Shown here: piece after piece, positions 1 to 64,000 of the stretch | How positions within the stretch are numbered: the first letter of the stretch is position 1 | Layout of the letters: every line of letters starts with the position of its first letter | Assembly: GCA_028281525.1 (NCBI GenBank) | Contig: JANQJR010000057.1 | Location: 1-64,000 of the forward strand | Direction: 5' to 3' | Origin: Magnetovibrio sp. | GTDB taxonomy: Bacteria > Pseudomonadota > Alphaproteobacteria > Rhodospirillales > Magnetovibrionaceae | Length of the DNA: 64,000 bases | Translations under genes and position numbers: made by a program | The notes under the pieces: generated by a model | Database searches by the model: none | The model's input: only the letters and a program-made list of their open reading frames with translations | What the model was told of the DNA's origin: nothing

Positions 1-1
1 C

Positions 2-607
2 GATCATCACCACCCCCAACAGCAACCCCATGGCCCGGCTCCCGCGCCCCGGCTTGCCAAACCCCAACCCCAAACCGGCAAGCCTCAGGCTACCAAGCCA
101 AAGTCCCCTCCCGCCCGCGCATCCCTCCGCGCATCGGGGGACATCTCCCAGGGCGCATTCCGGCCCCAAAATGCAAAAAAGGAGCCGGGCCGCAACATCA
201 TACCGTTCGAGCCACCCGAATTGCCCGAACAGGCCGAGGCCGCGCCCCGGTCCTTGAGCGAAAGTCCGCTTAAGCGGATCCTCGCCGACATCGACGCGCG
301 CGCCATAACCCCGCGCCAAATGCAGGAGTTGAGCCTGGATCTCTACGTCGGCGGCATCCTTACTTGGGACGAATACGTCGAGCTGGCGTTCCAACCCGAC
401 CTGCACCCGGATTTCGGCCGCACCATCGGCGCGCTGACCGGTGAAAAGCCCCTGCCCGACCAACCGCGTGATTACGTGCGCGAATGGGAACGGCGCTTGG
501 ACTATGAACGCCGCTTCGCGCCCACCCAAAGCCGCGCCAAGGAACGCGCCTTGCACATCCTGTCCGTTCTCAGGCGCATCGAACAACCAGCGAGCTTGCT
601 CGCTTAG
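2..607 (+). CDS. Hypothetical protein, 5'-truncated by window edge
   Basis: The frame is open without a stop from base 2 to the TAG at 605-607, so the gene very probably starts before the window. The ORF-track start, a TTG at 221, has no good ribosome binding site and lies inside this longer frame. The visible N-terminal 70 residues are a low-complexity stretch rich in Pro, Gln, His and Lys. The last 120 or so residues look folded and helical, with a motif ITPRQMQELSLDLYVGG followed by acidic and aromatic residues. No signal peptide or membrane segment is visible. I do not recognise the family. No clear neighbour relationship is visible because the upstream gene is outside the window. Confidence 0.6.
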   Translation, partial: DHHHPQQQPHGPAPAPRLAKPQPQTGKPQATKPKSPPARASLRASGDISQGAFRPQNAKKEPGRNIIPFEPPELPEQAEAAPRSLSESPLKRILADIDARAITPRQMQELSLDLYVGGILTWDEYVELAFQPDLHPDFGRTIGALTGEKPLPDQPRDYVREWERRLDYERRFAPTQSRAKERALHILSVLRRIEQPASLLA

Positions 608-618
608 AGAAAGGGTCT

Positions 619-894
619 TTGGCCATGTACCGCTCGTCCATGCAAACGCAACCAAGGACCCTGCGTTCCTCCCCCGGGCACAGCTCCGCTCAGCTCCCAG
701 CCCGGGGGGAACGCACCTCTTCCCTGCACGATGTCATCCAGCCACTTCGCATCGACGATGTGCGAAAACGTTCCATGCGCGCCCGCGCCCGGTTCACCTG
801 GCGCTTGACGGACAAGGGCCTGGAAACACCCGAATGCCGCATGTGCGGAATCGTCGCAAGCCCGTTCACCTGGGCGTTGGCGAAGTGTCGTTAG
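619..894 (+). CDS. Possible small hypothetical ORF (doubtful)
   Basis: A 91-codon ORF begins 11 bases after the stop of the preceding gene. Its second half has fairly coding-like third positions and one CxxC pair (ECRMCG). Against it, there is no convincing ribosome binding site, and its first third runs through a long GC-rich inverted repeat, which would be odd inside a gene. No family is recognised. It could equally be a decayed remnant or chance ORF in the 372-bp space between the first gene and the minus-strand pair. Confidence 0.2.
   Translation: MAMYRSSMQTQPRTLRSSPGHSSAQLPARGERTSSLHDVIQPLRIDDVRKRSMRARARFTWRLTDKGLETPECRMCGIVASPFTWALAKCR
663..714. repeat. Long GC-rich inverted repeat
   Basis: The arms GCGTTCCTCCCCCGGGC and GCCCGGGGGGAACGC pair over 15 bases with a one-to-two-base bulge around a 20-base loop. 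No T-tract follows, so it is not a typical intrinsic terminator. It lies in the 608-979 space, which otherwise holds only a doubtful small ORF. Confidence 0.5.
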
Positions 895-979
895 GAGCCA
901 AGCTTAGGAGTGGTTCGAAAAATGACGAGTGCTTCCCAAACGCGGTTCGCTGTGTGCGTTAGGCCCAGCGCACCGGAAA

Positions 980-2158
980 CTACATGAACAAACTCGCCGA
1001 TGGCTCGATCAGGCTGGAATCGTACCAACTTTGCAAGGTCGTGCTGCCCTGGAACTTGGGCCAAAGGATGACGCCCTGACTCGGTTTCCAGTCTCCGGGA
1101 GCGAGAAAAATCGTGGTGCCCCGTTTTTCGCTATAAGGAGAGGCACCATACGTCGCAATGTTCCATTTGGTCGCTTGATGGACGGCGAAATCCTGGCCGT
1201 GACGGCCTTTTGCGCCGAATCCCCGTGTCGCGATCCCAGGCCAGCCTTCCAGCTGAAAAAAACTGTTGGGCTCACTGTGGGCGGTGGTGTCGACCAGCAA
1301 CGAACAGACGAACGGACAAGGATTCGGGGCGGAATCTGCATAGAAAGCATCCGTCAATAAACCAATCGGGCCCCCTATTCCCCCGACGGTGTTGGGGTAC
1401 GCATAACCGGTGCCGGCGTTGGTCAGCCCCTTCACACCGGAATAATGAGAGTGCATATACGCCGTGGCGGAATATTCATTCAACACACCGGCATCACGCC
1501 GCCTGCAATATGAAGCCCTTTGAAACAGGCACCAAAACGGTTCGACCTGCTCCTCGCCCTGCCTCGGTTGATAGTCCAACGGGGAACTGATCACGACGAA
1601 GTGCGCTCCCGTTGCAAACTTCTTCAGAAACGCGTTGATATTTCCAAACTTCCCTTGGGCATCGTCACTCTTAGGGGCGCCAATTTCCACATCCGTCAAA
1701 AAGAGCGGCGATTGTGTATAACCTTTCAACCGGTAAACTGGCGCCGTTCCGCCGGCAGATGGACCAACGTACTTGATCACGGGCTCAAACATGAAAAGCC
1801 TGCAGTGCTGCATATAGTTTGCCATCGCGGTGAACAACGCCACGTCTGTCTGCTGCGTGCGCGCATCGATCTGTGTGTTCGCGTTTAGAACGGTTTTGCG
1901 CCAAATCTGCATCCAGGCCCCTAGGATTCTCTCGCGCGCAGCAGAATCGATAAGCCAATACCCCTCTTTATTTACCTTTGCCGCAGCAAGAATACCCTGC
2001 GTCATCGCCTCGGGATTGCGAACATCACCCGTGCCGTTCTTGAACAAATTGTCGATGAACGTTGAGACCGAATTGCCATCGGCAAGATTGTCTTGGTTAT
2101 AATCTTCGGGAAGGGCAACGGTGTTCGCTGCATTCGCAAAAATTTTTTTCCCAGCCAT
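980..2158 (-). CDS. Unrecognised protein, second gene of a lower-GC pair
   Basis: The ATG at 2158 (MAGKKIFANAAN) is chosen over the upstream in-frame start at 2182 because AGGA sits about 8 bases before it. This gives 392 residues. There is no signal peptide or clear membrane helix. The sequence is rich in Gly, Ala, aromatic residues and Asn, with a Gly-rich centre and several Cys and Trp residues in the C-terminal half, consistent with a compact globular or structural protein. I recognise no family. It follows the 184-residue gene by 39 bases on the same strand, so the two probably form one transcript. Base composition and codon use look less GC-rich than aspS and its neighbours, suggesting acquisition by transfer. 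Confidence 0.7.
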   Translation of the reverse strand: MAGKKIFANAANTVALPEDYNQDNLADGNSVSTFIDNLFKNGTGDVRNPEAMTQGILAAAKVNKEGYWLIDSAARERILGAWMQIWRKTVLNANTQIDARTQQTDVALFTAMANYMQHCRLFMFEPVIKYVGPSAGGTAPVYRLKGYTQSPLFLTDVEIGAPKSDDAQGKFGNINAFLKKFATGAHFVVISSPLDYQPRQGEEQVEPFWCLFQRASYCRRRDAGVLNEYSATAYMHSHYSGVKGLTNAGTGYAYPNTVGGIGGPIGLLTDAFYADSAPNPCPFVCSLLVDTTAHSEPNSFFQLEGWPGIATRGFGAKGRHGQDFAVHQATKWNIATYGASPYSEKRGTTIFLAPGDWKPSQGVILWPKFQGSTTLQSWYDSSLIEPSASLFM

Positions 2159-2197
2159 TCTTTTTTCCTGTGTTTGGCCCAAATGGGTGAAATGAAA

Positions 2198-2752
2198 TCA
2201 ATCGTCAGCCAGCCAATTGGGGGCGGGGTAATTATACTCGCTAACGGCGGCCTCAAAGGCAGTTCCGACGTGGCTTTCCGTACTGTCTTCCTCGATCAAC
2301 GCGGTTTCGGCGGTATCATCCTCTGTTCTCCCAAGTCCTGCAGAGAGCAAATCGGCCTCCATGGCGTGGAAGGCGGCGGCGATTTTCCCGTCCAGCTTCT
2401 CCAGGCCCGGATTGCAGACCTTGTCGGGGTAGTTCTGGGGCATCTGCAACGCCCCCTTGGGCGCGGCTGTATTGGCCGTCATCTGCGCACTGATTGCATC
2501 GTGCAGTGCGGACTGAGCGGCGCGAACGTCGGCAAAAGCGCCTAACGCCCTGTCCGCAAGTTGCTGTTGTGCTTTTTCTTCCTGGGCAGTATTGAACGCC
2601 GCAACGAACTGCTGATAACCGCCTACCGCCTTTTTAAGCGCCGCCAGTTGGGTGGTGACGCTGCTGTCATCGTCCTTGATTTTGATGCCGGTTTTCATGT
2701 CCTCGCTTGAGGACCATATGGCGTTCCACTCGTCTTTGAAGTCCTTCAACAT
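2198..2752 (-). CDS. Unrecognised protein, first gene of a lower-GC pair
   Basis: The start chosen is the ATG at 2752 (MLKDFKDEW), preceded by GGAG at 5-base spacing. The ORF-track start at 2887 would add a basic stretch with no support. This gives 184 residues. The region around residues 40-100 is rich in Ala, Gln and Glu and likely helical or coiled-coil (AQEEKAQQQLADRALGAF). The C-terminus is acidic and Thr/Glu-rich and ends in WLADD. No signal peptide or membrane segment is visible and no family is recognised. It is probably co-transcribed with the 392-residue gene that follows. A helical partner plus a larger globular protein is compatible with a two-component complex, but that is conjecture. 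Confidence 0.65.
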   Translation of the reverse strand: MLKDFKDEWNAIWSSSEDMKTGIKIKDDDSSVTTQLAALKKAVGGYQQFVAAFNTAQEEKAQQQLADRALGAFADVRAAQSALHDAISAQMTANTAAPKGALQMPQNYPDKVCNPGLEKLDGKIAAAFHAMEADLLSAGLGRTEDDTAETALIEEDSTESHVGTAFEAAVSEYNYPAPNWLADD

Positions 2753-2948
2753 GTGTTGCTCCGCATAGCGCACAAAGGTCGACAGCAATGGCAACCGCCC
2801 CAGCACTTGGCGGTTTGACAAACGACGTTTTGAGAAAAAAAATGTGACGCGGCGATTCAGGGAAACACATCTACAGGAGTCCCACACCGTTAAGCGGTCA
2901 GAAAGACGAAGTGCGCATCCGGAATTTGTCAGGTGTGTGCGCTAACGA

Positions 2949-3608
2949 TCAACTTTTCTTGCGCGCGCGCATCCACGCCAGTTCGTCACCTGCGTCTTGC
3001 GCCATCACCAAAGCGCTGTGCAGTTCCATCTGTTCGACCGGCTGGTTCGCACCGACGGTGCGCGCGGCAGTTTCGCCCAGGGCATCGCGCAATTGGTTGG
3101 AGCGCAGCATGCGCTCCCCATCCGCCGGGATGGGATAGCTGTGATCGCGTGTTTCGGTGGACGTGTTGCAGGCATCCAAATCCAAACTGTTGTAGCCCCG
3201 GCACGCCAACGGCCGCGCTTCGTAGACGGTACAAGACTCACTGTCGAGATCTAAAAACGCACACGGGATTTGCGCTTCCCAGCGCGACCCGGCACCCATG
3301 CCGCCGACCTTTTCGGCGGTGTTCTTGACGCCCTCCATCACGCGCGCGAAGTCCTCGGCGCTGAGCGTGTTTTTCAGGTGGCGCAACAGGGTGAAGGCTT
3401 CCGGGATTTCGACGCCGACATGGGAATAACAACACCCACCACACCCGGCACGGCACGCCAGCTCACCGGACGGCAAGGTGGCGGTGTTGAGCTCATAGAG
3501 TTGATGGGCGTACGCCCCCGCGTCGGACAATTGAAAGCGTTTGGGGCGTTTGCGCAGGTGCCCGCGAATGTCGCGTACCAGCCAATCGATGGATGGGTCG
3601 CGCTCCAC
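2949..3608 (-). CDS. YkgJ-family cysteine-cluster protein
   Basis: A 219-residue protein whose Cys pattern matches the YkgJ/UPF0153 family, proposed to bind zinc or iron. Visible motifs are CRAGCGGCC (Cys52, 56, 59, 60), then CAFLDLDSESCTVYEARPLACRG about 60 residues later. No membrane segment is present, so it is cytoplasmic. The start is GTG at 3608, only 3 bases after the aspS stop, so it is almost certainly co-transcribed and perhaps translationally coupled with aspS. The biochemical role of this family is not well defined. The linkage to aspS may be only operonic. Confidence 0.85.
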   Translation of the reverse strand: MERDPSIDWLVRDIRGHLRKRPKRFQLSDAGAYAHQLYELNTATLPSGELACRAGCGGCCYSHVGVEIPEAFTLLRHLKNTLSAEDFARVMEGVKNTAEKVGGMGAGSRWEAQIPCAFLDLDSESCTVYEARPLACRGYNSLDLDACNTSTETRDHSYPIPADGERMLRSNQLRDALGETAARTVGANQPVEQMELHSALVMAQDAGDELAWMRARKKS

Positions 3609-3611
3609 GTC

Positions 3612-5456
3612 TCAACTCGCGGCTTCGGCCTGGGATTCCCCCGCGTCTTCGCCTTCCTCGCCTTCGCTTTTCTTTTCCGCTTTGGGTAGCGGCGCGAGCT
3701 TGATGTGCAGTTCACGAAGATGCGCGGGATCCGCTTCCGCCGGGGCCTTCATCAGCAAGTCCTGCGCCTGCTGGTTCATCGGAAACGCGATGACCTCGCG
3801 GATGTTGGGCTCGTCCGCCAACAGCATCACCATGCGGTCGATGCCGGGGGCGGAGCCGCCGTGGGGCGGTGCGCCGAATTTGAACGCGCTCAGCATGCCG
3901 CCAAATTTGTCTTCGACCACGTCCGCCGGGTAGCCCGCGATTTCAAACGCTTTGTACATGATTTCCGGCAGGTGGTTCCGGATCGCGCCCGAGCTCAGTT
4001 CCACACCGTTGCAGACGATGTCGTACTGATAGGCGAGGATGTCGAGCGGATTGTCGCTGTTCAGCGCGTCCATGCCGCCCTGGGGCATGGAGAACGGGTT
4101 GTGGGAGAATTCGATCTTGCCGGTGTCTTCATCCAGTTCGTACATGGGGTAATCGACGATCCAGCAGAACTTGAACTGGCCGCTTTCACGCAAACCCAAT
4201 TCGTCGCACACCTTGTCGCGCGCAAATCCGGCGAACTTGGCGGCCAAGCTTTCGGTTTGGCAGACGAAGAACACGGCGTCGCCGTCGCCCACGCCCGCTT
4301 GCGCCTTGATCGCGGCGACACGGTCGTCGTCCAGATTCTTCGCGATGGGACCCTTGGCGGTGCCGTCCGCGTTGTAGATGATGTAGCCCAGGCCGCCCAT
4401 GCCTTCTTCACGCGCCCAGTCGTTGAGCTTGTCGAAAAAGCTGCGCGGATTTTCCGCCGCACCCGGCGCCGGGATGGCGCGCACCACCGCGCCCTTTTCG
4501 ATGTTCTTGGCGAACAGGCCGAAGCCGCCGCCGGCGAAATGCTCGGTCACGTCGGTGATGATCAGCGGATTGCGCAAATCGGGCTTGTCGTTGCCGTATT
4601 TGAGCATGCTTTCCTTGAACGGGATGCGCGGGAACGGCAGCGGCGTGACCTCACGCTCGCCGCCGAATTCTTCGAAGATGCCGTGCAGCACCGGCTCGAT
4701 GGCGTCGAATACGTCGTCCTGGGTGCAAAACGCCATTTCGTAGTCGAGCTGATAGAACTCGCCCGGCGAACGGTCGGCGCGCGCGTCTTCATCGCGGAAA
4801 CACGGCGCGATCTGAAAGTATTTGTCGAACCCGGACACCATCAAAAGCTGCTTGAACTGCTGCGGGGCCTGCGGCAACGCATAGAACTGGCCCGGATGGG
4901 TGCGCGACGGCACCAGATAGTCGCGGGCACCTTCGGGTGAGGATGCGGTCAGAATCGGGGTCTGCATTTCCAGGAAACCCTGATCCGTCATACGCCGGCG
5001 GATCGACGCGATGATCTGGCTGCGCAAAACGATGTTGGCGTGCACCTTGTCGCGGCGCAGATCCAGATAGCGGTGCGTCAGGCGCATTTCGTCGGAATAG
5101 TCTTCGCCGCCCGCGACCTGCATCGGCAACATGTCCGCCGAACTTTCCAGATGGTAAGTATCGACCACCAATTCGATTTCACCGGTGGGCAGGTCCTTGT
5201 TCACCGTTTCCTCGGTGCGCTGCACGATCTTGCCGGTCACGGTGATGACGCTTTCCGGACGCGCGGCTTCGATGTCCTTGAACGCAGCGTGGGATTCGTC
5301 AACCACCACCTGAGTGACGCCATAATGATCGCGCAAATCGACGAACAGCAGCCCTCCGTGATCGCGTTTGCGGTGGACCCAGCCCGAAAGGCGGACTTCG
5401 GAGCCCGCGTCGGAAAGGCGCAGCTCGCCACAGGTGTGCGTACGGTAGGGGTGCAT
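3612..5456 (-). CDS. aspS: Aspartyl-tRNA synthetase
   Basis: A class II aminoacyl-tRNA synthetase of 614 residues, the usual bacterial length. The N-terminal OB-fold anticodon-binding domain includes [21 protein letters not shown]. Catalytic-core features follow: [27 protein letters not shown], and the motif 2 region [12 protein letters not shown] bacterial GAD-type insertion domain lies around residues 300-420, and the C-terminal motif 3 is GIDRMVMLL. It charges tRNA with aspartate. In many alphaproteobacteria the enzyme is non-discriminating and works with GatCAB to make Asn-tRNA, which cannot be decided here. The C-terminal tail is acidic and Ala/Glu-rich. A promoter-like sequence lies upstream, and the YkgJ-family gene follows directly. 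Confidence 0.97.
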
Positions 5457-5511
5457 GGGTGGTCCTTACGTCTGAAAAAGGGATGCGGGAAAACCCCGTA
5501 ATTTTGGCGCA

Positions 5512-5540
5512 AAAGCACACTTTTGAAGCCTATTTGTCAA
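5512..5540 (-). promoter_or_regulatory. Putative sigma70-type promoter for aspS
   Basis: Read on the minus strand, TTGACA (5540-5535) is followed after 17 bases by TGCTTT (5517-5512). The -35 is a perfect match and the -10 is weak, as is common in alphaproteobacteria. It lies 56 bases upstream of the aspS start. Inferred by pattern only. Confidence 0.45.
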
Positions 5541-5573
5541 GGGCAGACTGTTATTTTCCGCCAAAAATCCTGA

Positions 5574-7388
5574 TCAAGCGGGCATCTTCATGGACAGGGT
5601 GAATTTCACCCCGCGTCCGCCCGGTCCCGGATCGACCATCATCTGACCGTCGACAAACCGCGCCACCGCGTTGGCGGCGGCCAGAAGCCCGTTGCCGGTG
5701 CCGTTCTCACGGGTCGTGAGCGCCGGATCATACTTGCGCGATTGCAAGACCTTGCGCACTTGCGACAGCTTTTCCTCGCTCATCCCCGGTCCGTCGTCCG
5801 TGACGTGCATGCACAGATGATCGCCCCTTCGCATGGCGCCCAAAAAAACCTTCTTTGCACCCTGGAGGAACGCATTGCGCACCAGTTCTTCGAACGCGTC
5901 TTCCATTTCGCCGGGCTGGGCGCTGAAGACGGTGCCCTCCACGCCGTCACAGGAAACCTCCACCTCGCCGCCCGCCTCCTGGCCGATGAGCTTGGCGCCT
6001 GCAACCCATTGGGCCACCGATTCCTGGACCTGCTTGTAGCCCCGCCGCCCGGTTTGCGCCACGATTTCCAAATCCTTGAAGCGGGTTTCGATCTTTGATC
6101 GGGTTTCGAAAAGGGCCGCCTGCACCTGATCGACGTCGGCGCGGGTCTTGACCACATACAGAACCTGGAGGTGCAAGAGCAAATTCTTGATGCCGTGAAA
6201 CATCCCGCGTACATCGACGCCCTGGTTGGTGCCAGGCAGCAACATCGCCTGCCATCCCCCATAAAGGCCCGGGCGCCCCCAAGCCTCGACATTTTGGCCG
6301 TTCACGGCGAACAGACCCAACGCGGGCTCGGTGCTGAGGTTGGAAAAGAATTCGGTCGCTGTGCGCATGGAGTTACCCTCCACCCCGATGGCGCGGACAA
6401 AATCTTCCACGTTGGTGAATTGCGTTTCCGCCGCCGGGCCGTTCAACGCAAAAATGCGCCCCTCCGCCGGGGATACGATCATGATGCTGGCCGCGTTGCG
6501 CACGAACGTGAGCGCATGATGCAGTTGCTCCGCAAGTTCGGCGACGATCGCAGGCTTGCCGTCAACGGTGCACAGCACTTCGCTGTGCAATTCATGCCAA
6601 TCGTTCACCGGCGCGCTGTGCACACCGATCACCGGGCGCAAAGCCGGGTCGAGAACGCGGGGTTGCCAATGGGCGATATCGTGACGGCTTTCGAACTCCA
6701 ACAGCATCTTCACCATACGCTCCGTCACGGCGGTGACGCGTGCGCTCAGATCCTGCGCCAAGGCCGCTATCTCCCCATCGTCCTGCAGCCCGAACAGGGT
6801 GTCCAGACCGGACAAGACATCCTGCAATTGCTGCCGTGTCCCTGCCCCGCTCTCTAGCCGGGCATCCAGGTCCGAGAGCAGGGTCTTGGCCATGGCGCGG
6901 GTGCGGTCCGAGGTTTCCTGAAACGCGGTGATATCCATCAAGGTGAATTGCACTTGGTGATCGTTGGGTTTCTGGCGTTTGCGCAGCACTAGGCGGAAAA
7001 ACCGGTCCCCCGCCCCCTTCAAGGGTTTCAAGATCGTCATGGCCGTGCCTGGGTTCAGGGCATCGGCGTCCTCCGCCACCTGGGCGAAATCTTCGCCCGC
7101 GATGCCGAAGCAGGAAAACAGCTGCATGAAGGTGGTCAGTTTGCCGGATGCGCCGGTGCGCGAATCCCCCTGGTACGGCTCCAAAACGTCATGGAATTCC
7201 GCACCGCCGGCGGTCCACTCCAAAAGTCCGTAATGGATATCCACCACCCCGAACAACGGCCGGGCATTGGTCACATGGGTCAGACACGCCAGCAAAAAGT
7301 CCGCCACATCCCAGGCTTCCTGAGGGCCCACGGGACGGTCCAGGATATCTTCCAGCTTATAGGCGGGTGGTGGATTGGTCTTCGTCAC
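5574..7388 (-). CDS. Soluble sensor histidine kinase, atypical
   Basis: 604 residues starting at GTG 7388 with an AGGGGA ribosome binding site. No signal peptide or membrane helix is visible, so it is cytoplasmic. The C-terminal 190 residues form a GHKL ATPase: N-box EELVRNAFLQGAKKV, G1 DDGPGM, G2-like GTGNGLLAAANAV. The likely phosphoacceptor is His398 in MFHGIKNLLLHLQ, a divergent H-box followed by a helical dimerisation segment. The N-terminal 170 residues look like a PAS-type sensory region. A helical linker and a second possible sensory domain follow. No response regulator gene is adjacent, so it is an orphan. It is divergently transcribed from rnd, with two palindromes between them. Confidence 0.8.
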   Translation of the reverse strand: MTKTNPPPAYKLEDILDRPVGPQEAWDVADFLLACLTHVTNARPLFGVVDIHYGLLEWTAGGAEFHDVLEPYQGDSRTGASGKLTTFMQLFSCFGIAGEDFAQVAEDADALNPGTAMTILKPLKGAGDRFFRLVLRKRQKPNDHQVQFTLMDITAFQETSDRTRAMAKTLLSDLDARLESGAGTRQQLQDVLSGLDTLFGLQDDGEIAALAQDLSARVTAVTERMVKMLLEFESRHDIAHWQPRVLDPALRPVIGVHSAPVNDWHELHSEVLCTVDGKPAIVAELAEQLHHALTFVRNAASIMIVSPAEGRIFALNGPAAETQFTNVEDFVRAIGVEGNSMRTATEFFSNLSTEPALGLFAVNGQNVEAWGRPGLYGGWQAMLLPGTNQGVDVRGMFHGIKNLLLHLQVLYVVKTRADVDQVQAALFETRSKIETRFKDLEIVAQTGRRGYKQVQESVAQWVAGAKLIGQEAGGEVEVSCDGVEGTVFSAQPGEMEDAFEELVRNAFLQGAKKVFLGAMRRGDHLCMHVTDDGPGMSEEKLSQVRKVLQSRKYDPALTTRENGTGNGLLAAANAVARFVDGQMMVDPGPGGRGVKFTLSMKMPA

Positions 7389-7430
7389 GGTCCCCTCGCG
7401 GCGGCGCTATCCCTATCAAAGATATGGCAT

Positions 7431-7446
7431 TCCAATGTACATTGGA
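7431..7446. promoter_or_regulatory. Perfect 16-bp palindrome, possible operator
   Basis: TCCAATGTACATTGGA is its own reverse complement. It lies between the divergent kinase gene (start 7388) and rnd (start 7557), 42 bases upstream of the kinase start. The size and placement fit a dimeric repressor or activator site. It shares the AATG-NN-CATT core with a second palindrome 53 bases away. Confidence 0.45.
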
Positions 7447-7483
7447 CAACCCAGAGCGCCACCAAAACAGCCAACATCATAAT

Positions 7484-7499
7484 TGGAATGTTCATTCCA
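7484..7499. promoter_or_regulatory. Second palindrome with the same core, possible operator
   Basis: TGGAATGTTCATTCCA has 7-base arms around a TT centre. The centre lies 53 bases, about five helical turns, from that of the first palindrome. It is 57 bases upstream of the rnd ATG. Confidence 0.4.
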
Positions 7500-7556
7500 G
7501 AATATGATATTTTTTTGACGTTCCGAATCCCCCCAAAAACGTGTAAAAGCCCCTCC

Positions 7557-8720
7557 ATGAAGCTTATTACAAAGACCCCCGACCTCGTCAAATTCTGCAA
7601 TTCCCTGAAAGGCGAAACCTTCGTCACCGTGGACACAGAGTTCATGCGGGAGAACACCTATTGGCCGCAGCTTTGCCTGGTGCAAGTGGCGGGCGCGGAT
7701 CAAGCCGCCGCCATCGACGCGTTGGCGCCGGGTATCGACCTGGCGCCGCTGTTCGACCTGATGGACGCGCCGGAAACCTTGAAGGTTTTCCACGCCGCGC
7801 GCCAGGATCTGGAAATTTTCCATCACCTCATGGGCCATGTCCCCCAGCCCCTTTTCGACACCCAAGTGGCGGCGATGGTCTGCGGTTTCGGCGATCAGGT
7901 GGGATACGAAAACCTGATTTCCAAGCTGACCAAGGCGCGCATCGACAAATCGTCGCGTTTCACCGACTGGTCGCGCCGCCCCCTGTCCGAAAAGCAAATC
8001 GCCTATGCGCTGTCCGATGTCACGCACCTGCGCGACGCATACCGCACGCTCGCCAAGCAATTGGACCAAAATGGCCGCGAAACGTGGCTGGATTCGGAAA
8101 TGGCCCTGCTCAAGTCTCCCAGCACTTATGAAGGCGACCCCGACCAGGCCTTCAAACGCATCAAGGCGCGCAACATCAAGCCCCGCGTGACGGCGTTGCT
8201 GAAAGAACTGGCGGCTTGGCGCGAACGCGAAGCGCAACGGCGCGACGTACCGCGCAATCGTGTCCTGCGCGACGATGCGTTGATGGAAATCGCCCACCAC
8301 GCCCCCAAGACGCCGGGCGATCTGGCGCGCACCCGCGGTCTGGGCGAGCGCATGGCCAAGGGACCGGGTGGCAAAGAAATCCTCAAGGCCGTTGAGCGCG
8401 GTCTTGCCGTGCCTGATGACCAACTGCCCCGCACACCGAAAAAACCGGACCTGCCTCAAGGAATCGGCCCGGTGGCGGATTTGCTCAAGGTCTTTTTGAA
8501 AATGATCTGCGAACAAACCGGCGTGGCGCAAAAGCTGATCGCCAACGCCGCCGATATCGACCAGATCGCCGCCTTTGGACAAGACGCCAATGTCGAGGCC
8601 ATGAAGGGTTGGCGCTACGAGCTGTTCGGTGAAGCGGCGGTGAAGCTGCGCAACGGTGAAATGGGCTTGGCGATCAAAAACAAGAAGGTCGTGCTGCTCG
8701 ACAATCCCAATGGGGACTAA
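7557..8720 (+). CDS. rnd: Ribonuclease D
   Basis: A 3'-5' exoribonuclease of the DEDD family that trims tRNA and other stable RNA 3' ends. The ORF track extends upstream to 7191, but the homologous start is the ATG at 7557 (MKLITKTPDLV), giving 387 residues, the normal length. Visible catalytic motifs: VDTEFM (Asp26, Glu28), FHAARQDLEIF (second Asp), and YALSDVTHL (third Asp with the family Tyr). The C-terminal half holds the HRDC-type helical domains, around WREREAQRRDVPRNRVL and again around residues 300-380. It is divergent from the sensor kinase, and a secreted amidohydrolase gene follows on the same strand after 89 bases. Confidence 0.95.
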   Translation: MKLITKTPDLVKFCNSLKGETFVTVDTEFMRENTYWPQLCLVQVAGADQAAAIDALAPGIDLAPLFDLMDAPETLKVFHAARQDLEIFHHLMGHVPQPLFDTQVAAMVCGFGDQVGYENLISKLTKARIDKSSRFTDWSRRPLSEKQIAYALSDVTHLRDAYRTLAKQLDQNGRETWLDSEMALLKSPSTYEGDPDQAFKRIKARNIKPRVTALLKELAAWREREAQRRDVPRNRVLRDDALMEIAHHAPKTPGDLARTRGLGERMAKGPGGKEILKAVERGLAVPDDQLPRTPKKPDLPQGIGPVADLLKVFLKMICEQTGVAQKLIANAADIDQIAAFGQDANVEAMKGWRYELFGEAAVKLRNGEMGLAIKNKKVVLLDNPNGD

Positions 8721-8809
8721 CGCCCCAAACTTGGCCCAACGGCGAATAAGGTTTCTTCCGCGCCCCGGTGCTTCCTATATAGGGTAAATACCCCGACGAG
8801 GAGGTCCCC

Positions 8810-9661
8810 ATGCGCGCCTTGATTCTGCCCGTCCTGCTGTTCGCCGCCTTGCCTGTATGGGCCGACGACACGCCGATCGGACCGGAGGGTGCGGCGGCGC
8901 TGCCCCTGTTCGATGCGCACATGCATTACTCGGAACCGGCCTGGGCGAATTACCCACCGGCCACCGTGATCGAACTGATGGACAAAAACGGCGTCGCCAT
9001 GGCGTTGGTGTCGTCCTCGCCCGACGAAGGCACGATCAAGCTGTGGGAACACGCGCCTGAGCGCTTCGTGCCGGAAGTCCGCCAATACCGGGGGCAATGG
9101 GGTCCCGGCAACTGGACCCGCGACCCGAATGCATTCGAATACATCCTGGACCGCCTGGACGCCTATCCGCATGAAGGCATCGGCGAATTCCACATCCACC
9201 GTCTCAACCGCCAGGACGAGCCATTGCTGCGCCAGATCGTCAAGGCCGCGAAGACGCGCGATCTTTACATTCACATCCATTCCGACAAAGGCCCGGTGGA
9301 GTTACTCTTCTGGCTGGAGCCCGCATCAAAGATCATCTGGGCGCACGCGGGCATGTCCGAACCTGCGGACGTGGTGGAAGAGATGATGGCGAAATACGAT
9401 ACGCTGTACGCCGACACGTCGTACCGGGAATACGACATTCTCAGCCGCGAAGGTGGCCTCAACCCCGATTGGAAGCGCGTTCTGCTGCGCTTTCCCGACC
9501 GCTTCATGATCGGGTCCGACACCTGGGCCAATGAGCAGTGGAACATTTACGACCGTCTGATTGCCGAAAACCGCCGCTGGCTCGCCCTGCTGCCCCGCGA
9601 CGTGGCGGAGAAGATCGCCTACAAAAACGCAGAGCACCTGTTCAAGCGCAAGATCAAGTAA
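8810..9661 (+). CDS. Exported amidohydrolase-family protein
   Basis: 283 residues with a clear Sec signal peptide (MRALILPVLLFAALPVWA, cleavage near residue 18), so periplasmic or secreted. The mature part has the metal-dependent TIM-barrel pattern of the amidohydrolase superfamily: FDAHMHYSE (HxH) near the N-terminus, HIHSDKG, HAGMS, and GSDTWANEQ near the end with the catalytic-type Asp. The substrate cannot be told from sequence. The start ATG 8810 has a strong GAGGAGG ribosome binding site. A short palindrome, CCTATATAGG (8774-8783), lies upstream near where a -10 would be. It converges with the TPR gene, with only 3 bases between stops. Confidence 0.85.
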   Translation: MRALILPVLLFAALPVWADDTPIGPEGAAALPLFDAHMHYSEPAWANYPPATVIELMDKNGVAMALVSSSPDEGTIKLWEHAPERFVPEVRQYRGQWGPGNWTRDPNAFEYILDRLDAYPHEGIGEFHIHRLNRQDEPLLRQIVKAAKTRDLYIHIHSDKGPVELLFWLEPASKIIWAHAGMSEPADVVEEMMAKYDTLYADTSYREYDILSREGGLNPDWKRVLLRFPDRFMIGSDTWANEQWNIYDRLIAENRRWLALLPRDVAEKIAYKNAEHLFKRKIK

Positions 9662-9664
9662 GCA

Positions 9665-11056
9665 TCATGCGCCGGGCAGCTGAAACGGCGGGCGGTCTTT
9701 CAATACCATCGGCGCCACCGGTTGACCGGTGATAGCGAGATAGCTCTCATCCCCGATGGCGGCGGCATACGCCAACCAGGTCCGCATCACGGCCACGTCT
9801 TTCAAGCTCAAGTTGGGGTGGTTGTGGCTGTCGAACGCCAATGGCGGAGAATAGACGTTCATGTGCCGGTCCACATGGTCTTCGTGCCGCCGCCACTCTT
9901 CGGGATAGGCCATCATACCCGCGCCGTCTTCGGTGATCTTGGCGTATTCGGGATAAGCGATGGGAAATTCAGAACAGCCGCGTTTCAGCGCCACTAAAGC
10001 GTCCGCAGAAACGCCCGCCTCCACCGCGTTTTTGACGGTTTGAAAGGTTACGTGCGGGTCGCTCCCGTTTTCGCAGTAGATCAGCCCCTTATAAAACCCG
10101 GGCATCCCCGGGCGGGTTTCAACGATGCATTTGCGCGTGCTGTCACCGGGCAATTCGACGCGGTCGAACACGAAAAACAACTTGAACAGATCGACCACCG
10201 TCGGAACTTCGATCTGCACCTTGAAACACGAAAAACAATATTCGGGGATGGCGTTGAAGGTCTTGAACACCTTCATGTGCCGTTGGCACCCGGGGTCGTC
10301 CGTCACGCCCCGCCACAGTTGCGTCGGCCGGATCTCCGGATGAAAGCTTTGCCCCTCCAAAACCTCTTTCGCATGCCGATAAAGCACGCCCACATCCTCG
10401 CCCGAAACCGGCCCACCCCTGTTCAGGCCAACCGCCACGCCCTGCAAAACCGATTGGGCTTGGGCCAATGGTCCGCGCGCATCCGGCGGCGGCATATAAC
10501 CGTTCAGAAGCTCAACCAGAGATTTGGTCAGCAAGGCATTGTCCGGGTGGCGCGCCAGGGCGGATTGCAAAACAGACGCCGCTTCGTCGAAACGCTTCAG
10601 GAGTTTCAGGACTTCCGCCAGATTGTTTTCGGCTTCCGGGTAATCGGCGCGAAGCTCCAACGCCTTTCGAAAATACTGGGCCGCATCTTCCAACTTCCCG
10701 GTCGCCAAAAGCGCATTGCCCAGATTGAAAACCGCATTGACGTAACCGGGCGACAAGCGCACCGCCGTGTGCAATACGGCTACGGCTTCGTCGAAGCGCT
10801 CGAGCCGGTAGAGTGCACCGCCTAGGTTGCTGAGGCACTTGAAATGCTTCGGCTCCCGCGTGAGCGCCTCGCGAAACAACGCGACCGCGTTCTCCAACCG
10901 GCCCTGTTGCATCTCCACCACCCCCAAAAGATGCCAGGGCTCCGCCAGTTCCGGCTGGTTTTGCGTGAAATCCCGATACACGGCGGCGGCCTCGTCCAAC
11001 GCCCCTTGGCGGTGGCGGGCGATGGCGTTTTCCAGGGCTGGCGCATGACTGTTCAT
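9665..11056 (-). CDS. Tetratricopeptide repeat protein with unrecognised C-terminal domain
   Basis: 463 residues. The first 190 or so contain about five TPR units of 34 residues, recognisable as AEPWHLLGVVEMQQGRLENA, FKCLSNLGGALYRLERFDEA, VNAVFNLGNALLATGKLEDA and PEAENNLAEVLKLLKRFDEA. TPRs usually bind partner proteins. The C-terminal 270 residues form a separate domain with a CFSCF motif, many aromatics and a late HNHPNLSLKDVAV segment that I cannot assign. No signal peptide is present. It is divergent from the ABC exporter, with only 35 bases between starts. Confidence 0.8.
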   Translation of the reverse strand: MNSHAPALENAIARHRQGALDEAAAVYRDFTQNQPELAEPWHLLGVVEMQQGRLENAVALFREALTREPKHFKCLSNLGGALYRLERFDEAVAVLHTAVRLSPGYVNAVFNLGNALLATGKLEDAAQYFRKALELRADYPEAENNLAEVLKLLKRFDEAASVLQSALARHPDNALLTKSLVELLNGYMPPPDARGPLAQAQSVLQGVAVGLNRGGPVSGEDVGVLYRHAKEVLEGQSFHPEIRPTQLWRGVTDDPGCQRHMKVFKTFNAIPEYCFSCFKVQIEVPTVVDLFKLFFVFDRVELPGDSTRKCIVETRPGMPGFYKGLIYCENGSDPHVTFQTVKNAVEAGVSADALVALKRGCSEFPIAYPEYAKITEDGAGMMAYPEEWRRHEDHVDRHMNVYSPPLAFDSHNHPNLSLKDVAVMRTWLAYAAAIGDESYLAITGQPVAPMVLKDRPPFQLPGA

Positions 11057-11091
11057 GGCTCATAGATATGTCACGGCAGGCGAATTGTTAA

Positions 11092-12984
11092 ATGCTTTTT
11101 CCCCGCTTGCCCCGCCCGATGTGCAGGGCCATATTCAAGCGAAACCTCAACCGGTGGAAAACGATCTTGGCGAACAATGCACGGGCCTTCGACCGGCCCA
11201 AGGGCAAAGACCTGAAATACCTGCGGCGCACGGTGGGCTTTTTGAAGCCCTACACCGGGCGCGTGGTGCTGGCTGCGGTGGCGCTGATCGTGACGGGATT
11301 GGCGGTTCTGGGCTTGGGGCAAGGGCTCAAGCAGCTCATCGACGGCGGTTTCGCGGACGGCAACGCCGAAGCTTTGGACAACGCCCTGTATCTGCTGTTG
11401 GCCTTGTCCGTGATCATGGCGGTGGGCACGTTCGCGCGTTTCTACCTGGTGTCCTGGCTGGGCGAACGGGTGGTGGCGGACCTGCGCAAAGCGGTGTTCG
11501 ACCGAGTGCTGAGCCTGCACACCGGGTTTTTCGAAATCACCAAGACCGGGGAAGTGCTGTCCCGCCTCACCACCGACACCACGTTGTTGCAGTCCGTGAT
11601 CGGCTCTTCGGCCTCCGTCGCGCTGAGAAATCTTTTGAATCTGGTCGGCGGCATCATCATGCTGTTCGTCACCAACCCGCAACTCACCGCCATGGTTCTG
11701 TTGGTGGTGCCGGTGGTGGTGGTGCCGATTTTGATTTTCGGGCGGCGCGTGCGCAGACTGTCGCGCGCCAGCCAGGACCGCGTCGCCGATGTCGGCGCAT
11801 TCGCTGAAGAATCCATCAACGCCATGTCCACGGTCCAGGCCTTCACCCACGAATCCGAGGACCGCAAACGCTTCGGTGAAGAAGTCGCCAATGCTTTCGA
11901 TACGGCCATCGCCCGCATCCGTACGCGGGGCGCGTTGATGGCGGTGGTGATCTTGCTGGTGTTCGGCGCCATCGGCATCGTGTTGTGGGTCGGTGGACGC
12001 CAAATGCTGGCGGGCGAAATCAGCGGCGGTGAATTGGCGGCGTTCCTGTACTACGCGGCCCTGGTGGCGGTTTCCGTCGGCGTGATGAGCGAAGTCTACG
12101 GCGAACTATTGCGCGCCGCCGGCGCGACGGAACGCCTGATCGAACTTTTGGAAGCCGAAAGCGACATCCGCGCGCCCGCGAACCCGGTGCCCCTGCCTGC
12201 ACCACAAGGACGGGTCAGCTTCGAAGACGTCACCTTCCATTACCCATCGCGCCCCGACACGGCGGCGTTGGATGGTTTGACGCTCGATGTCGAACCGGGC
12301 GAGACCGTGGCTCTGGTGGGACCGTCAGGCGCAGGCAAGTCCACCGTATTCCAGATGCTGTTACGCTTTTACGACCCTTCGATCGGCCAAGTGAAACTCG
12401 ACGGTGTGAACGTCAAGGACGCCGATCCGGAAGCCGTGCGCGCGCGCTTCGCCCTGGTACCCCAGGACGCGGTGCTGTTCGGCGCATCGGGCATGGAAAA
12501 CATCCGCTATGGCCGCCCCGGCGCCACGGACCAGGAAGTCCGCGATGCCGCGGATGCCGCCGCCGCATCGGACTTCCTGGATGCCTTGCCGGAAGGTTTC
12601 GCGACATTCTTGGGCGAAAAGGGCGTGCGCCTGTCCGGCGGACAGCGCCAGCGCATATCTCTCGCCCGCGCCCTGTTGCGTGATCCGTCTGTGTTGCTGT
12701 TGGACGAAGCCACCAGCGCGCTGGACGCGGAAAGCGAACGGTTGGTGCAGCAAGCCCTGGAAAAGCTCAAACAGGGCCGCACCACTTTGGTGATCGCGCA
12801 CCGTCTCGCCACCGTGGTGAACGCGGACCGCATTGCGGTGATGGAGCACGGTCGCATCGTCGCCACCGGTACGCACGAACAGTTGCTGACCACCAGCCCA
12901 CTGTACGCGCACTTAGCGGCGTTGCAATTCGACGTGGACGCAACACCAAAGTCCATGGATGGGGACCAGAGCCATGTCGCCTGA
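11092..12984 (+). CDS. ABC exporter, fused permease and ATPase (MsbA-like)
   Basis: A 630-residue half-transporter of the MsbA/lipid A exporter-like family that would act as a homodimer in the inner membrane. Residues 50-330 carry six predicted transmembrane helices (for example VVLAAVALIVTGLAVLGLG and MAVVILLVFGAIGIVLWVG). Residues 370-615 are the ATPase: Walker A GPSGAGKST, Q-loop LVPQDAVLFG, signature LSGGQRQR, Walker B VLLLDEAT, H-loop IAHRLATV. The substrate is unknown; lipids or drugs are typical. Start ATG 11092 has a modest AGGCG site, and an internal ATG at 11119 is possible. Its end overlaps the methyltransferase start by 11 bases, implying translational coupling. Confidence 0.93.
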   Translation: MLFPRLPRPMCRAIFKRNLNRWKTILANNARAFDRPKGKDLKYLRRTVGFLKPYTGRVVLAAVALIVTGLAVLGLGQGLKQLIDGGFADGNAEALDNALYLLLALSVIMAVGTFARFYLVSWLGERVVADLRKAVFDRVLSLHTGFFEITKTGEVLSRLTTDTTLLQSVIGSSASVALRNLLNLVGGIIMLFVTNPQLTAMVLLVVPVVVVPILIFGRRVRRLSRASQDRVADVGAFAEESINAMSTVQAFTHESEDRKRFGEEVANAFDTAIARIRTRGALMAVVILLVFGAIGIVLWVGGRQMLAGEISGGELAAFLYYAALVAVSVGVMSEVYGELLRAAGATERLIELLEAESDIRAPANPVPLPAPQGRVSFEDVTFHYPSRPDTAALDGLTLDVEPGETVALVGPSGAGKSTVFQMLLRFYDPSIGQVKLDGVNVKDADPEAVRARFALVPQDAVLFGASGMENIRYGRPGATDQEVRDAADAAAASDFLDALPEGFATFLGEKGVRLSGGQRQRISLARALLRDPSVLLLDEATSALDAESERLVQQALEKLKQGRTTLVIAHRLATVVNADRIAVMEHGRIVATGTHEQLLTTSPLYAHLAALQFDVDATPKSMDGDQSHVA

Positions 12985-13618
12985 TTTGAACGAAATCGAA
13001 GACCGCACCCTGGCGCATTACGACCGTTCCGCCGAAGGCTTTCGGGAAGGCACATGGGACCACGACGTGACGCAGAACTATCAAGCGCTCCTGGACGCCA
13101 TCGCCGAACACCCCGGGGCCGAACCGCCTTACACCATCTTGGACATCGGCTGCGGGCCGGGGCGCGATCTGGCGTACTTCAAATCCCTTGGTCACATCGC
13201 CGTGGGTCTGGACGGATCGCGCGAATTCGTTCAGATGGCGAAGGCGGAGACCGGCTGCGAAGTCTTGAACCAGCACTTCCTGTCCATGGCGCTGGACGAT
13301 GAGCGCTTCGACGGTGTGTTCGCCAACGCCACCTTGTTTCATGTACCCAGCCGCGAACTGCCTCGCGTGCTCAGAGAACTGCACGCCGCCCTCAAACCCG
13401 GCGGCATTTTGTTTTCGTCCAACCCCCGCGTGATGGACCCAAACGGTGTAATGGAGGAAGGCTTCTCAGGTGAACGGTTCTGTTGTTACCACACGCTGGA
13501 AAGCTGGCGGCACTATTGCACGGACGCGGGCTTTGAAGAGCTTCACCACTACTACCGCCCCGACGGCAAACCCTTGAGCCAGCAACCCTGGCTGGCGAGC
13601 GTTTGGCGCAAGCCATAA
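12974..13618 (+). CDS. Class I SAM-dependent methyltransferase
   Basis: 214 residues from the ATG at 12974, overlapping the ABC exporter stop. The upstream in-frame ATG at 12959 is less likely. The Rossmann-type SAM-binding motif I is ILDIGCGPGRD near residue 50, with the acidic end of strand 2 in VGLDGSREF. Motif IV is FDGVFANATLFHVP and post-motif LKPGGILF. This is the Methyltransf_11/25 type acting on small molecules. The substrate is unknown. Coupling to the exporter suggests the two may act on the same compound, but that is only inferred from the overlap. Confidence 0.88.
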   Translation: MSPDLNEIEDRTLAHYDRSAEGFREGTWDHDVTQNYQALLDAIAEHPGAEPPYTILDIGCGPGRDLAYFKSLGHIAVGLDGSREFVQMAKAETGCEVLNQHFLSMALDDERFDGVFANATLFHVPSRELPRVLRELHAALKPGGILFSSNPRVMDPNGVMEEGFSGERFCCYHTLESWRHYCTDAGFEELHHYYRPDGKPLSQQPWLASVWRKP

Positions 13619-13682
13619 ACGCCCCCACAAAAAAACCTTAACACCGAGACGTTATCGTGTTTCGGCGCCAAAGGAGATCCGC

Positions 13683-14717
13683 ATGCGCCACCGCATTTTG
13701 ACGTCCCTGTTAGTCGGAACGCTTCTGGCCTTACTTGGGCATAACCCGAGCCATGCAGCGATGCCGATGCAATCCCCAATCGACACGATCGTGTTCGGCT
13801 CCTGCATCCGTGGTGACGAAGATCAGACATTCTGGAAAACCCTGTCGGACGAAGATCCCGACCTGGCGCTGTTTCTGGGCGACAACGTCTATGGCGACGA
13901 CGAAGACCCAGACCTTCCGGTGCTGCGTGCGGCCTACCGGGCACTCGAAAACCAAAAAGGATTTCAGCAGCTCAGGGCCCAAACGACCATGCTGGCGACT
14001 TGGGACGATCACGACTATGGCCGCAACGACGGCGGTGCGGATTATCCTTTGAAACGCGCCTCCGAACACTTGTTCGAAACGTTTTGGAACTACGGCCCCG
14101 ACAGCGACGTCGCGAGCCGGGACGGCATCTATCACGTCCGCCATTTCGGCCCCGTGGGCCAGCGCGTTCAGGTCATCTTGCTCGACACGCGGTTCTTTCG
14201 CTCCGCCCTCACGCGCAAAGAATGGAACGATCCGATACTCGGCAGATACCAGCCCAACCCCGACCCGTCGGCAACCCTGCTGGGGCCCGATCAATGGGCG
14301 TGGCTGGAAAAGACGCTCAGTGAACCGGCGGACCTGCGGATCTTGGCCTCTTCGATCCAGGTCATTGCGGAGGGACACGCCTGGGAGCGGTGGGGCAACC
14401 TGCCCTTAGAGCGCCAACGTCTCTACGATGCGCTGTCCAAAGCGTCTGGGGCGACGGTCGTCCTGTCCGGCGACCGGCACCGGGGCGCGATTTACAAAAA
14501 GGACATCGGCGCGAACGCACCGTTGATCGAAATGACATCCAGTTCGCTGAACGCCAGCCTGCCCTGGGGTGAACCCGGCCCTTTCCGGCTGGGCGATATG
14601 GTCGGGATCAACAACTACGGCACGGTCCGCATCGATTGGCAGGCCAGGACGGTGCTGCTGTCGCTGCACGCAACATCCGACGGCGAAACGCTTCGCAGCA
14701 TCGCAGTCGATTTCTGA
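13683..14717 (+). CDS. PhoD-like phosphatase, exported
   Basis: 344 residues with an N-terminal signal peptide (HRILTSLLVGTLLALLG, cleavage near SHA) and an excellent AAGGAGAT ribosome binding site before ATG 13683. The metallophosphatase motifs of the PhoD/alkaline phosphatase D family are visible: FGSCIRGDED, LFLGDNVYGDD, TWDDHDYGRND, and SGDRHRGAIY late in the sequence. It probably hydrolyses phosphate esters or diesters in the periplasm with a calcium/iron-type centre. It converges with the TetR gene. No Pho-box was looked for beyond visual inspection and none was obvious. Confidence 0.88.
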   Translation: MRHRILTSLLVGTLLALLGHNPSHAAMPMQSPIDTIVFGSCIRGDEDQTFWKTLSDEDPDLALFLGDNVYGDDEDPDLPVLRAAYRALENQKGFQQLRAQTTMLATWDDHDYGRNDGGADYPLKRASEHLFETFWNYGPDSDVASRDGIYHVRHFGPVGQRVQVILLDTRFFRSALTRKEWNDPILGRYQPNPDPSATLLGPDQWAWLEKTLSEPADLRILASSIQVIAEGHAWERWGNLPLERQRLYDALSKASGATVVLSGDRHRGAIYKKDIGANAPLIEMTSSSLNASLPWGEPGPFRLGDMVGINNYGTVRIDWQARTVLLSLHATSDGETLRSIAVDF

Positions 14718-14748
14718 CATCCTGGTTGGTGCGCGTGTGGCGGAAGGC

Positions 14749-15333
14749 TTAATCCACCAGTGCCCGTTTGAGCAGCAGTTTTAAACGTTTGATGTAATTC
14801 GCCTGGGACCAGCCTTCTTCGACGGTCAGTTGTTCCCACGTCTGGATGGACAATTGGGTGAGCAGCATCTCCGTCGCCGCATCGCGGGTCCAACCCTGGG
14901 CAAGTCTCTTTTCGGCTTTAAGCGTATCGATGACGTCGCGACATGCCGCGCGCAAACAGTCGATGCAGCCGCGCCATGCGGCGGCGTGCGCTTCATCTGT
15001 GTCGCGGGTTACCATGACCGCCTTGGCGATGCCGTAGATTTCCGGGATGTAGCCACCCCAGACCTCGATGATCTTTTCCAGCAATTCAACACTGTCTCGC
15101 GCCTTGTCCAAGGCCTTGAAACGTTCATCCAAACCTTTGACGTCATCCACGTATTTGATCGTGGCGAGCATCAGATCCGTGCGGTTCGCAAAGTGCAGAT
15201 ACACCGCCTGGCGGGAAATGCCGGTGGCCCTGGCGATGTCGCTCATACGCACGCCCTGGCCCCGGTTTTGTTCCATCAGCCTCCAGGTGGCGTCGAGAAT
15301 TTTTGTGCGGGTGTTCGAATCATCACTTGACAT
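14749..15333 (-). CDS. TetR/AcrR-family transcriptional regulator
   Basis: 194 residues. The N-terminal 60 residues form the TetR helix-turn-helix: TRTKILDATWRLMEQNRGQGVRMSDIA, then ATGISRQAVYLHFANRTDL. The remaining 130 residues are the helical ligand and dimerisation domain, with two Cys residues (GCIDCLRAACRD). It is divergent from the DUF1330/NAD(P)-binding pair. The space between holds three copies of a TTGACA-n3-TGTCAA-like operator, one overlapping its own start codon. This suggests autorepression and control of the divergent pair. The ligand is unknown. Confidence 0.93.
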   Translation of the reverse strand: MSSDDSNTRTKILDATWRLMEQNRGQGVRMSDIARATGISRQAVYLHFANRTDLMLATIKYVDDVKGLDERFKALDKARDSVELLEKIIEVWGGYIPEIYGIAKAVMVTRDTDEAHAAAWRGCIDCLRAACRDVIDTLKAEKRLAQGWTRDAATEMLLTQLSIQTWEQLTVEEGWSQANYIKRLKLLLKRALVD

Positions 15334-15384
15334 GGTGTCAATTTATGACCATCTTGACGCCATGTCAACTTGACACAGTGTAAA
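15327..15384. promoter_or_regulatory. Three operator-like inverted repeats of the TetR regulator
   Basis: Three 15-base sites: TTGACATGGTGTCAA (15327-15341, 6-base arms perfect, covering the tetR ATG), TTGACGCCATGTCAA (15354-15368, one mismatch) and TTGACACAGTGTAAA (15370-15384, one mismatch). They fill the 72-base space between tetR and the divergent DUF1330 gene, the classic place for a TetR-family operator. Confidence 0.75.
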
Positions 15385-15405
15385 CTTAATCAAAAGGGGT
15401 GCATC

Positions 15406-15720
15406 ATGCCCGCCTATATGATCGCCACCTACGATATCGAAGATCAAGATGCCCTTGAGCGTTACGCCCAGGCCGCGGATTCACTCCTGCAGCGCCACGG
15501 CGGCCGCCTGCTTGCCGCCGATGTCGAAGCGAAGCGATTGGAAGGCCAAGGCGGCCACGTTGGCGTGGTCATCGCATTTCCCACCCAGGCTCAGGCCATC
15601 GGCTTCTACAACGATCCGGACTATGCCGCCCTGAAAGGCATACGCATCGCCGCGACCACCAACACCAACATCGTTTTGGCGGGACCGCTCCCCCAAACCT
15701 CCGAACAAGGAACACCGTGA
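15406..15720 (+). CDS. DUF1330-family protein
   Basis: 104 residues from ATG 15406 (MPAYMIATYDIEDQDALERY) with an AGGGG ribosome binding site. The ORF-track start at 15370 lies inside the operator region. Length and pattern fit the DUF1330 family, a dimeric alpha-beta barrel fold of unknown chemistry (FPTQAQAIGFYNDPDY is the typical central stretch). It is cytoplasmic. It is followed with a one-base overlap by an NAD(P)-binding protein, and both appear to be under the divergent TetR regulator. A role in handling a small toxic or redox-active compound is plausible from that context only. Confidence 0.85.
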   Translation: MPAYMIATYDIEDQDALERYAQAADSLLQRHGGRLLAADVEAKRLEGQGGHVGVVIAFPTQAQAIGFYNDPDYAALKGIRIAATTNTNIVLAGPLPQTSEQGTP

Positions 15721-16346
15721 TGAAAATCGTCGTTTTCGGCGCGACCGGCGGCACCGGCCGCTTGATTGTGGAACAGGCCCTCGCCCTGGGTCACGCCGTC
15801 ACCGCGTTCGTGCGCGACCCTGCCCGCATGAACGTCGCACATCCAAACCTTCGCCTCGTTCAGGGGGATATCCTCGACCCCGCCGCCGTGATCCAAGCCC
15901 TGCAGGGTCAAGACGCGGTGCTGTGCGCACTGGGCATGCCGCTGATGAACAAAGACGGCCTGCGCGCAGCAGGCACCCGGAACATCATCGATGCGATGCA
16001 GACCTGCGATGTGAGGCGGCTTATCTGCCTGTCATCATTCGGCGTGGGCGACAGTTACGCCTTGCTGCCGATTTCGTACCGTTTTCTCGTTGCGCCGTTG
16101 GTGTTGCGCCACGTCCTCGCAGATCACGCACGCCAAGAAACATATATCCGGGACAGCGACTTGGACTGGACCATTGTACGGCCCGTCAACCTCACGGACG
16201 GTCCCGCTGCAGGCGTGTATCTGCAGGGCACCCAGCGACCCAACAGACGGTTGAAAATGAAGGTGTCCCGCGCGGATGTGGCGGCATACATGCTGGAACA
16301 ATTAGACGGCGGGTACCTACATCAGACGCCATACCTCTCGTACTGA
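15720..16346 (+). CDS. NAD(P)-binding protein, atypical SDR/NmrA-like
   Basis: 208 residues from ATG 15720, overlapping the previous stop by one base. GTG 15717 is the alternative. The dinucleotide-binding motif is VVFGATGGTGRLIVEQAL at the N-terminus. Then come VQGDILDP, the LSSFGVGDSY strand, and the C-terminal WTIVRPVNLTDG typical of NAD(P)H-binding atypical short-chain dehydrogenases. Such proteins act as reductases or epimerases on quinones, flavins or sugars, or as redox sensors. The substrate is unknown. It is co-transcribed with the DUF1330 gene behind the TetR operators. Confidence 0.87.
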   Translation: MKIVVFGATGGTGRLIVEQALALGHAVTAFVRDPARMNVAHPNLRLVQGDILDPAAVIQALQGQDAVLCALGMPLMNKDGLRAAGTRNIIDAMQTCDVRRLICLSSFGVGDSYALLPISYRFLVAPLVLRHVLADHARQETYIRDSDLDWTIVRPVNLTDGPAAGVYLQGTQRPNRRLKMKVSRADVAAYMLEQLDGGYLHQTPYLSY

Positions 16347-16378
16347 CGGATCATACCAGCGGGTCGTACTGGCGGGGA

Positions 16379-17875
16379 TCAATCCACCCGGCCCTTAAGC
16401 CCCAGCGCCCGGCCAAGGGTTTTGATGCGGCGTGTGACGGCTTCGGAGACCAGCGCGTCCTTGTCTTCGTCCGCCACGCACAGCAAAAGCTTCTCCTTGT
16501 TCACCACCAACTGGGTTTTGGTCAACACGCCGGGCGCGCTGCCGGAAATGGTGTGGGCCAAGCGCAACGCCAGTCCCGTGACCTTGATCCACGACAATTG
16601 GCCCACGTCCAGCAGTCCCATGATCGGGCGGGTCACCGGATCACCCAAATCGCCGTTCTGGCGCACGTAGACGGTGGACGCCAGCAACGCGCGTTCCGCA
16701 TGGGTCAAGCCCGCGAACGGCACGCGCAGAACGCGGATAAAGGAATGTTCCGCACGGTAATCGGGATGTTCGTTCCATCCAATGTCGCTCAGCAGACACG
16801 CGGCGTAGCGCAAACGGTGTTCTTCGGCGCTTTCGTCCGGATACAGCGGCACCATCCATTCCAACATTTCGCGCCCCTTGACGGAAAAGCGCCCGGTGCG
16901 TTCCGACATGGTCTTGCACGCACTCAACAACGGGTCTTGATGGCGCAGCTCATCCGGCAGGCTTTCAAGCAGCACCCCTTCGCGCATGCCGAAACCGCTG
17001 AACTGCAACCTCGACGCCCTAGACACGGTGAGCATGCCTTCCAGCGCCGCCGCCGCGAACGGCAAGGTGTCGATGCGTTTTTTCGGAACGCCGGGAATGA
17101 GGTCCAGGGAATGGCGCCCCGCCCCACTGATCAGATGGAGGATTTTCAGCGCGTCTTCGGCGTCGATGGTGAAGTTGTCCACCACGTGCAACGGGTGGCT
17201 GGTCTGGTCGATCAGGATGCGCGCCAGCGCCCGCCACGACCCGCCCGCGGCGTAAAGCGTCTTGCCCTTCACGCCTTTGAGCCATTTGAGCTTGCCCATG
17301 GCCTTGGCGACCATATCCCGTGCGGTTTCCGGATTACCCTCGGCGGCTTCGGACAACAGAATGTGGCCGAAGGGAAACGTCGCGGAGTGCGTAAATGTGC
17401 CATTATCGAGCCCCACCAAGTCGAGCGAGCCGCCGCCCAGATCGCCGATCACCCCGTCGGCGTGGGGCACGCCCATGAGCAGGCCGAGGGCTGCGTATTT
17501 GGCTTCGTCCTCGCCGCTGAGCACCAAAATGTCCGCGTCGATTTCATTTTTGATTTGACCGACGAAGTCGGGGCCGTCCTTGGCGTCGCGCACGGCCGCC
17601 GTGGCGACCAGTTCCAAGGTCTCCACCCCCATGGCGCTCGCAAGACCCGCGAAGCGCTTCACACTTTTGAGCGCGCATTCCACACCCTGCGGATTGAGCT
17701 TGCCCGTCGCGCCCAGGCCCCGGCCCAGCGCACACTGGGCCTTTTCGTTGTACATGGGAATCGGCAAGCGGGTGGGCGCATCGTAGACCACCAGACGCAC
17801 CGAGTTGGAGCCGATGTCGACGACGGCGACGCGGCCATGCGCGCCGCTGGTGATAGCGGAAATAATCTTATTCAT
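16379..17875 (-). CDS. ppx: Exopolyphosphatase / Ppx-GppA family
   Basis: 498 residues. The N-terminal half is the actin/Hsp70-like phosphatase fold: VAVVDIGSNSVRLVVYD (phosphate 1 loop), ATAAVRDAKDG, VLSGEDEAKYAALG, and the Gly-rich IGDLGGGSLDLVGL (phosphate 2). The C-terminal half resembles the HD-like and accessory domains of long Ppx proteins. It removes terminal phosphate from polyphosphate or hydrolyses pppGpp; these cannot be separated by sequence. It lies 54 bases downstream of ppk1 on the same strand, so synthesis and breakdown of polyphosphate are encoded together. Confidence 0.93.
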   Translation of the reverse strand: MNKIISAITSGAHGRVAVVDIGSNSVRLVVYDAPTRLPIPMYNEKAQCALGRGLGATGKLNPQGVECALKSVKRFAGLASAMGVETLELVATAAVRDAKDGPDFVGQIKNEIDADILVLSGEDEAKYAALGLLMGVPHADGVIGDLGGGSLDLVGLDNGTFTHSATFPFGHILLSEAAEGNPETARDMVAKAMGKLKWLKGVKGKTLYAAGGSWRALARILIDQTSHPLHVVDNFTIDAEDALKILHLISGAGRHSLDLIPGVPKKRIDTLPFAAAALEGMLTVSRASRLQFSGFGMREGVLLESLPDELRHQDPLLSACKTMSERTGRFSVKGREMLEWMVPLYPDESAEEHRLRYAACLLSDIGWNEHPDYRAEHSFIRVLRVPFAGLTHAERALLASTVYVRQNGDLGDPVTRPIMGLLDVGQLSWIKVTGLALRLAHTISGSAPGVLTKTQLVVNKEKLLLCVADEDKDALVSEAVTRRIKTLGRALGLKGRVD

Positions 17876-17929
17876 AGGCTCCCCAACTCAACCGCCCAAC
17901 TCAACCGCCACGTTCGTGCGGCTGCCTTC

Positions 17930-20080
17930 TTATTTTGTCTTACGGCCCTTCGTCGGCCGTTTCAGTTTGGCGCCCTTCGCCGCCTTGTTCTTGCCCGCCG
18001 TGCCGCGGCCCGAGAAGCTCGGGTTCGTCATGAAGTAATGGTGCACGTTGACGATATCATCCGATTGAATTCGATCGTAGGACCCATCCGGGTTCAGCGT
18101 CCAGCTCTGATCCGTATCGCGCAAGTTCATACCCATCACTTCGTCGAGCACTTGGCGGTGCACGGTCGAGTTTTCGATGGGCACCAACGTTTCCAAGCGG
18201 CGATAGAGGTTGCGCGGCATCCAGTCGGCGGATGAAATGTAGACCTTGGCGCTGCGCGAAGGCAGGTCCTGGCCGTTGGCAAAGGCGATGATACGTGAAT
18301 GCTCCAAATAGCGCCCGACGATGCTTTTCACCCGGATGTTTTCCGACAGCCCCTTGATGCCGGGGCGCAGGCAACAAATGCCGCGCACCACCAGTTCGAT
18401 CTGCACACCAGCGTTCGAGGCCTTGTACATGGCGTCGATCAGCACCGGATCGACGACGGAATTCATTTTCGCCCACATGCCCGCGGGCTTTCCGGCCTGG
18501 GCGTTCTTGATTTCATCCTCGATGCGGTCTACCAGGAAGTCGCGCAGCGTCAACGGCGAATAGCTGAGCTTCTCCATCCCTTCCGGGCTGGCGTAGCCGG
18601 TCATGTAATTGAACAGGCGCGCAGCGTCAGCCGTCAGCGCCGGATCACAGGTGAAGAACGACAGGTCGGTATAAACCTTCGCCGTGTGTGGATGATAGTT
18701 GCCGGTTCCATAGTGCACGTAAGAGCGCAGCCCCTTGGTTTCGCGACGCACCACCAAGTTGACCTTGGCGTGGGTCTTCATGTCCATGAAGCCGTAGATC
18801 ACCTGCACGCCCGCACGCTCCAAGTCGCGGGCCCAGCGGATGTTGGCTTCTTCGTCGAAGCGCGCCTTGAGTTCCACCATCGCGGTGACCGACTTGCCGG
18901 CCTCGGCGGCTTCGATCAAGGCTTCGACGATGGGGCTGTCGTTAGAGGTGCGGTACAAGGTCTGCTTGATGGCGACGACTTTCGGGTCCCGCGCGGCCTG
19001 ACGCACGAACTGTACCACCACGTCGAAACTTTCATACGGGTGGTGGACGACCATGTCCTTCTTGCGGATGGCCTGGAATACGTTACCGCCGAAATCGCGC
19101 ACCCGTTCGGGGAAACGCGCGTTGAACGGTTCGAACAGCAAGTCCGTGCGCTCCTTGACGATCAATTGCGACAAATCCGCCATGCCGAGAATACCGCGCA
19201 GGCGGAACACGTCGCCTTCATCCGCGCCGCTTTCGTCGATGATGATGGAACTGAGTTCGTCCGGCATGTTCTGATTGATGGTCAGGCGGATGACGGACCC
19301 CCGGCGGCGGCGTTTCAGCGCCGTTTCAAAGGTGCGCACCAGATCTTCGGCTTCTTCGTCAATTTCCATCACGCTGTCGCGGATGATGCGGAAGTTGGCG
19401 ATCTGCACCAGCTCGTAATCGGGAAACAAACGGTCCAGGAACATTTCGATCACTTCTTCGATGAGAATGAAGCGGATCGCCGCGCCCGGGAGACGCACAA
19501 AACGTTCGATCAAGTGCGGAATCGGCAACAATGCACGCAAATGTTCTTCTGTGCCGCGCTTTTGCAGCAACATGACCAAAGAGAAGCCCAGGTTTGGAAT
19601 GAACGGGAACGGGTGCGCCGGATCGATGGCCAACGGGGTCAGCACCGGGAAAATATGTTCCATGAAGTGACTTTCCAGCCACTTGGTGTCGCGTTCCGAC
19701 ATCTCTTCATGCTCGAGAACCTTGATCCCTTCTTTGTTGAGCAGATCCTTGAGCACGATCCAACAATCTTGCTGGTGCTGCATCAATTCATGCGCGGCCT
19801 TGTTGATGGCTTCGAGCTGCTGCGCCGGGGTCAGGCCATCATCCGAAATGGTGGAAATGCCCGCACGGTCTTGGCCTTTCAGGCCAGCGACACGAACCAT
19901 ATAGAACTCGTCAAGGTTGGCCGCCGAAATGCTCAAGAACCGCACCCGCTCCAACAACGGATGCTTATCGTTCATGGCTTCTTCCAACACGCGGGTGTTG
20001 AACGCCAACCACGACAGCTCACGGTTGATGAAACGGTCACTGGATTTCGGGTTCACTCGGGGAAAGTCGATGGTGCTCAT
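17930..20080 (-). CDS. ppk1: Polyphosphate kinase 1
   Basis: 716 residues from ATG 20080 ([12 protein letters not shown]). The longer ORF to 20188 adds an unlikely N-terminus. The enzyme makes polyphosphate from ATP reversibly. Features in order: the N-terminal domain [20 protein letters not shown], the head domain, and two C-terminal phospholipase D-like domains. The autophosphorylated His is in [11 protein letters not shown] (His437, equivalent to E. coli His435), and a second active-site His is in [12 protein letters not shown]. The C-terminal tail is basic (Lys/Arg-rich), unusual but common in alphaproteobacterial homologues. It is divergent from the chemoreceptor gene and upstream of ppx. 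Confidence 0.97.
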
Positions 20081-20254
20081 GCGCTGGCCCTTTGCGCTTG
20101 GAAAACGAAGATGCCCCCGCATACCGGGGCGTGATTGTAAAGAACATGACGGCGGACGCACAAACCGCGCCGTTGGCCTTAGGATCATGAAATTCCTCCG
20201 CTAGTTTAATCGGTTAGCTTGTCTTTGTCATGTCCGCCATGTCCAAACCGCGTA

Positions 20255-20284
20255 TTGACGCAAAAAATTCAAAAATCGTACAAT
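20255..20284 (+). promoter_or_regulatory. Putative sigma70 promoter for the chemoreceptor
   Basis: TTGACG (20255-20260), an 18-base A-rich spacer, then TACAAT (20279-20284). It lies 108 bases upstream of the chosen start in an AT-rich stretch between the divergent ppk1 and chemoreceptor genes. Confidence 0.5.
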
Positions 20285-20392
20285 TATACATTGAAATATG
20301 AAATCCTTACCCCACATGGGGATATAACTGAGCGCAAGACTTGGAGGGAGCGAGAGTGGGCACCGTTAACACATATTCGAAGGAGTATGACG

Positions 20393-21886
20393 ATGCTCAA
20401 GAAAAGTCCGATTTCCAGCAAACTGTACGAACAAATGGTCAACGACATGCCGGTCGCAGTGATGATCTGCGACTTGCGTGATTTTCGCATCAACTACATG
20501 AACGAAACCAGCCGCAAGACCTTAAAGCAGATCGAACATCTGCTGCCGATCAAGGTCGCTGACATGGTCGGTACATCCATTGACGTGTTCCACAAGAATC
20601 CCGAACACCAACGCAAGCTGCTGTCCGATCCGTCCAATTTGCCCTACAACACACTGATCCACTTGGGCGAGGAAACCCTGGACCTGCTGGTGACGCCGAT
20701 TATGGATGGCGGCAAGTACGTCGCACCTATGCTGACGTGGTCCATCGTCACCGACAAGGTCCGCTCCGAGCAAGAAGCGAACCGTCAGGGCCAAATGATC
20801 GACCAGTTGCCCATCAACGTGATGTTCATGGAGCCGGAAAACTTCACCATCACCTACGCCAACAAAACCAGCCTAAAAACTCTGAAGACCTTGGAGCATT
20901 TGTTGCCGTGCACAGCCGACGATCTGGTCGGTCAATGCGTGGATATCTTCCACAAGCACCCGCAGCACCAGCGCGGCATTCTGGCCGATCCGAAAAACCT
21001 GCCCCATCAAGCGCAAATCCAGTTGGGCGACGAGCACTTGGATTTGTTGGTCTCTCCGGTCTTCGGCTCTGAGGGCGAATACACCGGCGCAATGTTGAGT
21101 TGGAGCGTCATCACCGAGCGCATCAAGCTTGCCGACGACTTCGAAACCAACATCGGCACCGTTGTGGGCACGGTTTCCAGCGCTTCGACGGAACTGCAAT
21201 CCACCGCCGAAGGCATGGCTTCAATCGCCGAAGAAACCTCCAGCCAGGCCTCGGCTGTGGCCGCGGCGGCGGAACAGTTGTCCGGCTCGGTTCAAGAGAT
21301 CTCCAGTCAGGTGGCACGCTCCGCTTCCATCGCTTCGGAAGCGGTCACAGAAGCCGAACGCTCCAACGATATGGTCCAGGGTTTGAACGAAGCTGCCAAC
21401 AAGATCGGTGACGTGGTCAACCTGATCAACGACATCGCGTCTCAAACCAACCTGCTGGCGCTCAATGCCACCATTGAGGCGGCGCGCGCGGGCGAGGCGG
21501 GCAAGGGCTTCGCCGTGGTGGCGTCCGAAGTCAAGAACCTCGCCAACCAGACCGCCAAGGCGACCGAGGAAATCTCCGCCCAGATCGGCGGCATCCAGGG
21601 CGCAACCCAGGACACCGTCGGCGCAATCGAAAGCATCGGCACCACGATCCGCGAAATCAGCGAGATCTCAACCACCATTTCGTCCGCCGTCGAGGAACAA
21701 AACGCCTCGACCCAGGAAGTGGCGCGCAACATCCAAGGCGTAACCAGCGCTTCCTCTGAAGCCGGACACTCCGCTTCCCAGGTTTTGGAAGCCGCGCGCG
21801 AACTGTCCCAGCAATCCGAAATGCTGGGCACTCAGGTACAAGGCTTCATGGTGGATATCCGCAGCGGGGGCGCGAACAAGACGTAA
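20393..21886 (+). CDS. Soluble methyl-accepting chemotaxis protein with tandem PAS-like domains
   Basis: About 497 residues. The ORF track begins at 20219, but AGGAG at 20381-20385 points to ATG 20393 ([10 protein letters not shown]); ATG 20387 is too close to it. There is no signal peptide or membrane helix, so this is a cytoplasmic receptor. Residues 15-125 and 135-245 are two copies of one PAS-like sensor domain, sharing FHKxPxHQR, LEHLLP and the LDLLVxP strand. Residues 250-490 form the helical signalling domain with the conserved hairpin tip [35 protein letters not shown], which contacts CheA and CheW. No che genes are nearby. A strong terminator follows. Confidence 0.94.
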
Positions 21887-21942
21887 CCCAATTCCAGAAG
21901 GAATAATGTGCGCATAGAGCATACATGCCCACCCTCAACTTC

Positions 21943-21984
21943 AGCCGTCACCACGTGCCTCCCCTCGGTGACGGCTGTTTTTTT
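21943..21984 (+). terminator. Intrinsic terminator after the chemoreceptor
   Basis: A perfect 10-base stem, AGCCGTCACC / GGTGACGGCT, with a 14-base loop is followed by G and seven T residues. It lies 57 bases after the chemoreceptor stop. Confidence 0.9.
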
Positions 21985-22001
21985 GTCCTGGAATTTGAAT
22001 C

Positions 22002-22367
22002 CTAGTGTTGGTGGGCGATCTGGACGTCGGCGGCGGAAACGATTTCGACAGCGCCCAGCGTACCATCCAAGTCGATGATGACGATATCGCCTTCGATCAC
22101 CCGCGCCGCCTCGGGGTGAGTGTTGAAGAAGTTCCAAATGAAACACGCCGCCAGCACTTCGTCGGGTCCTTGCTCGATGTCCTGGTCTTCCCGGGCGCGA
22201 GCCATGAAGATGTCTAAAATGCTGCGCGCCTTCATCAGATCGTCCTCGTCGTGACGATCGATTTCCGCCCCGGCGTCGCTTAAGTCGTTCAAAAATTTTT
22301 CGAAGGCGGGCCCACTGATAGCAAAGTCCGCGACCAACCCGGCGCTGAAGTAGGTGACGTTGCGCAT
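22002..22367 (-). CDS. Conserved-looking small protein, function unknown
   Basis: 121 residues from ATG 22367, two bases after the hdaA stop, so it is probably the last gene of the AI-2E permease, hdaA, orf unit. The protein is acidic and soluble, with alternating helical segments (AFEKFLNDLSDAGAEIDRHDEDDLMKARSILD) and a C-terminal beta-rich part (GDIVIIDLDGTLGAVEIV). No cysteines except one, and no export signal. I do not recognise the family. It converges with the chemoreceptor terminator. Confidence 0.7.
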   Translation of the reverse strand: MRNVTYFSAGLVADFAISGPAFEKFLNDLSDAGAEIDRHDEDDLMKARSILDIFMARAREDQDIEQGPDEVLAACFIWNFFNTHPEAARVIEGDIVIIDLDGTLGAVEIVSAADVQIAHQH

Positions 22368-22369
22368 CC

Positions 22370-23056
22370 TTACAAATCCTCGAGCACCTGGCGCACCAGG
22401 GGAATGGTGATGGCGCGCTTTTGCGCCAAGGCCTGCTCATCGACAGTGCGGATCAAGTCGCGCACGGCCGCGAACGACCGGTCCATACGCGCCAGCATAT
22501 ACGTCAATACGTCTTGGTCCACCGTCAATTGCCGGTCCGTGAATTGTTTTACGATCAAGGCGCTCAGAAGCGTATCGTCCGGCGGGCTGATTTCCGCCAC
22601 CGGCGCGGTCTTGAGACGCGAGCTTAAATCCGCCAATTCCAGTTTCCAGCGCGACGGCGGGGTTTCGGCGGTCATCAAGATTTTCACATCCTCTTCCCGC
22701 GCCAGATTGTAAAGATGCAGCAGTTCTTCTTCGAGCGCGGCGGCCAAAAATCTTTCCGCATCGTCCAAAATCAGCGCCGGCGCACCCACCAGCACACCGT
22801 CCGCGCGCCGGGTGCGGAGTGCTTCCACCGCCACCACACGCGCACCGCTACGGCCTTGAAACACATGGGCCAAATGGGTCTTACCCGCGCCCCGGGGCGC
22901 TGAGATGACCAGCACAGGGCCGGGCCAATCGGGCCAACGCTCCACCCAGCCCACGGCGTCGGCGTTGCTGGGCGCGACCAGGAAGTCCTCGCCCCCCATG
23001 GCCGGGCGGTGATCGAATTCGAAGGGAATTTGTTTGGGCGGCACGGAATCAACCAC
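22370..23056 (-). CDS. hdaA: HdaA-type regulatory inactivator of DnaA
   Basis: 228 residues, a short DnaA-related AAA+ protein without the DnaA DNA-binding domain. Visible: clamp-binding-like N-terminus KQIPFEFDHRPAMG, Walker A APRGAGKTH, Walker B LILDDAE, and the sensor and box VII region with SSRLKTAPVAEI and MLARMDRSFAAVRDLI. Hda/HdaA proteins bind the sliding clamp and stimulate ATP hydrolysis by DnaA, limiting re-initiation of replication. Start GTG 23056 is the track start; a later GTG (23044, giving MPPKQIPFEF) is an equally good candidate. It follows the AI-2E permease gene by 4 bases, an arrangement common in alphaproteobacteria. Confidence 0.88.
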   Translation of the reverse strand: MVDSVPPKQIPFEFDHRPAMGGEDFLVAPSNADAVGWVERWPDWPGPVLVISAPRGAGKTHLAHVFQGRSGARVVAVEALRTRRADGVLVGAPALILDDAERFLAAALEEELLHLYNLAREEDVKILMTAETPPSRWKLELADLSSRLKTAPVAEISPPDDTLLSALIVKQFTDRQLTVDQDVLTYMLARMDRSFAAVRDLIRTVDEQALAQKRAITIPLVRQVLEDL

Positions 23057-23060
23057 CGGG

Positions 23061-24113
23061 TCAACCCGTATACAGGATGCTGGCGCGGTAGCGTCCGATG
23101 GCGAAACGCACCAGCACGCCGACGACGGACGCCACCGGCACCGCCAGCAAAATGCCCGCGAACCCGAACAACGCGCCGCCCGCCAACAGGGCGAAGATGA
23201 TCCACAGCGGGTGCAGCCCGACGCGTCCGCCCACCAGATTGGGGGTCAGAAACGCGCCTTCTATGACTTGGCCGACGGCGAACACCCCCGCCACCATCAC
23301 GAACGACAGCACGTCATTGAATTGCATCAAGGCCACGCCGAACGCCACCAGCAGCCCGATAATCATGCCCACGTACGGCACAAATGCTAGAAACCCGGTG
23401 CCAAGCCCGATCAGCAGGCCGAATTCCAGTCCCACCAGGGTCAATCCGGTGGCGTAAATAGTACCCAGCGCCAGACACACGGTCGCTTGGCCACGCACAA
23501 ACCCGGCAATGGTTTCGTCGATTTTACGGAACTGTTCACGGATGGTCTCTGCGGATGCGCGCGGCAACAAGTCATCGATTTTGGCGACCAGGATGTCCCA
23601 ATCGCGCAGCAGGAAAAACGCCACCACCGGTGTGATGAACAGCAAGGACAGCGCATTGACCACCGCTTTGCCGCCCAGGAACAGGCCTTGCAGCAGTTCG
23701 ATCAGCCACGTCACGGCCTTGCCCGCGAACGAGCCCGCGTTCGCTTTAAGCTTTTGGATTTCCTCGGCGCCGAGTTGGCTTTCAATTTGCGCCACCAATG
23801 GGCCCAGCAGTTCGTGCGCGGCGTTCACCGCATCCGGGATGCGCGAAATCAACCCCGTCACCTGGGCTTGCAACAAGGGAAACAAAGCCATGCCGAGCGC
23901 GATCACCACAACAAAAAAGGCGAGTAGGATCAAAGCTGTCGCAGCGGTGCGCGATTTCAAGGCCGCTTCCAGCCTGTCGGCCAGAGGATCGAGGAAATAG
24001 GCCACCGCCAGCCCTGCGACAAACGGGGTGAGCACGTCGCTTAAAAGATAGAGCAGGCCCAGAAAAACGGCAAAGCCGCCGATCCAGAACCACATCTGCT
24101 TTTCCCGGGTCAT
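23061..24113 (-). CDS. AI-2E family transporter (PerM-like)
   Basis: A 350-residue inner-membrane protein with about eight hydrophobic helices arranged as in the TqsA/PerM family: two at the N-terminus (WFWIGGFAVFLGLLYLL and the VAYFLDPLADRLE signature), a long helical periplasmic-type insert around residues 85-150, and a C-terminal block with FVPYVGMIIGLLVAFGVAL and the signature LVGGRVGLHPLWIIFALLAGG. ATG 24113 is preferred over GTG 24116 because of the GGGGAAGG site. The substrate is unknown; AI-2 export is only one family member's role. It is the first gene of an operon with hdaA. Confidence 0.9.
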   Translation of the reverse strand: MTREKQMWFWIGGFAVFLGLLYLLSDVLTPFVAGLAVAYFLDPLADRLEAALKSRTAATALILLAFFVVVIALGMALFPLLQAQVTGLISRIPDAVNAAHELLGPLVAQIESQLGAEEIQKLKANAGSFAGKAVTWLIELLQGLFLGGKAVVNALSLLFITPVVAFFLLRDWDILVAKIDDLLPRASAETIREQFRKIDETIAGFVRGQATVCLALGTIYATGLTLVGLEFGLLIGLGTGFLAFVPYVGMIIGLLVAFGVALMQFNDVLSFVMVAGVFAVGQVIEGAFLTPNLVGGRVGLHPLWIIFALLAGGALFGFAGILLAVPVASVVGVLVRFAIGRYRASILYTG

Positions 24114-24140
24114 CACCTTCCCCTTTGCCGCTTATGGGCC

Positions 24141-24281
24141 CTAGAGCCGGATCGACTTAATCTGAATCGCTTTAGCGATGCAGATTAAGACGTGAATCCG
24201 TCTCTCATCAAATGTTTAGAGGGCGATTTACGACTTAATCTTGTGCACAAAGTGACCAAGATTAAGTTGATCGCGCTCTAG
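24141..24281. repeat. 141-bp palindromic repeat element (MITE-like)
   Basis: The ends are 23-base terminal inverted repeats matching at 20 of 23 positions (CTAGAGCCGGATCGACTTAA and CTAGAGCGCGATCAACTTAA, read inward), both starting with CTAG. Each half also folds on itself. The left hairpin (24156-24189) has arms CTTAATCTG/CAGATTAAG plus an inner ATCGCT/AGCGAT. The right hairpin (24233-24267) has arms ACTTAATCTTG/CAAGATTAAGT. It contains no ORF. It occupies nearly all of the space between the AI-2E permease gene and the CDP-alcohol phosphatidyltransferase gene, and supplies the stop codon of the latter. Confidence 0.85.
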
Positions 24282-24823
24282 CGGTCCTCTTCCATCCGGC
24301 CCCATAGGCGTATCCACACCACCGCGTAGGTCACCCCGGACGAAGCCGTGGTCAAGGCCGTGAGAATCACCAAAGCGTCCATGGCCCCGTCCAATTCAAT
24401 GCCGTAACCGATATTGGCCATCACCGCCGCCGCCAGGGTGATCTGCAGAACCGTGTTCAGCTTGCTGACCATCAGCGGCTGCATGGTAAGCGAATGCGTC
24501 ATGGTTTCAAAGAGCAACGCGCCGCCGACGATGAACACATCGCGAAACACCACCAAAATCACCAACCAATTGGGCACGTAGCCCTCAATTCCCAGCGTCA
24601 CGTAAACGGAAACCAGCAGCGCCTTATCGGCGATGGGATCCAGGTATTTACCCAAATCGGTTTCCATGTCGAAACGCTTGGCGAGAAAGCCGTCCAACGC
24701 ATCGGACACGCCCGCCGCGACGAACACCCAAAACGCCCAAATCAAATGACCTTCGACGATCAGCCATACGGTGATCGGCGTAACGGCGATGCGCAGCAGC
24801 GTGATGAAATTGGGGATATTCAA
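24278..24823 (-). CDS. CDP-alcohol phosphatidyltransferase family protein
   Basis: 181 residues starting at TTG 24823 (MNIPNFITLLRIAVTPI), which matches the usual PgsA-like N-terminus. The long ORF to 24976 is an artefact of the overlapping frame. The CDP-alcohol motif is present as SDALDGFLAKRFDMETDLGKYLDPIADK (D..DG..A.R........G...D...D). About five membrane helices are visible. It would join CDP-diacylglycerol to an alcohol such as glycerol-3-phosphate in the inner membrane. It starts 10 bases after the DUF2066 gene stop. Its TAG stop is part of the CTAG terminus of the adjacent repeat element, so the native C-terminus may have been altered. Confidence 0.9.
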   Translation of the reverse strand: MNIPNFITLLRIAVTPITVWLIVEGHLIWAFWVFVAAGVSDALDGFLAKRFDMETDLGKYLDPIADKALLVSVYVTLGIEGYVPNWLVILVVFRDVFIVGGALLFETMTHSLTMQPLMVSKLNTVLQITLAAAVMANIGYGIELDGAMDALVILTALTTASSGVTYAVVWIRLWGRMEEDR

Positions 24824-24833
24824 GGCGTGTCTC

Positions 24834-25961
24834 TTACTGGGTCGCGGTCTGGGACGCTTTTTGCGCCAGGTACCAGCTGCCCGCTTCTTCCCACAGCACC
24901 AGATCGGCCTGATCCAGCGACAGAGCCAGCTGTTCCGCGTCGCCAATGAAATGCAGATTGAGTCGCACCTCGTCACGGCGCAAAAGCACCATTTCAGCGC
25001 GGCGCACGATGGCGACGCCGTTCAAACGATCGCGCACTTTCACCCAATCGCCCAAGCCCACCACGGGCACGGAAATGGGGAACACCTGCGCCGCGCCGGT
25101 TTGGATCAGGTTGTCCTGTTTCCAGTTGTCTTCGACTTGGGCGACCAGTTGCCCCACCGCGCGATTCAGCAAGGCCGAAATGTCGTCACCGGGTTCTGAG
25201 GTAAAGCTTTTGACCACGGTGTGTTCCTGAAGCGCCGAGCCGAAACGCGTCAGGTAAACCTCCAGTTCCGGCAGGCCGTTATACGAATCCATGCGCAAAA
25301 TGCCGTGCGCCACCACCACATCGCCCGCGTCGTAACGCTGGGCGATGGCCTCCAAGCGCTGCATGTCGCCTTCGATGGCCTGCTCCGCGCCGATGGTGCG
25401 CACATCGTTCAGATCACCCACCGGCAACACGGTCGGCACCAATCCCTGACTGATTCCTTCGGCGGCGAATCGGTCCCACGCCGTGCGCCACGGGTTGGGA
25501 TCGTCCCACAACAAAAGCGCGCCCGCGGCCTGATAGACCGGCAACATCAGCACCGGCTTGGACACCGTTTCGGCGTACGGCAAACCGTATTCATCCAGCA
25601 ATGCACGCACGCCTTCGGCGCGGAAGCGGTAGTTGAGCTTGGCGATATAGCGCACCGAGGACGCCTTTTCCTCCTGGACCGCGAAATCTTGGACCAATTC
25701 GGTGATGTCGGTGGGGGCGAGTGTGGGCAGACGCTTGTGATAGGCCTGTAGGGTCAAGCGCTCCAACAGCAGGCGGAACGCCTTCTGTTCGCCCTGGGCC
25801 ATGGCCTGTTCGCGCGCGCTGGCGGCCGAATCGGCGGTGACATCGACGGTGATGTTGGACACTTCGAACAAGCGCGGCGCCGCAGCCTCTGCGGAACCGC
25901 TCAAAACCGCGAACAGCACGGCAAATACAAATCTGTGCGCGATCCCAGTCCTCAATGCCAA
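24834..25961 (-). CDS. DUF2066 protein, exported
   Basis: About 375 residues. The ORF track runs to 26663 across the purM promoter and coding region, which is wrong. The natural N-terminus is a signal peptide, RFVFAVLFAVLSGSAEA, preceded by two in-frame TTG codons at 25961 and 25955 behind an AAGGGG site. The mature part carries the DUF2066 pattern: EQAMAQGEQKAFRLLLERLT, then DDPNPWRTAWDRFA, and a C-terminal half with alternating strands. The function is unknown; it is probably periplasmic. It is divergent from purM with 138 bases between starts and followed by the CDP-alcohol phosphatidyltransferase gene. Confidence 0.82.
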   Translation of the reverse strand: MALRTGIAHRFVFAVLFAVLSGSAEAAAPRLFEVSNITVDVTADSAASAREQAMAQGEQKAFRLLLERLTLQAYHKRLPTLAPTDITELVQDFAVQEEKASSVRYIAKLNYRFRAEGVRALLDEYGLPYAETVSKPVLMLPVYQAAGALLLWDDPNPWRTAWDRFAAEGISQGLVPTVLPVGDLNDVRTIGAEQAIEGDMQRLEAIAQRYDAGDVVVAHGILRMDSYNGLPELEVYLTRFGSALQEHTVVKSFTSEPGDDISALLNRAVGQLVAQVEDNWKQDNLIQTGAAQVFPISVPVVGLGDWVKVRDRLNGVAIVRRAEMVLLRRDEVRLNLHFIGDAEQLALSLDQADLVLWEEAGSWYLAQKASQTATQ

Positions 25962-26088
25962 AGTCCCCTTGCTTAAGCGCCATTGCAAAGCGCCCCCAAA
26001 TGGGTATGTTTCACCTTCTGCGCTCAAGTTTTTACCACGTTGAGCCGTCAATTCCAGTGCGGCGTTGCAATCCGCCGCCGAAACCCGA

Positions 26089-26102
26089 GGGAGGCCGCCA
26101 TT
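26089..26102 (+). promoter_or_regulatory. Shine-Dalgarno and probable ATT start of purM
   Basis: GGGAGG (26089-26094) lies 5 bases before ATT (26100-26102). The protein reads [17 protein letters not shown] from there, aligning with the common [17 protein letters not shown] start of alphaproteobacterial PurM. No ATG or GTG precedes it in frame. The only upstream candidates are TTG codons at 25983 and 26040, without ribosome binding sites. Confidence 0.7.
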
Positions 26103-27227
26103 TCCGGGGCAAGCTACAAGGACGCCGGTGTCGACATCGATGCGGGTAATGCGTTGGTCGAAGCCATCAAGAACGACGCCAAATCCACTACGCGTGCCGG
26201 TGTAGCATCCGGATTGGGCGGCTTTGGGGCAATGTTCGACTTGAAGGCCGCAGGCTTCAAGGACCCGATTCTGGTGGCGGGCACCGACGGCGTCGGCACC
26301 AAGCTGAAAATCGCCATTTCCACCGGCGAACATTCGACCGTCGGCATCGATCTGGTCGCCATGTGCGTGAACGACCTGGTGGTGCAAGGAGCGGAGCCAC
26401 TGTTCTTCCTGGATTATTACGCCACCGGCAAACTGAATGTTCAAGCGGGTAAGGCCATCGTCTCCGGCATTGCCGAAGGCTGCCGCCAATCGGGCTGCGC
26501 GCTGATCGGCGGAGAAACGGCGGAAATGCCCGGCATGTACGCTGGCGGCGATTATGATCTCGCAGGCTTTTGCGTCGGCGCGGTGGAACGCGATCAAATT
26601 CTCACCGGAGACAAGGTCAACGAGGGTGACGTGATTTTGGGCTTGGCATCGAACGGTCTGCATTCCAACGGCTTTTCCCTGGTGCGCAAAGTGGTCTCGG
26701 ACTCTGTGATCGGCGGTCCGGCGGACACCCGCCTACAAGCGGCCGTGCGCGACCACATCGTCGACAAGGCGCGCTTGGCCTACAATGCAGAAGCGCCCTT
26801 CGCCTCTGGACAAACCCTGGGCGAAGCCCTGCTCGCCCCGACCCGCATTTATGTGAAATCCTGCTTGGCCGCAATCCGTGCAGGCGGCGTTCATGCGCTC
26901 AGCCATATCACCGGCGGCGGCGTCTTGGAAAACATTCCGCGCGTGCTGCCCAATACTTTGGCCGCCGAAATCGACGCGACCCGTTGGGAGACGCCCGAAG
27001 TGTTCCGCTGGCTGCAATCCGAAGGTAACATCGCAGCAGAAGAAATGGCGCGCACCTTCAACTGCGGCGTCGGCATGGCCGTAGTGGTGGATGCTTCTCA
27101 GGCTCAAGTTCTCAAAGTCGTGTTCGAATCTGAGGGCGAAACCGTTTATGAGATCGGGCGCATCGTGTCCCGTCCTGACGGCAACGACGGCGTGATCCTC
27201 AACAACGCCGAGCAGGCCTGGGGCTGA
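26100..27227 (+). CDS. purM: Phosphoribosylformylglycinamidine cyclo-ligase (AIR synthetase)
   Basis: 375 residues if translation begins at ATT 26100. It closes FGAM to AIR with ATP in purine synthesis. Visible family features: [12 protein letters not shown], the Gly-rich [85 protein letters not shown] and [16 protein letters not shown]. These cover the whole enzyme, so it is intact. The missing ATG is the only anomaly. The first downstream ATG would remove about 44 conserved residues. It is 11 bases upstream of purN, the next-but-two enzyme family of the pathway, and the two form an operon as in many bacteria. Confidence 0.96.
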
Positions 27228-27238
27228 GGACGGGGCGG

Positions 27239-27883
27239 ATGATGAAGCTCGCCGTTCTCATCTCCGGCCGGGGGTCCAATCTGCAGGCGTTAATCAACGC
27301 CTGCGCGGAAGACGGCTTTCCCGCCGAAATCGTTCTGGTGCTGTCCAACAAGGCCGACGCCTATGGGCTGGAGCGCGCACAAAACGCGGGCATCCCCACC
27401 ACAGTGCTGAACCACAAGGATTTCGACGACCGCGAAAGCTTCGATGCGGCGATGAGCGCGAAGATCGAAGAGGCGGACGCGGAACTGGTGTGCCTCGCGG
27501 GTTTCATGCGGCTGCTGTCCGACAGTTTCGTGCGTCAATGGCGGGACCGCCTGATCAACATCCATCCCTCCCTGCTGCCCGCCTACAAGGGCCTGCACGT
27601 GCACGAACGGGTGGTGGAGGACGGCGCGCGTTTTTCCGGCTGCACCGTGCACTTCGTACGCCCCGCGATGGACGAGGGCCCGATCATCGCCCAAGCGGTC
27701 GTCCCGGTTTTGCAGGACGACACTGCCGACGATCTGGCCGCGCGCATCTTGGAACAGGAACACGTGATCTATCCCCAAGCGGTGAGAGCCATCAGCGAGG
27801 GCCGGGTGCGGGTCAGCGCGGAACGCGTCCTGATCGAAGGCAGCGACCTGCCCGACGGCGCGATGCGCAATCCGGCGGGTTAA
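27239..27883 (+). CDS. purN: Phosphoribosylglycinamide formyltransferase
   Basis: 214 residues. It transfers a formyl group from 10-formyl-tetrahydrofolate to GAR. Start ATG 27239, with ATG 27242 as an alternative. Motifs: ISGRGSNLQALI for phosphate binding, the catalytic NIHPSLLPAYKGLHVHERV (Asn and His), and MDEGPIIAQAVVPV with the neighbouring catalytic Asp region. The length is normal for the family. It follows purM directly and converges with the methyladenine glycosylase-like gene, 8 bases away. Confidence 0.96.
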   Translation: MMKLAVLISGRGSNLQALINACAEDGFPAEIVLVLSNKADAYGLERAQNAGIPTTVLNHKDFDDRESFDAAMSAKIEEADAELVCLAGFMRLLSDSFVRQWRDRLINIHPSLLPAYKGLHVHERVVEDGARFSGCTVHFVRPAMDEGPIIAQAVVPVLQDDTADDLAARILEQEHVIYPQAVRAISEGRVRVSAERVLIEGSDLPDGAMRNPAG

Positions 27884-27891
27884 CTCCCCCC

Positions 27892-28563
27892 TCACCCATC
27901 GATACTCAACCCCAGCACCCGGCTGATGTGGGCGTAGGGTTTGGCGCTTTCCGTATGCCAGACGTTGAAAGCGTTTTGCACTTGGCGCATGGCCTTTTGC
28001 GAAGTCGGAACCTTGTCCACCACGCCCGCATGGATGAGAGCGGCGGCAACGTCCTTGGAGAGGATGAAGCTGTCCTTGCCCATCATGCGCAGGCCATAGG
28101 GTCCGGTGTTGCCGCCCAGACGCGCCCCCCGCTTTTTGAGGATATCCAACAGGCCGATGAAATCATCCATGGGCCAGCCGGCGAAAAACGCGGACGCCGA
28201 GCCATGTTCGTTGGCCAGATCGCACAGGAACTGGGCGTTGGCGCGAACGGACACGACCTTCTGGCCGTTGCGCACGATGCGTTCGTCCTTGAGCAGCTTG
28301 TCGATATCTTCGTCGGAAAGGTGCGCGCAATGTACCGGATCGAAGCCCCTGAACGCGTCCTCGAACCCCGGCCACTTGTTTTCAATGACGTTCCAATTGA
28401 AGCCCGCCTGGAAGATGCGCTTGGTGAAGTCCGCAAGCCACCGGTCATCCGAAATCTTCTTGAGTTGAGCCGCCGTCTTGATCACCGGCATCTCGGCTTC
28501 CAGCGCCTTCGCACCGCCATGGCGCTTGGCCGCCCGCCCGTAAATCGCTTTGAACGTTTCCAT
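27892..28563 (-). CDS. DNA-3-methyladenine glycosylase I family protein
   Basis: 223 residues from ATG 28563 (METFKAIYGRAAKRHGG) with a GGAGGG site 4 bases upstream. The ORF to 28734 is too long. The Tag-type core is visible: FTKRIFQAGFNWNVIENKWPGFEDAFRGFDP, and DIDKLLKDERIVRNGQKVVSVRANAQFL. Such enzymes remove alkylated adenine from DNA. This is a shorter, divergent subfamily common in alphaproteobacteria. The zinc-binding His/Cys set of E. coli Tag is not evident, so the exact activity is uncertain. It is divergent from the SRPBCC gene. Confidence 0.82.
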   Translation of the reverse strand: METFKAIYGRAAKRHGGAKALEAEMPVIKTAAQLKKISDDRWLADFTKRIFQAGFNWNVIENKWPGFEDAFRGFDPVHCAHLSDEDIDKLLKDERIVRNGQKVVSVRANAQFLCDLANEHGSASAFFAGWPMDDFIGLLDILKKRGARLGGNTGPYGLRMMGKDSFILSKDVAAALIHAGVVDKVPTSQKAMRQVQNAFNVWHTESAKPYAHISRVLGLSIDG

Positions 28564-28686
28564 TGATCCCTCCACTACCAACAACAGGTATATGGGAGTG
28601 GTTGCAAAGCGGTGAAACACCCCTTTTCTCCTCATAATCCGGTTCCCATATGGGTACGGGTTCCATTCGGCTAAAAAGGATTGGTC

Positions 28687-29121
28687 ATGGTGAATATCTG
28701 TTCGATGATCGGCACCTCCGCCGCCCCGGATCAAGTCATGGCGGCGTTGAACACCATAGAAGGTCTATCGAGCTGGTGGACAGTACACACGTCCGGCTCG
28801 ACCGCCCCCGGTGAAGTTGTTCAATTCCGCTTTCCCGACGGCGGACCTGACATGAAAGTTCTGGAAAGCTCGGAACATCGGGTGGTCTGGGAAAGCATTG
28901 GGGAACCTGACGAGTGGTTGGGCACTCAATTGTTTTTTGATGTCTCACATCAAGACGGCCAAACCATCTTGATGTTCAAACATTCAGGGTGGGCCGCCGA
29001 AACACCTTTTTTCCACCACTGCTCCACCAAATGGGCGGTGTTCATGCTGAGTTTGCGAGAATATCTGGAAACCGGCAAGGGCCGCCCCTTCCCCAACGAT
29101 GTACAGATTACCGTCGATTAG
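28687..29121 (+). CDS. SRPBCC (AHSA1/START-like) domain protein
   Basis: 144 residues, starting at ATG 28687 behind an AAGGA site. The pattern fits the SRPBCC fold: SMIGTSAAPDQVMAALNTIEGLSSWWT at the start, then VVQFRFPDGGPDMKVLE, a WESIGEPDEWLGTQLFFDVS strand pair, and the C-terminal helix STKWAVFMLSLREYLETGKGRPFPND typical of AHSA1-like proteins. It is soluble and probably binds a hydrophobic ligand or is stress-related. Its TAG stop overlaps the TAA of the convergent ABM-family gene. Confidence 0.85.
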   Translation: MVNICSMIGTSAAPDQVMAALNTIEGLSSWWTVHTSGSTAPGEVVQFRFPDGGPDMKVLESSEHRVVWESIGEPDEWLGTQLFFDVSHQDGQTILMFKHSGWAAETPFFHHCSTKWAVFMLSLREYLETGKGRPFPNDVQITVD

Positions 29122-29465
29122 GCCGAATGCGCTTCCCGGGAATCGCCGGGCGCTTCGTCTCGTTCCGCCATCCCGTAATCGCGGATCACGCCGGCCACCC
29201 TTAAACGGTAATTTTGAAACACGCCGTCGCGGCCCTGGGATTGCGCGGCGCGGTGGGCTTCCAAGTTGCGCCACTGTTCGACCGCCGCTTCGTCCCGCCA
29301 AAACGACAACGACAGGATTTTTCCGGGCTCGGTTAAACTCTCGAACCGCTCGATGGAAACGAACCCGTCGATCCCGTCCAACAACGGCCCCAGTTCGGCA
29401 GCCAAGTCCAGGTACTTCTGTTTATTGTCCGGATCGGGCCAGACTTCGAAGATTACGGCGATCAT
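29118..29465 (-). CDS. Antibiotic biosynthesis monooxygenase (ABM) family protein
   Basis: 115 residues from ATG 29465. The ABM fold is suggested by MIAVIFEVWPDPDNKQKYLDLAAELGPLLDGIDGF, then FESLTEPGKILSLSFWRDEAAVEQWRNLEAHRAAQSQGRDGVFQNYRLRVA, the characteristic aromatic and His-bearing stretch. Members are small dimeric oxygenases, haem-degrading enzymes or signal-handling proteins. The substrate is unknown. The stop overlaps the stop of the convergent SRPBCC gene. Confidence 0.85.
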   Translation of the reverse strand: MIAVIFEVWPDPDNKQKYLDLAAELGPLLDGIDGFVSIERFESLTEPGKILSLSFWRDEAAVEQWRNLEAHRAAQSQGRDGVFQNYRLRVAGVIRDYGMAERDEAPGDSREAHSA

Positions 29466-29502
29466 GCGTCCCTCCCGATCAGTCCCTTGATTAGTCCCCA
29501 GA

Positions 29503-30120
29503 TCAATCCCAAGACACCGTCTCCACGGCGGCGGCGCGTTGTTCCGGCGACAGTGAAAAAATCGAGCCGGGCACGCGGCCTTGCTCGATCACCACGGCGC
29601 TGCCCGGCTCCGTCAGCGTCACGGTACCACCACCGGCGTCGATGGTGATTTCGCCTTCATCCAGCAGAGCCATGAGCAGCTTTTCGGACGTTTGTTGTCC
29701 CCAAAAGTCCGTGCCCCGCACGCCGATGGTCGCCACCGGGGTGAACAGCGTGAGCCGTCCGTTCGGCACCTTGTTGACTTGGCCGGAGACCATGCGAAAC
29801 ACCCCTTGGGTCAAGCGCAGCGCCATATCGCCCTTGGTGCCCGGTTCGTAGACCATTTCGTCCACGGTCAACTCCGAGTGATCGCCGAGCGTCAAGGCCG
29901 AGCCGTCGATGAAAGCCACGGACAAGCGCGAATCTTTTCCGGTGAGCAGGGTATCGAGCCATTTCACCGTACCGCGCGTTTCGAGTGCACGCTCCTCCCC
30001 GCCATGGCTGATGCGGGTGTCGCCGCGCGCGCGGTCCACCGCACCGACGGTCTCCGCCGCCAGTGCGTCCACGCTGAAAAACAACGCGCCGAAAACCAAG
30101 ATGGATTTGAAGCTGGCCAT
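29503..30120 (-). CDS. FecR-domain protein, exported
   Basis: 205 residues from ATG 30120 (MASFKSILVFGALFFSVDALA, a signal peptide). The longer ORF start is rejected because it crosses the ndk terminator. The mature part is a single FecR-type domain: VGAVDRARGDTRI, LLTGKDSRLSVAFIDGSALTLGDHSELTVDE, GVFRMVSGQV and LFTPVATIGVRGTDFWG. There is no anti-sigma transmembrane helix and no sigma factor gene nearby, so this is the free periplasmic FecR type of unknown role rather than an iron-uptake regulator. The ribosome binding site is weak. It is downstream of ndk but separated by a terminator. Confidence 0.85.
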   Translation of the reverse strand: MASFKSILVFGALFFSVDALAAETVGAVDRARGDTRISHGGEERALETRGTVKWLDTLLTGKDSRLSVAFIDGSALTLGDHSELTVDEMVYEPGTKGDMALRLTQGVFRMVSGQVNKVPNGRLTLFTPVATIGVRGTDFWGQQTSEKLLMALLDEGEITIDAGGGTVTLTEPGSAVVIEQGRVPGSIFSLSPEQRAAAVETVSWD

Positions 30121-30157
30121 GCCTAAAGACGTAAGCGCCCCGGGCGGCGTTGTCACG

Positions 30158-30189
30158 ACAAAAAAAGGCCGCCCCGGTGGGGACGGCCC
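30158..30189 (-). terminator. Intrinsic terminator of ndk
   Basis: On the minus strand, GGCCGTCCCC-ACC-GGGGCGGCC forms a stem (one bulged base) followed by seven T residues. It lies about 25 bases after the ndk stop and just before the FecR-domain gene start. Confidence 0.85.
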
Positions 30190-30214
30190 TTTCGAAATCA
30201 TGCGGCGTTCAGAA

Positions 30215-30637
30215 TTAGCCGACCACTTCGATCTCCGAGAAGAAGAAGGCGGTTTCCACCGCTGCCGTTTCCGGCGCATCGGAGCCGTGCACCGAGTTGT
30301 TCTGCACGTCGATGGCGAAGTCCTTGCGGATCGTGCCTTCGTCGGCGTTGGCCGGGTTGGTCGCGCCCATCACTTCGCGGTACTTGGTGATGGCGTCTTC
30401 GCCTTCCAAGATTTGCACCACGACGGGACCGGACACCATGAAGTCCACCAGTTCGCCAAAGAACGAACGTTCGGCGTGGACCGCATAGAAAGCTTCGGCC
30501 TGTTCACGGGTGAGGCGGATGCGCTTTTGCGCGATGATGCGCAGGCCCGCTTCTTCAATGTAAGAATTAATCTTGCCGGTCAAGTTGCGTTCGGTCGCGT
30601 CCGGCTTGATGATCGAAAGTGTACGTTCGACAGCCAT
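30215..30637 (-). CDS. ndk: Nucleoside diphosphate kinase
   Basis: 140 residues from ATG 30637 ([14 protein letters not shown]); the ORF to 30763 is too long. It transfers the gamma phosphate between nucleoside triphosphates and diphosphates through a phospho-histidine. The catalytic His117 is in NSVHGSDA. The nucleotide-binding features KPDATERN, and [18 protein letters not shown] are intact. The length is exactly that of bacterial Ndk. It ends in a strong terminator and is divergent from the ABC-F ATPase gene, 209 bases away. Confidence 0.97.
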
Positions 30638-30846
30638 GCTCAAGAGCCTTTTGCTGTTAATAGGAATCTCGTTACCGGCGCCGATTGGGCCGGGTCGCGG
30701 GGTTATAACCGGATCATCATCCCCATGCAAGGGAAGGTTTTTCGGAGAGGCGAACCGTTCCAAACTGACGTTTCACGCCGGATCACAACCCGAGGGGGGC
30801 GCACCGGCGGTTCCCCGGGCGCACGGCGCGTGCTACAAGCGCGTCC

Positions 30847-32739
30847 ATGCTGCACATCAACGACCTTACATACCGTATTGGAGGACGGGTGTTGCTGGAA
30901 GCCGCCACGACCCATGTGCCCAAGGGCCACAAGGTCGGGCTGGTGGGGCGCAACGGCACCGGTAAATCCACGCTGTTCAAACTGATCGCGGGGGAACTTC
31001 ACGCGGACGCGGGCAGCCTCAACGTGCGCCCCGGCGCGCGCATCGGCATGGTCGCACAGGAAGCCCCCGGCGGCCCGGACAGTCTGGTCGACACGGTTTT
31101 GGCGGCGGATCAAGAACGCACGGCTCTGCTCGCCGAGTCTGTGACCGCCACGGACCCGCACCGCATCGCCGAGGTTCACACCCGGCTCGCCGACATCGAC
31201 GCGCACGGCGCGCCCGCGCGCGCGGCCCGGATTCTGTCCGGCCTGGGCTTTGACGAAGACGCCCAGCAGCGCCCCTGTTCCGACTATTCCGGCGGCTGGC
31301 GCATGCGCGTCGCCTTGGCGGCGGTGCTGTTCGCCGAGCCGGATCTGTTGCTGTTGGACGAACCCACCAACCACCTGGATTTGGAAGCGACCCTGTGGCT
31401 GGAAGGTTATCTGGCAAGCTGGCAAGGCACGGTGCTGGTGATCTCCCACGACCGCGCATTGCTCAACACAGCCGTGGACGAAATCTTGCACCTGGAAGAG
31501 CGCAAGCTCACCCGTTACGCAGGCAACTACGATTTTTTCGAGAAAACCCGGCGCGAACGGCTGAGCCAGCAAGCCAAACACAGATCGAAACAATTGGCCG
31601 AGCAACGGCGCATCCAAGCCTTCGTGGACCGCTTCCGCGCCAAGGCGACCAAGGCCCGCCAGGCGCAAAGCCGGCTCAAGATGCTCGAAAAGATGGAACC
31701 CATCGCCACAGTGATCGAGGACAAGACCATCGCTTTTACTTTTCCGGACCCCTCTCCGCTCTCGCCGCCGCTGGTGGCGCTGAATGACGTGGCGGTCGGA
31801 TACGGAGAAGCGCCGGCGGTACTGAAGGGGCTGGATTTGCGCATCGACATGGATGACCGCATTGCGCTTCTGGGCGCCAACGGCAACGGCAAGTCGACCA
31901 TGATGAAGTTGTTGGCGGGCCGCCTGAAGCCTCAGGCCGGCAAGGCGGTTAAATCCACCAAGCTGGAAGTCGGTTACTTCGCCCAACACCAGGCCGAAGA
32001 ACTGCCCGCATCCGAAACCCCTTACGAATACATGCAGGCCCTGATGGAGGACGTGATCGAAGCTAAGGTCCGCGCGCATTTGGGCCGCTTCGGTTTTGAA
32101 CAACTCAAGGCCGACACCCCTATCCAAAATCTGTCGGGCGGGGAAAAAGCGCGCCTGCTGTTCGCCAACATGAGCCGCACGGCCCCGCACATCATGCTGC
32201 TGGACGAACCCACCAACCACTTGGACGTGGACGCCCGCGAAGCTTTGGTCGAGGCGCTCAACACCTACGACGGGGCGGTGGTCCTGGTCAGCCACGATCC
32301 TCATCTGGTGGAATTGGTGTGCGACCGGTTGTGGCTGGTGGACGACGGCGCATGCAAGGTTTTCGACGGCGATTTGGAAGATTACAAGCGCCTGTTGATC
32401 GAAACCCGGCGCACCCGCCGCGATGCCTCCCAGGCTGCCCGCGGGCGCGAATCAGGTGAAAAAAGCGATAAAAAAGCGGATCGCAAGGCCCGCGCGGACG
32501 CCCGCGCCGCAACCAGTCATTTGCGCAAAGCGGTACAAAAAGCGGAAAAACAAGTCAATCAATTGACCTTGGACAAGGTAAAAATCGAAAAAAAATTAAC
32601 CGATCCAGGTATATATTCTGGGCCCAGCGAGACGCTGACACGCCTACAAATCGAACTTGGGCAAGTTGAAAAAAAGCTCAAAAACGCAGAGCACGCTTGG
32701 CTTGAAGCCGAATCCGCATTGGAAGACGCCAACAAATAG
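30847..32739 (+). CDS. ABC-F family ATPase (YheS/Uup-like)
   Basis: 630 residues with two ABC ATPase domains and no membrane helices, so it acts on ribosomes rather than as a transporter. Domain 1: Walker A GRNGTGKST, Walker B LLLLDEPTNHLD. A charged helical linker, the P-site tRNA interaction motif, lies around residues 240-290 (RRERLSQQAKHRSKQLAEQRR). Domain 2: Walker A GANGNGKST, signature LSGGEKARL, Walker B IMLLDEPTNHLD. The C-terminus, residues 530-630, is a Lys/Glu-rich coiled coil. ABC-F proteins rescue or tune stalled ribosomes. The ATG at 30847 has no clear ribosome binding site. Confidence 0.93.
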   Translation: MLHINDLTYRIGGRVLLEAATTHVPKGHKVGLVGRNGTGKSTLFKLIAGELHADAGSLNVRPGARIGMVAQEAPGGPDSLVDTVLAADQERTALLAESVTATDPHRIAEVHTRLADIDAHGAPARAARILSGLGFDEDAQQRPCSDYSGGWRMRVALAAVLFAEPDLLLLDEPTNHLDLEATLWLEGYLASWQGTVLVISHDRALLNTAVDEILHLEERKLTRYAGNYDFFEKTRRERLSQQAKHRSKQLAEQRRIQAFVDRFRAKATKARQAQSRLKMLEKMEPIATVIEDKTIAFTFPDPSPLSPPLVALNDVAVGYGEAPAVLKGLDLRIDMDDRIALLGANGNGKSTMMKLLAGRLKPQAGKAVKSTKLEVGYFAQHQAEELPASETPYEYMQALMEDVIEAKVRAHLGRFGFEQLKADTPIQNLSGGEKARLLFANMSRTAPHIMLLDEPTNHLDVDAREALVEALNTYDGAVVLVSHDPHLVELVCDRLWLVDDGACKVFDGDLEDYKRLLIETRRTRRDASQAARGRESGEKSDKKADRKARADARAATSHLRKAVQKAEKQVNQLTLDKVKIEKKLTDPGIYSGPSETLTRLQIELGQVEKKLKNAEHAWLEAESALEDANK

Positions 32740-32918
32740 TCCATTCGTATAGCTCAAAACCAAGATCGTTACGATTTACAAACGATCAGACGCGTCATAG
32801 ATTTATTATTGCGTGTAAATTAGAATCAGGTAAAACACGCAGAGATGACAATCGAATACGATTGCGGGCGCTGGTAACGCTTTTTTCACCGTCGACAGAC
32901 AATATCAAGGTGAGGAGC
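32740..32918. promoter_or_regulatory. AT-rich leader with three inverted repeats
   Basis: Between the ABC-F stop and the next small gene are three inverted repeats: GATCGTT/AACGATC (32764-32787), TGCGTGT/ACACGCA (32810-32841) and CAATCG-AATA-CGATTG (32849-32864). The stretch is much more AT-rich than its surroundings and probably carries the promoter of the small-gene pair. None has a T-tract, so they are candidate operators or leader structures. Confidence 0.4.
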
Positions 32919-33095
32919 GTGTACCGATTCGTAGAAGTACCGTCAGCGCATGTTGAAATGCAGCCAGCAAAGGGTTGGAGATTGATTGGTCAATCTCCAT
33001 ACTATGTGGAATCACTTGAACGCTCAAAGCAGCGTTCGGTTTACGCGGTCTTAAATGACCAATATGGAGGACGGCCATGGCAGAAGCATACCTAG
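32919..33095 (+). CDS. Small hypothetical protein
   Basis: About 58 residues from GTG 32919 (VYRFVEVPSAHVEMQ). The in-frame ORF reaches back to 32862, and GTG 32910 is also possible, so the start is uncertain. A GAGGAG lies immediately before the chosen GTG, closer than ideal. The sequence has the look of a short signal-less soluble domain (PAKGWRLIGQSPYYVESLERSKQRSVYAVL), with a Trp-rich GWRLIG turn like that of DUF1737-type proteins. It overlaps the start of the next gene by 19 bases, which supports translational coupling and that it is real. Confidence 0.5.
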   Translation: MYRFVEVPSAHVEMQPAKGWRLIGQSPYYVESLERSKQRSVYAVLNDQYGGRPWQKHT

Positions 33096-33562
33096 AGCTG
33101 CTCAAGGCCTTTAACTTTACGGAAATGCAAGCTTGGATCGCGGTTATCAGCGCGGTCCTGTTCACCTCGTGCTTTCTCGGCGGCATTTTGAGCGCGCTGT
33201 CGTTCGTCAATTCGAACTTGGTGAAGCCCCGGCCGCTATCGGAACGGATTTCGTTTCGTCTGTTCATCCTCGCGGAAGTCGTCCTTTGGATTTTCGTCTT
33301 CTTCTATCACGTGTTCATGATTGAAGAGATGATTCTGGCTCACATGGTCTACTGGGTCTCCGCCACCTTGATGGCGCCACTGCTTGCCATCATTGGCAGC
33401 CAGTTGATTATGGTGGTCTTCGGCGGCAAGATTCGCGCCAAGGAAGAAGCATACAGACGCCGCCAAAAAGCCATGCGTGCGCAACGCGCGCGGGAAATGG
33501 AGGGGCAGGGAGAAAACCCTGCGGAACGCAACATGACCCGGCGCAAGGGCAAGACGGCTTAG
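33077..33562 (+). CDS. Small inner-membrane protein, unknown
   Basis: 161 residues from ATG 33077 with a strong TGGAGGA site. Three hydrophobic helices are visible (AWIAVISAVLFTSCFLGGILSAL, LFILAEVVLWIFVFFYHVFMI, MVYWVSATLMAPLLAIIGSQLIMVVFGG), followed by a strongly basic cytoplasmic tail of about 45 residues (RRRQKAMRAQRAREMEG and RRKGKTA). I do not recognise the family. The basic tail could contact nucleic acid, phospholipid or another membrane protein. It probably forms an operon with the small overlapping upstream gene and ends in a bidirectional terminator. Confidence 0.75.
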   Translation: MAEAYLELLKAFNFTEMQAWIAVISAVLFTSCFLGGILSALSFVNSNLVKPRPLSERISFRLFILAEVVLWIFVFFYHVFMIEEMILAHMVYWVSATLMAPLLAIIGSQLIMVVFGGKIRAKEEAYRRRQKAMRAQRAREMEGQGENPAERNMTRRKGKTA

Positions 33563-33582
33563 TTCACGTTCCACAAAGAATC

Positions 33583-33613
33583 AAAAAGCGGTGCCTTAAG
33601 CACCGCTTTTTTT
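33583..33613. terminator. Bidirectional intrinsic terminator
   Basis: AAAAAGCGGTGC-CTTAA-GCACCGCTTTTTTT. A perfect 7-base GC stem is extended by A/T pairs on both sides, so it can stop both the membrane-protein transcript (+) and the holC-pepA transcript (-), which converge here. Confidence 0.9.
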
Positions 33614-33629
33614 ATGTCCGGCGGTTCGT

Positions 33630-34082
33630 TCAAGTGTCTTTCTTTTGCCACCCGCCGTTTTCAGTTTGCTGCCAATAGGTCAGTGTGTGGCCAGCGTCCT
33701 TATATGCCTTCCAGCGTTCACGCGCTGTTTGCACGCTGTCTTCGCGGGTGCCGTCGAACAGCTCGAAACATCGTTCATACGCCCCCAAGTTGGCGCACGA
33801 GGCCCCATCGGTCAGAAACAGAAATTGGGCCTCGGACGGGTTTTCGTCCATTTCCGTCAGCCACACAGGCTGATCGTCGGGACGGCCGTCCTTGGCGGAC
33901 CCATGCGGCAACCAGGACGCCGAATCGTAGGACCAGAGCGCGGCGTTGAGGTGCTCCACCCGCTCAGCCGAGCCCGCCATCACCACAGCGCGCTTGCCCG
34001 CCGCCAAGGTCTTCTCCAATAGCTTCGGCAAAGCCCTTTCCAGGGGTGAACGCGTCAGGTGATAAAAGGCGATTTCGGCCAC
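33630..34082 (-). CDS. holC: DNA polymerase III chi subunit
   Basis: 150 residues. The chi subunit links the clamp loader to single-strand binding protein. The family pattern is visible: IAFYHLTRSPLERALPKLLEKTLAAGKRAVVMAGSAERVEHLNAALW, then FLPH-like SWLPHGSAKDGRPDDQPVWL, and the C-terminal YKDAGHTLTYWQQTENGGW shared by alphaproteobacterial HolC. It follows pepA by 6 bases, the same pairing as in E. coli (pepA-holC), which supports the assignment. Confidence 0.92.
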   Translation of the reverse strand: MAEIAFYHLTRSPLERALPKLLEKTLAAGKRAVVMAGSAERVEHLNAALWSYDSASWLPHGSAKDGRPDDQPVWLTEMDENPSEAQFLFLTDGASCANLGAYERCFELFDGTREDSVQTARERWKAYKDAGHTLTYWQQTENGGWQKKDT

Positions 34083-34088
34083 GCGCGC

Positions 34089-35600
34089 TTACTTCTCGAT
34101 CTTGTTCTTCACCCAGCGGTCCAACAGCCGCACACCAAACCCGGTGCCACCCTTGGGGTGAGTCGGCTTGCCGGACTTCGACCACGTTACACCCGCGATG
34201 TCCAGGTGCACCCACTTGGTATCGCCGACGAAGCGTTTCAGGAATTGCGCCGCGGTGATGCTTCCGCCCCAACGCGGGCCGATGTTCTTCATATCCGCAA
34301 TGTCGGAATTGATCATCTTGTCGTATTCCGGGCCCAGCGGCAGGGACCATACCCGCTCGCCCACTTCGCGGCCCGCGGCGATCAGGTCCCACGCCAAATC
34401 GTCGTCGTTGGAGAACATACCGGCATATACGCCCTCGCCGAGCGCGACCATAATCGCGCCGGTCAACGTCGCCAAGTCGATCATGATGCGCGGTTTGAAG
34501 CGTTCGTTGGTGTAGTGCATCGCGTCCGCCAACACCAAACGGCCTTCGGCGTCGGTATTCAGCACCTCGATGGTCTGGCCCGACATGGACGTGACAACAT
34601 CACCGGGCCGCTGCGCGGTGCCGGACGGCATGTTTTCCACCAGACCGACCACACCGACCGCATTGAGCTTGGCCTTGCGGCCGGCCAGCGCCTTCATCAA
34701 ACCGAGGACAACGCCCGCACCGCCCATGTCCCATTTCATGTCTTCCATGCCCCCCGACGGCTTGATGGAAATGCCGCCGGAATCGAACGTCACACCCTTG
34801 CCGATGAAGGCAACCGGCGCATCGGCCTTGGTCGCTTTCGCGCCACGCCGTTTGGGCTTACCGGTGTATTGCATCACCACAAGCTTGGGCTCGTTGGCAC
34901 TTCCTTGGGCGACGCCCAACAGCGCGCCCATGCCAAGCCGTTTCATCTGCGCCTGGCCTAAGACTTCGACCTTGACGCCCAACTTGGCGAGCTTCTTGGC
35001 TTCTGCTGCCAACGTCGCCGGATACATCACATTGGCGGGCTCAGACACCAGATCGCGGGTGAAGAACACGCCGTCGGCAACTTTGTCCTCGTGCGCGAAC
35101 AACGCTTGCGCTTTGGCGGATTGCTTGGCGTGAAATTTGATTTCCTTGAGTTTGTTATCCGAATGGCCCGTCTTCTTGGTCTTGTATTTGTCGAAGCTGT
35201 AGGAGCCCAGCCGCGCGCCGAGGGCCATTTCGGCGGCCATTTCATGGGGCTTGAGATCGCAGCCATCCAGCACGTCCACCAACACCTGGGCTGTAGCGGC
35301 ATGAGCCTTCAGGTTCGCTTGAATGCGTGCGCCCAAAGTTTGTAAGGATAAGGCATCCACGTCTTTTGCTTTGCCAAGTCCGACGCACAACACACGCGCC
35401 AGACGCCCAACCGGGGCCAACACCGTCAGGGAATGGTTTTTCGTGCCCTTGAAACTGCTGGCCTTGATCGCGCGCATCACCGCGCCACCGGTTGCATCGT
35501 CCATGGCTTGCGCGCTGGCGGTCAGCTTGCGCCCTTCCAATACGCCGACAACAACGGCACCGGTTTTCGGAACGGCGAGATTGGCAAACGAGATCTTCAT
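34089..35600 (-). CDS. pepA: Leucyl aminopeptidase (M17)
   Basis: 503 residues from ATG 35600 (MKISFANLAVPKTGAVVV), with GGAG 6 bases upstream. The M17 signature NTDAEGRLVLADA is intact, as are VGKGVTFDSGGISIKPS-type metal ligands (FIGKGVTFDSGGISIK) and KWDMGGAGVVLG. It removes N-terminal residues from peptides as a two-metal hexamer. In some bacteria PepA also binds DNA in recombination and regulation, which cannot be judged here. It is co-transcribed with holC. Confidence 0.96.
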   Translation of the reverse strand: MKISFANLAVPKTGAVVVGVLEGRKLTASAQAMDDATGGAVMRAIKASSFKGTKNHSLTVLAPVGRLARVLCVGLGKAKDVDALSLQTLGARIQANLKAHAATAQVLVDVLDGCDLKPHEMAAEMALGARLGSYSFDKYKTKKTGHSDNKLKEIKFHAKQSAKAQALFAHEDKVADGVFFTRDLVSEPANVMYPATLAAEAKKLAKLGVKVEVLGQAQMKRLGMGALLGVAQGSANEPKLVVMQYTGKPKRRGAKATKADAPVAFIGKGVTFDSGGISIKPSGGMEDMKWDMGGAGVVLGLMKALAGRKAKLNAVGVVGLVENMPSGTAQRPGDVVTSMSGQTIEVLNTDAEGRLVLADAMHYTNERFKPRIMIDLATLTGAIMVALGEGVYAGMFSNDDDLAWDLIAAGREVGERVWSLPLGPEYDKMINSDIADMKNIGPRWGGSITAAQFLKRFVGDTKWVHLDIAGVTWSKSGKPTHPKGGTGFGVRLLDRWVKNKIEK

Positions 35601-35761
35601 GGAAAACTCCGTCATCGAATATAGGGTGGCTTCTTCCTGAGATGGGAAGCGCGGGAAGGCTTTACAAATACTCTAACAACACGAACACTCTAACAATCCA
35701 TGCGGCAAAGAAAAGGGGATTGTCTCGTGAGGCAGTGCAGATCTGTCCCGTCGGGAAAGAT

Positions 35762-36724
35762 CTAGCGGCTGTCCGCGAATGCTTCCGCATCCTCAGCGCG
35801 CGCACCCGTGGATAACCACAGCGCCGCGCCCGGCAAACTCACCAGGGCGAGCACGATGCCGTAGAGAATGGAGATCACCAACGCACTTTCACCGCTAACG
35901 CCGACCAGCGCGAACATCGCTACCATCGCACCTTCACGCACGCCCCACCCAGCCAGTGAGATCGGCACCGTCTGCGCCAAAAGCACGGGTGGAAACAACA
36001 GCAAGCAATCCGCGATGGAGACAGAAACCTCCAACCCTTGCGCAATGGCGAACACCACCATCGACAAGTTCGCATGCCCCGCCAGCGACAACGTCATCAC
36101 CCATGCGCCACGCCAGGGATGCAACAGCACGCGTCGGGCGTCCACGGCTAAAGCGCACAATCCGGCGATCAACCGGAACCGCTGCAAAGTCTCCGGCAAG
36201 CGATCCAACACCATGATGGTGGCGGTGCCGGCAATGGCGAGCACCAGGAAAATCCACACCGCTCGGACAAACCACGTCCCCTCTTCCAGCCCCTGCGCGG
36301 CAAACGGCGTCATCACCACCGTCAGCACCATCAACGCCAGCACCGTGGCGACCCGGTCGAGCAGCAAGCCGTTGACCGCCGCGCCCAACGTCAACCCCGA
36401 TTTGTAACCCAGATAGCCCCGCACCGCGTCCCCCCCTGCGGCGGACGGCAGAGTCTGATTGAAAAAACCGCCGATGTAGGTGATGCGGAACAGCTGGCCA
36501 ATAGGTAATGTCTCGTCGATGGCGTCCAAGACCGCATACCAACGCAGCGTACCGATCACCATTTGGACAAGGCAGAGAAACGCAGCAGCAGCCAACCACG
36601 ACGGATCGACCCCCAAAAGACGGGCGAACGCATCCTCGGTGCCCACCGCATCCAGCAAGAACCAGATCAGGGCCAAGGATACAACAAGTTTCAAGAAGAC
36701 GCCGATCCGGCGGCGGGTGATCAT
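35762..36724 (-). CDS. Flippase-like membrane protein (YbhN/LPG synthase transmembrane family)
   Basis: About 320 residues from ATG 36724 (MITRRRIGVFLKLVVSLALIWFLL), with a weak ribosome binding site. Eight or so hydrophobic helices. The family motifs are visible: a helix pair around YIGGFFNQTLPSAAGGDAVRGYLGY and the late QTVPISLAGWGVREGAMVAMFALVG, both hallmarks of the lysylphosphatidylglycerol synthase transmembrane/UPF0104 family. It probably moves a lipid or lipid-linked sugar. There is no catalytic C-terminal domain. It lies 35 bases after amrS on the same strand and may be its operon partner. Confidence 0.9.
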   Translation of the reverse strand: MITRRRIGVFLKLVVSLALIWFLLDAVGTEDAFARLLGVDPSWLAAAAFLCLVQMVIGTLRWYAVLDAIDETLPIGQLFRITYIGGFFNQTLPSAAGGDAVRGYLGYKSGLTLGAAVNGLLLDRVATVLALMVLTVVMTPFAAQGLEEGTWFVRAVWIFLVLAIAGTATIMVLDRLPETLQRFRLIAGLCALAVDARRVLLHPWRGAWVMTLSLAGHANLSMVVFAIAQGLEVSVSIADCLLLFPPVLLAQTVPISLAGWGVREGAMVAMFALVGVSGESALVISILYGIVLALVSLPGAALWLSTGARAEDAEAFADSR

Positions 36725-36759
36725 CGTTCGTTTGTCTCTGTATACCACCCCATACGCAC

Positions 36760-37857
36760 TCAACCCATGCGAACAGGCATGCGTTTGGAGCCCCACGTCC
36801 CGGCGGGGCCATCAAAAACGCCGCCGCAAGATTCGCCGCATTTTGTGCAGCACCCGTCGTCAGTCAAGTTCCAATCCGACAGGACATACCAATCCCGCCC
36901 GATCAGACGCTGACCGCAGCTGTGACAATAGGTGCTTTCCGCCTCCAGGTCATGCACATTTCCCACATAAGCATAGCGCACACCGTTGGCGCGGGCGATA
37001 TCGCGCGCCGCCAACAACGTTGCGTGCGGTGTGCGCGGAAGATCACGCATCTTCCAGTCGGGATGGAAAGCGGTGAAATGCATCGGTACGTCCGGGCCCA
37101 GTTCCGCCACCACCCACTTTGTCATCGTGTCGATTTCTTCGGCGCTATCGTTCTGGCCGGGGATCAGCAAAGTGGTCAGTTCGAACCACACCTGTGTCTC
37201 ATGCTTGAGATAGGCCAACGTATCCAACACGTCTTGCAAGTGTCCTGTGCAGAGTTTCTGGTAGAAATCTTCCGTAAAGCACTTCAGATCCACGTTGGCG
37301 GCGTCCATGTGCGCGAAAAATTCCTTGCGCGCTTCCGGCGAAATGTAGCCTGCCGTCACAGCCACGGTCTTGATTCCCAATTCATGACACGCAATGGCCG
37401 TGTCCACGGCGTATTCCAGGAAGATGACCGGGTCGTTGTAGGTGAACGCAACGCTTTTACAGCCAAGTTCGTGAGCGGTCTTGGCGATCCGTTCCGGCGT
37501 CGCGCGGGCCGCAAGCACGTCGAATTCGCGGGCCTTGGAGATATCCCAGTTCTGGCAGAACTTGCACGTCAAATTGCACCCCGCCGTCCCGAACGACAAA
37601 ACCGGCGTGCCCGGTAAAAAATGATTCAGCGGTTTCTTTTCGATGGGATCGACGCAAAAACCAGACGAACGGCCATAGGTGGTCAAAACCACCTTTCCGT
37701 CTTGGGCGGCGCGCACGAAACACAAACCCCGTTGACCATCACGGATTTTGCACGCGCGCGGACACACGTCACACTGCACCCGGCCATCGTCGAGCGTGTG
37801 CCAATACCGACCCGGCACTGCGCCGGGAAACGGCGTCATGGAATCGTGCGCCGTCAT
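36760..37857 (-). CDS. amrS: AmmeMemoRadiSam system radical SAM enzyme
   Basis: 365 residues. The radical SAM Cys triad is CNLTCKFC (Cys94, 98, 101), which would hold a 4Fe-4S cluster cleaving S-adenosylmethionine. Before it is an extra CDVCPRAC plus Cys46, and at the C-terminus a Cys-rich ribbon (YCHSCG, CCTKCGESCGG) present in this family. The core carries GYISPEARKEFF and LLIPGQNDS as in PflA-related activases. It belongs with the Memo-like and AMMECR1-like proteins encoded on the other side of the sensor kinase. The substrate of the three-protein system is not known to me. Confidence 0.93.
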   Translation of the reverse strand: MTAHDSMTPFPGAVPGRYWHTLDDGRVQCDVCPRACKIRDGQRGLCFVRAAQDGKVVLTTYGRSSGFCVDPIEKKPLNHFLPGTPVLSFGTAGCNLTCKFCQNWDISKAREFDVLAARATPERIAKTAHELGCKSVAFTYNDPVIFLEYAVDTAIACHELGIKTVAVTAGYISPEARKEFFAHMDAANVDLKCFTEDFYQKLCTGHLQDVLDTLAYLKHETQVWFELTTLLIPGQNDSAEEIDTMTKWVVAELGPDVPMHFTAFHPDWKMRDLPRTPHATLLAARDIARANGVRYAYVGNVHDLEAESTYCHSCGQRLIGRDWYVLSDWNLTDDGCCTKCGESCGGVFDGPAGTWGSKRMPVRMG

Positions 37858-37905
37858 CGAAAAATCCCATTTATCCGCGTTCTACAATCAGTATACCATG
37901 CCTCC

Positions 37906-39705
37906 ATGATGGTCATGTCATTCTCCCCTTTGCGATTTGCGATGGTCTGCCTGGCCCTGACCGGACTGCCGTGTTTGACCGCCCACGCCCAGGCGCCGCA
38001 GCCGTTGGAGCGGGTTTCCCTACAACTGAAGTGGACGCATCAATTTCAATTCGCCGGGTATTACATGGCGAAGGAAAAGGGGTATTACGCCCAAGCCGGT
38101 CTGGACGTCGACATTCGCGCAGCCATGCCGGGACAAGAACCCATGGAAGACGTAATCAAAGGCAATGCCGATTTCGGCGTCGGCACCACGGATCTGCTGT
38201 TGATGCGCGATCGTGGAATTCCCGTGGTGGTGTTGGCCGCGATTTTTCAGCATTCCCCCTTGGCCATGATGGCACGGGCAGACAGCGGTATTCTCAATGT
38301 CCATCAACTGGGCGGCAAGCCGTTGATGATCGAACCCCATTCGGCGGAACTGTGGGCCTATTTCACCAAGGAAGGCATGGACGCGGACGACATCGACTAT
38401 ATCGACCACACCTTCGACACGCAGGAACTGCTGGGCGGCCAAGTCAGCGCGATGTCGGTATATGTCACGGATGAGCCGTTCATGTTGGAACAAACCGGTG
38501 TCGACTACCACCTGCTGCGCCCCATCGCCAGCGGCATCGATTTCTATGGCGACAATTTATTCACTTTGCAAAGCGCCATCGATAACCACCCCGGACGGGT
38601 TCAGGCCTTTGTCGCCGCCACTTTACGGGGATGGCGCTATGCGTTTGAGCATGTTCATGAAACCATCGATGTGATCTTGCGCGATTATCCGACGACCAAA
38701 AGCCGTGAACACCTGCTGTTCGAAGCGCAGCGCACCAAAGAACTGGTGCTGTCCGACATTGTCGAGGCCGGTTATATGAACCCCGACCGCTGGCAGCGCA
38801 TCGCCGAAGTCTATCAGGAACTGGGCCTGATCTCGCAAAGTCTGCGGCTGGACGGTTTTCTTTATGACACAGACCCCAAGCCCCTGCCCGCGTGGGTCTG
38901 GCAAGCCATATGGGGGGCGCTGTTCGTCGCATTGGTCGGGACTGCGTTCACCATCTACGTTGTCCGCACCAACCGCGCCTTGCGTCACAAGGAACGTCAG
39001 CTTGTGGCATCCAATCGTCACAAAGAGGTTTTGTTGGCCATCATCGGGCACGATCTCAAAAACCCGATTTACGCAGTCCGCAATTACAGTGATTTTCTAA
39101 GCAACACGGACAAGAACGTTTCCCGCGAAGAACTGACTCGATATGGGCAACTGATCACGGCCGGCGTCGATTCCGCCATGGGCGTTTTGGACAATCTACA
39201 GCAATGGGCGGCGCTGCAGTCGGAACACATCGACAAGGAAAACATACCCGTTCACCTCGCCCCCATTATTGAGCGCAGCGTCGAACTTTTGCGCCCGCAA
39301 ATGACACGGGAAAACATCGCCGTAAATGTGATGGGGTTCGAAAACACCTGGGTGATGGGCAACGAATGGCGCATCGATACGGTGGTGCGCAACGTGTTGA
39401 CCAACGCGTATAAGGCTTGCCCGAACGGAGGGCGGATTGACATCTACGCCGTGCCCAACGCTCACGACTTGGACGTGGTGATCGAAGACACCGGCCCAGG
39501 CATGAGTGCGGAAAATCTCGCCAAGTTCGCCGAGATGGAAGCCGATATTGGAAACTTGGCGGAAAAAACCGGCTCCGGTTTCGGCCTGCCGTTGTGCAAA
39601 CGGCTGATCCAGATCAACGGCGGCGAGATGCACCTGGAAAATCGCAAAGACGGTGGATTGCGCGCCACCATACGCCTGCCCAACGGCAAAACGAAAAGCA
39701 CTTAA
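37906..39705 (+). CDS. Sensor histidine kinase with THI5/NMT1-like periplasmic domain
   Basis: About 599 residues. The ORF from 37621 is trimmed to ATG 37906 (or 37915), where a signal peptide begins (LRFAMVCLALTGLPCLTAHA). Residues 35-320 resemble an ABC-type pyrimidine/thiamine-precursor binding protein: LQLKWTHQFQFAGYYMAKEKGYYAQAGLDVDI and NADFGVGTTDLL. A membrane helix follows (VWQAIWGALFVALVGTAFTIYVV). The H-box is IIGHDLKNP (His382), then N-box RNVLTNAYKA, G1 DTGPGMS and G2 GSGFGLPLCK. No response regulator is adjacent. It lies between amrS (divergent, 48 bases) and amrB (34 bases downstream). Confidence 0.92.
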   Translation: MMVMSFSPLRFAMVCLALTGLPCLTAHAQAPQPLERVSLQLKWTHQFQFAGYYMAKEKGYYAQAGLDVDIRAAMPGQEPMEDVIKGNADFGVGTTDLLLMRDRGIPVVVLAAIFQHSPLAMMARADSGILNVHQLGGKPLMIEPHSAELWAYFTKEGMDADDIDYIDHTFDTQELLGGQVSAMSVYVTDEPFMLEQTGVDYHLLRPIASGIDFYGDNLFTLQSAIDNHPGRVQAFVAATLRGWRYAFEHVHETIDVILRDYPTTKSREHLLFEAQRTKELVLSDIVEAGYMNPDRWQRIAEVYQELGLISQSLRLDGFLYDTDPKPLPAWVWQAIWGALFVALVGTAFTIYVVRTNRALRHKERQLVASNRHKEVLLAIIGHDLKNPIYAVRNYSDFLSNTDKNVSREELTRYGQLITAGVDSAMGVLDNLQQWAALQSEHIDKENIPVHLAPIIERSVELLRPQMTRENIAVNVMGFENTWVMGNEWRIDTVVRNVLTNAYKACPNGGRIDIYAVPNAHDLDVVIEDTGPGMSAENLAKFAEMEADIGNLAEKTGSGFGLPLCKRLIQINGGEMHLENRKDGGLRATIRLPNGKTKST

Positions 39706-39739
39706 GCCCCCCCGCCAAAACGTCTAAAATGGATGGGCT

Positions 39740-40564
39740 ATGAGCACGATCCGTCCCCCCGCCGTCGCGGGCCAGTTTTATCCCGCCGACGCCGTCACGC
39801 TTTCCGGCCAGATCAAAGCTTTTCTGGGTGAAGCCGGCGAAGACGTCGTGCGCGCGCCCAAGGCGATCATCGCACCGCATGCGGGTTATATCTATTCCGG
39901 CCCTGTCGCGGCGCATGCGTATGCGCATATCCAACCCCTGAAGAACACGGTCAAGCGCGTGGTGCTGTTGGGGCCGTGCCACAGTGTGCCGGTCAAAGGC
40001 ATAGCGCTGTCCAGCGCGGACGCGTTCGCCACGCCGCTGGGAAATGTCGTCCTCGACCATAGCCTGGATGAGAAATTACAGACGCTGCCTCACGTGCAAA
40101 CGTTCGACGTAACCCACGCCCAGGAACATAGCCTGGAAGTCCACATTCCGTTCTTGCAGGTGCTGTTGGATGACTTCAAGCTGCTGCCCATGGTGGTCGG
40201 CGACGCCACGCCCGACCAAGTCGCGGATGTGTTGGAGCGCGTCTGGGGCGGGCCGGAAACCCTGATCGTTATTTCGTCGGACCTGAGCCACTATCTGGAT
40301 TACGAAGCCGCCAAGGCCATCGACCAACAAACCTGCACCGCCATCGAGCACTTGGATTTCGACGCCATCAGCGGCGGCCAAGCCTGTGGACGGGTTCCGG
40401 TCAAGGGACTGCTGGCGCTGGCTAAGCGCCGTGGGCTCAATGTGCGCACGCTGGATTTGCGCAATTCCGGCGATACCGCCGGCCCACGCAACCAAGTGGT
40501 CGGCTACGGCTCTTGGGCTTTTTGGGAAGCTGATGGGAGCGTGGCGCATGAACCAAACGTCTAA
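39740..40564 (+). CDS. amrB: AmmeMemoRadiSam system protein B (Memo family)
   Basis: 274 residues of the MEMO1/extradiol-dioxygenase-like fold. Visible: RPPAVAGQFYPADA at the start, APHAGYIYSGPVAAHAYA (metal-site His), LLGPCHSVPVKGIALSSADAFATPLG, and a second His-rich part HAQEHSLEVHIPFLQ, plus SSDLSHYLDYE. The metal-binding residues typical of Memo appear intact. The chemistry is not established to me. It overlaps amrA by 17 bases, so the two are translationally coupled, and both follow the sensor kinase. Confidence 0.94.
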   Translation: MSTIRPPAVAGQFYPADAVTLSGQIKAFLGEAGEDVVRAPKAIIAPHAGYIYSGPVAAHAYAHIQPLKNTVKRVVLLGPCHSVPVKGIALSSADAFATPLGNVVLDHSLDEKLQTLPHVQTFDVTHAQEHSLEVHIPFLQVLLDDFKLLPMVVGDATPDQVADVLERVWGGPETLIVISSDLSHYLDYEAAKAIDQQTCTAIEHLDFDAISGGQACGRVPVKGLLALAKRRGLNVRTLDLRNSGDTAGPRNQVVGYGSWAFWEADGSVAHEPNV

Positions 40565-41183
40565 GGACGACGCTTTCGCGGCCAAGACCCGCGCGTTGCT
40601 GGACGCGCATGGCGACGTGTTTTTACAGATCGCCAAGGGCTCCATCGAACACGGGCTTAAGACCAAGCAGCCCTTGGAGCCGGCGCTCGGCACCTTGCCG
40701 CCGGAGATGGCGCAAACCGGCGCGTGTTTCGTGACCTTGAAAAAGGAGAGCCGCTTGCGCGGTTGCATCGGTTCACCCGAAGCGTGGCGGGCGTTGGCCA
40801 CCGACGTCGCGCAAAACGCCTTTCGCGCGGCCTTTCAGGACCCGCGTTTCCCCCCTCTGACACCTCCCGAGACGGAGGAACTGGGCATGCACATTTCGGT
40901 CCTGAGCCCCGCCGCCCCCTTCGACTTTGACGATGAAGGGGACCTGCTTTACAAACTCCGCCCCGGCGTGGACGGGCTGATCATCGAAGATCAGGGCCGG
41001 CGCGCGCTGTTCCTGCCGTCCGTTTGGGAGCAACTACCCGAGCCTCAGCAGTTCCTCGCGCATCTGAAAGCCAAGGCCGGCCTCGGCACGCAGCATTGGT
41101 CCGACACCTTCAAGGGCTGGCGTTTCATCGCCGCCGAAACCGGCGCCGATTGGGCGGATATCCGCAGTGACGAAGCAGCCTAG
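40548..41183 (+). CDS. amrA: AmmeMemoRadiSam system protein A (AMMECR1 family)
   Basis: 211 residues from ATG 40548, with GGGAGC 8 bases upstream. The ORF track start at 40386 is in amrB. The defining AMMECR1 motif LRGCIGS is present (KKESRLRGCIGSPEAWRAL), then DVAQNAFRAAFQDPRFPPL and the late VDGLIIEDQGRRALFLPSVWEQ, all characteristic. It is the bacterial relative of human AMMECR1. It completes a three-protein system with amrB and amrS. Confidence 0.95.
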   Translation: MNQTSKDDAFAAKTRALLDAHGDVFLQIAKGSIEHGLKTKQPLEPALGTLPPEMAQTGACFVTLKKESRLRGCIGSPEAWRALATDVAQNAFRAAFQDPRFPPLTPPETEELGMHISVLSPAAPFDFDDEGDLLYKLRPGVDGLIIEDQGRRALFLPSVWEQLPEPQQFLAHLKAKAGLGTQHWSDTFKGWRFIAAETGADWADIRSDEAA

Positions 41184-41258
41184 TCATTGCACTGGGTCGC
41201 GGGGCGGCTTACCCTCCTTTGAGCCCAACCCGATTCTTGCGCCCGAAGGACCCCCGCC

Positions 41259-42041
41259 ATGACCGTCAACATCCCGTTTTCGCTTCTCGACAGCCTGCAC
41301 ATGATCGCGGTGCATGCCGGTCAGAAGGTTATGGAGGTCTACAACTCCGATTTCGCCGTGGAAGTGAAAGGCGACAATTCACCCGTCACCCGCGCCGATA
41401 AGGAAGCCGAGGCCTTGATCCGCAAGGCCATCGCCCAAGAGATCACGGCGGACTTCCCCTTCGTCGGCGAAGAGGCCTTTAGCGATGGGGAAGAGCCGGA
41501 ATTGGGCAACACACCGTTCTGGCTGGTCGATCCGCTGGACGGCACCAAGGAATTCATCAACCGCTCAGGCGAGTTCACGGTCAACATCGCGCTGATCGAC
41601 GCGGGCCGACCTGCGGTGGGCGTGGTGCATACCCCGGCCAACGGACATGTCTACATGGGCAGCCCCCTGGGCGCGTCCCTCGACTTGGGCGACGGTAACG
41701 GTCCGAAACGCATCAAATGCCGCATCCTACCCACCCAAGGCCTCACCGCCCTGGTCAGCAAAAGCCACAAGAGCCCGGAAACCGACACATACCTGGAACA
41801 GTTCAACATCCTCAAAGAAGTCAGCGCAGGCAGTTCACTTAAGTTCTGCCGTATCGCCGAAGGCAGCGCCGACATCTATCCGCGCCTGGGCCGCACCATG
41901 GAATGGGACACCGCGGCCGGACACGCGGTGCTGCGCGCGGCGGGCGGCACCGTCACGGATTTGAACGGCGGCGAACTGCTCTACGGCAAACCCGGCTTCG
42001 AAAACCCCCACTTCGTCGCCAAGGGCCCGGAAATGGCCTAA
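41259..42041 (+). CDS. cysQ: 3'(2'),5'-bisphosphate nucleotidase
   Basis: 260 residues of the inositol monophosphatase superfamily. Motifs: SPVTRADKEAEALI, FPFVGEEAFSDG with the metal-binding Glu pair, FWLVDPLDGTKEFINRSGEFTVNIALI (the DPxDGT motif), and EWDTAAGHAVLRAAGG at the C-terminus. It removes phosphate from PAP, keeping sulphur assimilation and RNA turnover free of inhibition. It may also act on inositol phosphates. It follows amrA on the same strand by 75 bases. A gene-free region with RNA-like structure comes after it. Confidence 0.95.
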   Translation: MTVNIPFSLLDSLHMIAVHAGQKVMEVYNSDFAVEVKGDNSPVTRADKEAEALIRKAIAQEITADFPFVGEEAFSDGEEPELGNTPFWLVDPLDGTKEFINRSGEFTVNIALIDAGRPAVGVVHTPANGHVYMGSPLGASLDLGDGNGPKRIKCRILPTQGLTALVSKSHKSPETDTYLEQFNILKEVSAGSSLKFCRIAEGSADIYPRLGRTMEWDTAAGHAVLRAAGGTVTDLNGGELLYGKPGFENPHFVAKGPEMA

Positions 42042-42494
42042 TTCGGCCAGCCCAGCCCTTAACCTTGGTTAAACGGCAGCAGTTCTGACCGGAAAACCTC
42101 CCAAAACCCACCCGTTTCAGGACATCTGGCATGTCGATCGGCCTATGTTCTTATCCAGCCGTATTGACGGTCCTAGCCTGTGGGCGCACACTTTTTGAGC
42201 CGGTGTAAGGGAGGGGGCTCCCCCAAGCCGCGATAGAGCCGCGGCACCTCTGTGCCGTGACTGCAGGCTGGGCCATCACCTGGGACCCGGAGACGGGGCC
42301 GGAAAGAGGCAGGGGCATTGAGAGAGGCCATTGTTGGAGCAATTGGCGCAAGCCATAGCTGAAGTCCGGGCCGGCGTCCGGGAAGAGGCGACCCAAGCCA
42401 GACGCAGAATAAGTGAACCCCAAGGAAGCCGCCGGTGCGTATGCCCGGCGGTTTTCCATTGAAGCGGCCAGGTTGAGGCGATAGAACAGGCCGC
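42042..42494 (+). other. 453-bp gene-free region with many hairpins, unidentified RNA candidate
   Basis: No convincing ORF lies here on either strand. The plus strand between about 42180 and 42455 can form a chain of hairpins: GGGAG/CTCCC (42209-42222), GCCGCG/CGCGGC (42227-42245), GGCAC/GTGCC (42243-42256, sharing bases with the previous arm, so the two exclude each other), a GCCATTG/CAATTGGC stem near 42330-42350, and a terminator-like stem at the end. It precedes the Sua5-type gene by 40 bases. I could not match it to RNase P, tmRNA, 6S, 4.5S or a known riboswitch. It may be a small RNA, a leader, or a decayed gene. Confidence 0.4.
42429..42455 (+). terminator. Terminator-like hairpin before the Sua5 gene
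   Basis: A 7-base stem CCGCCGG/CCGGCGG with a 9-base loop, followed by TTTT only. It is a modest intrinsic terminator or attenuator, 40 bases upstream of the Sua5-type start codon. Confidence 0.5.
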
Positions 42495-43553
42495 ATGAAC
42501 GAAAACCCCGAACTCCCGAATTTCAAGGTCGCGGACGCCTCTCCGGACGCCGCCAGCGAAGGCGGCGATATCCTACGCGCGGGCGGGCTGGTGGCGTTTC
42601 CCACCGAAACCGTCTACGGACTGGGCGCGGACGCGACCAACGACAAGGCCGTGGCCAGCATCTTCGACATCAAGGAGCGGCCCGAATTCAATCCCCTTAT
42701 CGTGCATGTGAAAGACGAATTCAAGGCCGCCGAACTGGTGGAGTTCAATGAAACCGCCCAGAAACTCGCCCACGCCTTCTGGCCCGGCGCGCTGACCTTG
42801 GTGCTCAAACGCAAGGACGGCTGCCCACTTTCGTTGCTGGCCACCGCCGGGCTGGATACGGTTGCTGTACGTGTACCCGCGCATCCCGTCGCCCAGGCCT
42901 TGCTGCACGCCGCAAACGTCCCCATCGCCGCACCCAGCGCGAATAAATCCGGCTACATCAGTCCCACCCAGGCGGTGCACGTGCTGATGCAATTCAAGGA
43001 CGGCCAGGGCCTGAACATGATCATCGACGGCGGCGCGTGTCCCGTCGGCGTGGAAAGCACCATCATCGACGTAACCGGCAGCACACCCAAGTTGTTGCGC
43101 CCGGGCGGCGTGGCGCTGGAAGACATCGAAGCGACGGTGGGCCCGGTCGAAATCGCCGAGGAATCGAGGGATACGGATGAGAACGCACCCGTCAATGCGC
43201 CGGGGCAACTTAAAAGCCACTATGCGCCGTCGATCCCGCTGCGCATCAACGTCGATCCCAAAGACCGCCAGCGTGGCGAAAGCATGCTGACCTTCGGCCC
43301 CGACATGCCCAAACGCGCGGCCATCAACCTGTCCAAAACGGGCGATCTGAAAGAAGCGGCGGCGAACCTGTTCACCATGATGCGTTCCTTGGACATGCCC
43401 GGCATCCGCGGCATCGCCGTGGCGCCGATCCCGGATGAGGGCCTGGGCCGCGCCATCAACGACCGGCTGCGCCGCGCGGCCGCGCCCAAGGACGGTGAAA
43501 ACACGAATGGTCCACCCAAGGCCTTCGATCCCATCGCCAATATCGAAATTTAA
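42495..43553 (+). CDS. tsaC: L-threonylcarbamoyladenylate synthase, two-domain Sua5 type
   Basis: 352 residues. The N-terminal YrdC domain (residues 20-220) makes threonylcarbamoyl-AMP from threonine, bicarbonate and ATP for the t6A37 tRNA modification. It shows GGLVAFPTETVYGLGADA, KERPEFNPLIVHV, FWPGALTLVLKR, VAVRVPAHP, APSANKSGYISPT and VESTIIDVTG. A linker with SHYAPSIPLRI then leads to a C-terminal Sua5 domain, so this is the longer Sua5 rather than the short TsaC. Start ATG 42495 follows a weak AGG site. Confidence 0.95.
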   Translation: MNENPELPNFKVADASPDAASEGGDILRAGGLVAFPTETVYGLGADATNDKAVASIFDIKERPEFNPLIVHVKDEFKAAELVEFNETAQKLAHAFWPGALTLVLKRKDGCPLSLLATAGLDTVAVRVPAHPVAQALLHAANVPIAAPSANKSGYISPTQAVHVLMQFKDGQGLNMIIDGGACPVGVESTIIDVTGSTPKLLRPGGVALEDIEATVGPVEIAEESRDTDENAPVNAPGQLKSHYAPSIPLRINVDPKDRQRGESMLTFGPDMPKRAAINLSKTGDLKEAAANLFTMMRSLDMPGIRGIAVAPIPDEGLGRAINDRLRRAAAPKDGENTNGPPKAFDPIANIEI

Positions 43554-43565
43554 GTCCTCCACCTC

Positions 43566-43636
43566 CGTCATGGCGAGCGCAGCGAAGCCATCCAGAACCC
43601 AGATCGCCGCGCGGGCTCATGCCCGCTCGCAATGAT
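43566..43636. repeat. 71-bp palindromic intergenic repeat
   Basis: It starts CGTCATGGCGAGC and ends GCTCGCAATGATG. The ends are inverted repeats matching at 11 of 13 bases. The body (GCAGCGAAGCCATCCAG) resembles the dispersed GTCATTGCGAGCG-type intergenic repeats found in many alphaproteobacteria. It is in the 307-bp space between the Sua5 gene and padR, along with another repeat and the padR promoter. Confidence 0.6.
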
Positions 43637-43671
43637 GCTTCTTTGACTTCTCCTATCCAATCCCCCTTCAT

Positions 43672-43717
43672 CGTCATTCCCGTACCCGCCTGCGCGGGCA
43701 CAGGCTCCAGCGGGAAC
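43672..43717 (+). repeat. 46-bp intergenic repeat, copy 1
   Basis: CGTCATTCCCGTACCCGCCT and onward, with an internal GCGCGGGC core. An inverted copy with 40 of 46 identical bases lies at 45061-45106, on the far side of the padR pair. It looks like a dispersed GTCATTCCCG-type repeat. Confidence 0.7.
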
Positions 43718-43779
43718 ATGACACCTACCCCCACGCCGTGACGGCCATAGGCTCCCGCCTACACGGGCGCGACACCACT

Positions 43780-43836
43780 ATATACAATGTAGAAATACGC
43801 CTTGACCGCCCTGCCTCAAAATATACAATGTAGAAA
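43780..43836 (+). promoter_or_regulatory. padR promoter with duplicated operator-like site
   Basis: The 16-base sequence ATATACAATGTAGAAA occurs twice as a direct repeat (43780-43795 and 43821-43836), 41 bases or about four helical turns apart. The second copy overlaps the -10 of a promoter with TTGACC (43802-43807), a 16-base spacer and TACAAT (43824-43829). The TACA-TGTA core resembles PadR-family operators, so autorepression is likely. Confidence 0.6.
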
Positions 43837-43860
43837 CTAGTAGCAGATTCGGAAAGACCG

Positions 43861-44211
43861 ATGGGCAAAGACGGCTACCTGGGCGAGTTCGAGATGAAAG
43901 TCATGATGGCGCTGATCCGCCTGGGCTCCAATGCCTACGGCATGACCATCCGCCGCGACATTTCCGAACGCACCGGCCGCGACGTGTCCATCGGCGCGAT
44001 CTACGCCACCTTGGACCGGATGGAGCGCAAAGGCTACGTGTCGTCGCACAAAGGCGAAGCCACGCCGGAACGCGGCCACCGCGCCAAGCGCTATTTCAAG
44101 ATCGAAGCTCCCGGCAAACGCATCTACGCAGACTCCTGGAATGCGCTGGACAACATGCGCGAAGGCTTAGATGACGGCCTCGTCACCACCTTCGAACCGG
44201 TGGGGGTGTGA
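43861..44211 (+). CDS. PadR-family transcriptional regulator
   Basis: 116 residues. The winged helix-turn-helix of the PadR family is complete: GYLGEFEMKVMMALIRLGSNAYGMTIRRDISERTGRDVSIGAIYATLDRMERKGYVSSHKGEATPERGHRAKRYFKI. The C-terminal tail is short, as in the PadR-like group that pairs with permease-prefix proteins rather than the long phenolic-acid type. It is followed one base later by an AT-rich gene. The promoter has a duplicated site suggesting autoregulation. It lies between inverted copies of intergenic repeats. Confidence 0.92.
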   Translation: MGKDGYLGEFEMKVMMALIRLGSNAYGMTIRRDISERTGRDVSIGAIYATLDRMERKGYVSSHKGEATPERGHRAKRYFKIEAPGKRIYADSWNALDNMREGLDDGLVTTFEPVGV

Positions 44212-44212
44212 G

Positions 44213-44866
44213 ATGGCTGCACAATCCCCATTTAAAAATTCTCAATCGTTCGCAATCAGAGCACAACAACGCAATTTACTCTCTTATATCGAAAGTTTTG
44301 ACCTACTTATTAAAGATGCCAGGGTCGAACAAAACTCAGACTCGTATGAAATACATATAATTGATGTAATCACGCCTATTGGAACTGAGTACAGAGTGCG
44401 CCTTAGCAATAAGCCTGGACACAGATTCAATTTTTATGACTTTCGCACACAATTACAAAATGAGAATCAGTATACGCTTCCATTTGACGCACCCTCACGT
44501 GAAGTTTCTAACGCTAACGCGTCACATAAAGCTAACACCACCACAAAACATGACGAAGAAAAACAAGTAGGTGATGAATATTCACATAAACACACGAACA
44601 ACAACATAAAAAATGAAAAATGCAATTGCGAAGCACCAAAAAATGCAAAGTTAATTTTGACATTCCTTTTACCTAGAAAAAATAGAGATTATATACTAGG
44701 TGATCTAGATGAGGATTTTTTACATAATATTATTCCAGATTATGGTGAGAAAATTGCTAAACGCTGGTATTGGTTTCAAACGATCCGCACGATCCTTGAA
44801 CACAACAGCCTAACCGCTCGAATCATCAATATCATCGACGCGTTCAAGAAGAGCAACGGGTCGTAA
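44213..44866 (+). CDS. AT-rich protein with a permease-prefix-like C-terminal domain
   Basis: 217 residues from ATG 44213, one base after the padR stop. Its base composition is far more AT-rich than any neighbour, and codon use is distinct, which suggests recent transfer. The N-terminal 90 residues look globular (NLLSYIESFDLLIKDARVEQ). A polar Lys/Asn/His-rich linker follows (residues 100-145), then a C-terminal segment PRKNRDYILGDLDEDF..WYWFQTIRTI. This matches my recollection of the permease-prefix domain found beside PadR regulators and ADOP-type permeases, here without any permease. No signal peptide. Domain naming is from memory. Confidence 0.65.
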   Translation: MAAQSPFKNSQSFAIRAQQRNLLSYIESFDLLIKDARVEQNSDSYEIHIIDVITPIGTEYRVRLSNKPGHRFNFYDFRTQLQNENQYTLPFDAPSREVSNANASHKANTTTKHDEEKQVGDEYSHKHTNNNIKNEKCNCEAPKNAKLILTFLLPRKNRDYILGDLDEDFLHNIIPDYGEKIAKRWYWFQTIRTILEHNSLTARIINIIDAFKKSNGS

Positions 44867-44896
44867 TCTCTTTTTGTCGCCCCTGAACCCTCCATT

Positions 44897-44988
44897 GTCA
44901 TGGCCGGACGTGTTCCGGCCATCCACGACTTTGGGGCGTGGCACATTAAGTAAGACGTGGATGCGCGGGACAAGCCCGCGCATGACGG
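44897..44988. repeat. Inverted pair of GTCATGxCCGG-type intergenic repeats
   Basis: GTCATGGCCGGACGTGTTCC..CATCCACG (44897-44928) and, inverted, CGTGGATGCGCGGGACAAGC..CATGACGG (44955-44988). They are related copies of one dispersed repeat family, each able to fold (CCGG and GCGCGGG cores) and together forming a larger palindrome. The 295-bp space to the next gene is mostly such repeats, plus a CCCCGG/CCGGGG hairpin near 45006-45022. Confidence 0.6.
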
Positions 44989-45060
44989 ATAAAAATTTCC
45001 GCTACCCCGGCACAGGCCGGGGCCTATGAGCGTTTCAGCTAAAAGCAGTGAAAGTTATGG

Positions 45061-45106
45061 ATTCCCGCCGGAGCCTGTGCCTGCGCAGGCGGGTGCGGGG
45101 GTGACG
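45061..45106 (-). repeat. 46-bp intergenic repeat, inverted copy 2
   Basis: Read on the minus strand it matches the 43672-43717 repeat at 40 of 46 positions. The two copies face each other around the padR pair. Confidence 0.7.
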
Positions 45107-45161
45107 ATATTTTGTGGTCCGGCTTTTGTCCCCTCCCCGCCCCGTGCTAAGGTCCGCGGCC

Positions 45162-46580
45162 ATGAGCGATGCATTGATCCAGGACCTGAAAGCCGCTTTG
45201 GGCGAACGCGCCGTGCTCACGGACGCGGGCGATCTGGCCCCGGTGCTGGAGGAACAGCGCGGCCTTTACCGGGGCGCGTCCCCCGCCCTGGTCAAACCGG
45301 CGAGCACGGCGGACGTCGCCGAAACGGTCAAAATTTGCGCGGCGCACGATGTCGCCATCGTACCCCAAGGCGGCAACACCGGACTGGTCGGCGGCGGTGT
45401 GCCGGACGGTGGTGTGGTCTTGTCCCTGGAACGCATGAACACTGTGCTCTCCGTTGATCCCGTCAACCTCACCATGGAGGTCGAGGCCGGTGCAATCCTC
45501 GCCACCATCCAAGATGCGGCGCAAGAGGCCGGTGCATATTTTCCCTTGAGCCTCGGCGCGGAAGGCAGCTGTCGCATCGGCGGAAATCTGTCCACCAACG
45601 CCGGCGGCGTGCACGTGGTGCGCTACGGCAACGCCCGCGATCTAGTGTTGGGCCTGGAAGTGGTGCTGGCCGACGGAAGGGTGTGGGACGGGATGCGCGC
45701 GCTGCGCAAGGACAACACCGGGTATGATCTGAAATCGCTGTTTTTGGGCGCGGAAGGGACGCTCGGCATCATCACCCGCGCGGTGTTGCGCCTCTATCCG
45801 AAACTGCAGAGCAAAACAGTGGCTCTGGCGGGCTGCGGATCGTTCGACCAGGCATTGGAGCTGTTCCACATGGCCCGCACGCGTGCGGGCGACGTGTTGA
45901 TGGCCTGCGAGGCGATGAGCGGCTTCGCGCTCAGTCTTGCGGAAAAACATGTGGAAGGCGTGGCGAGCCCCCTGGAAGGGCGGCACGAGGTTTATGTACT
46001 CTTGGAATTCGGCTCAACGGACCCCAATGCGGATCTGCCCGCGCTGATGGAAGCGGCGCTGACGGATGCATATGAGGCCACAGTGATCGAAGACGCGGTG
46101 ATTGCGCACAGCGGGGCTCAATCCGAGGCCATCTGGAAAATCCGCGAAACCATCCCCGAAGCGCAGAAAAAGGAAGGGGGCTCCATCAAACACGACGTTG
46201 CCGTGCCGGTCTCCCAAACCCCGGAGTTTATCGCACGCGCCAACGCATTGGTGGCGGACCTGATCCCCGGGGTGCGCCCCGTGGCGTTCGGGCATTTGGG
46301 CGACGGCAATATCCATTTCAACCTCACACAGCCCGAAGGCACTGATAAAAAAGAGTTTTTAGACCACTGGCACGCGATGAACGAAAAAATCCACGATCTG
46401 GCGGCGTCCATGGGCGGCAGTTTTTCCGCCGAGCACGGCATCGGCCAACTTAAAACCGGCGAAATGGCGCGCCTCAAGTCCGGAACCGAGTTGGATTTGA
46501 TGCGCGCCGTGAAAACCGCCCTGGATCCGGAAAACCGTCTCAACCCGGGTAAGGTTATCCCGCCCAAAGACGCTTCATAG
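45162..46580 (+). CDS. FAD-binding oxidoreductase (D-2-hydroxyacid dehydrogenase type)
   Basis: 472 residues from ATG 45162 (MSDALIQDLKAALGERAVLT). The N-terminal PCMH-type FAD domain shows VKPASTADVAETVKICAAHDVAIVPQGGNTGLVGG and LSLGAEGSCRIGGNLSTNAGG. The C-terminal FAD-linked oxidase domain shows VAFGHLGDGNIHFNLTQP and the late SFSAEHGIGQLKTGEM. The whole resembles D-2-hydroxyglutarate or D-lactate dehydrogenase enzymes (GlcD/DLD2-like). The exact hydroxyacid cannot be told. It stands alone before the lptF operon. Confidence 0.93.
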   Translation: MSDALIQDLKAALGERAVLTDAGDLAPVLEEQRGLYRGASPALVKPASTADVAETVKICAAHDVAIVPQGGNTGLVGGGVPDGGVVLSLERMNTVLSVDPVNLTMEVEAGAILATIQDAAQEAGAYFPLSLGAEGSCRIGGNLSTNAGGVHVVRYGNARDLVLGLEVVLADGRVWDGMRALRKDNTGYDLKSLFLGAEGTLGIITRAVLRLYPKLQSKTVALAGCGSFDQALELFHMARTRAGDVLMACEAMSGFALSLAEKHVEGVASPLEGRHEVYVLLEFGSTDPNADLPALMEAALTDAYEATVIEDAVIAHSGAQSEAIWKIRETIPEAQKKEGGSIKHDVAVPVSQTPEFIARANALVADLIPGVRPVAFGHLGDGNIHFNLTQPEGTDKKEFLDHWHAMNEKIHDLAASMGGSFSAEHGIGQLKTGEMARLKSGTELDLMRAVKTALDPENRLNPGKVIPPKDAS

Positions 46581-46678
46581 GGCCTCTTTTCCTTGATTTT
46601 GCCGCACTTTTCGCGCACTTTGCGCGCTCATCCGGCCCATTGGGGCCGGGGACCGGATTGAGGGAATTTGCAGGGGTC

Positions 46679-47812
46679 ATGAACGGTCTCACCCGTTACA
46701 TGTTTTGGCAGCTTTTCGTCGGCATGATGCTGGTCACCACCGCGTTGGCTTGCGTCGTATGGCTGATCAAATCGTTGAGCATCGTCGAGTTGATCGTCAA
46801 CACCGGCCTGTCGGCGGGAACCTTCGTCTATCTGACCGGGCTGATGATGCCCAATTTCCTGTCCATGATCCTGCCTTGGGCCATCTTCATCATCATCACC
46901 TTCGCCTATCACCGCATGATCATGGACCGTGAATTGGTGGTCATGCGTGCCGCCGGATTGGGCCAGATGGCGCTGGCCAAGCCCGCCATCATCCTATCCC
47001 TGCTGGTGGTTTTTGTCGGCTATGCCCTATCCACTTATCTGGTGCCGACATCTTGGTCTCAGTTTCGCGAGTTGCGTTGGGATGCGCGTTACAATTTTTC
47101 CCACGTGCTGTTGCGCGAAGGCACCTTCAACGACGTCTCGCGGGGCATCACCGTATACGTGCGCGAACGCACCGAAGACGGCCAATTGCTGGGTGTCATG
47201 GCCCACATTGAAAAACCAGATGGCAAGAACGAAACCTGGATGGCCGAACGCGGCGCCTTGGTGGAAAACGAGGATAGCGCACGGGTGGTCATGTTCAATG
47301 GATCACGCCAACAGCTGACCTTAGATACGAAACAGCTCACCATTCTCTATTTCGACCAGTCGGTACTGGATCTTGCTTCGCCGCCGGAGCAGGGCCATAC
47401 ACGGCACCGCGAACCCCGTGAACGCACCATGGCGGAGCTGTACGACCTGGACACCACCGGCTTGGACCAAAGGTCAATCGGCCGTTACAAAACGGAAATC
47501 CATACCCGTCTGGCCTTCCCGTGGAGCTCGCTCGGCTTTGCCTTCATCGCCTTGAGCGTCTTGATTTCCGGAAGCTTCAGCCGCCGCGGCGAAGGCCGGC
47601 GCGTGATCGCCGCCGTACTTTTGGCCGGCTGTTACCAAGGCGCAATGCTCAGCATCGCCAACGCCGCAGGCAAAAACGATGCGCTCTACCCCCTGATCTA
47701 CGCCATCACCGCCCTGCCCATTCTTTTGGGGCTGCTGGCGCTGATCATGCCGGGACGCTTGCGTCCCCAAGCCCGCCAAAACACCCTGCCCACAACCGGG
47801 CAAACGGCGTGA
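46679..47812 (+). CDS. lptF: LPS export permease LptF
   Basis: 377 residues from ATG 46679 with AGGGG upstream. The first of two related permeases of the LptB2FG transporter, which extracts lipopolysaccharide from the inner membrane. Six transmembrane helices: three at the N-terminus (FWQLFVGMMLVTTALACVVWLIKSL), a periplasmic jellyroll domain around residues 130-260, and three at the C-terminus (FPWSSLGFAFIALSVLISGSF and YPLIYAITALPILLGLLALIM). The family coupling-helix motif appears as MDRELVVMRAAGLGQ. lptG and lptD follow directly. Confidence 0.95.
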   Translation: MNGLTRYMFWQLFVGMMLVTTALACVVWLIKSLSIVELIVNTGLSAGTFVYLTGLMMPNFLSMILPWAIFIIITFAYHRMIMDRELVVMRAAGLGQMALAKPAIILSLLVVFVGYALSTYLVPTSWSQFRELRWDARYNFSHVLLREGTFNDVSRGITVYVRERTEDGQLLGVMAHIEKPDGKNETWMAERGALVENEDSARVVMFNGSRQQLTLDTKQLTILYFDQSVLDLASPPEQGHTRHREPRERTMAELYDLDTTGLDQRSIGRYKTEIHTRLAFPWSSLGFAFIALSVLISGSFSRRGEGRRVIAAVLLAGCYQGAMLSIANAAGKNDALYPLIYAITALPILLGLLALIMPGRLRPQARQNTLPTTGQTA

Positions 47813-47822
47813 GGAGGGGCGC

Positions 47823-48923
47823 GTGAAACTTTCCGGCACCCTGTCAATTTACATCGGGCGAAACTTTCTGCTGAGTTTTCTGGCTTTTTTCCTAGGGCTA
47901 TTGGCGCTGATTTTGTTGCTGGACACCATCGAATTGCTGCGCCGGGCATCATCCAAGCCTCACGTGACGCTCATGCTGGTCATCCAGATGGCATTGTTTA
48001 AACTGCCCTATATGGGCCAGTTACTGTTCCCTTTTGCGGCCCTGTTCGGCGGCATGACCGCGTTCTGGCGCATGTCTCGCAGCCAAGAACTGGCGGTAAC
48101 CCGTGCCGCCGGCATTTCAGTCTGGCAGTTCCTCTTGCCGGTTCTGGTCATCGCTCTGCTGCTAGGTGCCTTCAAAGTAACCGCATTCAATCCGTTGGCG
48201 TCCGCCACCTTGACCCGATTTCAGGCACTGGAAGCGATTCACTTAAAAGGCCAAAAAAGCATCTTGGAGATTTCCGGGAACGGGTTGTGGCTGCGTCAAG
48301 GCACCGCCGAAGGCCACGCCGTTGTACATGCCGCCAACCTGTTGAGCCAAGAGGACAGGGTGGAATTGATCGATACCGTTACATTTCTGTACCAGGGCCA
48401 AGACACCTTCATCGGCCGCGTGGACGCAGACCGCGCTATTTTGGGTGAGGGATTTTGGCGCATGGAAAATGCGTGGGTGAATTCCCCCGAAACGCCGCCG
48501 GAACGCTTGAATGAATATTGGCTGGAGACGGATCTGACTTTCGCGCGCATCCAAGACAACTTCGCCTCCCCCGAAACCATGTCTTTTTGGAAACTGCCTG
48601 ATTTCATACAAACACTTGAAGATGCTGGGTTTTCTGCTGTTCGCCACCGGCTTCAATGGCATGCGCTTCTGGCCACGCCGCTGTTGATGTGCGCCATGGT
48701 GCTGATCGCCGCGACTTTTGCCCTACGTCATGCCCGGCGCGGCGCAACGACTGCGGTGATCGCATCGGGCGTGTTCGCAGGATTCGTTTTGTACTTCTTC
48801 TCCGACGTGGTCTTTGCGCTCGGCCTTTCGGAAAGCATCCCCGTAACATTGGCCGCCTGGGCACCTTCCGGCGTTGCGCTCATGTTGGGGCTTGCCATGT
48901 TGCTCCATCTTGAGGATGGTTAG
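47823..48923 (+). CDS. lptG: LPS export permease LptG
   Basis: 366 residues from GTG 47823 with GAGGAGG upstream. The partner of LptF with the same layout of three helices, periplasmic jellyroll and three helices. N-terminal YIGRNFLLSFLAFFLGLLALILLLDTIELLRR, coupling region MSRSQELAVTRAAGIS, and C-terminal helices from LLATPLLMCAMVLIAATFAL onward. It lies 10 bases after lptF and 6 bases before lptD, so it is part of one operon. The LptB ATPase and LptC genes are not in this window. Confidence 0.95.
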   Translation: MKLSGTLSIYIGRNFLLSFLAFFLGLLALILLLDTIELLRRASSKPHVTLMLVIQMALFKLPYMGQLLFPFAALFGGMTAFWRMSRSQELAVTRAAGISVWQFLLPVLVIALLLGAFKVTAFNPLASATLTRFQALEAIHLKGQKSILEISGNGLWLRQGTAEGHAVVHAANLLSQEDRVELIDTVTFLYQGQDTFIGRVDADRAILGEGFWRMENAWVNSPETPPERLNEYWLETDLTFARIQDNFASPETMSFWKLPDFIQTLEDAGFSAVRHRLQWHALLATPLLMCAMVLIAATFALRHARRGATTAVIASGVFAGFVLYFFSDVVFALGLSESIPVTLAAWAPSGVALMLGLAMLLHLEDG

Positions 48924-48929
48924 GCCCCC

Positions 48930-51107
48930 ATGAAGATGAAACGCACCCTGATTGTTTTTCTGACCATTGCCGCCGCGATTTTTAGCGGCGGCGTGTTGTC
49001 GGCTGTCCCCGCACAGGCCCAAACGACCACCCCGCCCGAAGAAACGGAGGACCAGCCCGCAACCTTCGCAGCGGACGAAATGACCCATGACCAGGAATTG
49101 GGAATCATCACCGCGCGCGGTAATGTCGAGGTCAACCACGGGGGGCGAACGCTGCTGGCCGACAGCATCAGCTACAACCGAAATACGGATACTATCCGCG
49201 CATACGGGAATGTCGCGCTCCATCAACCGTCGGGCGACATCCTCTTCGCCGATTCTATGGATGTGAAAGGCGATTTGAAGAACGGCCTGATTTCGGACTT
49301 GCGGGCGGTCATGGCCGACCGGTCGCGTTTTGCCGCACAACGGGCGGAATTGGTCAACGACGAAACCCTGACCATGAACCGGGCAGTCTATTCCCCGTGT
49401 GAACCTTGCAAGGAGGACCCGACCCGGCCACTGTTGTGGCAGCTCAAGGCCGTCAAGGTCGTGCATGACCGCCCGCGTAAAATCATCAAGTATTACGATG
49501 CCTGGATGGAAGTTGCGGGCTTCCCGGTCGCCTATACGCCATACCTCAGTTTCCCGGATCCCACCATTAAACGCAAAAGCGGATTTCTGCCGCCAAGGTG
49601 GGGTGGGTCCAGTGACTTGGGCTTCGTGGCGCGGACACCTTATTTTTACGTCATCGATGATTATTCCGACGTCACCATCACGCCGGTGTTCACGTCTCAG
49701 GAAAACGGCGGTCTCGCTGCCGAATACCGCGAAAAATTCACCGATGGCGAAATCGAAGCCGAAGCCAGCGTCGCAGTCGATTCTGAAACGAACGTACTCT
49801 CACACATCAAATCGGAGGCCCGCTTCGATATCGACCGCACTTGGCGTTGGGGGGCTGACATCAATCGTTCGTCATCGGATACATACATGCGCCGTTACGG
49901 GTACGGTGGTGAAAGCACTTTAACCAGTGAGGTGTTTCTGGAGGGCTTTCGCGGCAACAACTACACATCGATTTCGACCATGGCATTCCAGGGCCTAGCC
50001 GCCGAAGATGATCCGGGCGAATCCCCTATCGTCTTGCCGTTGATCCAATTCAACCACCAAAGCGATCCCAATAAGTACGGCGCATACCAAGCCGTTGACG
50101 TCAATATCGCCACGCTGACACGGACCGAAGGCACAGATTCCACGCGGATCAGTGTCCGCCCCAGTTGGAATATTTCGCACATCGCGCCCAAAGGCGACAT
50201 TTACGCACTCCGCGCCACCATGGGTCTGGATTTCTTCAATGCGCAAGGACTATCGGTACCCGCCGAGCGCGGCGAGACCTATGACGGGTCGGCCCTGCGG
50301 GCATATCCCGAATTGTCATTCGATTGGCGATGGCCCTTTGCGCGGCGTTCCGGCACGGTGACGGAAGTGTTGGAGCCCATCGGCCAGGTGATCTTAAGCC
50401 CGTACGGCGGTAATTCCTACAAAATGCCCAACGAGGACAGCCAGGATTTCGACTTCAACGACGCCAATCTGTTCAGCGCCAACCGTTTCACGGGCTATGA
50501 CCGGGTTGAAAGCGGCCCACGCGCAAACTACGGCTTAAAATGGTCCCTCATCGGGGATGGCGGAGGCACCACCACCATTGTGCTGGGCCAAAGTTACCGC
50601 TTGAAGGACGACAGCACGTTCCAATCGGGCTCTGGGCTGGAAGATCATTTTTCGGATTACGTCGGTAAAATCCATGTGTCCCCGGGAGATCACCTGGACA
50701 TGACCTACCGTACCCGAATGGATAAGAATTCCCTGGAGTTCCGCCGCCATGAACTGGAATTCGACGGCGAATATTCCATCCTCGATTACAGCGCGAACTA
50801 CGTCTATTTCGGTCGCCAGGAAGGCAGCGAGCACGAAGGACGTGAGGAATTGAGCTATTCCTTGGGTGGCGACATTACTGAATACTGGCGCACAAAATTT
50901 TCCGGTGTAACCGATTTGAGCGACGACGGCGGGCAACGCTCCATGAGGCTTGGCTTTATCTACGAGGATGAGTGCTTGACCTTCGATGCGACTATGAGCC
51001 GTACTTTCTACCAGGACCGCGAGCTCCGTCCCACGGATGCCATATTGTTCCGAGTATACTTCAAGAACTTAGGCGAAGTGACCACAGACGTCACCGCCAG
51101 CAACTGA
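48930..51107 (+). CDS. lptD: LPS assembly outer-membrane protein LptD
   Basis: 725 residues with a signal peptide (TLIVFLTIAAAIFSGGVLSAVPAQA). The N-terminal OstA/LptA-like domain (residues 40-150) includes ADEMTHDQELGIITARGNVEV, SYNRNTDTIRAYGNV and MDVKGDLKNGLISDL. The remainder is a large beta-barrel rich in alternating aromatic strands. It inserts LPS into the outer leaflet with LptE. Only three cysteines are visible: CEPC near residue 155 and one Cys about 25-30 residues before the C-terminus (EDECLTF). This differs from the four of E. coli LptD and limits disulphide pairing. Confidence 0.93.
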   Translation: MKMKRTLIVFLTIAAAIFSGGVLSAVPAQAQTTTPPEETEDQPATFAADEMTHDQELGIITARGNVEVNHGGRTLLADSISYNRNTDTIRAYGNVALHQPSGDILFADSMDVKGDLKNGLISDLRAVMADRSRFAAQRAELVNDETLTMNRAVYSPCEPCKEDPTRPLLWQLKAVKVVHDRPRKIIKYYDAWMEVAGFPVAYTPYLSFPDPTIKRKSGFLPPRWGGSSDLGFVARTPYFYVIDDYSDVTITPVFTSQENGGLAAEYREKFTDGEIEAEASVAVDSETNVLSHIKSEARFDIDRTWRWGADINRSSSDTYMRRYGYGGESTLTSEVFLEGFRGNNYTSISTMAFQGLAAEDDPGESPIVLPLIQFNHQSDPNKYGAYQAVDVNIATLTRTEGTDSTRISVRPSWNISHIAPKGDIYALRATMGLDFFNAQGLSVPAERGETYDGSALRAYPELSFDWRWPFARRSGTVTEVLEPIGQVILSPYGGNSYKMPNEDSQDFDFNDANLFSANRFTGYDRVESGPRANYGLKWSLIGDGGGTTTIVLGQSYRLKDDSTFQSGSGLEDHFSDYVGKIHVSPGDHLDMTYRTRMDKNSLEFRRHELEFDGEYSILDYSANYVYFGRQEGSEHEGREELSYSLGGDITEYWRTKFSGVTDLSDDGGQRSMRLGFIYEDECLTFDATMSRTFYQDRELRPTDAILFRVYFKNLGEVTTDVTASN

Positions 51108-51176
51108 GTACCGCCATTTGCGCGTCACTCCCGGACAACGCTATGATGGCTTTCCTCATGAACGCAATGCTTTGTA

Positions 51177-52502
51177 ATGTTTGATACGACTATTGGAATG
51201 CTTGATCACGTTTTTGGCGAAGTTTCGGCTCGCATCAACCGCGTATTTTCAGTGCTCGGACTGATTGTATTTGGCAGCATTTTTGTACCGCCCCATGCAT
51301 CGGCGCAATCCGGTCTCGGCATTGCCGCAGTGGTGAACGACGATGTGATTTCGATGCTTGATCTCAATGCCCGCACGACGATGGTCATCGATTCTTCAGG
51401 CATCAATTCCACACCCGAGACCCGGACGCGCATCGCCCGGCAAGTTCTTCGCGGACTCATTGACGAAAAGCTCAAGCTTCAGGAAACGCGCAAATCCGGT
51501 ATCAAGGTCTCTCAAGCCGATCTCGAACGCGCACTCCAAGACATTGCCAACAACAACAACATCACGGTCGTCGAACTCACCAATAATTTCAACAGGATGG
51601 GAATCCCCATTACGGCGCTGACCGCAAAGCTCGAATCGGATATTGCCTGGCAGACTTACGTCAGCCGCCGCTTGGCCAAGCGCATTCAGGTCGGCGCGGA
51701 GGAAATCAAGGATGAAATCGCCCGCATCGAGGCTGCTGCGGGCAAGCCGGAATACCGCTTAGGCGAAATTTTCCTGCCTGTGGACACGCCGTCGCGGGAC
51801 ACCGAAGTCCGCACCATGGCCGAACGTTTGGTGCTGCAGTTGCAAAAAGGCGCACCCTTTAGCGCCTTAGCGCAAAACTTTTCCGCAGCGCCCTCCGCAG
51901 CTGTTGGTGGAGACATGGGCTGGGTGCAACTGTCCAGCCTGGACCAGGCCCTGCAGAACGTCATCCAACGCATGAAACCGGGAACCGCCAGCATCCCCAC
52001 GCGTTCACTCGGCGGTTATTACATTATGTTCGTGCGCGAGGTTCGCACCAGCCCCGGTCTCGGTGGCGGAGACGCGACGATCCGACTGTCGCAGTACCAC
52101 GTCCCCTTCACGGATATGCAAAACACGGCCGCTTTGCGGCAGCTCACCGACAAGATGACAGCCTACACACGGGGCATGACCAGTTGCCAGCAGCTCGAAG
52201 CCGCAGGCACCAAGGATGGTTCACTGATGTCCGGTTCGTTGGGCGAGATGAAGCTGTCCAACCTACCGGACAACATGCGCGCAATCCTCGCCACGCTCCC
52301 GCCCGGACAGCCCAGCCAACCGGTCGCCACCGGCGGCGGTTTGGCGGTGATGATGATCTGTCAACGCCAAGATGAAGGCCGGGACATGGAGATAATCCGC
52401 ACGACGATCCGCAAAAAGCTGGTCAATCAGCGCCTCGAGGTCACCGCACAACGCAAATTGCGCGATTTGCGGCGCGCCGCCTTCGTGGACATCCGTCTAT
52501 GA
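51177..52502 (+). CDS. surA: SurA-type periplasmic chaperone/peptidyl-prolyl isomerase
   Basis: 441 residues, from ATG 51177 (ATG 51198 possible). A signal anchor or peptide lies at residues 20-44 (VFSVLGLIVFGSIFVPPHASAQ). The SurA N-terminal domain follows: AAVVNDDVISMLDLNART, TRIARQVLRGLIDEKLKLQE. There is one parvulin domain (YRLGEIFLPVDTPSRD, FSALAQNFSAAPSAAVGGDMGWV, RSLGGYYIMFVREVR). E. coli SurA has two. It helps fold outer-membrane proteins, including LptD encoded just before it. The stop overlaps the pdxA start (ATGA). Confidence 0.9.
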   Translation: MFDTTIGMLDHVFGEVSARINRVFSVLGLIVFGSIFVPPHASAQSGLGIAAVVNDDVISMLDLNARTTMVIDSSGINSTPETRTRIARQVLRGLIDEKLKLQETRKSGIKVSQADLERALQDIANNNNITVVELTNNFNRMGIPITALTAKLESDIAWQTYVSRRLAKRIQVGAEEIKDEIARIEAAAGKPEYRLGEIFLPVDTPSRDTEVRTMAERLVLQLQKGAPFSALAQNFSAAPSAAVGGDMGWVQLSSLDQALQNVIQRMKPGTASIPTRSLGGYYIMFVREVRTSPGLGGGDATIRLSQYHVPFTDMQNTAALRQLTDKMTAYTRGMTSCQQLEAAGTKDGSLMSGSLGEMKLSNLPDNMRAILATLPPGQPSQPVATGGGLAVMMICQRQDEGRDMEIIRTTIRKKLVNQRLEVTAQRKLRDLRRAAFVDIRL

Positions 52503-53518
52503 GCAAGACGCACGCGCCGGTCCGGCCCTTGGCATTGACCATGGGCGAACCTGCGGGTGTGGGTGGTGACATCACGCTCAAATCCTGGCAGCGCCGCGGG
52601 GAAGGCTTGCCGCCCTTTTTCGCCATCGACGACCCCGAACGCCTCAGCGCCTTGGCCGAAGCCTTGAAGCTGAATGTACCCGTGCGCGAAATCGAAGCGC
52701 CCGAAGAAGCGCTAACGCACTTTCCCGAACACTTACCGGTATTGCGCGAATCGTTGAGCGCGACAAACACCCCCGGCCGTCCCAATTCCAACAACGCAAA
52801 GCATGTGATCCGTTCCATCGAACGCGCCGTGACGCTCACCCAGTCCGGTGACGCGGCGGCGGTGGTCACCAATCCCATCGCCAAGGACGCGCTCTACGGC
52901 GCAGGCTTTGAATTTCCCGGCCACACCGAATTCCTGGCGCACCTGAGCGGCGATAAAAAACCGGTGATGATGCTGGCATGCGACAAACTGCGCGTGGTGC
53001 TCGCCACCGTGCACGTGTCCATCCGCGATGCTGCGGAACACCTGAACACGGCCACGATCTGCGACGTGGCGCGCATCACCCATACGGCCCTCAAGCGTGA
53101 TTTCGCCATCCCTGCGCCCATCATCGCGGTGGCGGGGCTCAACCCGCATGCAGGCGAAGGGGGCGCGATGGGACGCGAAGAAATCGATATCATCTCTCCC
53201 GCCATCAAGCGCTTGCGCGCGGACGGCATCGATGCCCAAGGCCCCTTCCCTCCCGACACCATGTTCACCGCCAAGGCCTTGCCGACTTACGACGCGGCGC
53301 TGTGTATGTATCACGACCAGGGCCTGATCCCGCTCAAGACCTTGGATTTCGAGCGCGGCGTTAACGCCACCTTAGGCCTGGATTTCGTGCGCACGTCGCC
53401 CGACCACGGCACCGCCTTCGACATCGCAGGCACCGGCCAAGCATCCGAAGAAAGCCTCATGGCGGCGCTGACGATGGCGGCGAACATGAGCCAGGCGCGG
53501 ACCCAGGGCACAGTGTGA
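52499..53518 (+). CDS. pdxA: 4-hydroxythreonine-4-phosphate dehydrogenase
   Basis: 339 residues. It oxidises 4-phosphohydroxy-L-threonine in the DXP-dependent pyridoxal phosphate pathway. Motifs: LALTMGEPAGVGGDIT, VVTNPIAKDALYGAGFEFPGHTEFLA, AGLNPHAGEGGAMGREE, PPDTMF and YHDQGLIPLKTLDF with metal-binding His residues, then TSPDHGTAFDIAG. All are intact. ATG 52499 overlaps the surA stop by 4 bases, giving tight translational coupling. The surA-pdxA-rsmA order is the same as in E. coli. Confidence 0.97.
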   Translation: MSKTHAPVRPLALTMGEPAGVGGDITLKSWQRRGEGLPPFFAIDDPERLSALAEALKLNVPVREIEAPEEALTHFPEHLPVLRESLSATNTPGRPNSNNAKHVIRSIERAVTLTQSGDAAAVVTNPIAKDALYGAGFEFPGHTEFLAHLSGDKKPVMMLACDKLRVVLATVHVSIRDAAEHLNTATICDVARITHTALKRDFAIPAPIIAVAGLNPHAGEGGAMGREEIDIISPAIKRLRADGIDAQGPFPPDTMFTAKALPTYDAALCMYHDQGLIPLKTLDFERGVNATLGLDFVRTSPDHGTAFDIAGTGQASEESLMAALTMAANMSQARTQGTV

Positions 53519-53519
53519 C

Positions 53520-54359
53520 ATGGCGGGCGAGTTGGACGACTTGGCGCCGCTGCGCGACATCATCGCCGAATACGGCCTGGCGGCGAAAAAACAGCTCGGC
53601 CAGAATTTCCTGTTGGATTTGAACCTCACGTCGCGCATCGCGCGCACAGCGGGGGACTTGTCCGACACCACCGTGATCGAAGTCGGCCCTGGACCAGGTG
53701 GTTTGACCCGCGCCATTTTGGCCGCGGGTGCGAAAAAACTGATCGCGGTAGAGCGGGACGCGCGTTGCATCGACGCACTGAGTGCTTACCTCACCCCGGC
53801 CTACCCGGAACAATTTGAAATCATCGACGGCGACGCGTTGGATCAGGATTTCGAAGCGCTCGCGCCTCAGCCCCGGCGGGTCATGTCGAACCTGCCTTAC
53901 AACATCGCCACGCCTTTGCTGATCGGCTGGCTCAAGATCGTCGCCAAAGACCCGGCCGCGTTCACCGGCTTCACCTTGATGTTCCAAAAGGAGGTGGCGG
54001 ACAGGATCGCCGCCAAGCCCCGCACCAAGGCCTATGGGCGGCTCAGCATCATGAGCCAGTGGCTATGCGAGGTGCGCCCCGAATTCAACATCGACAAGCG
54101 CGCGTTCACGCCTCCGCCCAAAATCATGTCCACGGTGGTCACCCTCACGCCCCGGCCCCAACCGCTCGCCCCCGCCACGTGGGATGCGATGGAGACCGTC
54201 GCGCAGGCGGCCTTCGGCCAGCGGCGCAAGATGCTGCGTCAAAGCCTCAAGGCGCTCGGCATCAATCCGGCGGATGCGGGGCTCCAAGAAACCGCACGGG
54301 CGGAAGAACTGTCCGTCGAAGACTTCGCCAAGTTGGCGCGATTGCTGGACGGAAGATAA
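53520..54359 (+). CDS. rsmA: 16S rRNA dimethyladenosine transferase
   Basis: 279 residues. It dimethylates two adjacent adenines near the 3' end of 16S rRNA. Visible: AAKKQLGQNFLLDLNLTSRIA, SAM motif I VIEVGPGPGGLTRAIL, IAVERDARCIDAL, the catalytic NLPYNIATPLLIGW, and C-terminal QAAFGQRRKMLRQSLKALG. The start ATG 53520 lies one base after the pdxA stop. It is the last gene of the lptF operon and converges with gmk, 6 bases away. Confidence 0.97.
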   Translation: MAGELDDLAPLRDIIAEYGLAAKKQLGQNFLLDLNLTSRIARTAGDLSDTTVIEVGPGPGGLTRAILAAGAKKLIAVERDARCIDALSAYLTPAYPEQFEIIDGDALDQDFEALAPQPRRVMSNLPYNIATPLLIGWLKIVAKDPAAFTGFTLMFQKEVADRIAAKPRTKAYGRLSIMSQWLCEVRPEFNIDKRAFTPPPKIMSTVVTLTPRPQPLAPATWDAMETVAQAAFGQRRKMLRQSLKALGINPADAGLQETARAEELSVEDFAKLARLLDGR

Positions 54360-54365
54360 TTCAGC

Positions 54366-55013
54366 TTAGCCGTTGTCTTCACCGCTCATGCTCGCGACGA
54401 ATTCAGGCAGGCCCGTTTGGCGGGTGCGTTTGAGTCGTTCCGCCATAAGAATCGCTTCAACCTGCGCGACACTTTCATCAATCTCGGTATTGACGACGAT
54501 GTAGTCATATTCACCCCAGTGGCTCATTTCAGAGCCCGCCTTGGCCATACGCTTCTTGACCACTTCCTCGCTGTCCTGGGCGCGGTTATAGAGGCGGCGT
54601 TCCAATTCATCATGGGAGGGGGGCAGGATGAAAATAGACATCTGGTCATCGCGTGCGGCATGGCGCAAATCACGGGCACCTTGCCAATCCACATCGAACA
54701 ATACATCTTTGCCCGCCGCCAAGGCATCATCCACCGGCTTCTTGGGCGTGCCGTAATAATTGTCGAAAACCTTGGCGTGCTCCAGAAACTCGCCGTTTTC
54801 GACCATGGCTTCGAACTTATCCTTTTCGATGAAAAAATAGTCTTTGCCATCCACTTCGCCCGGCCTCGGCGGACGCGTAGTGGCGGAAATGGACATGGAG
54901 AGGTCGACGTCCTTTTCCAACAAGGCGCGGGTGATGGTGGTTTTGCCCGCACCCGATGGCGACGACATCACCAACATCAGGCCCCGACGTTTGATGTTCT
55001 GTGGATCATTCAA
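54366..55013 (-). CDS. gmk: Guanylate kinase
   Basis: 215 residues if started at TTG 55013 (MNDPQNIKRRGLMLVMSSPSG), which has an AGG upstream and overlaps the yicC stop. GTG 55031 is the alternative. It phosphorylates GMP to GDP. P-loop SSPSGAGKTTI, GMP-binding SATTRPPRPGEVDGKDYFF and YYGTPKKPVDDALAAGKDVLFDVDWQGARDL, lid region RAQDSEEVVKKRMAKA. The length is usual. It converges with rsmA and follows yicC, a frequent bacterial pair. Confidence 0.96.
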   Translation of the reverse strand: MNDPQNIKRRGLMLVMSSPSGAGKTTITRALLEKDVDLSMSISATTRPPRPGEVDGKDYFFIEKDKFEAMVENGEFLEHAKVFDNYYGTPKKPVDDALAAGKDVLFDVDWQGARDLRHAARDDQMSIFILPPSHDELERRLYNRAQDSEEVVKKRMAKAGSEMSHWGEYDYIVVNTEIDESVAQVEAILMAERLKRTRQTGLPEFVASMSGEDNG

Positions 55014-55896
55014 TGTTTTGTACCTGTTCACGGAATTGCTCGATCACGGCTTTGAGGTCCAGGCCGACACGGGTGAGTTCGGTGTCGGATGATTTGGAGC
55101 ACAGCGTGTTGGCTTCGCGGTTGAATTCCTGACACAGGAAGTCGAGCCGCCGGCCCACCGGGCCGTCCCCCGCCAGCAACTCGCGCGCGGCTTCCACATG
55201 GGCGGCCAGACGGTCCAGCTCCTCGCGCACATCGGCTTTGGTCATCGCCACAGCGGCTTCCTGAGCCAGACGGTCCGGATCGATGGCTGCGAAATCGTCG
55301 ACCAAGGCCTGGACCTGTTCGTTCAAGCGGGTGCGGATGGCGTCCGGCTGCATTGCGGCCAGTTCCACGGCTTCGTCGCTCAAATTTTCGATGTCGGCCA
55401 AATGATCGTGCAGCACGCCGCCCATACGCTCCCCCTCCGCATCGCGCACTTCGGCCAATTGGTCGAGCAACTGATCGAGTCCCGCCATCAACGCGCCTTC
55501 CAGGGCGCGGGCGTCGTCGCCGCTGAATTCTTCGTCGCTTTGCTCCAAGACGCCGCGCAGCCCCAGGATTCCATCCACGGATGGGGGCTCGACTTCGGGC
55601 ACGGCGGCTTGGATTTTGGGGATAGCATCCAGCACTTGGGCCAGGATGTCTTCGTTCACCGTCACAGCGGCGTGGGGTTTGGTCCAGTTGATGTCCAGGT
55701 TGAGCGAGACGTTGCCGCGCTTGAAGCGCCGGGCCACCCGTTCGCGCACCGCGATGTCGAGAAAATCGAAGCCGCGCGGATAGCGCAGTCGGACATCGAG
55801 CCCTTTGCCATTGACGCTCTTGGCCTCCCACCCCCAGGTGCACGTGTCCGTGGCCCCTTCGGCGCGGGCAAAGCCGGTCATGCTGGAAACGCTCAC
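55006..55896 (-). CDS. yicC: YicC-family endoribonuclease-like protein
   Basis: 296 residues from GTG 55896 with AGGGGG upstream. The N-terminal signature SMTGFARAEG is followed by the KSVNGKGLDVRLRYPRGFD stretch shared by the YicC/YloC family. The C-terminal DUF1732-like end carries AGDGPVGRRLDFLCQEFNREANTLCSKSSD and the final helix. Members are reported RNases acting on small RNAs and mRNAs; this assignment is by family only. It overlaps gmk and is probably co-transcribed. Confidence 0.93.
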   Translation of the reverse strand: MSVSSMTGFARAEGATDTCTWGWEAKSVNGKGLDVRLRYPRGFDFLDIAVRERVARRFKRGNVSLNLDINWTKPHAAVTVNEDILAQVLDAIPKIQAAVPEVEPPSVDGILGLRGVLEQSDEEFSGDDARALEGALMAGLDQLLDQLAEVRDAEGERMGGVLHDHLADIENLSDEAVELAAMQPDAIRTRLNEQVQALVDDFAAIDPDRLAQEAAVAMTKADVREELDRLAAHVEAARELLAGDGPVGRRLDFLCQEFNREANTLCSKSSDTELTRVGLDLKAVIEQFREQVQNIE

Positions 55897-56027
55897 GAGA
55901 ATCCCCCTGTTGGTTTTGGCTATTAGTTATAGCCCCGCCACCGCCCGCCAACAAGGCATGCCGCGCCCGCAAGCGGCCTTGTCACGGATCGGGAAAGCGG
56001 GCATCCTGCGCTCTAAGGAACCTGACC

Positions 56028-56282
56028 ATGGCTGATTTTCCCATCCCAGAAGACGCATACCAAGAACCTGGACCCTGCCCTAAATGTGGCGCGGATGCGC
56101 CGGTTTTAACGGTGCGCAGCAAAACGGACCGCAATTGGTGGGACGAGTGGAAGGGTTGCATGGAATGCATCGACCCCGTCGTCTATCTGACACAATTCAT
56201 GGACAAGCATGGCGAATATACCATCGCCGTTCCCGGTGGGCCCTTGCCGCGTGAATTGCGGCGCAAAAAGAAAAAGCCCTAA
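56028..56282 (+). CDS. Small zinc-ribbon-like protein
   Basis: 84 residues from ATG 56028. It has two Cys pairs: CPKCG near residue 17 and CMEC near residue 44. These could bind one zinc ion, with a Trp-rich loop between (NRNWWDEWKG-like). The C-terminus ends in a basic run RRKKKKP. No export signal. The function is unknown; small zinc ribbons often bind nucleic acid or act as adaptor proteins. It stands alone between yicC and an SDR gene on the plus strand. Confidence 0.65.
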   Translation: MADFPIPEDAYQEPGPCPKCGADAPVLTVRSKTDRNWWDEWKGCMECIDPVVYLTQFMDKHGEYTIAVPGGPLPRELRRKKKKP

Positions 56283-56371
56283 GCCTCTGGTAGGAGTATC
56301 ACAGGGCCCGCACTGACGGCACCTCATCACTCTGCCTTATCAAAGACGCGAGAATCAGGCACTCTGGCCAC

Positions 56372-57130
56372 ATGAAGAACCCGAAATCGATTCTCATCAC
56401 CGGGGCCAGCAGCGGCATCGGCGAGGCCCTGGCTGTGGAATACGCTGCTCCCGGCGTGTGCTTGGTGTTGACCGGGCGCAACCTCACGCGCCTGGAAGAT
56501 GTGGAACGACGTTGCCGCGATTTGGGGGCAAACGTCACCGCCGCCGTCCTGGACGTCACCGACCGCACCGCCATGGCCGCCTTGATTGCGGAAGCGGACG
56601 CCATCACCCCTTTGGACTTGGTCATCGCCAACGCGGGTATATCCGCCGGAACCAGCGGCGAAGGCGAAGACGAGACCCAGGCCCGCGCGATTTTCGACGT
56701 GAATTTTTCCGGCGTGCTCAACACCATTTGGCCCGCGATCACGCGCATGAAAGGACGCAGGCGAGGCCAGGTCGCGGTGATGAGTTCCATGGCCGGTCTG
56801 GTGCCGATGCCGGGCGCACCAGCCTATTCTGCATCCAAGATCGCCGTCAAAGCCTATGCGGAAGCCCTGAACGGCGCGCTGAGGCCGGATGGCGTCACCG
56901 TCAGCGCCATCTGCCCCGGTTTTGTCGAAAGCCGCATCACGGCTGGGAACGATTTTGCCATGCCGCTGTTCATGGATGCGCCGAAGGCGGCGAAGATCAT
57001 CCGCCGGGGCCTATCCGAAGGGCGCATCAGTGTGATCTTTCCGCGCCGGTTGGCGGTGGCGGCGTGGCTGGCCGGTTTTCTGCCGCCCTCCCTGCGTGTC
57101 TGGGTGCTGTCACGTACACCCAAAAAATAA
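56372..57130 (+). CDS. Short-chain dehydrogenase/reductase
   Basis: 252 residues with the classical SDR pattern: coenzyme motif ILITGASSGIGEALAVEY, NAG motif LVIANAGIS, and the catalytic Ser-Tyr-Lys set in MSSMAGLVPMPGAPAYSASKIAVKAYAEAL. PGFVESRI follows as in NADP-type enzymes. The last 25 residues carry a hydrophobic stretch (LAVAAWLAGFLPPSLRVWVLS), which could anchor the protein to a membrane. The substrate is unknown. It is followed by a separate gene with its own promoter. Confidence 0.9.
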   Translation: MKNPKSILITGASSGIGEALAVEYAAPGVCLVLTGRNLTRLEDVERRCRDLGANVTAAVLDVTDRTAMAALIAEADAITPLDLVIANAGISAGTSGEGEDETQARAIFDVNFSGVLNTIWPAITRMKGRRRGQVAVMSSMAGLVPMPGAPAYSASKIAVKAYAEALNGALRPDGVTVSAICPGFVESRITAGNDFAMPLFMDAPKAAKIIRRGLSEGRISVIFPRRLAVAAWLAGFLPPSLRVWVLSRTPKK

Positions 57131-57157
57131 ATTATTTCCAGACAGTTAATACCCATC

Positions 57158-57184
57158 CTGACAAACATGATATACTCATATAAT
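57158..57184 (+). promoter_or_regulatory. Putative promoter of the Rap1a-like gene
   Basis: CTGACA (57158-57163) and TATAAT (57179-57184) with a 15-base spacer, in an AT-rich stretch 18 bases upstream of the start codon at 57203. The spacer is short, so the true -35 may differ. Confidence 0.4.
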
Positions 57185-57202
57185 CGTGTGGGAGGATGGG
57201 TT

Positions 57203-57580
57203 ATGTCCAAATTTACCCCTTGGGTCGCGGCGGGCGCCTTGGTTGCGTCCATGGCCGTTTGCGCCCCGGCAGCCGCCCCCACGGAAGCTTTTTCCGGCGG
57301 CGCCGATCTCAAACTCTGGTGCGACAATATGGACCGGGACGACATCTATTGGGGATTGTGCGTCGGCTCCATAACCGCCGCCCATGACATGATCATGAGC
57401 TACCAGAACTTCGAAAACGTACACGAAATGGTGTGCATCGATCCCGTCACCTCACGAGGCGATATCGTTTTCGCCGTGCGTGAACACATGAACGAGCACC
57501 CGGAGCAGTTGGATTACAGCCTGGGCGACTTGGTGCTCACGGCGCTGATCAACAAGTTTCCCTGTATCGACGCGCTTTAA
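57203..57580 (+). CDS. Exported Rap1a/Tai-immunity-domain-like protein
   Basis: 125 residues from ATG 57203 with GGAGGA upstream. A signal peptide (KFTPWVAAGALVASMAVCAPAAA) is followed by a pattern like the Rap1a/Tai immunity fold: LKLWCDNMDRDDIYWGLCVGSITAAHDMI, VCIDPVTSRGDIVFAVREHMNEHPEQL, and ALINKFPCI. The four Cys residues after the signal would form two disulphides. Proteins with this fold neutralise secreted amidase effectors in type VI secretion, but many similar ones have no known toxin partner. No effector or T6SS gene is in this window. Confidence 0.6.
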   Translation: MSKFTPWVAAGALVASMAVCAPAAAPTEAFSGGADLKLWCDNMDRDDIYWGLCVGSITAAHDMIMSYQNFENVHEMVCIDPVTSRGDIVFAVREHMNEHPEQLDYSLGDLVLTALINKFPCIDAL

Positions 57581-57594
57581 AAAAACAAAGAACC

Positions 57595-58587
57595 TCAGCT
57601 ACCGCCTTGGGTTTGGGCACGCTTGATCTTGCGCCATTCGCGAACGTTGCGATTGTGCTCTTTCAGCGTTCTGGCGAACACATGTCCGCCGCTGCCATCG
57701 GCCACGAAATAGAGCGCATCGGTCGTTTCCGGGCGGATCACCGCTTCCAAGGCAGCCAAGCCCGGATTGGCGATGGGCGCGGGCGGAAGGCCCTTGATCC
57801 GATAGGTGTTGTAAGGGCTTTGGATTTTCAGATCGTCCCGCGTCAAGGCGCGGCCCAGCGCCCCGGAACCATTGGTCAGCGCGTAGACCACCGTCGGGTC
57901 GGATTGCAACCGCATGCCCTTTTTCAGCCGGTTAAAGAACACGCCCGCGATCTTGGCGCGTTCTTCGGCCACGCTGGTTTCTTTTTCCACAATGGAGGCA
58001 AGAATCAACACCTCCTTCGGTGTTTTGAGGACGTGATCCTTGGGCCGTTCCCGCCACAGCCTGGATAGCGCTTCACCCATGTCGTCGGCCATGCGTCCGA
58101 TCAAGGCATTGCGCGTATCGCCCCAGGAATAATGATAGGTCTCCGGCAACAGCCAACCTTCGTCGGGGATATCAGTGATCTCGCCGCTGAGGCCTTCAGC
58201 GTCTTGCACCACCAACAGCGCTTCCGTCACCGTCAAGCCTTCGGCCAAAGTCAGCTTGCGCACCACGGTCTTGCCACTTTGCAAGATGTTCAGCACATCG
58301 ACAATGCGCGCGCGCGCCGGAATGTCGTATTCGCCCGCACGCAGCTTGGTGTGCGCCTTGGTCAACCGCGCCCAGATGCGCAACATCAACGGGTCCTGGA
58401 TCACGCCTGCATCCTGAAAACGCGCTGCAATGGCGCTCACGCCCAAACCCGGCTTGATGTAGATGCGCAACGGTTCCGCGTTCAAGCCCGGCGCATGGGC
58501 CTGGGCCTTGAGATAGAAAAAACCGCCCCCGCCGGCCATCAGGCCTGCGAGGGCAATCGTGAACAGGGCCAGTAGGGCGCGTTTCAT
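57595..58587 (-). CDS. mltG: Endolytic peptidoglycan transglycosylase MltG
   Basis: 330 residues. A single N-terminal membrane anchor (LLALFTIALAGLMAGGGGFFYL) places the catalytic part in the periplasm. The LysM-like region around residues 40-90 is followed by the YceG/MltG core: LTLAEGLTVTEALLVV, DEGWLLPETYHY, and the catalytic LASIVEKETSVAEERAKIAGVFFNRLKKGMRLQSDPTVVY, with Glu201 the likely general acid. It cuts nascent glycan strands. It lies 19 bases after fabF on the same strand, an arrangement common in alphaproteobacteria. Confidence 0.95.
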   Translation of the reverse strand: MKRALLALFTIALAGLMAGGGGFFYLKAQAHAPGLNAEPLRIYIKPGLGVSAIAARFQDAGVIQDPLMLRIWARLTKAHTKLRAGEYDIPARARIVDVLNILQSGKTVVRKLTLAEGLTVTEALLVVQDAEGLSGEITDIPDEGWLLPETYHYSWGDTRNALIGRMADDMGEALSRLWRERPKDHVLKTPKEVLILASIVEKETSVAEERAKIAGVFFNRLKKGMRLQSDPTVVYALTNGSGALGRALTRDDLKIQSPYNTYRIKGLPPAPIANPGLAALEAVIRPETTDALYFVADGSGGHVFARTLKEHNRNVREWRKIKRAQTQGGS

Positions 58588-58606
58588 ACGAACCCCTGCG
58601 TCTGGA

Positions 58607-59872
58607 TCAGTCGAACTTTTTGACGATCAACGATGCGTTTGTGCCGCCAAAGCCGAAGGAGTTGCTCAGCGCCGCACGTACGGTGCGTTCCTTGGCCTGA
58701 TGCGGCACCAGATCGATATCGCAACCTTCGTCGGGATCGTCCAGATTCAAGGTCGGCGGTACCACGTCGTTCTTGACTGCGAGGATGGAGAAAATCGCCT
58801 CCACCGCGCCGGCGGCACCCAATAGGTGGCCAATGGCCGACTTGGTCGACGACATGGACAAGCTGTTCACCGCATCGCCAAAGCTGCGCTTGACCGCACC
58901 CAGTTCGATCACATCCGCCATGGTCGAGGTGCCATGTGCGTTGATGTAGTCGATGTCTTCTGGGTTGAGTTCCGCACGCTTCATCGCCGCGTTCATGCAG
59001 CGGAACGCGCCGTCGCCGTCCGGGGTCGGCGCGGTGATGTGATAGGCGTCGCCGGTCAAGCCGTAGCCCACCACTTCGGCGTAAATCTTCGCGCCGCGCG
59101 CCTTGGCATGTTCCATTTCTTCCAGAACCACCACGCCCGCGCCTTCGCCCATGACGAAACCGTCGCGGTCCTTGTCCCACGGGCGGCTTGCGGCGGTGGG
59201 ATCGTCGTTGCGTTTGGTGGACAAGGCCTTGGCCGAAGCAAAGCCCGCCATGCCGACGCGGCAGCACGCGGCTTCGGCACCGCCCGCGACCATGATGTCG
59301 GCGTCGTCCCACATGATCAGACGCGCGGCGTCGCCGATGGCGTGCGCGCCGGTGGAACAGGCCGTGACCACCGCATGGTTGGGGCCCTTGAAACCATATT
59401 TGATGGAAACCTGGCCGGACACCAAGTTGATCAAGCTCGCCGGAATAAAGAACGGGCTGACGCGGCGCGGACCGCCGCCCCCTTCGCAATCCACCGTCAG
59501 CGATCCTCGTGACAGTTCCGGCAGACCGCCGATGCCCGAGCCGATCAGAACGCCGCTGCGGCATTTCTGCTCTTCGCTTTCGGCGACCCAACCGCTGTCT
59601 TCCACCGCTTGCTGGGCGGCGGCCATGCCGTAGACGATGAAGTTGTCAACGCGGCGGCGGTCCTTGGCGGACATATAGGTGTCGGGGTTGAATTCACCCG
59701 GCCCCTCACCTTCCGGCACCTGACCGGCGATTTTCGCGGCGATGTCGGACACATCGAAGTTTTCGATCGCCCCGATGCCGGATTCGGCATTGAGGAGCTT
59801 GTTCCAGCTGGCCTCGACTCCGTCCGCCAATGGCGAAACCATGCCCAGACCGGTAACCACTACACGACGCAT
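58607..59872 (-). CDS. fabF: 3-oxoacyl-ACP synthase II
   Basis: 421 residues. It performs the elongating Claisen condensation of malonyl-ACP with acyl-ACP. The catalytic Cys172 is in VTACSTGAHAIG. The two His residues are in INAHGTSTMADV and KSAIGHLLGAAGAVEA, and the Lys is in the same segment. C-terminal LSNSFGFGGTNASLIVKKF is typical. Length and motifs are standard. It follows acpP by 139 bases on the minus strand and precedes mltG. Confidence 0.97.
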   Translation of the reverse strand: MRRVVVTGLGMVSPLADGVEASWNKLLNAESGIGAIENFDVSDIAAKIAGQVPEGEGPGEFNPDTYMSAKDRRRVDNFIVYGMAAAQQAVEDSGWVAESEEQKCRSGVLIGSGIGGLPELSRGSLTVDCEGGGGPRRVSPFFIPASLINLVSGQVSIKYGFKGPNHAVVTACSTGAHAIGDAARLIMWDDADIMVAGGAEAACCRVGMAGFASAKALSTKRNDDPTAASRPWDKDRDGFVMGEGAGVVVLEEMEHAKARGAKIYAEVVGYGLTGDAYHITAPTPDGDGAFRCMNAAMKRAELNPEDIDYINAHGTSTMADVIELGAVKRSFGDAVNSLSMSSTKSAIGHLLGAAGAVEAIFSILAVKNDVVPPTLNLDDPDEGCDIDLVPHQAKERTVRAALSNSFGFGGTNASLIVKKFD

Positions 59873-60011
59873 TCTGACCTCAAGTCGTATGGGGAAATGT
59901 CACGAAGTATGACACACAACTCAACGGGCATCACCCGGATACGGAAAAGGCGGAAGATCGCAGCAGAAATCGCGCAATCCCCCGCCCATAAACCGCACAC
60001 GAACCTCCAAA

Positions 60012-60245
60012 TCAGGAGTTCGCGGTGATGTAATCGATGGCATCCTTGATGGTGAGGATCTTTTCAGCGGCATCGTCCGGGATTTCGCAACCGAACTCTT
60101 CCTCGAAAGCCATCACCAATTCAACGGTGTCCAGGCTGTCGGCGCCCAAATCATCAATAAAGCTGGCATTTTCGCTCACCTTGGATTCGTCCACACCCAG
60201 GTGCTCGATGACGATTTTCTGAACGCGCTCTGCGACATCACTCAT
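60012..60245 (-). CDS. acpP: Acyl carrier protein
   Basis: 77 residues. The 4'-phosphopantetheine attachment Ser37 is in the family motif [19 protein letters not shown]. It is strongly acidic, as all AcpP are. It carries growing fatty acids for FabD, FabG and FabF, encoded alongside, and also feeds lipid A synthesis. The 217-base space upstream of it (to fabG) is long for an operon and probably has its own promoter, as is common for acpP. Confidence 0.98.
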
Positions 60246-60462
60246 GTCTGAAATCCTCGAACTAAGTCGTTATAGATACTTAAGAATCCTTGCCCCGCAC
60301 TCCATCTGCCACGGCTATGACAAACAGTTTCCCGCGCGGCACGGGCTCAAAAACTAGGGGGCTTTCTTATCGAAAGCACCGTTTCGTAACACACTTTACC
60401 GGGCATTGCCAGTACCCGAATCCTCAAGTTTTCCCAGGCTTCGGGGCCATGTTACGCCTAAG

Positions 60463-61200
60463 TTAAATCATCGCCATGCCGCCGTTGACGTGCAGGGTCT
60501 GGCCGGTGACGTAGTTGGCTTCCGCACTCGCCAAATAGACCACCGCGCCGGCAATATCCTCGGGCGTGCCCATGGCGCCCGACGGGATCGCGGACAGGAT
60601 CGCTTCGGATTGCTGTTCGTTCAGCGCATCCGTCATCGGCGTGGCGATAAAACCGGGCGCGACGCAATTGACCGTGATGCCGCGTGTGGCCACTTCCTGG
60701 GCGAGCGACTTGGACATACCGATCAAACCGGCCTTGGAAGCCGCGTAGTTGGCTTGGCCCGGATTGCCGGTGACGCCGACGATGGAGGTGATGGAGATGA
60801 TGCGCCCGAAGCGCGCCTTCATCATGCCCTTCAAGCACGCGCGGGACAGTTGGAACGCGGACTTCAAGTTCACGTTCAAGACCGTGTCCCAGTCTTCGTC
60901 CTTGAGCCGCATCGCCAGCGTATCGCGGGTGAGACCGGCGTTGTTGATCAGGATGTCCACACCGCCCATGGCATTGGTGGCGTCCGCGATCAACTGATCC
61001 GCCGCGCCCTCTTCGCCCAAACGCGCTGGCGTGACGTGGGCGCGCTCGCCCAGTTCCGCCGCCAGCGCACGCAGCGCATCTTCGCGCGTGCCGCTCAGCG
61101 CCACGTCAGCGCCCTGGGCGTACAGGGCCTTGGCGATGGCGCCGCCGATGCCGCCGGACGCGCCGGTGACCAGCGCTTTTTTGCCGCTCAAATCAAACAT
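60463..61200 (-). CDS. fabG: 3-oxoacyl-ACP reductase
   Basis: 245 residues from ATG 61200 (MFDLSGKKALVTGASGG). The track start at 61227 is too early. It is an NADPH-dependent reductase of the SDR superfamily. Coenzyme motif TGASGGIGGAIA, NNAGLTRD, and the catalytic Ser139, Tyr152 and Lys156 in ITSIVGVTGNPGQANYAASKAG. The C-terminal YVTGQTLHVNGGMAMI is the typical FabG end. It follows fabD by 75 bases. Confidence 0.97.
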   Translation of the reverse strand: MFDLSGKKALVTGASGGIGGAIAKALYAQGADVALSGTREDALRALAAELGERAHVTPARLGEEGAADQLIADATNAMGGVDILINNAGLTRDTLAMRLKDEDWDTVLNVNLKSAFQLSRACLKGMMKARFGRIISITSIVGVTGNPGQANYAASKAGLIGMSKSLAQEVATRGITVNCVAPGFIATPMTDALNEQQSEAILSAIPSGAMGTPEDIAGAVVYLASAEANYVTGQTLHVNGGMAMI

Positions 61201-61275
61201 GGAAAGTTCCCCCATTGTCAGGACCATTATCAGGAATCGATAGGTTGAGAAGGATTGTGCCGATTACAGGACCAA

Positions 61276-62211
61276 TTACAAGGACGCGAGGAAGGCCTCG
61301 ATATCATCCGGGCCGGCGATGTTGGAACCTTCGATCCCAGGGTTGCGCCGCACCATACCGCTGAGCACCTTGCCCGCGCCGATCTCGACCATCCGGTCCA
61401 CGCCCAGCTCCACCATCTTCGCCACGCTTTCGCGCCAGCGCACGGTGCCGGTGACCTGTTGGACCAGGAGCTTCTTGATTTCATCCGGATCGGTTGTGGG
61501 TGCAGCGGTGACGTTGGCGATCACCGGGACTGAAGGGGCGGACATGTCCGCATTCGCCAGCGCTTCTTGCATGGCGTCGGCGGCGGGCTGCATGAGCGCG
61601 CAATGGAACGGCGCGCTGACCGGCAACATCACGGCGCGCTTGGCACCTTTTTCTTTCGCCAGCTCGGCGGCGCGCTCCACCGCGCCTTTGTGGCCGGAGA
61701 TCACCACTTGGCCTTCGACGTTGTCGTTAGCGGCGGAGCAAACTTCATCGCCTGCAGCTTCGACTGCGACAGCCGACGCGGTTTCCCAATCCAGGCCCAA
61801 CAACGCAGCCATCGCGCCTTTGCCCACCGGCACGGCGGCCTGCATGGCGGACCCGCGGGTGCGCAAAAGCTTCGCCGCATCGCCCACGCTGAAGGTGCCG
61901 GCCGCGGCCAAGGCGGAGTATTCGCCCAAAGAGTGCCCCGCGACGTACGCGGCGCTGGACGCCAGATCGAAGCCTTTTTCCTTGAGAACTGCGAAAGCCG
62001 CCAAGGAAACGGCCATCAGCGCCGGTTGGGTGTTGGCCGTCAGGGTCAATTGGTCCTCGGGGCCGTTGAAGATGACGTCGCTGAGCTTTTCACCCAGCGC
62101 CTCGTCCACTTCGTCGAACACGGCCTTGGCGGCGGGAAAGGCGTCGTAAAGCTCCTTGCCCATGCCCACGGCCTGCGAGCCCTGCCCCGGAAAAACCAAT
62201 GCGCGTGTCAT
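61276..62211 (-). CDS. fabD: Malonyl-CoA:ACP transacylase
   Basis: 311 residues. It loads malonyl groups onto ACP. N-terminal VFPGQGSQAVGMGKEL, the catalytic Ser94 in AGHSLGEYSAL, an Arg in LRTRGSAMQ for malonate binding, and the active-site His in SAPFHCALMQPA. All are intact. It is the first gene of the fabD-fabG-acpP-fabF-mltG group. Upstream, toward the divergent DUF1223 gene, lie TGTAACCA repeats. Confidence 0.97.
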   Translation of the reverse strand: MTRALVFPGQGSQAVGMGKELYDAFPAAKAVFDEVDEALGEKLSDVIFNGPEDQLTLTANTQPALMAVSLAAFAVLKEKGFDLASSAAYVAGHSLGEYSALAAAGTFSVGDAAKLLRTRGSAMQAAVPVGKGAMAALLGLDWETASAVAVEAAGDEVCSAANDNVEGQVVISGHKGAVERAAELAKEKGAKRAVMLPVSAPFHCALMQPAADAMQEALANADMSAPSVPVIANVTAAPTTDPDEIKKLLVQQVTGTVRWRESVAKMVELGVDRMVEIGAGKVLSGMVRRNPGIEGSNIAGPDDIEAFLASL

Positions 62212-62305
62212 ATGCGATCCCCTGTATGATAGAATGTCTAGACTGCTTGGCTGTTCCTACACCAGCGCGGGCCAGAGTCAAGCATGAGTCAGATATACCC
62301 GTGCA

Positions 62306-62325
62306 TGTAACCAATCTTGTAACCA
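62306..62325. promoter_or_regulatory. Paired TGTAACCA sites in the fabD/DUF1223 divergent space
   Basis: TGTAACCAA (62306-62314) and TGTAACCA (62318-62325), 12 bases apart start to start. The reverse complement, TTGGTTACA, also appears in the repeats before the diguanylate cyclase gene. They may be sites for one regulator. Confidence 0.35.
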
Positions 62326-62353
62326 TTTGGGGAGAGCGTGCGAATTGGGTTTT

Positions 62354-63085
62354 ATGCGCTCAAAGCTTCTATTCCTGCCGTTTTTGATCGCCATCGTGGG
62401 ACTGTCCATGATGGGCGAAAAAGCGCCCGTGCAGATGGTCGGTTCCGCCAAGGCCGATGGCCCGGTGGTGGTGGAGCTGTTCACCTCGCAAAGCTGCTCA
62501 AGCTGCCCGCCCGCCGACAAACTTCTGGGCGAACTGGCCGCCCGGGACATCGATATCATCGCGTTCAGTTGCCACGTGACCTATTGGGACCATTTGAACT
62601 GGCGCGACACTATGAGCCTTAAGGCCTGCACCAACCGCCAACGGGCCTATGCGGGCTTCATGGGCAAACGCCAGGTCTACACCCCGCAAATGGTGGTCAA
62701 CGGCGAACATGAATTCGTCGGCTCCAACCGCGCGGAGACGGCGCGCACCATTTCGACGCGCGCCGTGGCCCCGATCCAGCTGACGCTGAGCGGCGAAGAC
62801 CTCGCCGCGGCCCTGCCTGCACTGCCCCCAGGCACGCCGAAACAGACGTTGTGGCTGTTGAGCTACAAACCCAGCCACACCCAAGACATTCCATCCGGCG
62901 AGAACCGGGGGCGCACCATCAGCTATACGAATTCAGTTTTGACGCTCGATCAGGTCGGCGTGTGGGACGGCCAAGCGGACCAGCGCACCTTCAAAAAACC
63001 CCAGAGTTCCGTGCCGGATACCGGCTATGCGCTGATCGCCCAACCCCAGGGCTTCGGCACCGTCAGCGCGGCGGGAAAACTCTAA
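62354..63085 (+). CDS. DUF1223 thioredoxin-like protein, exported
   Basis: 243 residues from ATG 62354 (MRSKLLFLPFLIAIVGLSMMG, a signal peptide or anchor). The DUF1223 pattern is present: VVVELFTSQSCSSCPPADKLLGELAARDIDIIAFSCHVTYWDHLNWRD, then RQRAYAGFMGKRQVYTPQMVVNG. The CSSC motif sits where thioredoxin-fold proteins have their redox Cys pair, so a periplasmic thiol role is likely but unproven. The start has a weak ribosome binding site. It is divergent from fabD and upstream of a diguanylate cyclase gene. Confidence 0.88.
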   Translation: MRSKLLFLPFLIAIVGLSMMGEKAPVQMVGSAKADGPVVVELFTSQSCSSCPPADKLLGELAARDIDIIAFSCHVTYWDHLNWRDTMSLKACTNRQRAYAGFMGKRQVYTPQMVVNGEHEFVGSNRAETARTISTRAVAPIQLTLSGEDLAAALPALPPGTPKQTLWLLSYKPSHTQDIPSGENRGRTISYTNSVLTLDQVGVWDGQADQRTFKKPQSSVPDTGYALIAQPQGFGTVSAAGKL

Positions 63086-63128
63086 GCCTAAGCCTCAGTT
63101 TACGGTGGCGGACAGCCATAGCCCCAGT

Positions 63129-63163
63129 CCAAAATTGGTTATCAACCGACCCAAAATTGGTTA
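63129..63163 (+). promoter_or_regulatory. Direct repeat upstream of the diguanylate cyclase gene
   Basis: CCAAAATTGGTTA occurs twice (63129-63141 and 63151-63163), exactly 22 bases or about two helical turns apart, so a dimer or two dimers could bind one face of the DNA. It lies 80-114 bases upstream of the start at 63243. Confidence 0.5.
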
Positions 63164-63242
63164 CAAATATATGTAAGGCCGAACCGGGCGCGCACACAAA
63201 TGAGTTCAGCCAACAAAACTGCTCACAACGGGGGACGGCCAC

Positions 63243-64000
63243 ATGGGTGCGGATGTCTTACGGTTCCTGAAGAACCCCTTTAAAATCTTCAGCTTATCCC
63301 GCGAAGACCTGGATCAACTCATCCACGCGGGCAATCACTCTCATTACCTCAGCCGTCATCGCGCGAACATCATGATCGAACGCGTGCGGATTGTCGCCGC
63401 GGCCTTTTCGGCCTTGACGTTCCTGTGGATCGGCCTCGACTACATCGCCTTCGATCCCGAAACCTGGGAAACGCTGGCCTACATGCGGCTGGTGTCCACC
63501 GCCATCTTCTTAGGTCTGGCGTGGCGCTGGAACGTGGAAAACAGTCTGGGACTCGGCTTTGTCATGTTGGTCGTCCTCATGATTAACCCGCCGGTGTTTT
63601 ATGTGGCGTCGCATTTCCTGCTCCAGGGTCAGGAGCAGTCCGGCCTCGCCTCAATCATCGCCACCGTTTATACGATGCTGCCTTACATCATCATCGCCGG
63701 GCTCAGCATTTTCCCGCTGACCGCCTTGGAGGCAACGCTGTTCGCCCTGCCCATTCTGGTCATGACGGTGGTGACCCCACAGTTGGCGGGCAGCGGCACG
63801 ATCGCGCAATCGCTGGCCACGGTGTGGATTTTGGCCCTGATCCTGGGCATTTATCTGTTGGCGGGGATGAGCCAGCTGCATTCCATGATTTCCCTGGTGC
63901 ACCGCGCCAGCAAGGACCCGCTGACAAATCTTCTGACGCGCCGCACCGGGGCGGAAATCATCGACCTCTACTTTCGCGTTTCGGTTCTGCACAACACGCC
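63243..64000 (+). CDS. Membrane diguanylate cyclase (GGDEF), cut by the window end
   Basis: The frame is open from ATG 63243 (behind GGGGGACGG) to the last base, so at least 252 residues are visible and the C-terminus is missing. About six transmembrane helices lie between residues 50 and 215 (IVAAAFSALTFLWIGLDYIAF and LATVWILALILGIYLLAG are the clearest). Then comes the start of a GGDEF domain, DPLTNLLTRRTGAEIIDLYF. The GGDEF loop itself is outside the window, so catalytic competence cannot be judged. It is absent from the ORF track because it has no stop. Two direct repeats precede it. Confidence 0.85.
   Translation, partial: MGADVLRFLKNPFKIFSLSREDLDQLIHAGNHSHYLSRHRANIMIERVRIVAAAFSALTFLWIGLDYIAFDPETWETLAYMRLVSTAIFLGLAWRWNVENSLGLGFVMLVVLMINPPVFYVASHFLLQGQEQSGLASIIATVYTMLPYIIIAGLSIFPLTALEATLFALPILVMTVVTPQLAGSGTIAQSLATVWILALILGIYLLAGMSQLHSMISLVHRASKDPLTNLLTRRTGAEIIDLYFRVSVLHNT

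Follow-up and report, generated by a model that had tools for sequence, protein, structure and literature searches.

Between the genes for a CDP-alcohol phosphatidyltransferase and an AI-2E family transporter, the window analysed here (the whole stretch of 64,000 nucleotides) carries a palindromic element of 141 bp (positions 24141–24281), and the TAG stop codon of the phosphatidyltransferase gene, on the minus strand, lies inside the CTAG at the right end of this element. The locus thus raises the question of whether the element is a mobile repeat, how it would have entered the site, and whether its arrival altered the enzyme. A first-pass annotation, made from the sequence alone, had likened the element to a MITE or a REP-type repeat and had proposed that its insertion redefined the C-terminus of the phosphatidyltransferase.

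The basic description in that annotation was reproduced throughout: the length of 141 bp, the 23-base terminal repeats identical at 20 of 23 bases (with mismatches at positions 8, 9 and 14), and the absence of a usable ORF, all reading frames of the window copy being short or interrupted; the two internal hairpins that it had noted correspond to two tandem hairpins backed by covariation (Table 1). The single-strand fold of the window copy reached -63.6 kcal/mol, compared with -31.2 kcal/mol in shuffles (z = -8.5), and the end pattern occurred twice in the window against 0.00 expected from shuffles. A weak match of the covariance model at 33519–33609 (E = 0.037) was ruled out as a copy, as it is a poly-T terminator hairpin.

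Table 1. Features of the window copy and its flanking genes, with positions in the 64-kb window.
Feature	Position	Strand	Basis or remark
Predicted element core (GAGC...GCTC, 135 bp)	24144–24278	.	rhizobial empty sites by analogy; L003 pair sharing one CTAG; copies
Putative target-site duplication, left TA inside CTAG	24142–24143	.	outer bases; rhizobial empty sites
Putative target-site duplication, right TA inside CTAG; bases 1 and 2 of the minus-strand TAG stop	24279–24280	.	rhizobial empty sites; protein ends
Hairpin 1, imperfect palindrome, with TGA bulge creating GAATC at 24194–24198	24143–24205	+	structure counts
Second GAATC of hairpin 1, near tip	24164–24168		GANTC positions
A+T-rich linker separating both hairpins	24206–24217	.	
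Hairpin 2, imperfect palindrome	24218–24279	+	alignment; structure counts
Mirror position of the bulge in hairpin 2: GATTT here, GATTC in the family (mutated)	24225–24229		GANTC positions
CDP-alcohol phosphatidyltransferase (PgsA-type), stop TAG = 24280–24278	24278–24817	-	PF01066, E = 1.4e-30
AI-2E family transporter (PerM-type), PF01594	23061–24116	-	downstream, co-directional

The genome (3.58 Mb, 72 contigs) contained at least 12 near-full-length copies with 91–95% identity to the window copy, four further copies cut off by contig ends and many fragments, all of these numbers being lower bounds. Moreover, we found a second subfamily of about 12 near-full copies with ends CTAGGGTCGG and CTAGAGTGCG, and single-hairpin derivatives of ~64 bp are known from both subfamilies in this genome. 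Since four contigs (C26, C56, C61 and C69) start inside copies, the element probably breaks short-read assembly, with underestimated copy numbers as a result. Short palindromes such as CTAGGGTCCGGACCCTAG adjoin several copies in this genome (L005 1638–1659, L012, L275 and L267) and look like two fused IS427-group ends or another small CTAG-ended repeat.

The element was not found in any of the five other searched genomes of the genus, and one genome of the family (P6-1, G008) carried a divergent set of the repeat. A DNA pattern for the conserved middle led to four named MAGs (Rhodospirillales P6-1 and bin_32, Rhodospirillaceae Bin_26_3 and Bradyrhizobiaceae SJ505). With a covariance model, 31 of the 385 genomes sampled from Alphaproteobacteria, in 27 genera, proved to contain the family. 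BLAST of the window copy against phages and plasmids and of two other family members against plasmids gave no match, no element was found in viral contigs, and a text search with the terminal sequence returned unrelated primers only. The element is therefore multicopy here and absent from congeners, contrary to the single copy, identical in all relatives, that the first-pass annotation had associated with a conserved terminator or RNA. Being short, multicopy, non-coding and bounded by terminal inverted repeats, it has the features of a MITE, and the earlier comparison stands as far as a MITE-like palindromic multicopy mobile element is concerned; the likeness to a classical REP does not, as GTAG is missing from the element and a Y1 transposase from the genome.

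In a structure alignment of 38 copies from five genomes, the ends, the middle (CGTGAATCCG ... GCGATTCACG) and the overall plan were constant, and the arm sequences differed by genome. In this plan, two hairpins stand in tandem, and a CcrM site (GANTC) arises from a TGA/TCA bulge in each of them. Under this model 93% of the cells were paired, 31 pairs showed double changes, and two-sided compensatory cells numbered 286 compared with 82 in shuffles; the model collapsed when shifted by a single column. G-U pairs made up only 3%, which is more in keeping with a palindrome maintained in DNA than with an RNA, and the compensation could also come from neutral correction of quasi-palindromes, so that covariation alone is no proof of structural selection. 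A cloverleaf (terminal stem plus three hairpins) fitted most positions and was discarded, as it leaves columns 8–9 and 62–63, which pair under the two-hairpin model, with C:C and G:G mismatches in almost every one of the 38 rows. One variant copy in SJ505 (L112 1577–1715) shows a clean compensatory change, the conserved C-G at the foot of hairpin 1 having become G-C on both sides.

Most ends have CTAG as their outermost four bases, the exceptions being mainly TTAG at left ends and CTAA at right ends, and TTAG on the left was never combined with CTAA on the right in one copy; at locus L003, two elements have one CTAG in common. CTAG is scarce in the window, with 24 occurrences against about 232 expected from base composition, and a strongly avoided tetranucleotide is thus the target of the element. 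The mode of insertion could be read from relatives on Rhizobium plasmids, where a rhizobial repeat used as query proved abundant (366 records). These repeats have the same two-hairpin plan and the TCA bulge, and a covariance model built without them matched them with E values from 2.9e-12 (L205) to 8e-6 (L203). For three of them, independent natural empty sites were present in other strains. One such site reads ...TTCGATCT-TA-GCGGATG when empty and ...TTCGATTT-TA-[GAGC...GTTC]-TA-(A/G)CGGATG when filled; since the filled site has two TA and the empty site one, the rhizobial relatives duplicate TA at a YTAR target. At the other two empty sites, which accord with this, one TA or both have decayed; by locus, the duplication was seen at the L202 and L205 sites, and L204 is consistent though decayed. 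A further rhizobial copy (L214, plasmid pSK05 of Rhizobium leguminosarum BIHB 1148) has lost the body of hairpin 2 and kept its feet, and is a natural deletion derivative.

The earlier proposal of a CTAG target duplication was consequently not borne out, the duplication being TA and CTAG the target: the outer bases differ between ends, and a TA duplication fits the rhizobial empty sites with fewer changes than a 4-bp one. By analogy with these sites, the window copy would also be flanked by a duplicated TA, its core would be limited to the 135 bp listed in Table 1, and the outermost C and G would be host bases. The congeners being too divergent in that spacer, its empty site is a predicted one and would read ...GAGGACCGC-TA-GGGCCC... 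with one TA.

These boundaries bear on the stop codon. The first-pass annotation had stated that the right CTAG supplies the TAG stop of the phosphatidyltransferase gene; the TAG does lie within this CTAG, but since the flanking TAs fall outside the core, TA would come from the target and only the third base, G, from the element. The predicted protein ends in ...WGRMEEDR-stop, and four congeners have equal length (...WSQLEDDT-stop, ...DDQ-stop, ...DDQ-stop and ...DEQ-stop), the fifth being one residue shorter. Because its end residue matches that in four of five congeners, the C-terminus is unchanged by the insertion, and the suggestion that it had been redefined does not hold; for annotation, the TAG of this gene needs no change. 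At the 5' side, the ORF call extends from 24976, and the start of the Pfam domain lies near 24817. Four of the five congeners have the start of the transporter gene within ~30 bases of the pgsA stop, a spacing that is changed in this genome; the element may influence expression of the downstream transporter.

Comparable events were seen elsewhere. The site of another copy (L005) was empty in all five congeners, whose stop at the homologous position was TAA in four and TGA in one, compared with TAG in this genome. Moreover, in 29 of 63 copies one end or both supply the stop of an ORF with 100 codons or more, and stops of ORFs of at least 150 codons fell at 31 of 111 element ends compared with 49 of 450 control CTAGs (P = 1.5e-5). 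Survivorship alone is enough to explain this enrichment, without a true preference for stops. The TA of the target is followed by the G with which the element begins, so that any TAA or TAG stop becomes TAG upon insertion. Because the stop is rebuilt in this way, the element, which often inserts at gene ends, can settle there with the protein unchanged. This rule accounts for the harmless location at gene ends and, together with the empty sites, is what our analysis adds to the knowledge of such repeats.

The bulges of the two hairpins yield GAATC in one and GATTC at the mirror position in the other, each in 37 of 38 copies, and further GANTC sites lie near the hairpin tips, giving a density of 22 per kb in the element compared with 1.6 per kb in the window (13-fold). 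A CcrM-type RAMA protein was present in all eight tested host genomes, including this one, and among 14 control genomes only in Caulobacter. Dam sites tie IS10 transposition to the passing replication fork; as a hypothesis, hemimethylation of the paired CcrM sites might time transposition of the present element in a similar manner and, these sites being symmetric, a link of mobility with the cell cycle can be put to the test. Any effect of methylation on the element would be of this conjectural kind.

The same methylation sites could instead indicate a domesticated element, responsive to CcrM/GcrA and held by selection for GANTC. The mirror pair, the high GANTC density and the CcrM-type protein in every tested host agree with this, but the element is absent from congeners, orthologous sites included, the window copy has lost one of its GANTC sites (GATTT), and the central pair is often missing in distant members, which makes domestication quite improbable. 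If the phosphatidyltransferase operon had a conserved terminator or regulatory RNA here, this would account for the very stable fold, the position between two co-directional genes and the strong covariation. Yet many copies occupy unrelated sites, congeners lack the element both at this site and at L005, the window copy contains neither a T-run nor a terminator-like call, Rfam gave no match above the gathering score, and G-U pairs are few; we thus rejected the element as a conserved part of the operon and give an RNA role very little credence, though it may have a secondary effect on transcripts. Equally far-fetched is a REP/REPIN whose single-stranded hairpins would be acted on by a RAYT (Y1, HUH) transposase. 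The element is like a REPIN in its inverted pair of hairpins, in the tetranucleotide at either end and in the existence of solo hairpins (L025, L027, L028 and L267). A search for Y1 genes gave none for this genome and none for three of four other tested genomes, and TA target duplication, which is typical of DDE transposition, points to that mode. In addition, the tetranucleotide is CTAG rather than the GTAG or CGTC of REPs (PMC3733652).

A mobile DNA element that duplicates TA leaves the choice of transposase. This genome yielded no intact IS630 (DDE_3), IS5/IS427 or Y1 transposase, and a search for an autonomous copy found no pair of element ends around an ORF or transposase; the sole trace of a candidate mobiliser was a decayed fragment of a DUF4096 (IS427-group) transposase (L225 1490–1710, contig C13). 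Termini in common with an autonomous element of the same genome, a feature that supports MITE status but does not define a MITE, were thus absent here. The transposase with matching ends for which the first-pass annotation had suggested looking was found in another host of the family, G090, a complete genome with many copies of the repeat and with IS630-family elements of ~1060 bp in CTAG sites. Their ends, CTAGAGCGGATTCC and CTAGAGCCGTTTTC, have the same outer end TA-GAGC and the same target as the repeat: TA-GAGCGGATTCC and TA-GAGCCGTTTTC compare with TA-GAGCGCGATC and TA-GAGCAGGATC of the repeat, and CTAGAGCGG and CTAGAGCCG with CTAGAGCGC and CTAGAGCCG of the element, a match of only ~7–8 bases and in another genome. 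SJ505, bin_32 and G413 carry the element, and no IS630 gene was detected in them.

A transposase of the IS427 group of the IS5 family (IS711-like, DUF4096) moving the same element is a possible, if somewhat unlikely, alternative. Elements of this group in G090, G060, G062 and G413 are likewise flanked by CTAG, IS711 duplicates TA at YTAR (PMC2266754), the decayed fragment in this genome belongs to the group, and some of its ends, TA-GGGTCGGGAC, come near the TA-GGGTCGGATC of subfamily B; moreover, an element of this group in G090 (L226 1413–2252, ~840 bp) is inserted precisely at the CTAG that ends a palindromic element, a relation also described for IS711 and Bru-RS in Brucella (PMC2266754). 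However, IS427-group ends begin with GG and most elements with GAGC, the likeness stops after ~8 bases, and P6-1, SJ505 and G296 are rich in the repeat but have no DUF4096 match. Because the IS630 ends resemble those of the repeat, whereas IS427-group elements start with GG, mobilisation in trans by an IS630-type transposase is our best guess, held with moderate confidence from end comparison. We therefore favour, with a probability of about 0.8, a non-autonomous, double-hairpin, CcrM-site-bearing mobile element of Alphaproteobacteria, which would move as DNA, insert at TA within CTAG (more generally YTAR) with duplication of TA, and most likely be acted on in trans by an IS630-family (Tc1/mariner-like) transposase. 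Since this genome no longer has such a transposase, its copies are probably immobile at present.

By description, the element belongs with the known palindromic repeats of Alphaproteobacteria (CIR, RIME and Bru-RS). The Rhizobium plasmid repeats, which we take to be RIME1 (rhizobial intergenic mosaic elements; RIME were reportedly described by Osteras in 1995), share with it the two tandem hairpins, the TAGAGC end, the TCA bulge making GATTC and, at three sites, the TA duplication, but are ~115 bp long and have other arm sequences. Among the families described, CIR (CcrM-associated intergenic repeats; Chen and Shapiro 2003, reviewed in PMC2229807), of ~110 bp in Caulobacter, Brucella and other Alphaproteobacteria, appears closest, a comparison that rests on its published outline rather than on the CIR1–4 sequences. 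As far as that outline goes, both are multicopy and intergenic in alphaproteobacterial hosts, with two long inverted-repeat arms and a linker, conserved GANTC and TA at the termini, all of which the element has; it is longer (135–141 bp), with GANTC at the stem bulge as well as near the tip. The mobility of CIR was called unresolved in a 2007 review (PMC2229807), a question on which the clean TA-duplicated empty sites bear by showing that the superfamily transposes. Bru-RS1 and Bru-RS2 of Brucella (103–106 bp), into which IS711 preferentially inserts, duplicating TA at YTAR (PMC2266754, PMC10800456), are also palindromic repeats, likened here by description and not by sequence.

More speculatively, CIR, RIME, possibly Bru-RS and the present element might form one class-wide superfamily of IS630-mobilised, stop-preserving MITEs, in which paired CcrM sites in the stems would couple transposition to replication fork passage and arm sequences would turn over by lineage while palindromes and methylation sites persist; taken as a whole, we consider this unlikely. 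REP/REPIN with RAYT resemble the element in the inverted hairpin pair and the solo forms, and differ from it by GTAG/CGTC, by a Y1 transposase (none in this genome) and by the TA duplication of the element. In its way of working, the closest parallel lies in another phylum: RUP of Streptococcus pneumoniae is a non-autonomous repeat of ~107 bp with TA duplication, for which IS630-Spn1 was proposed as mobiliser from end similarity (PMC2229807, PMC3049150), and which differs from the element in sequence and in being a single folded unit with paired ends.
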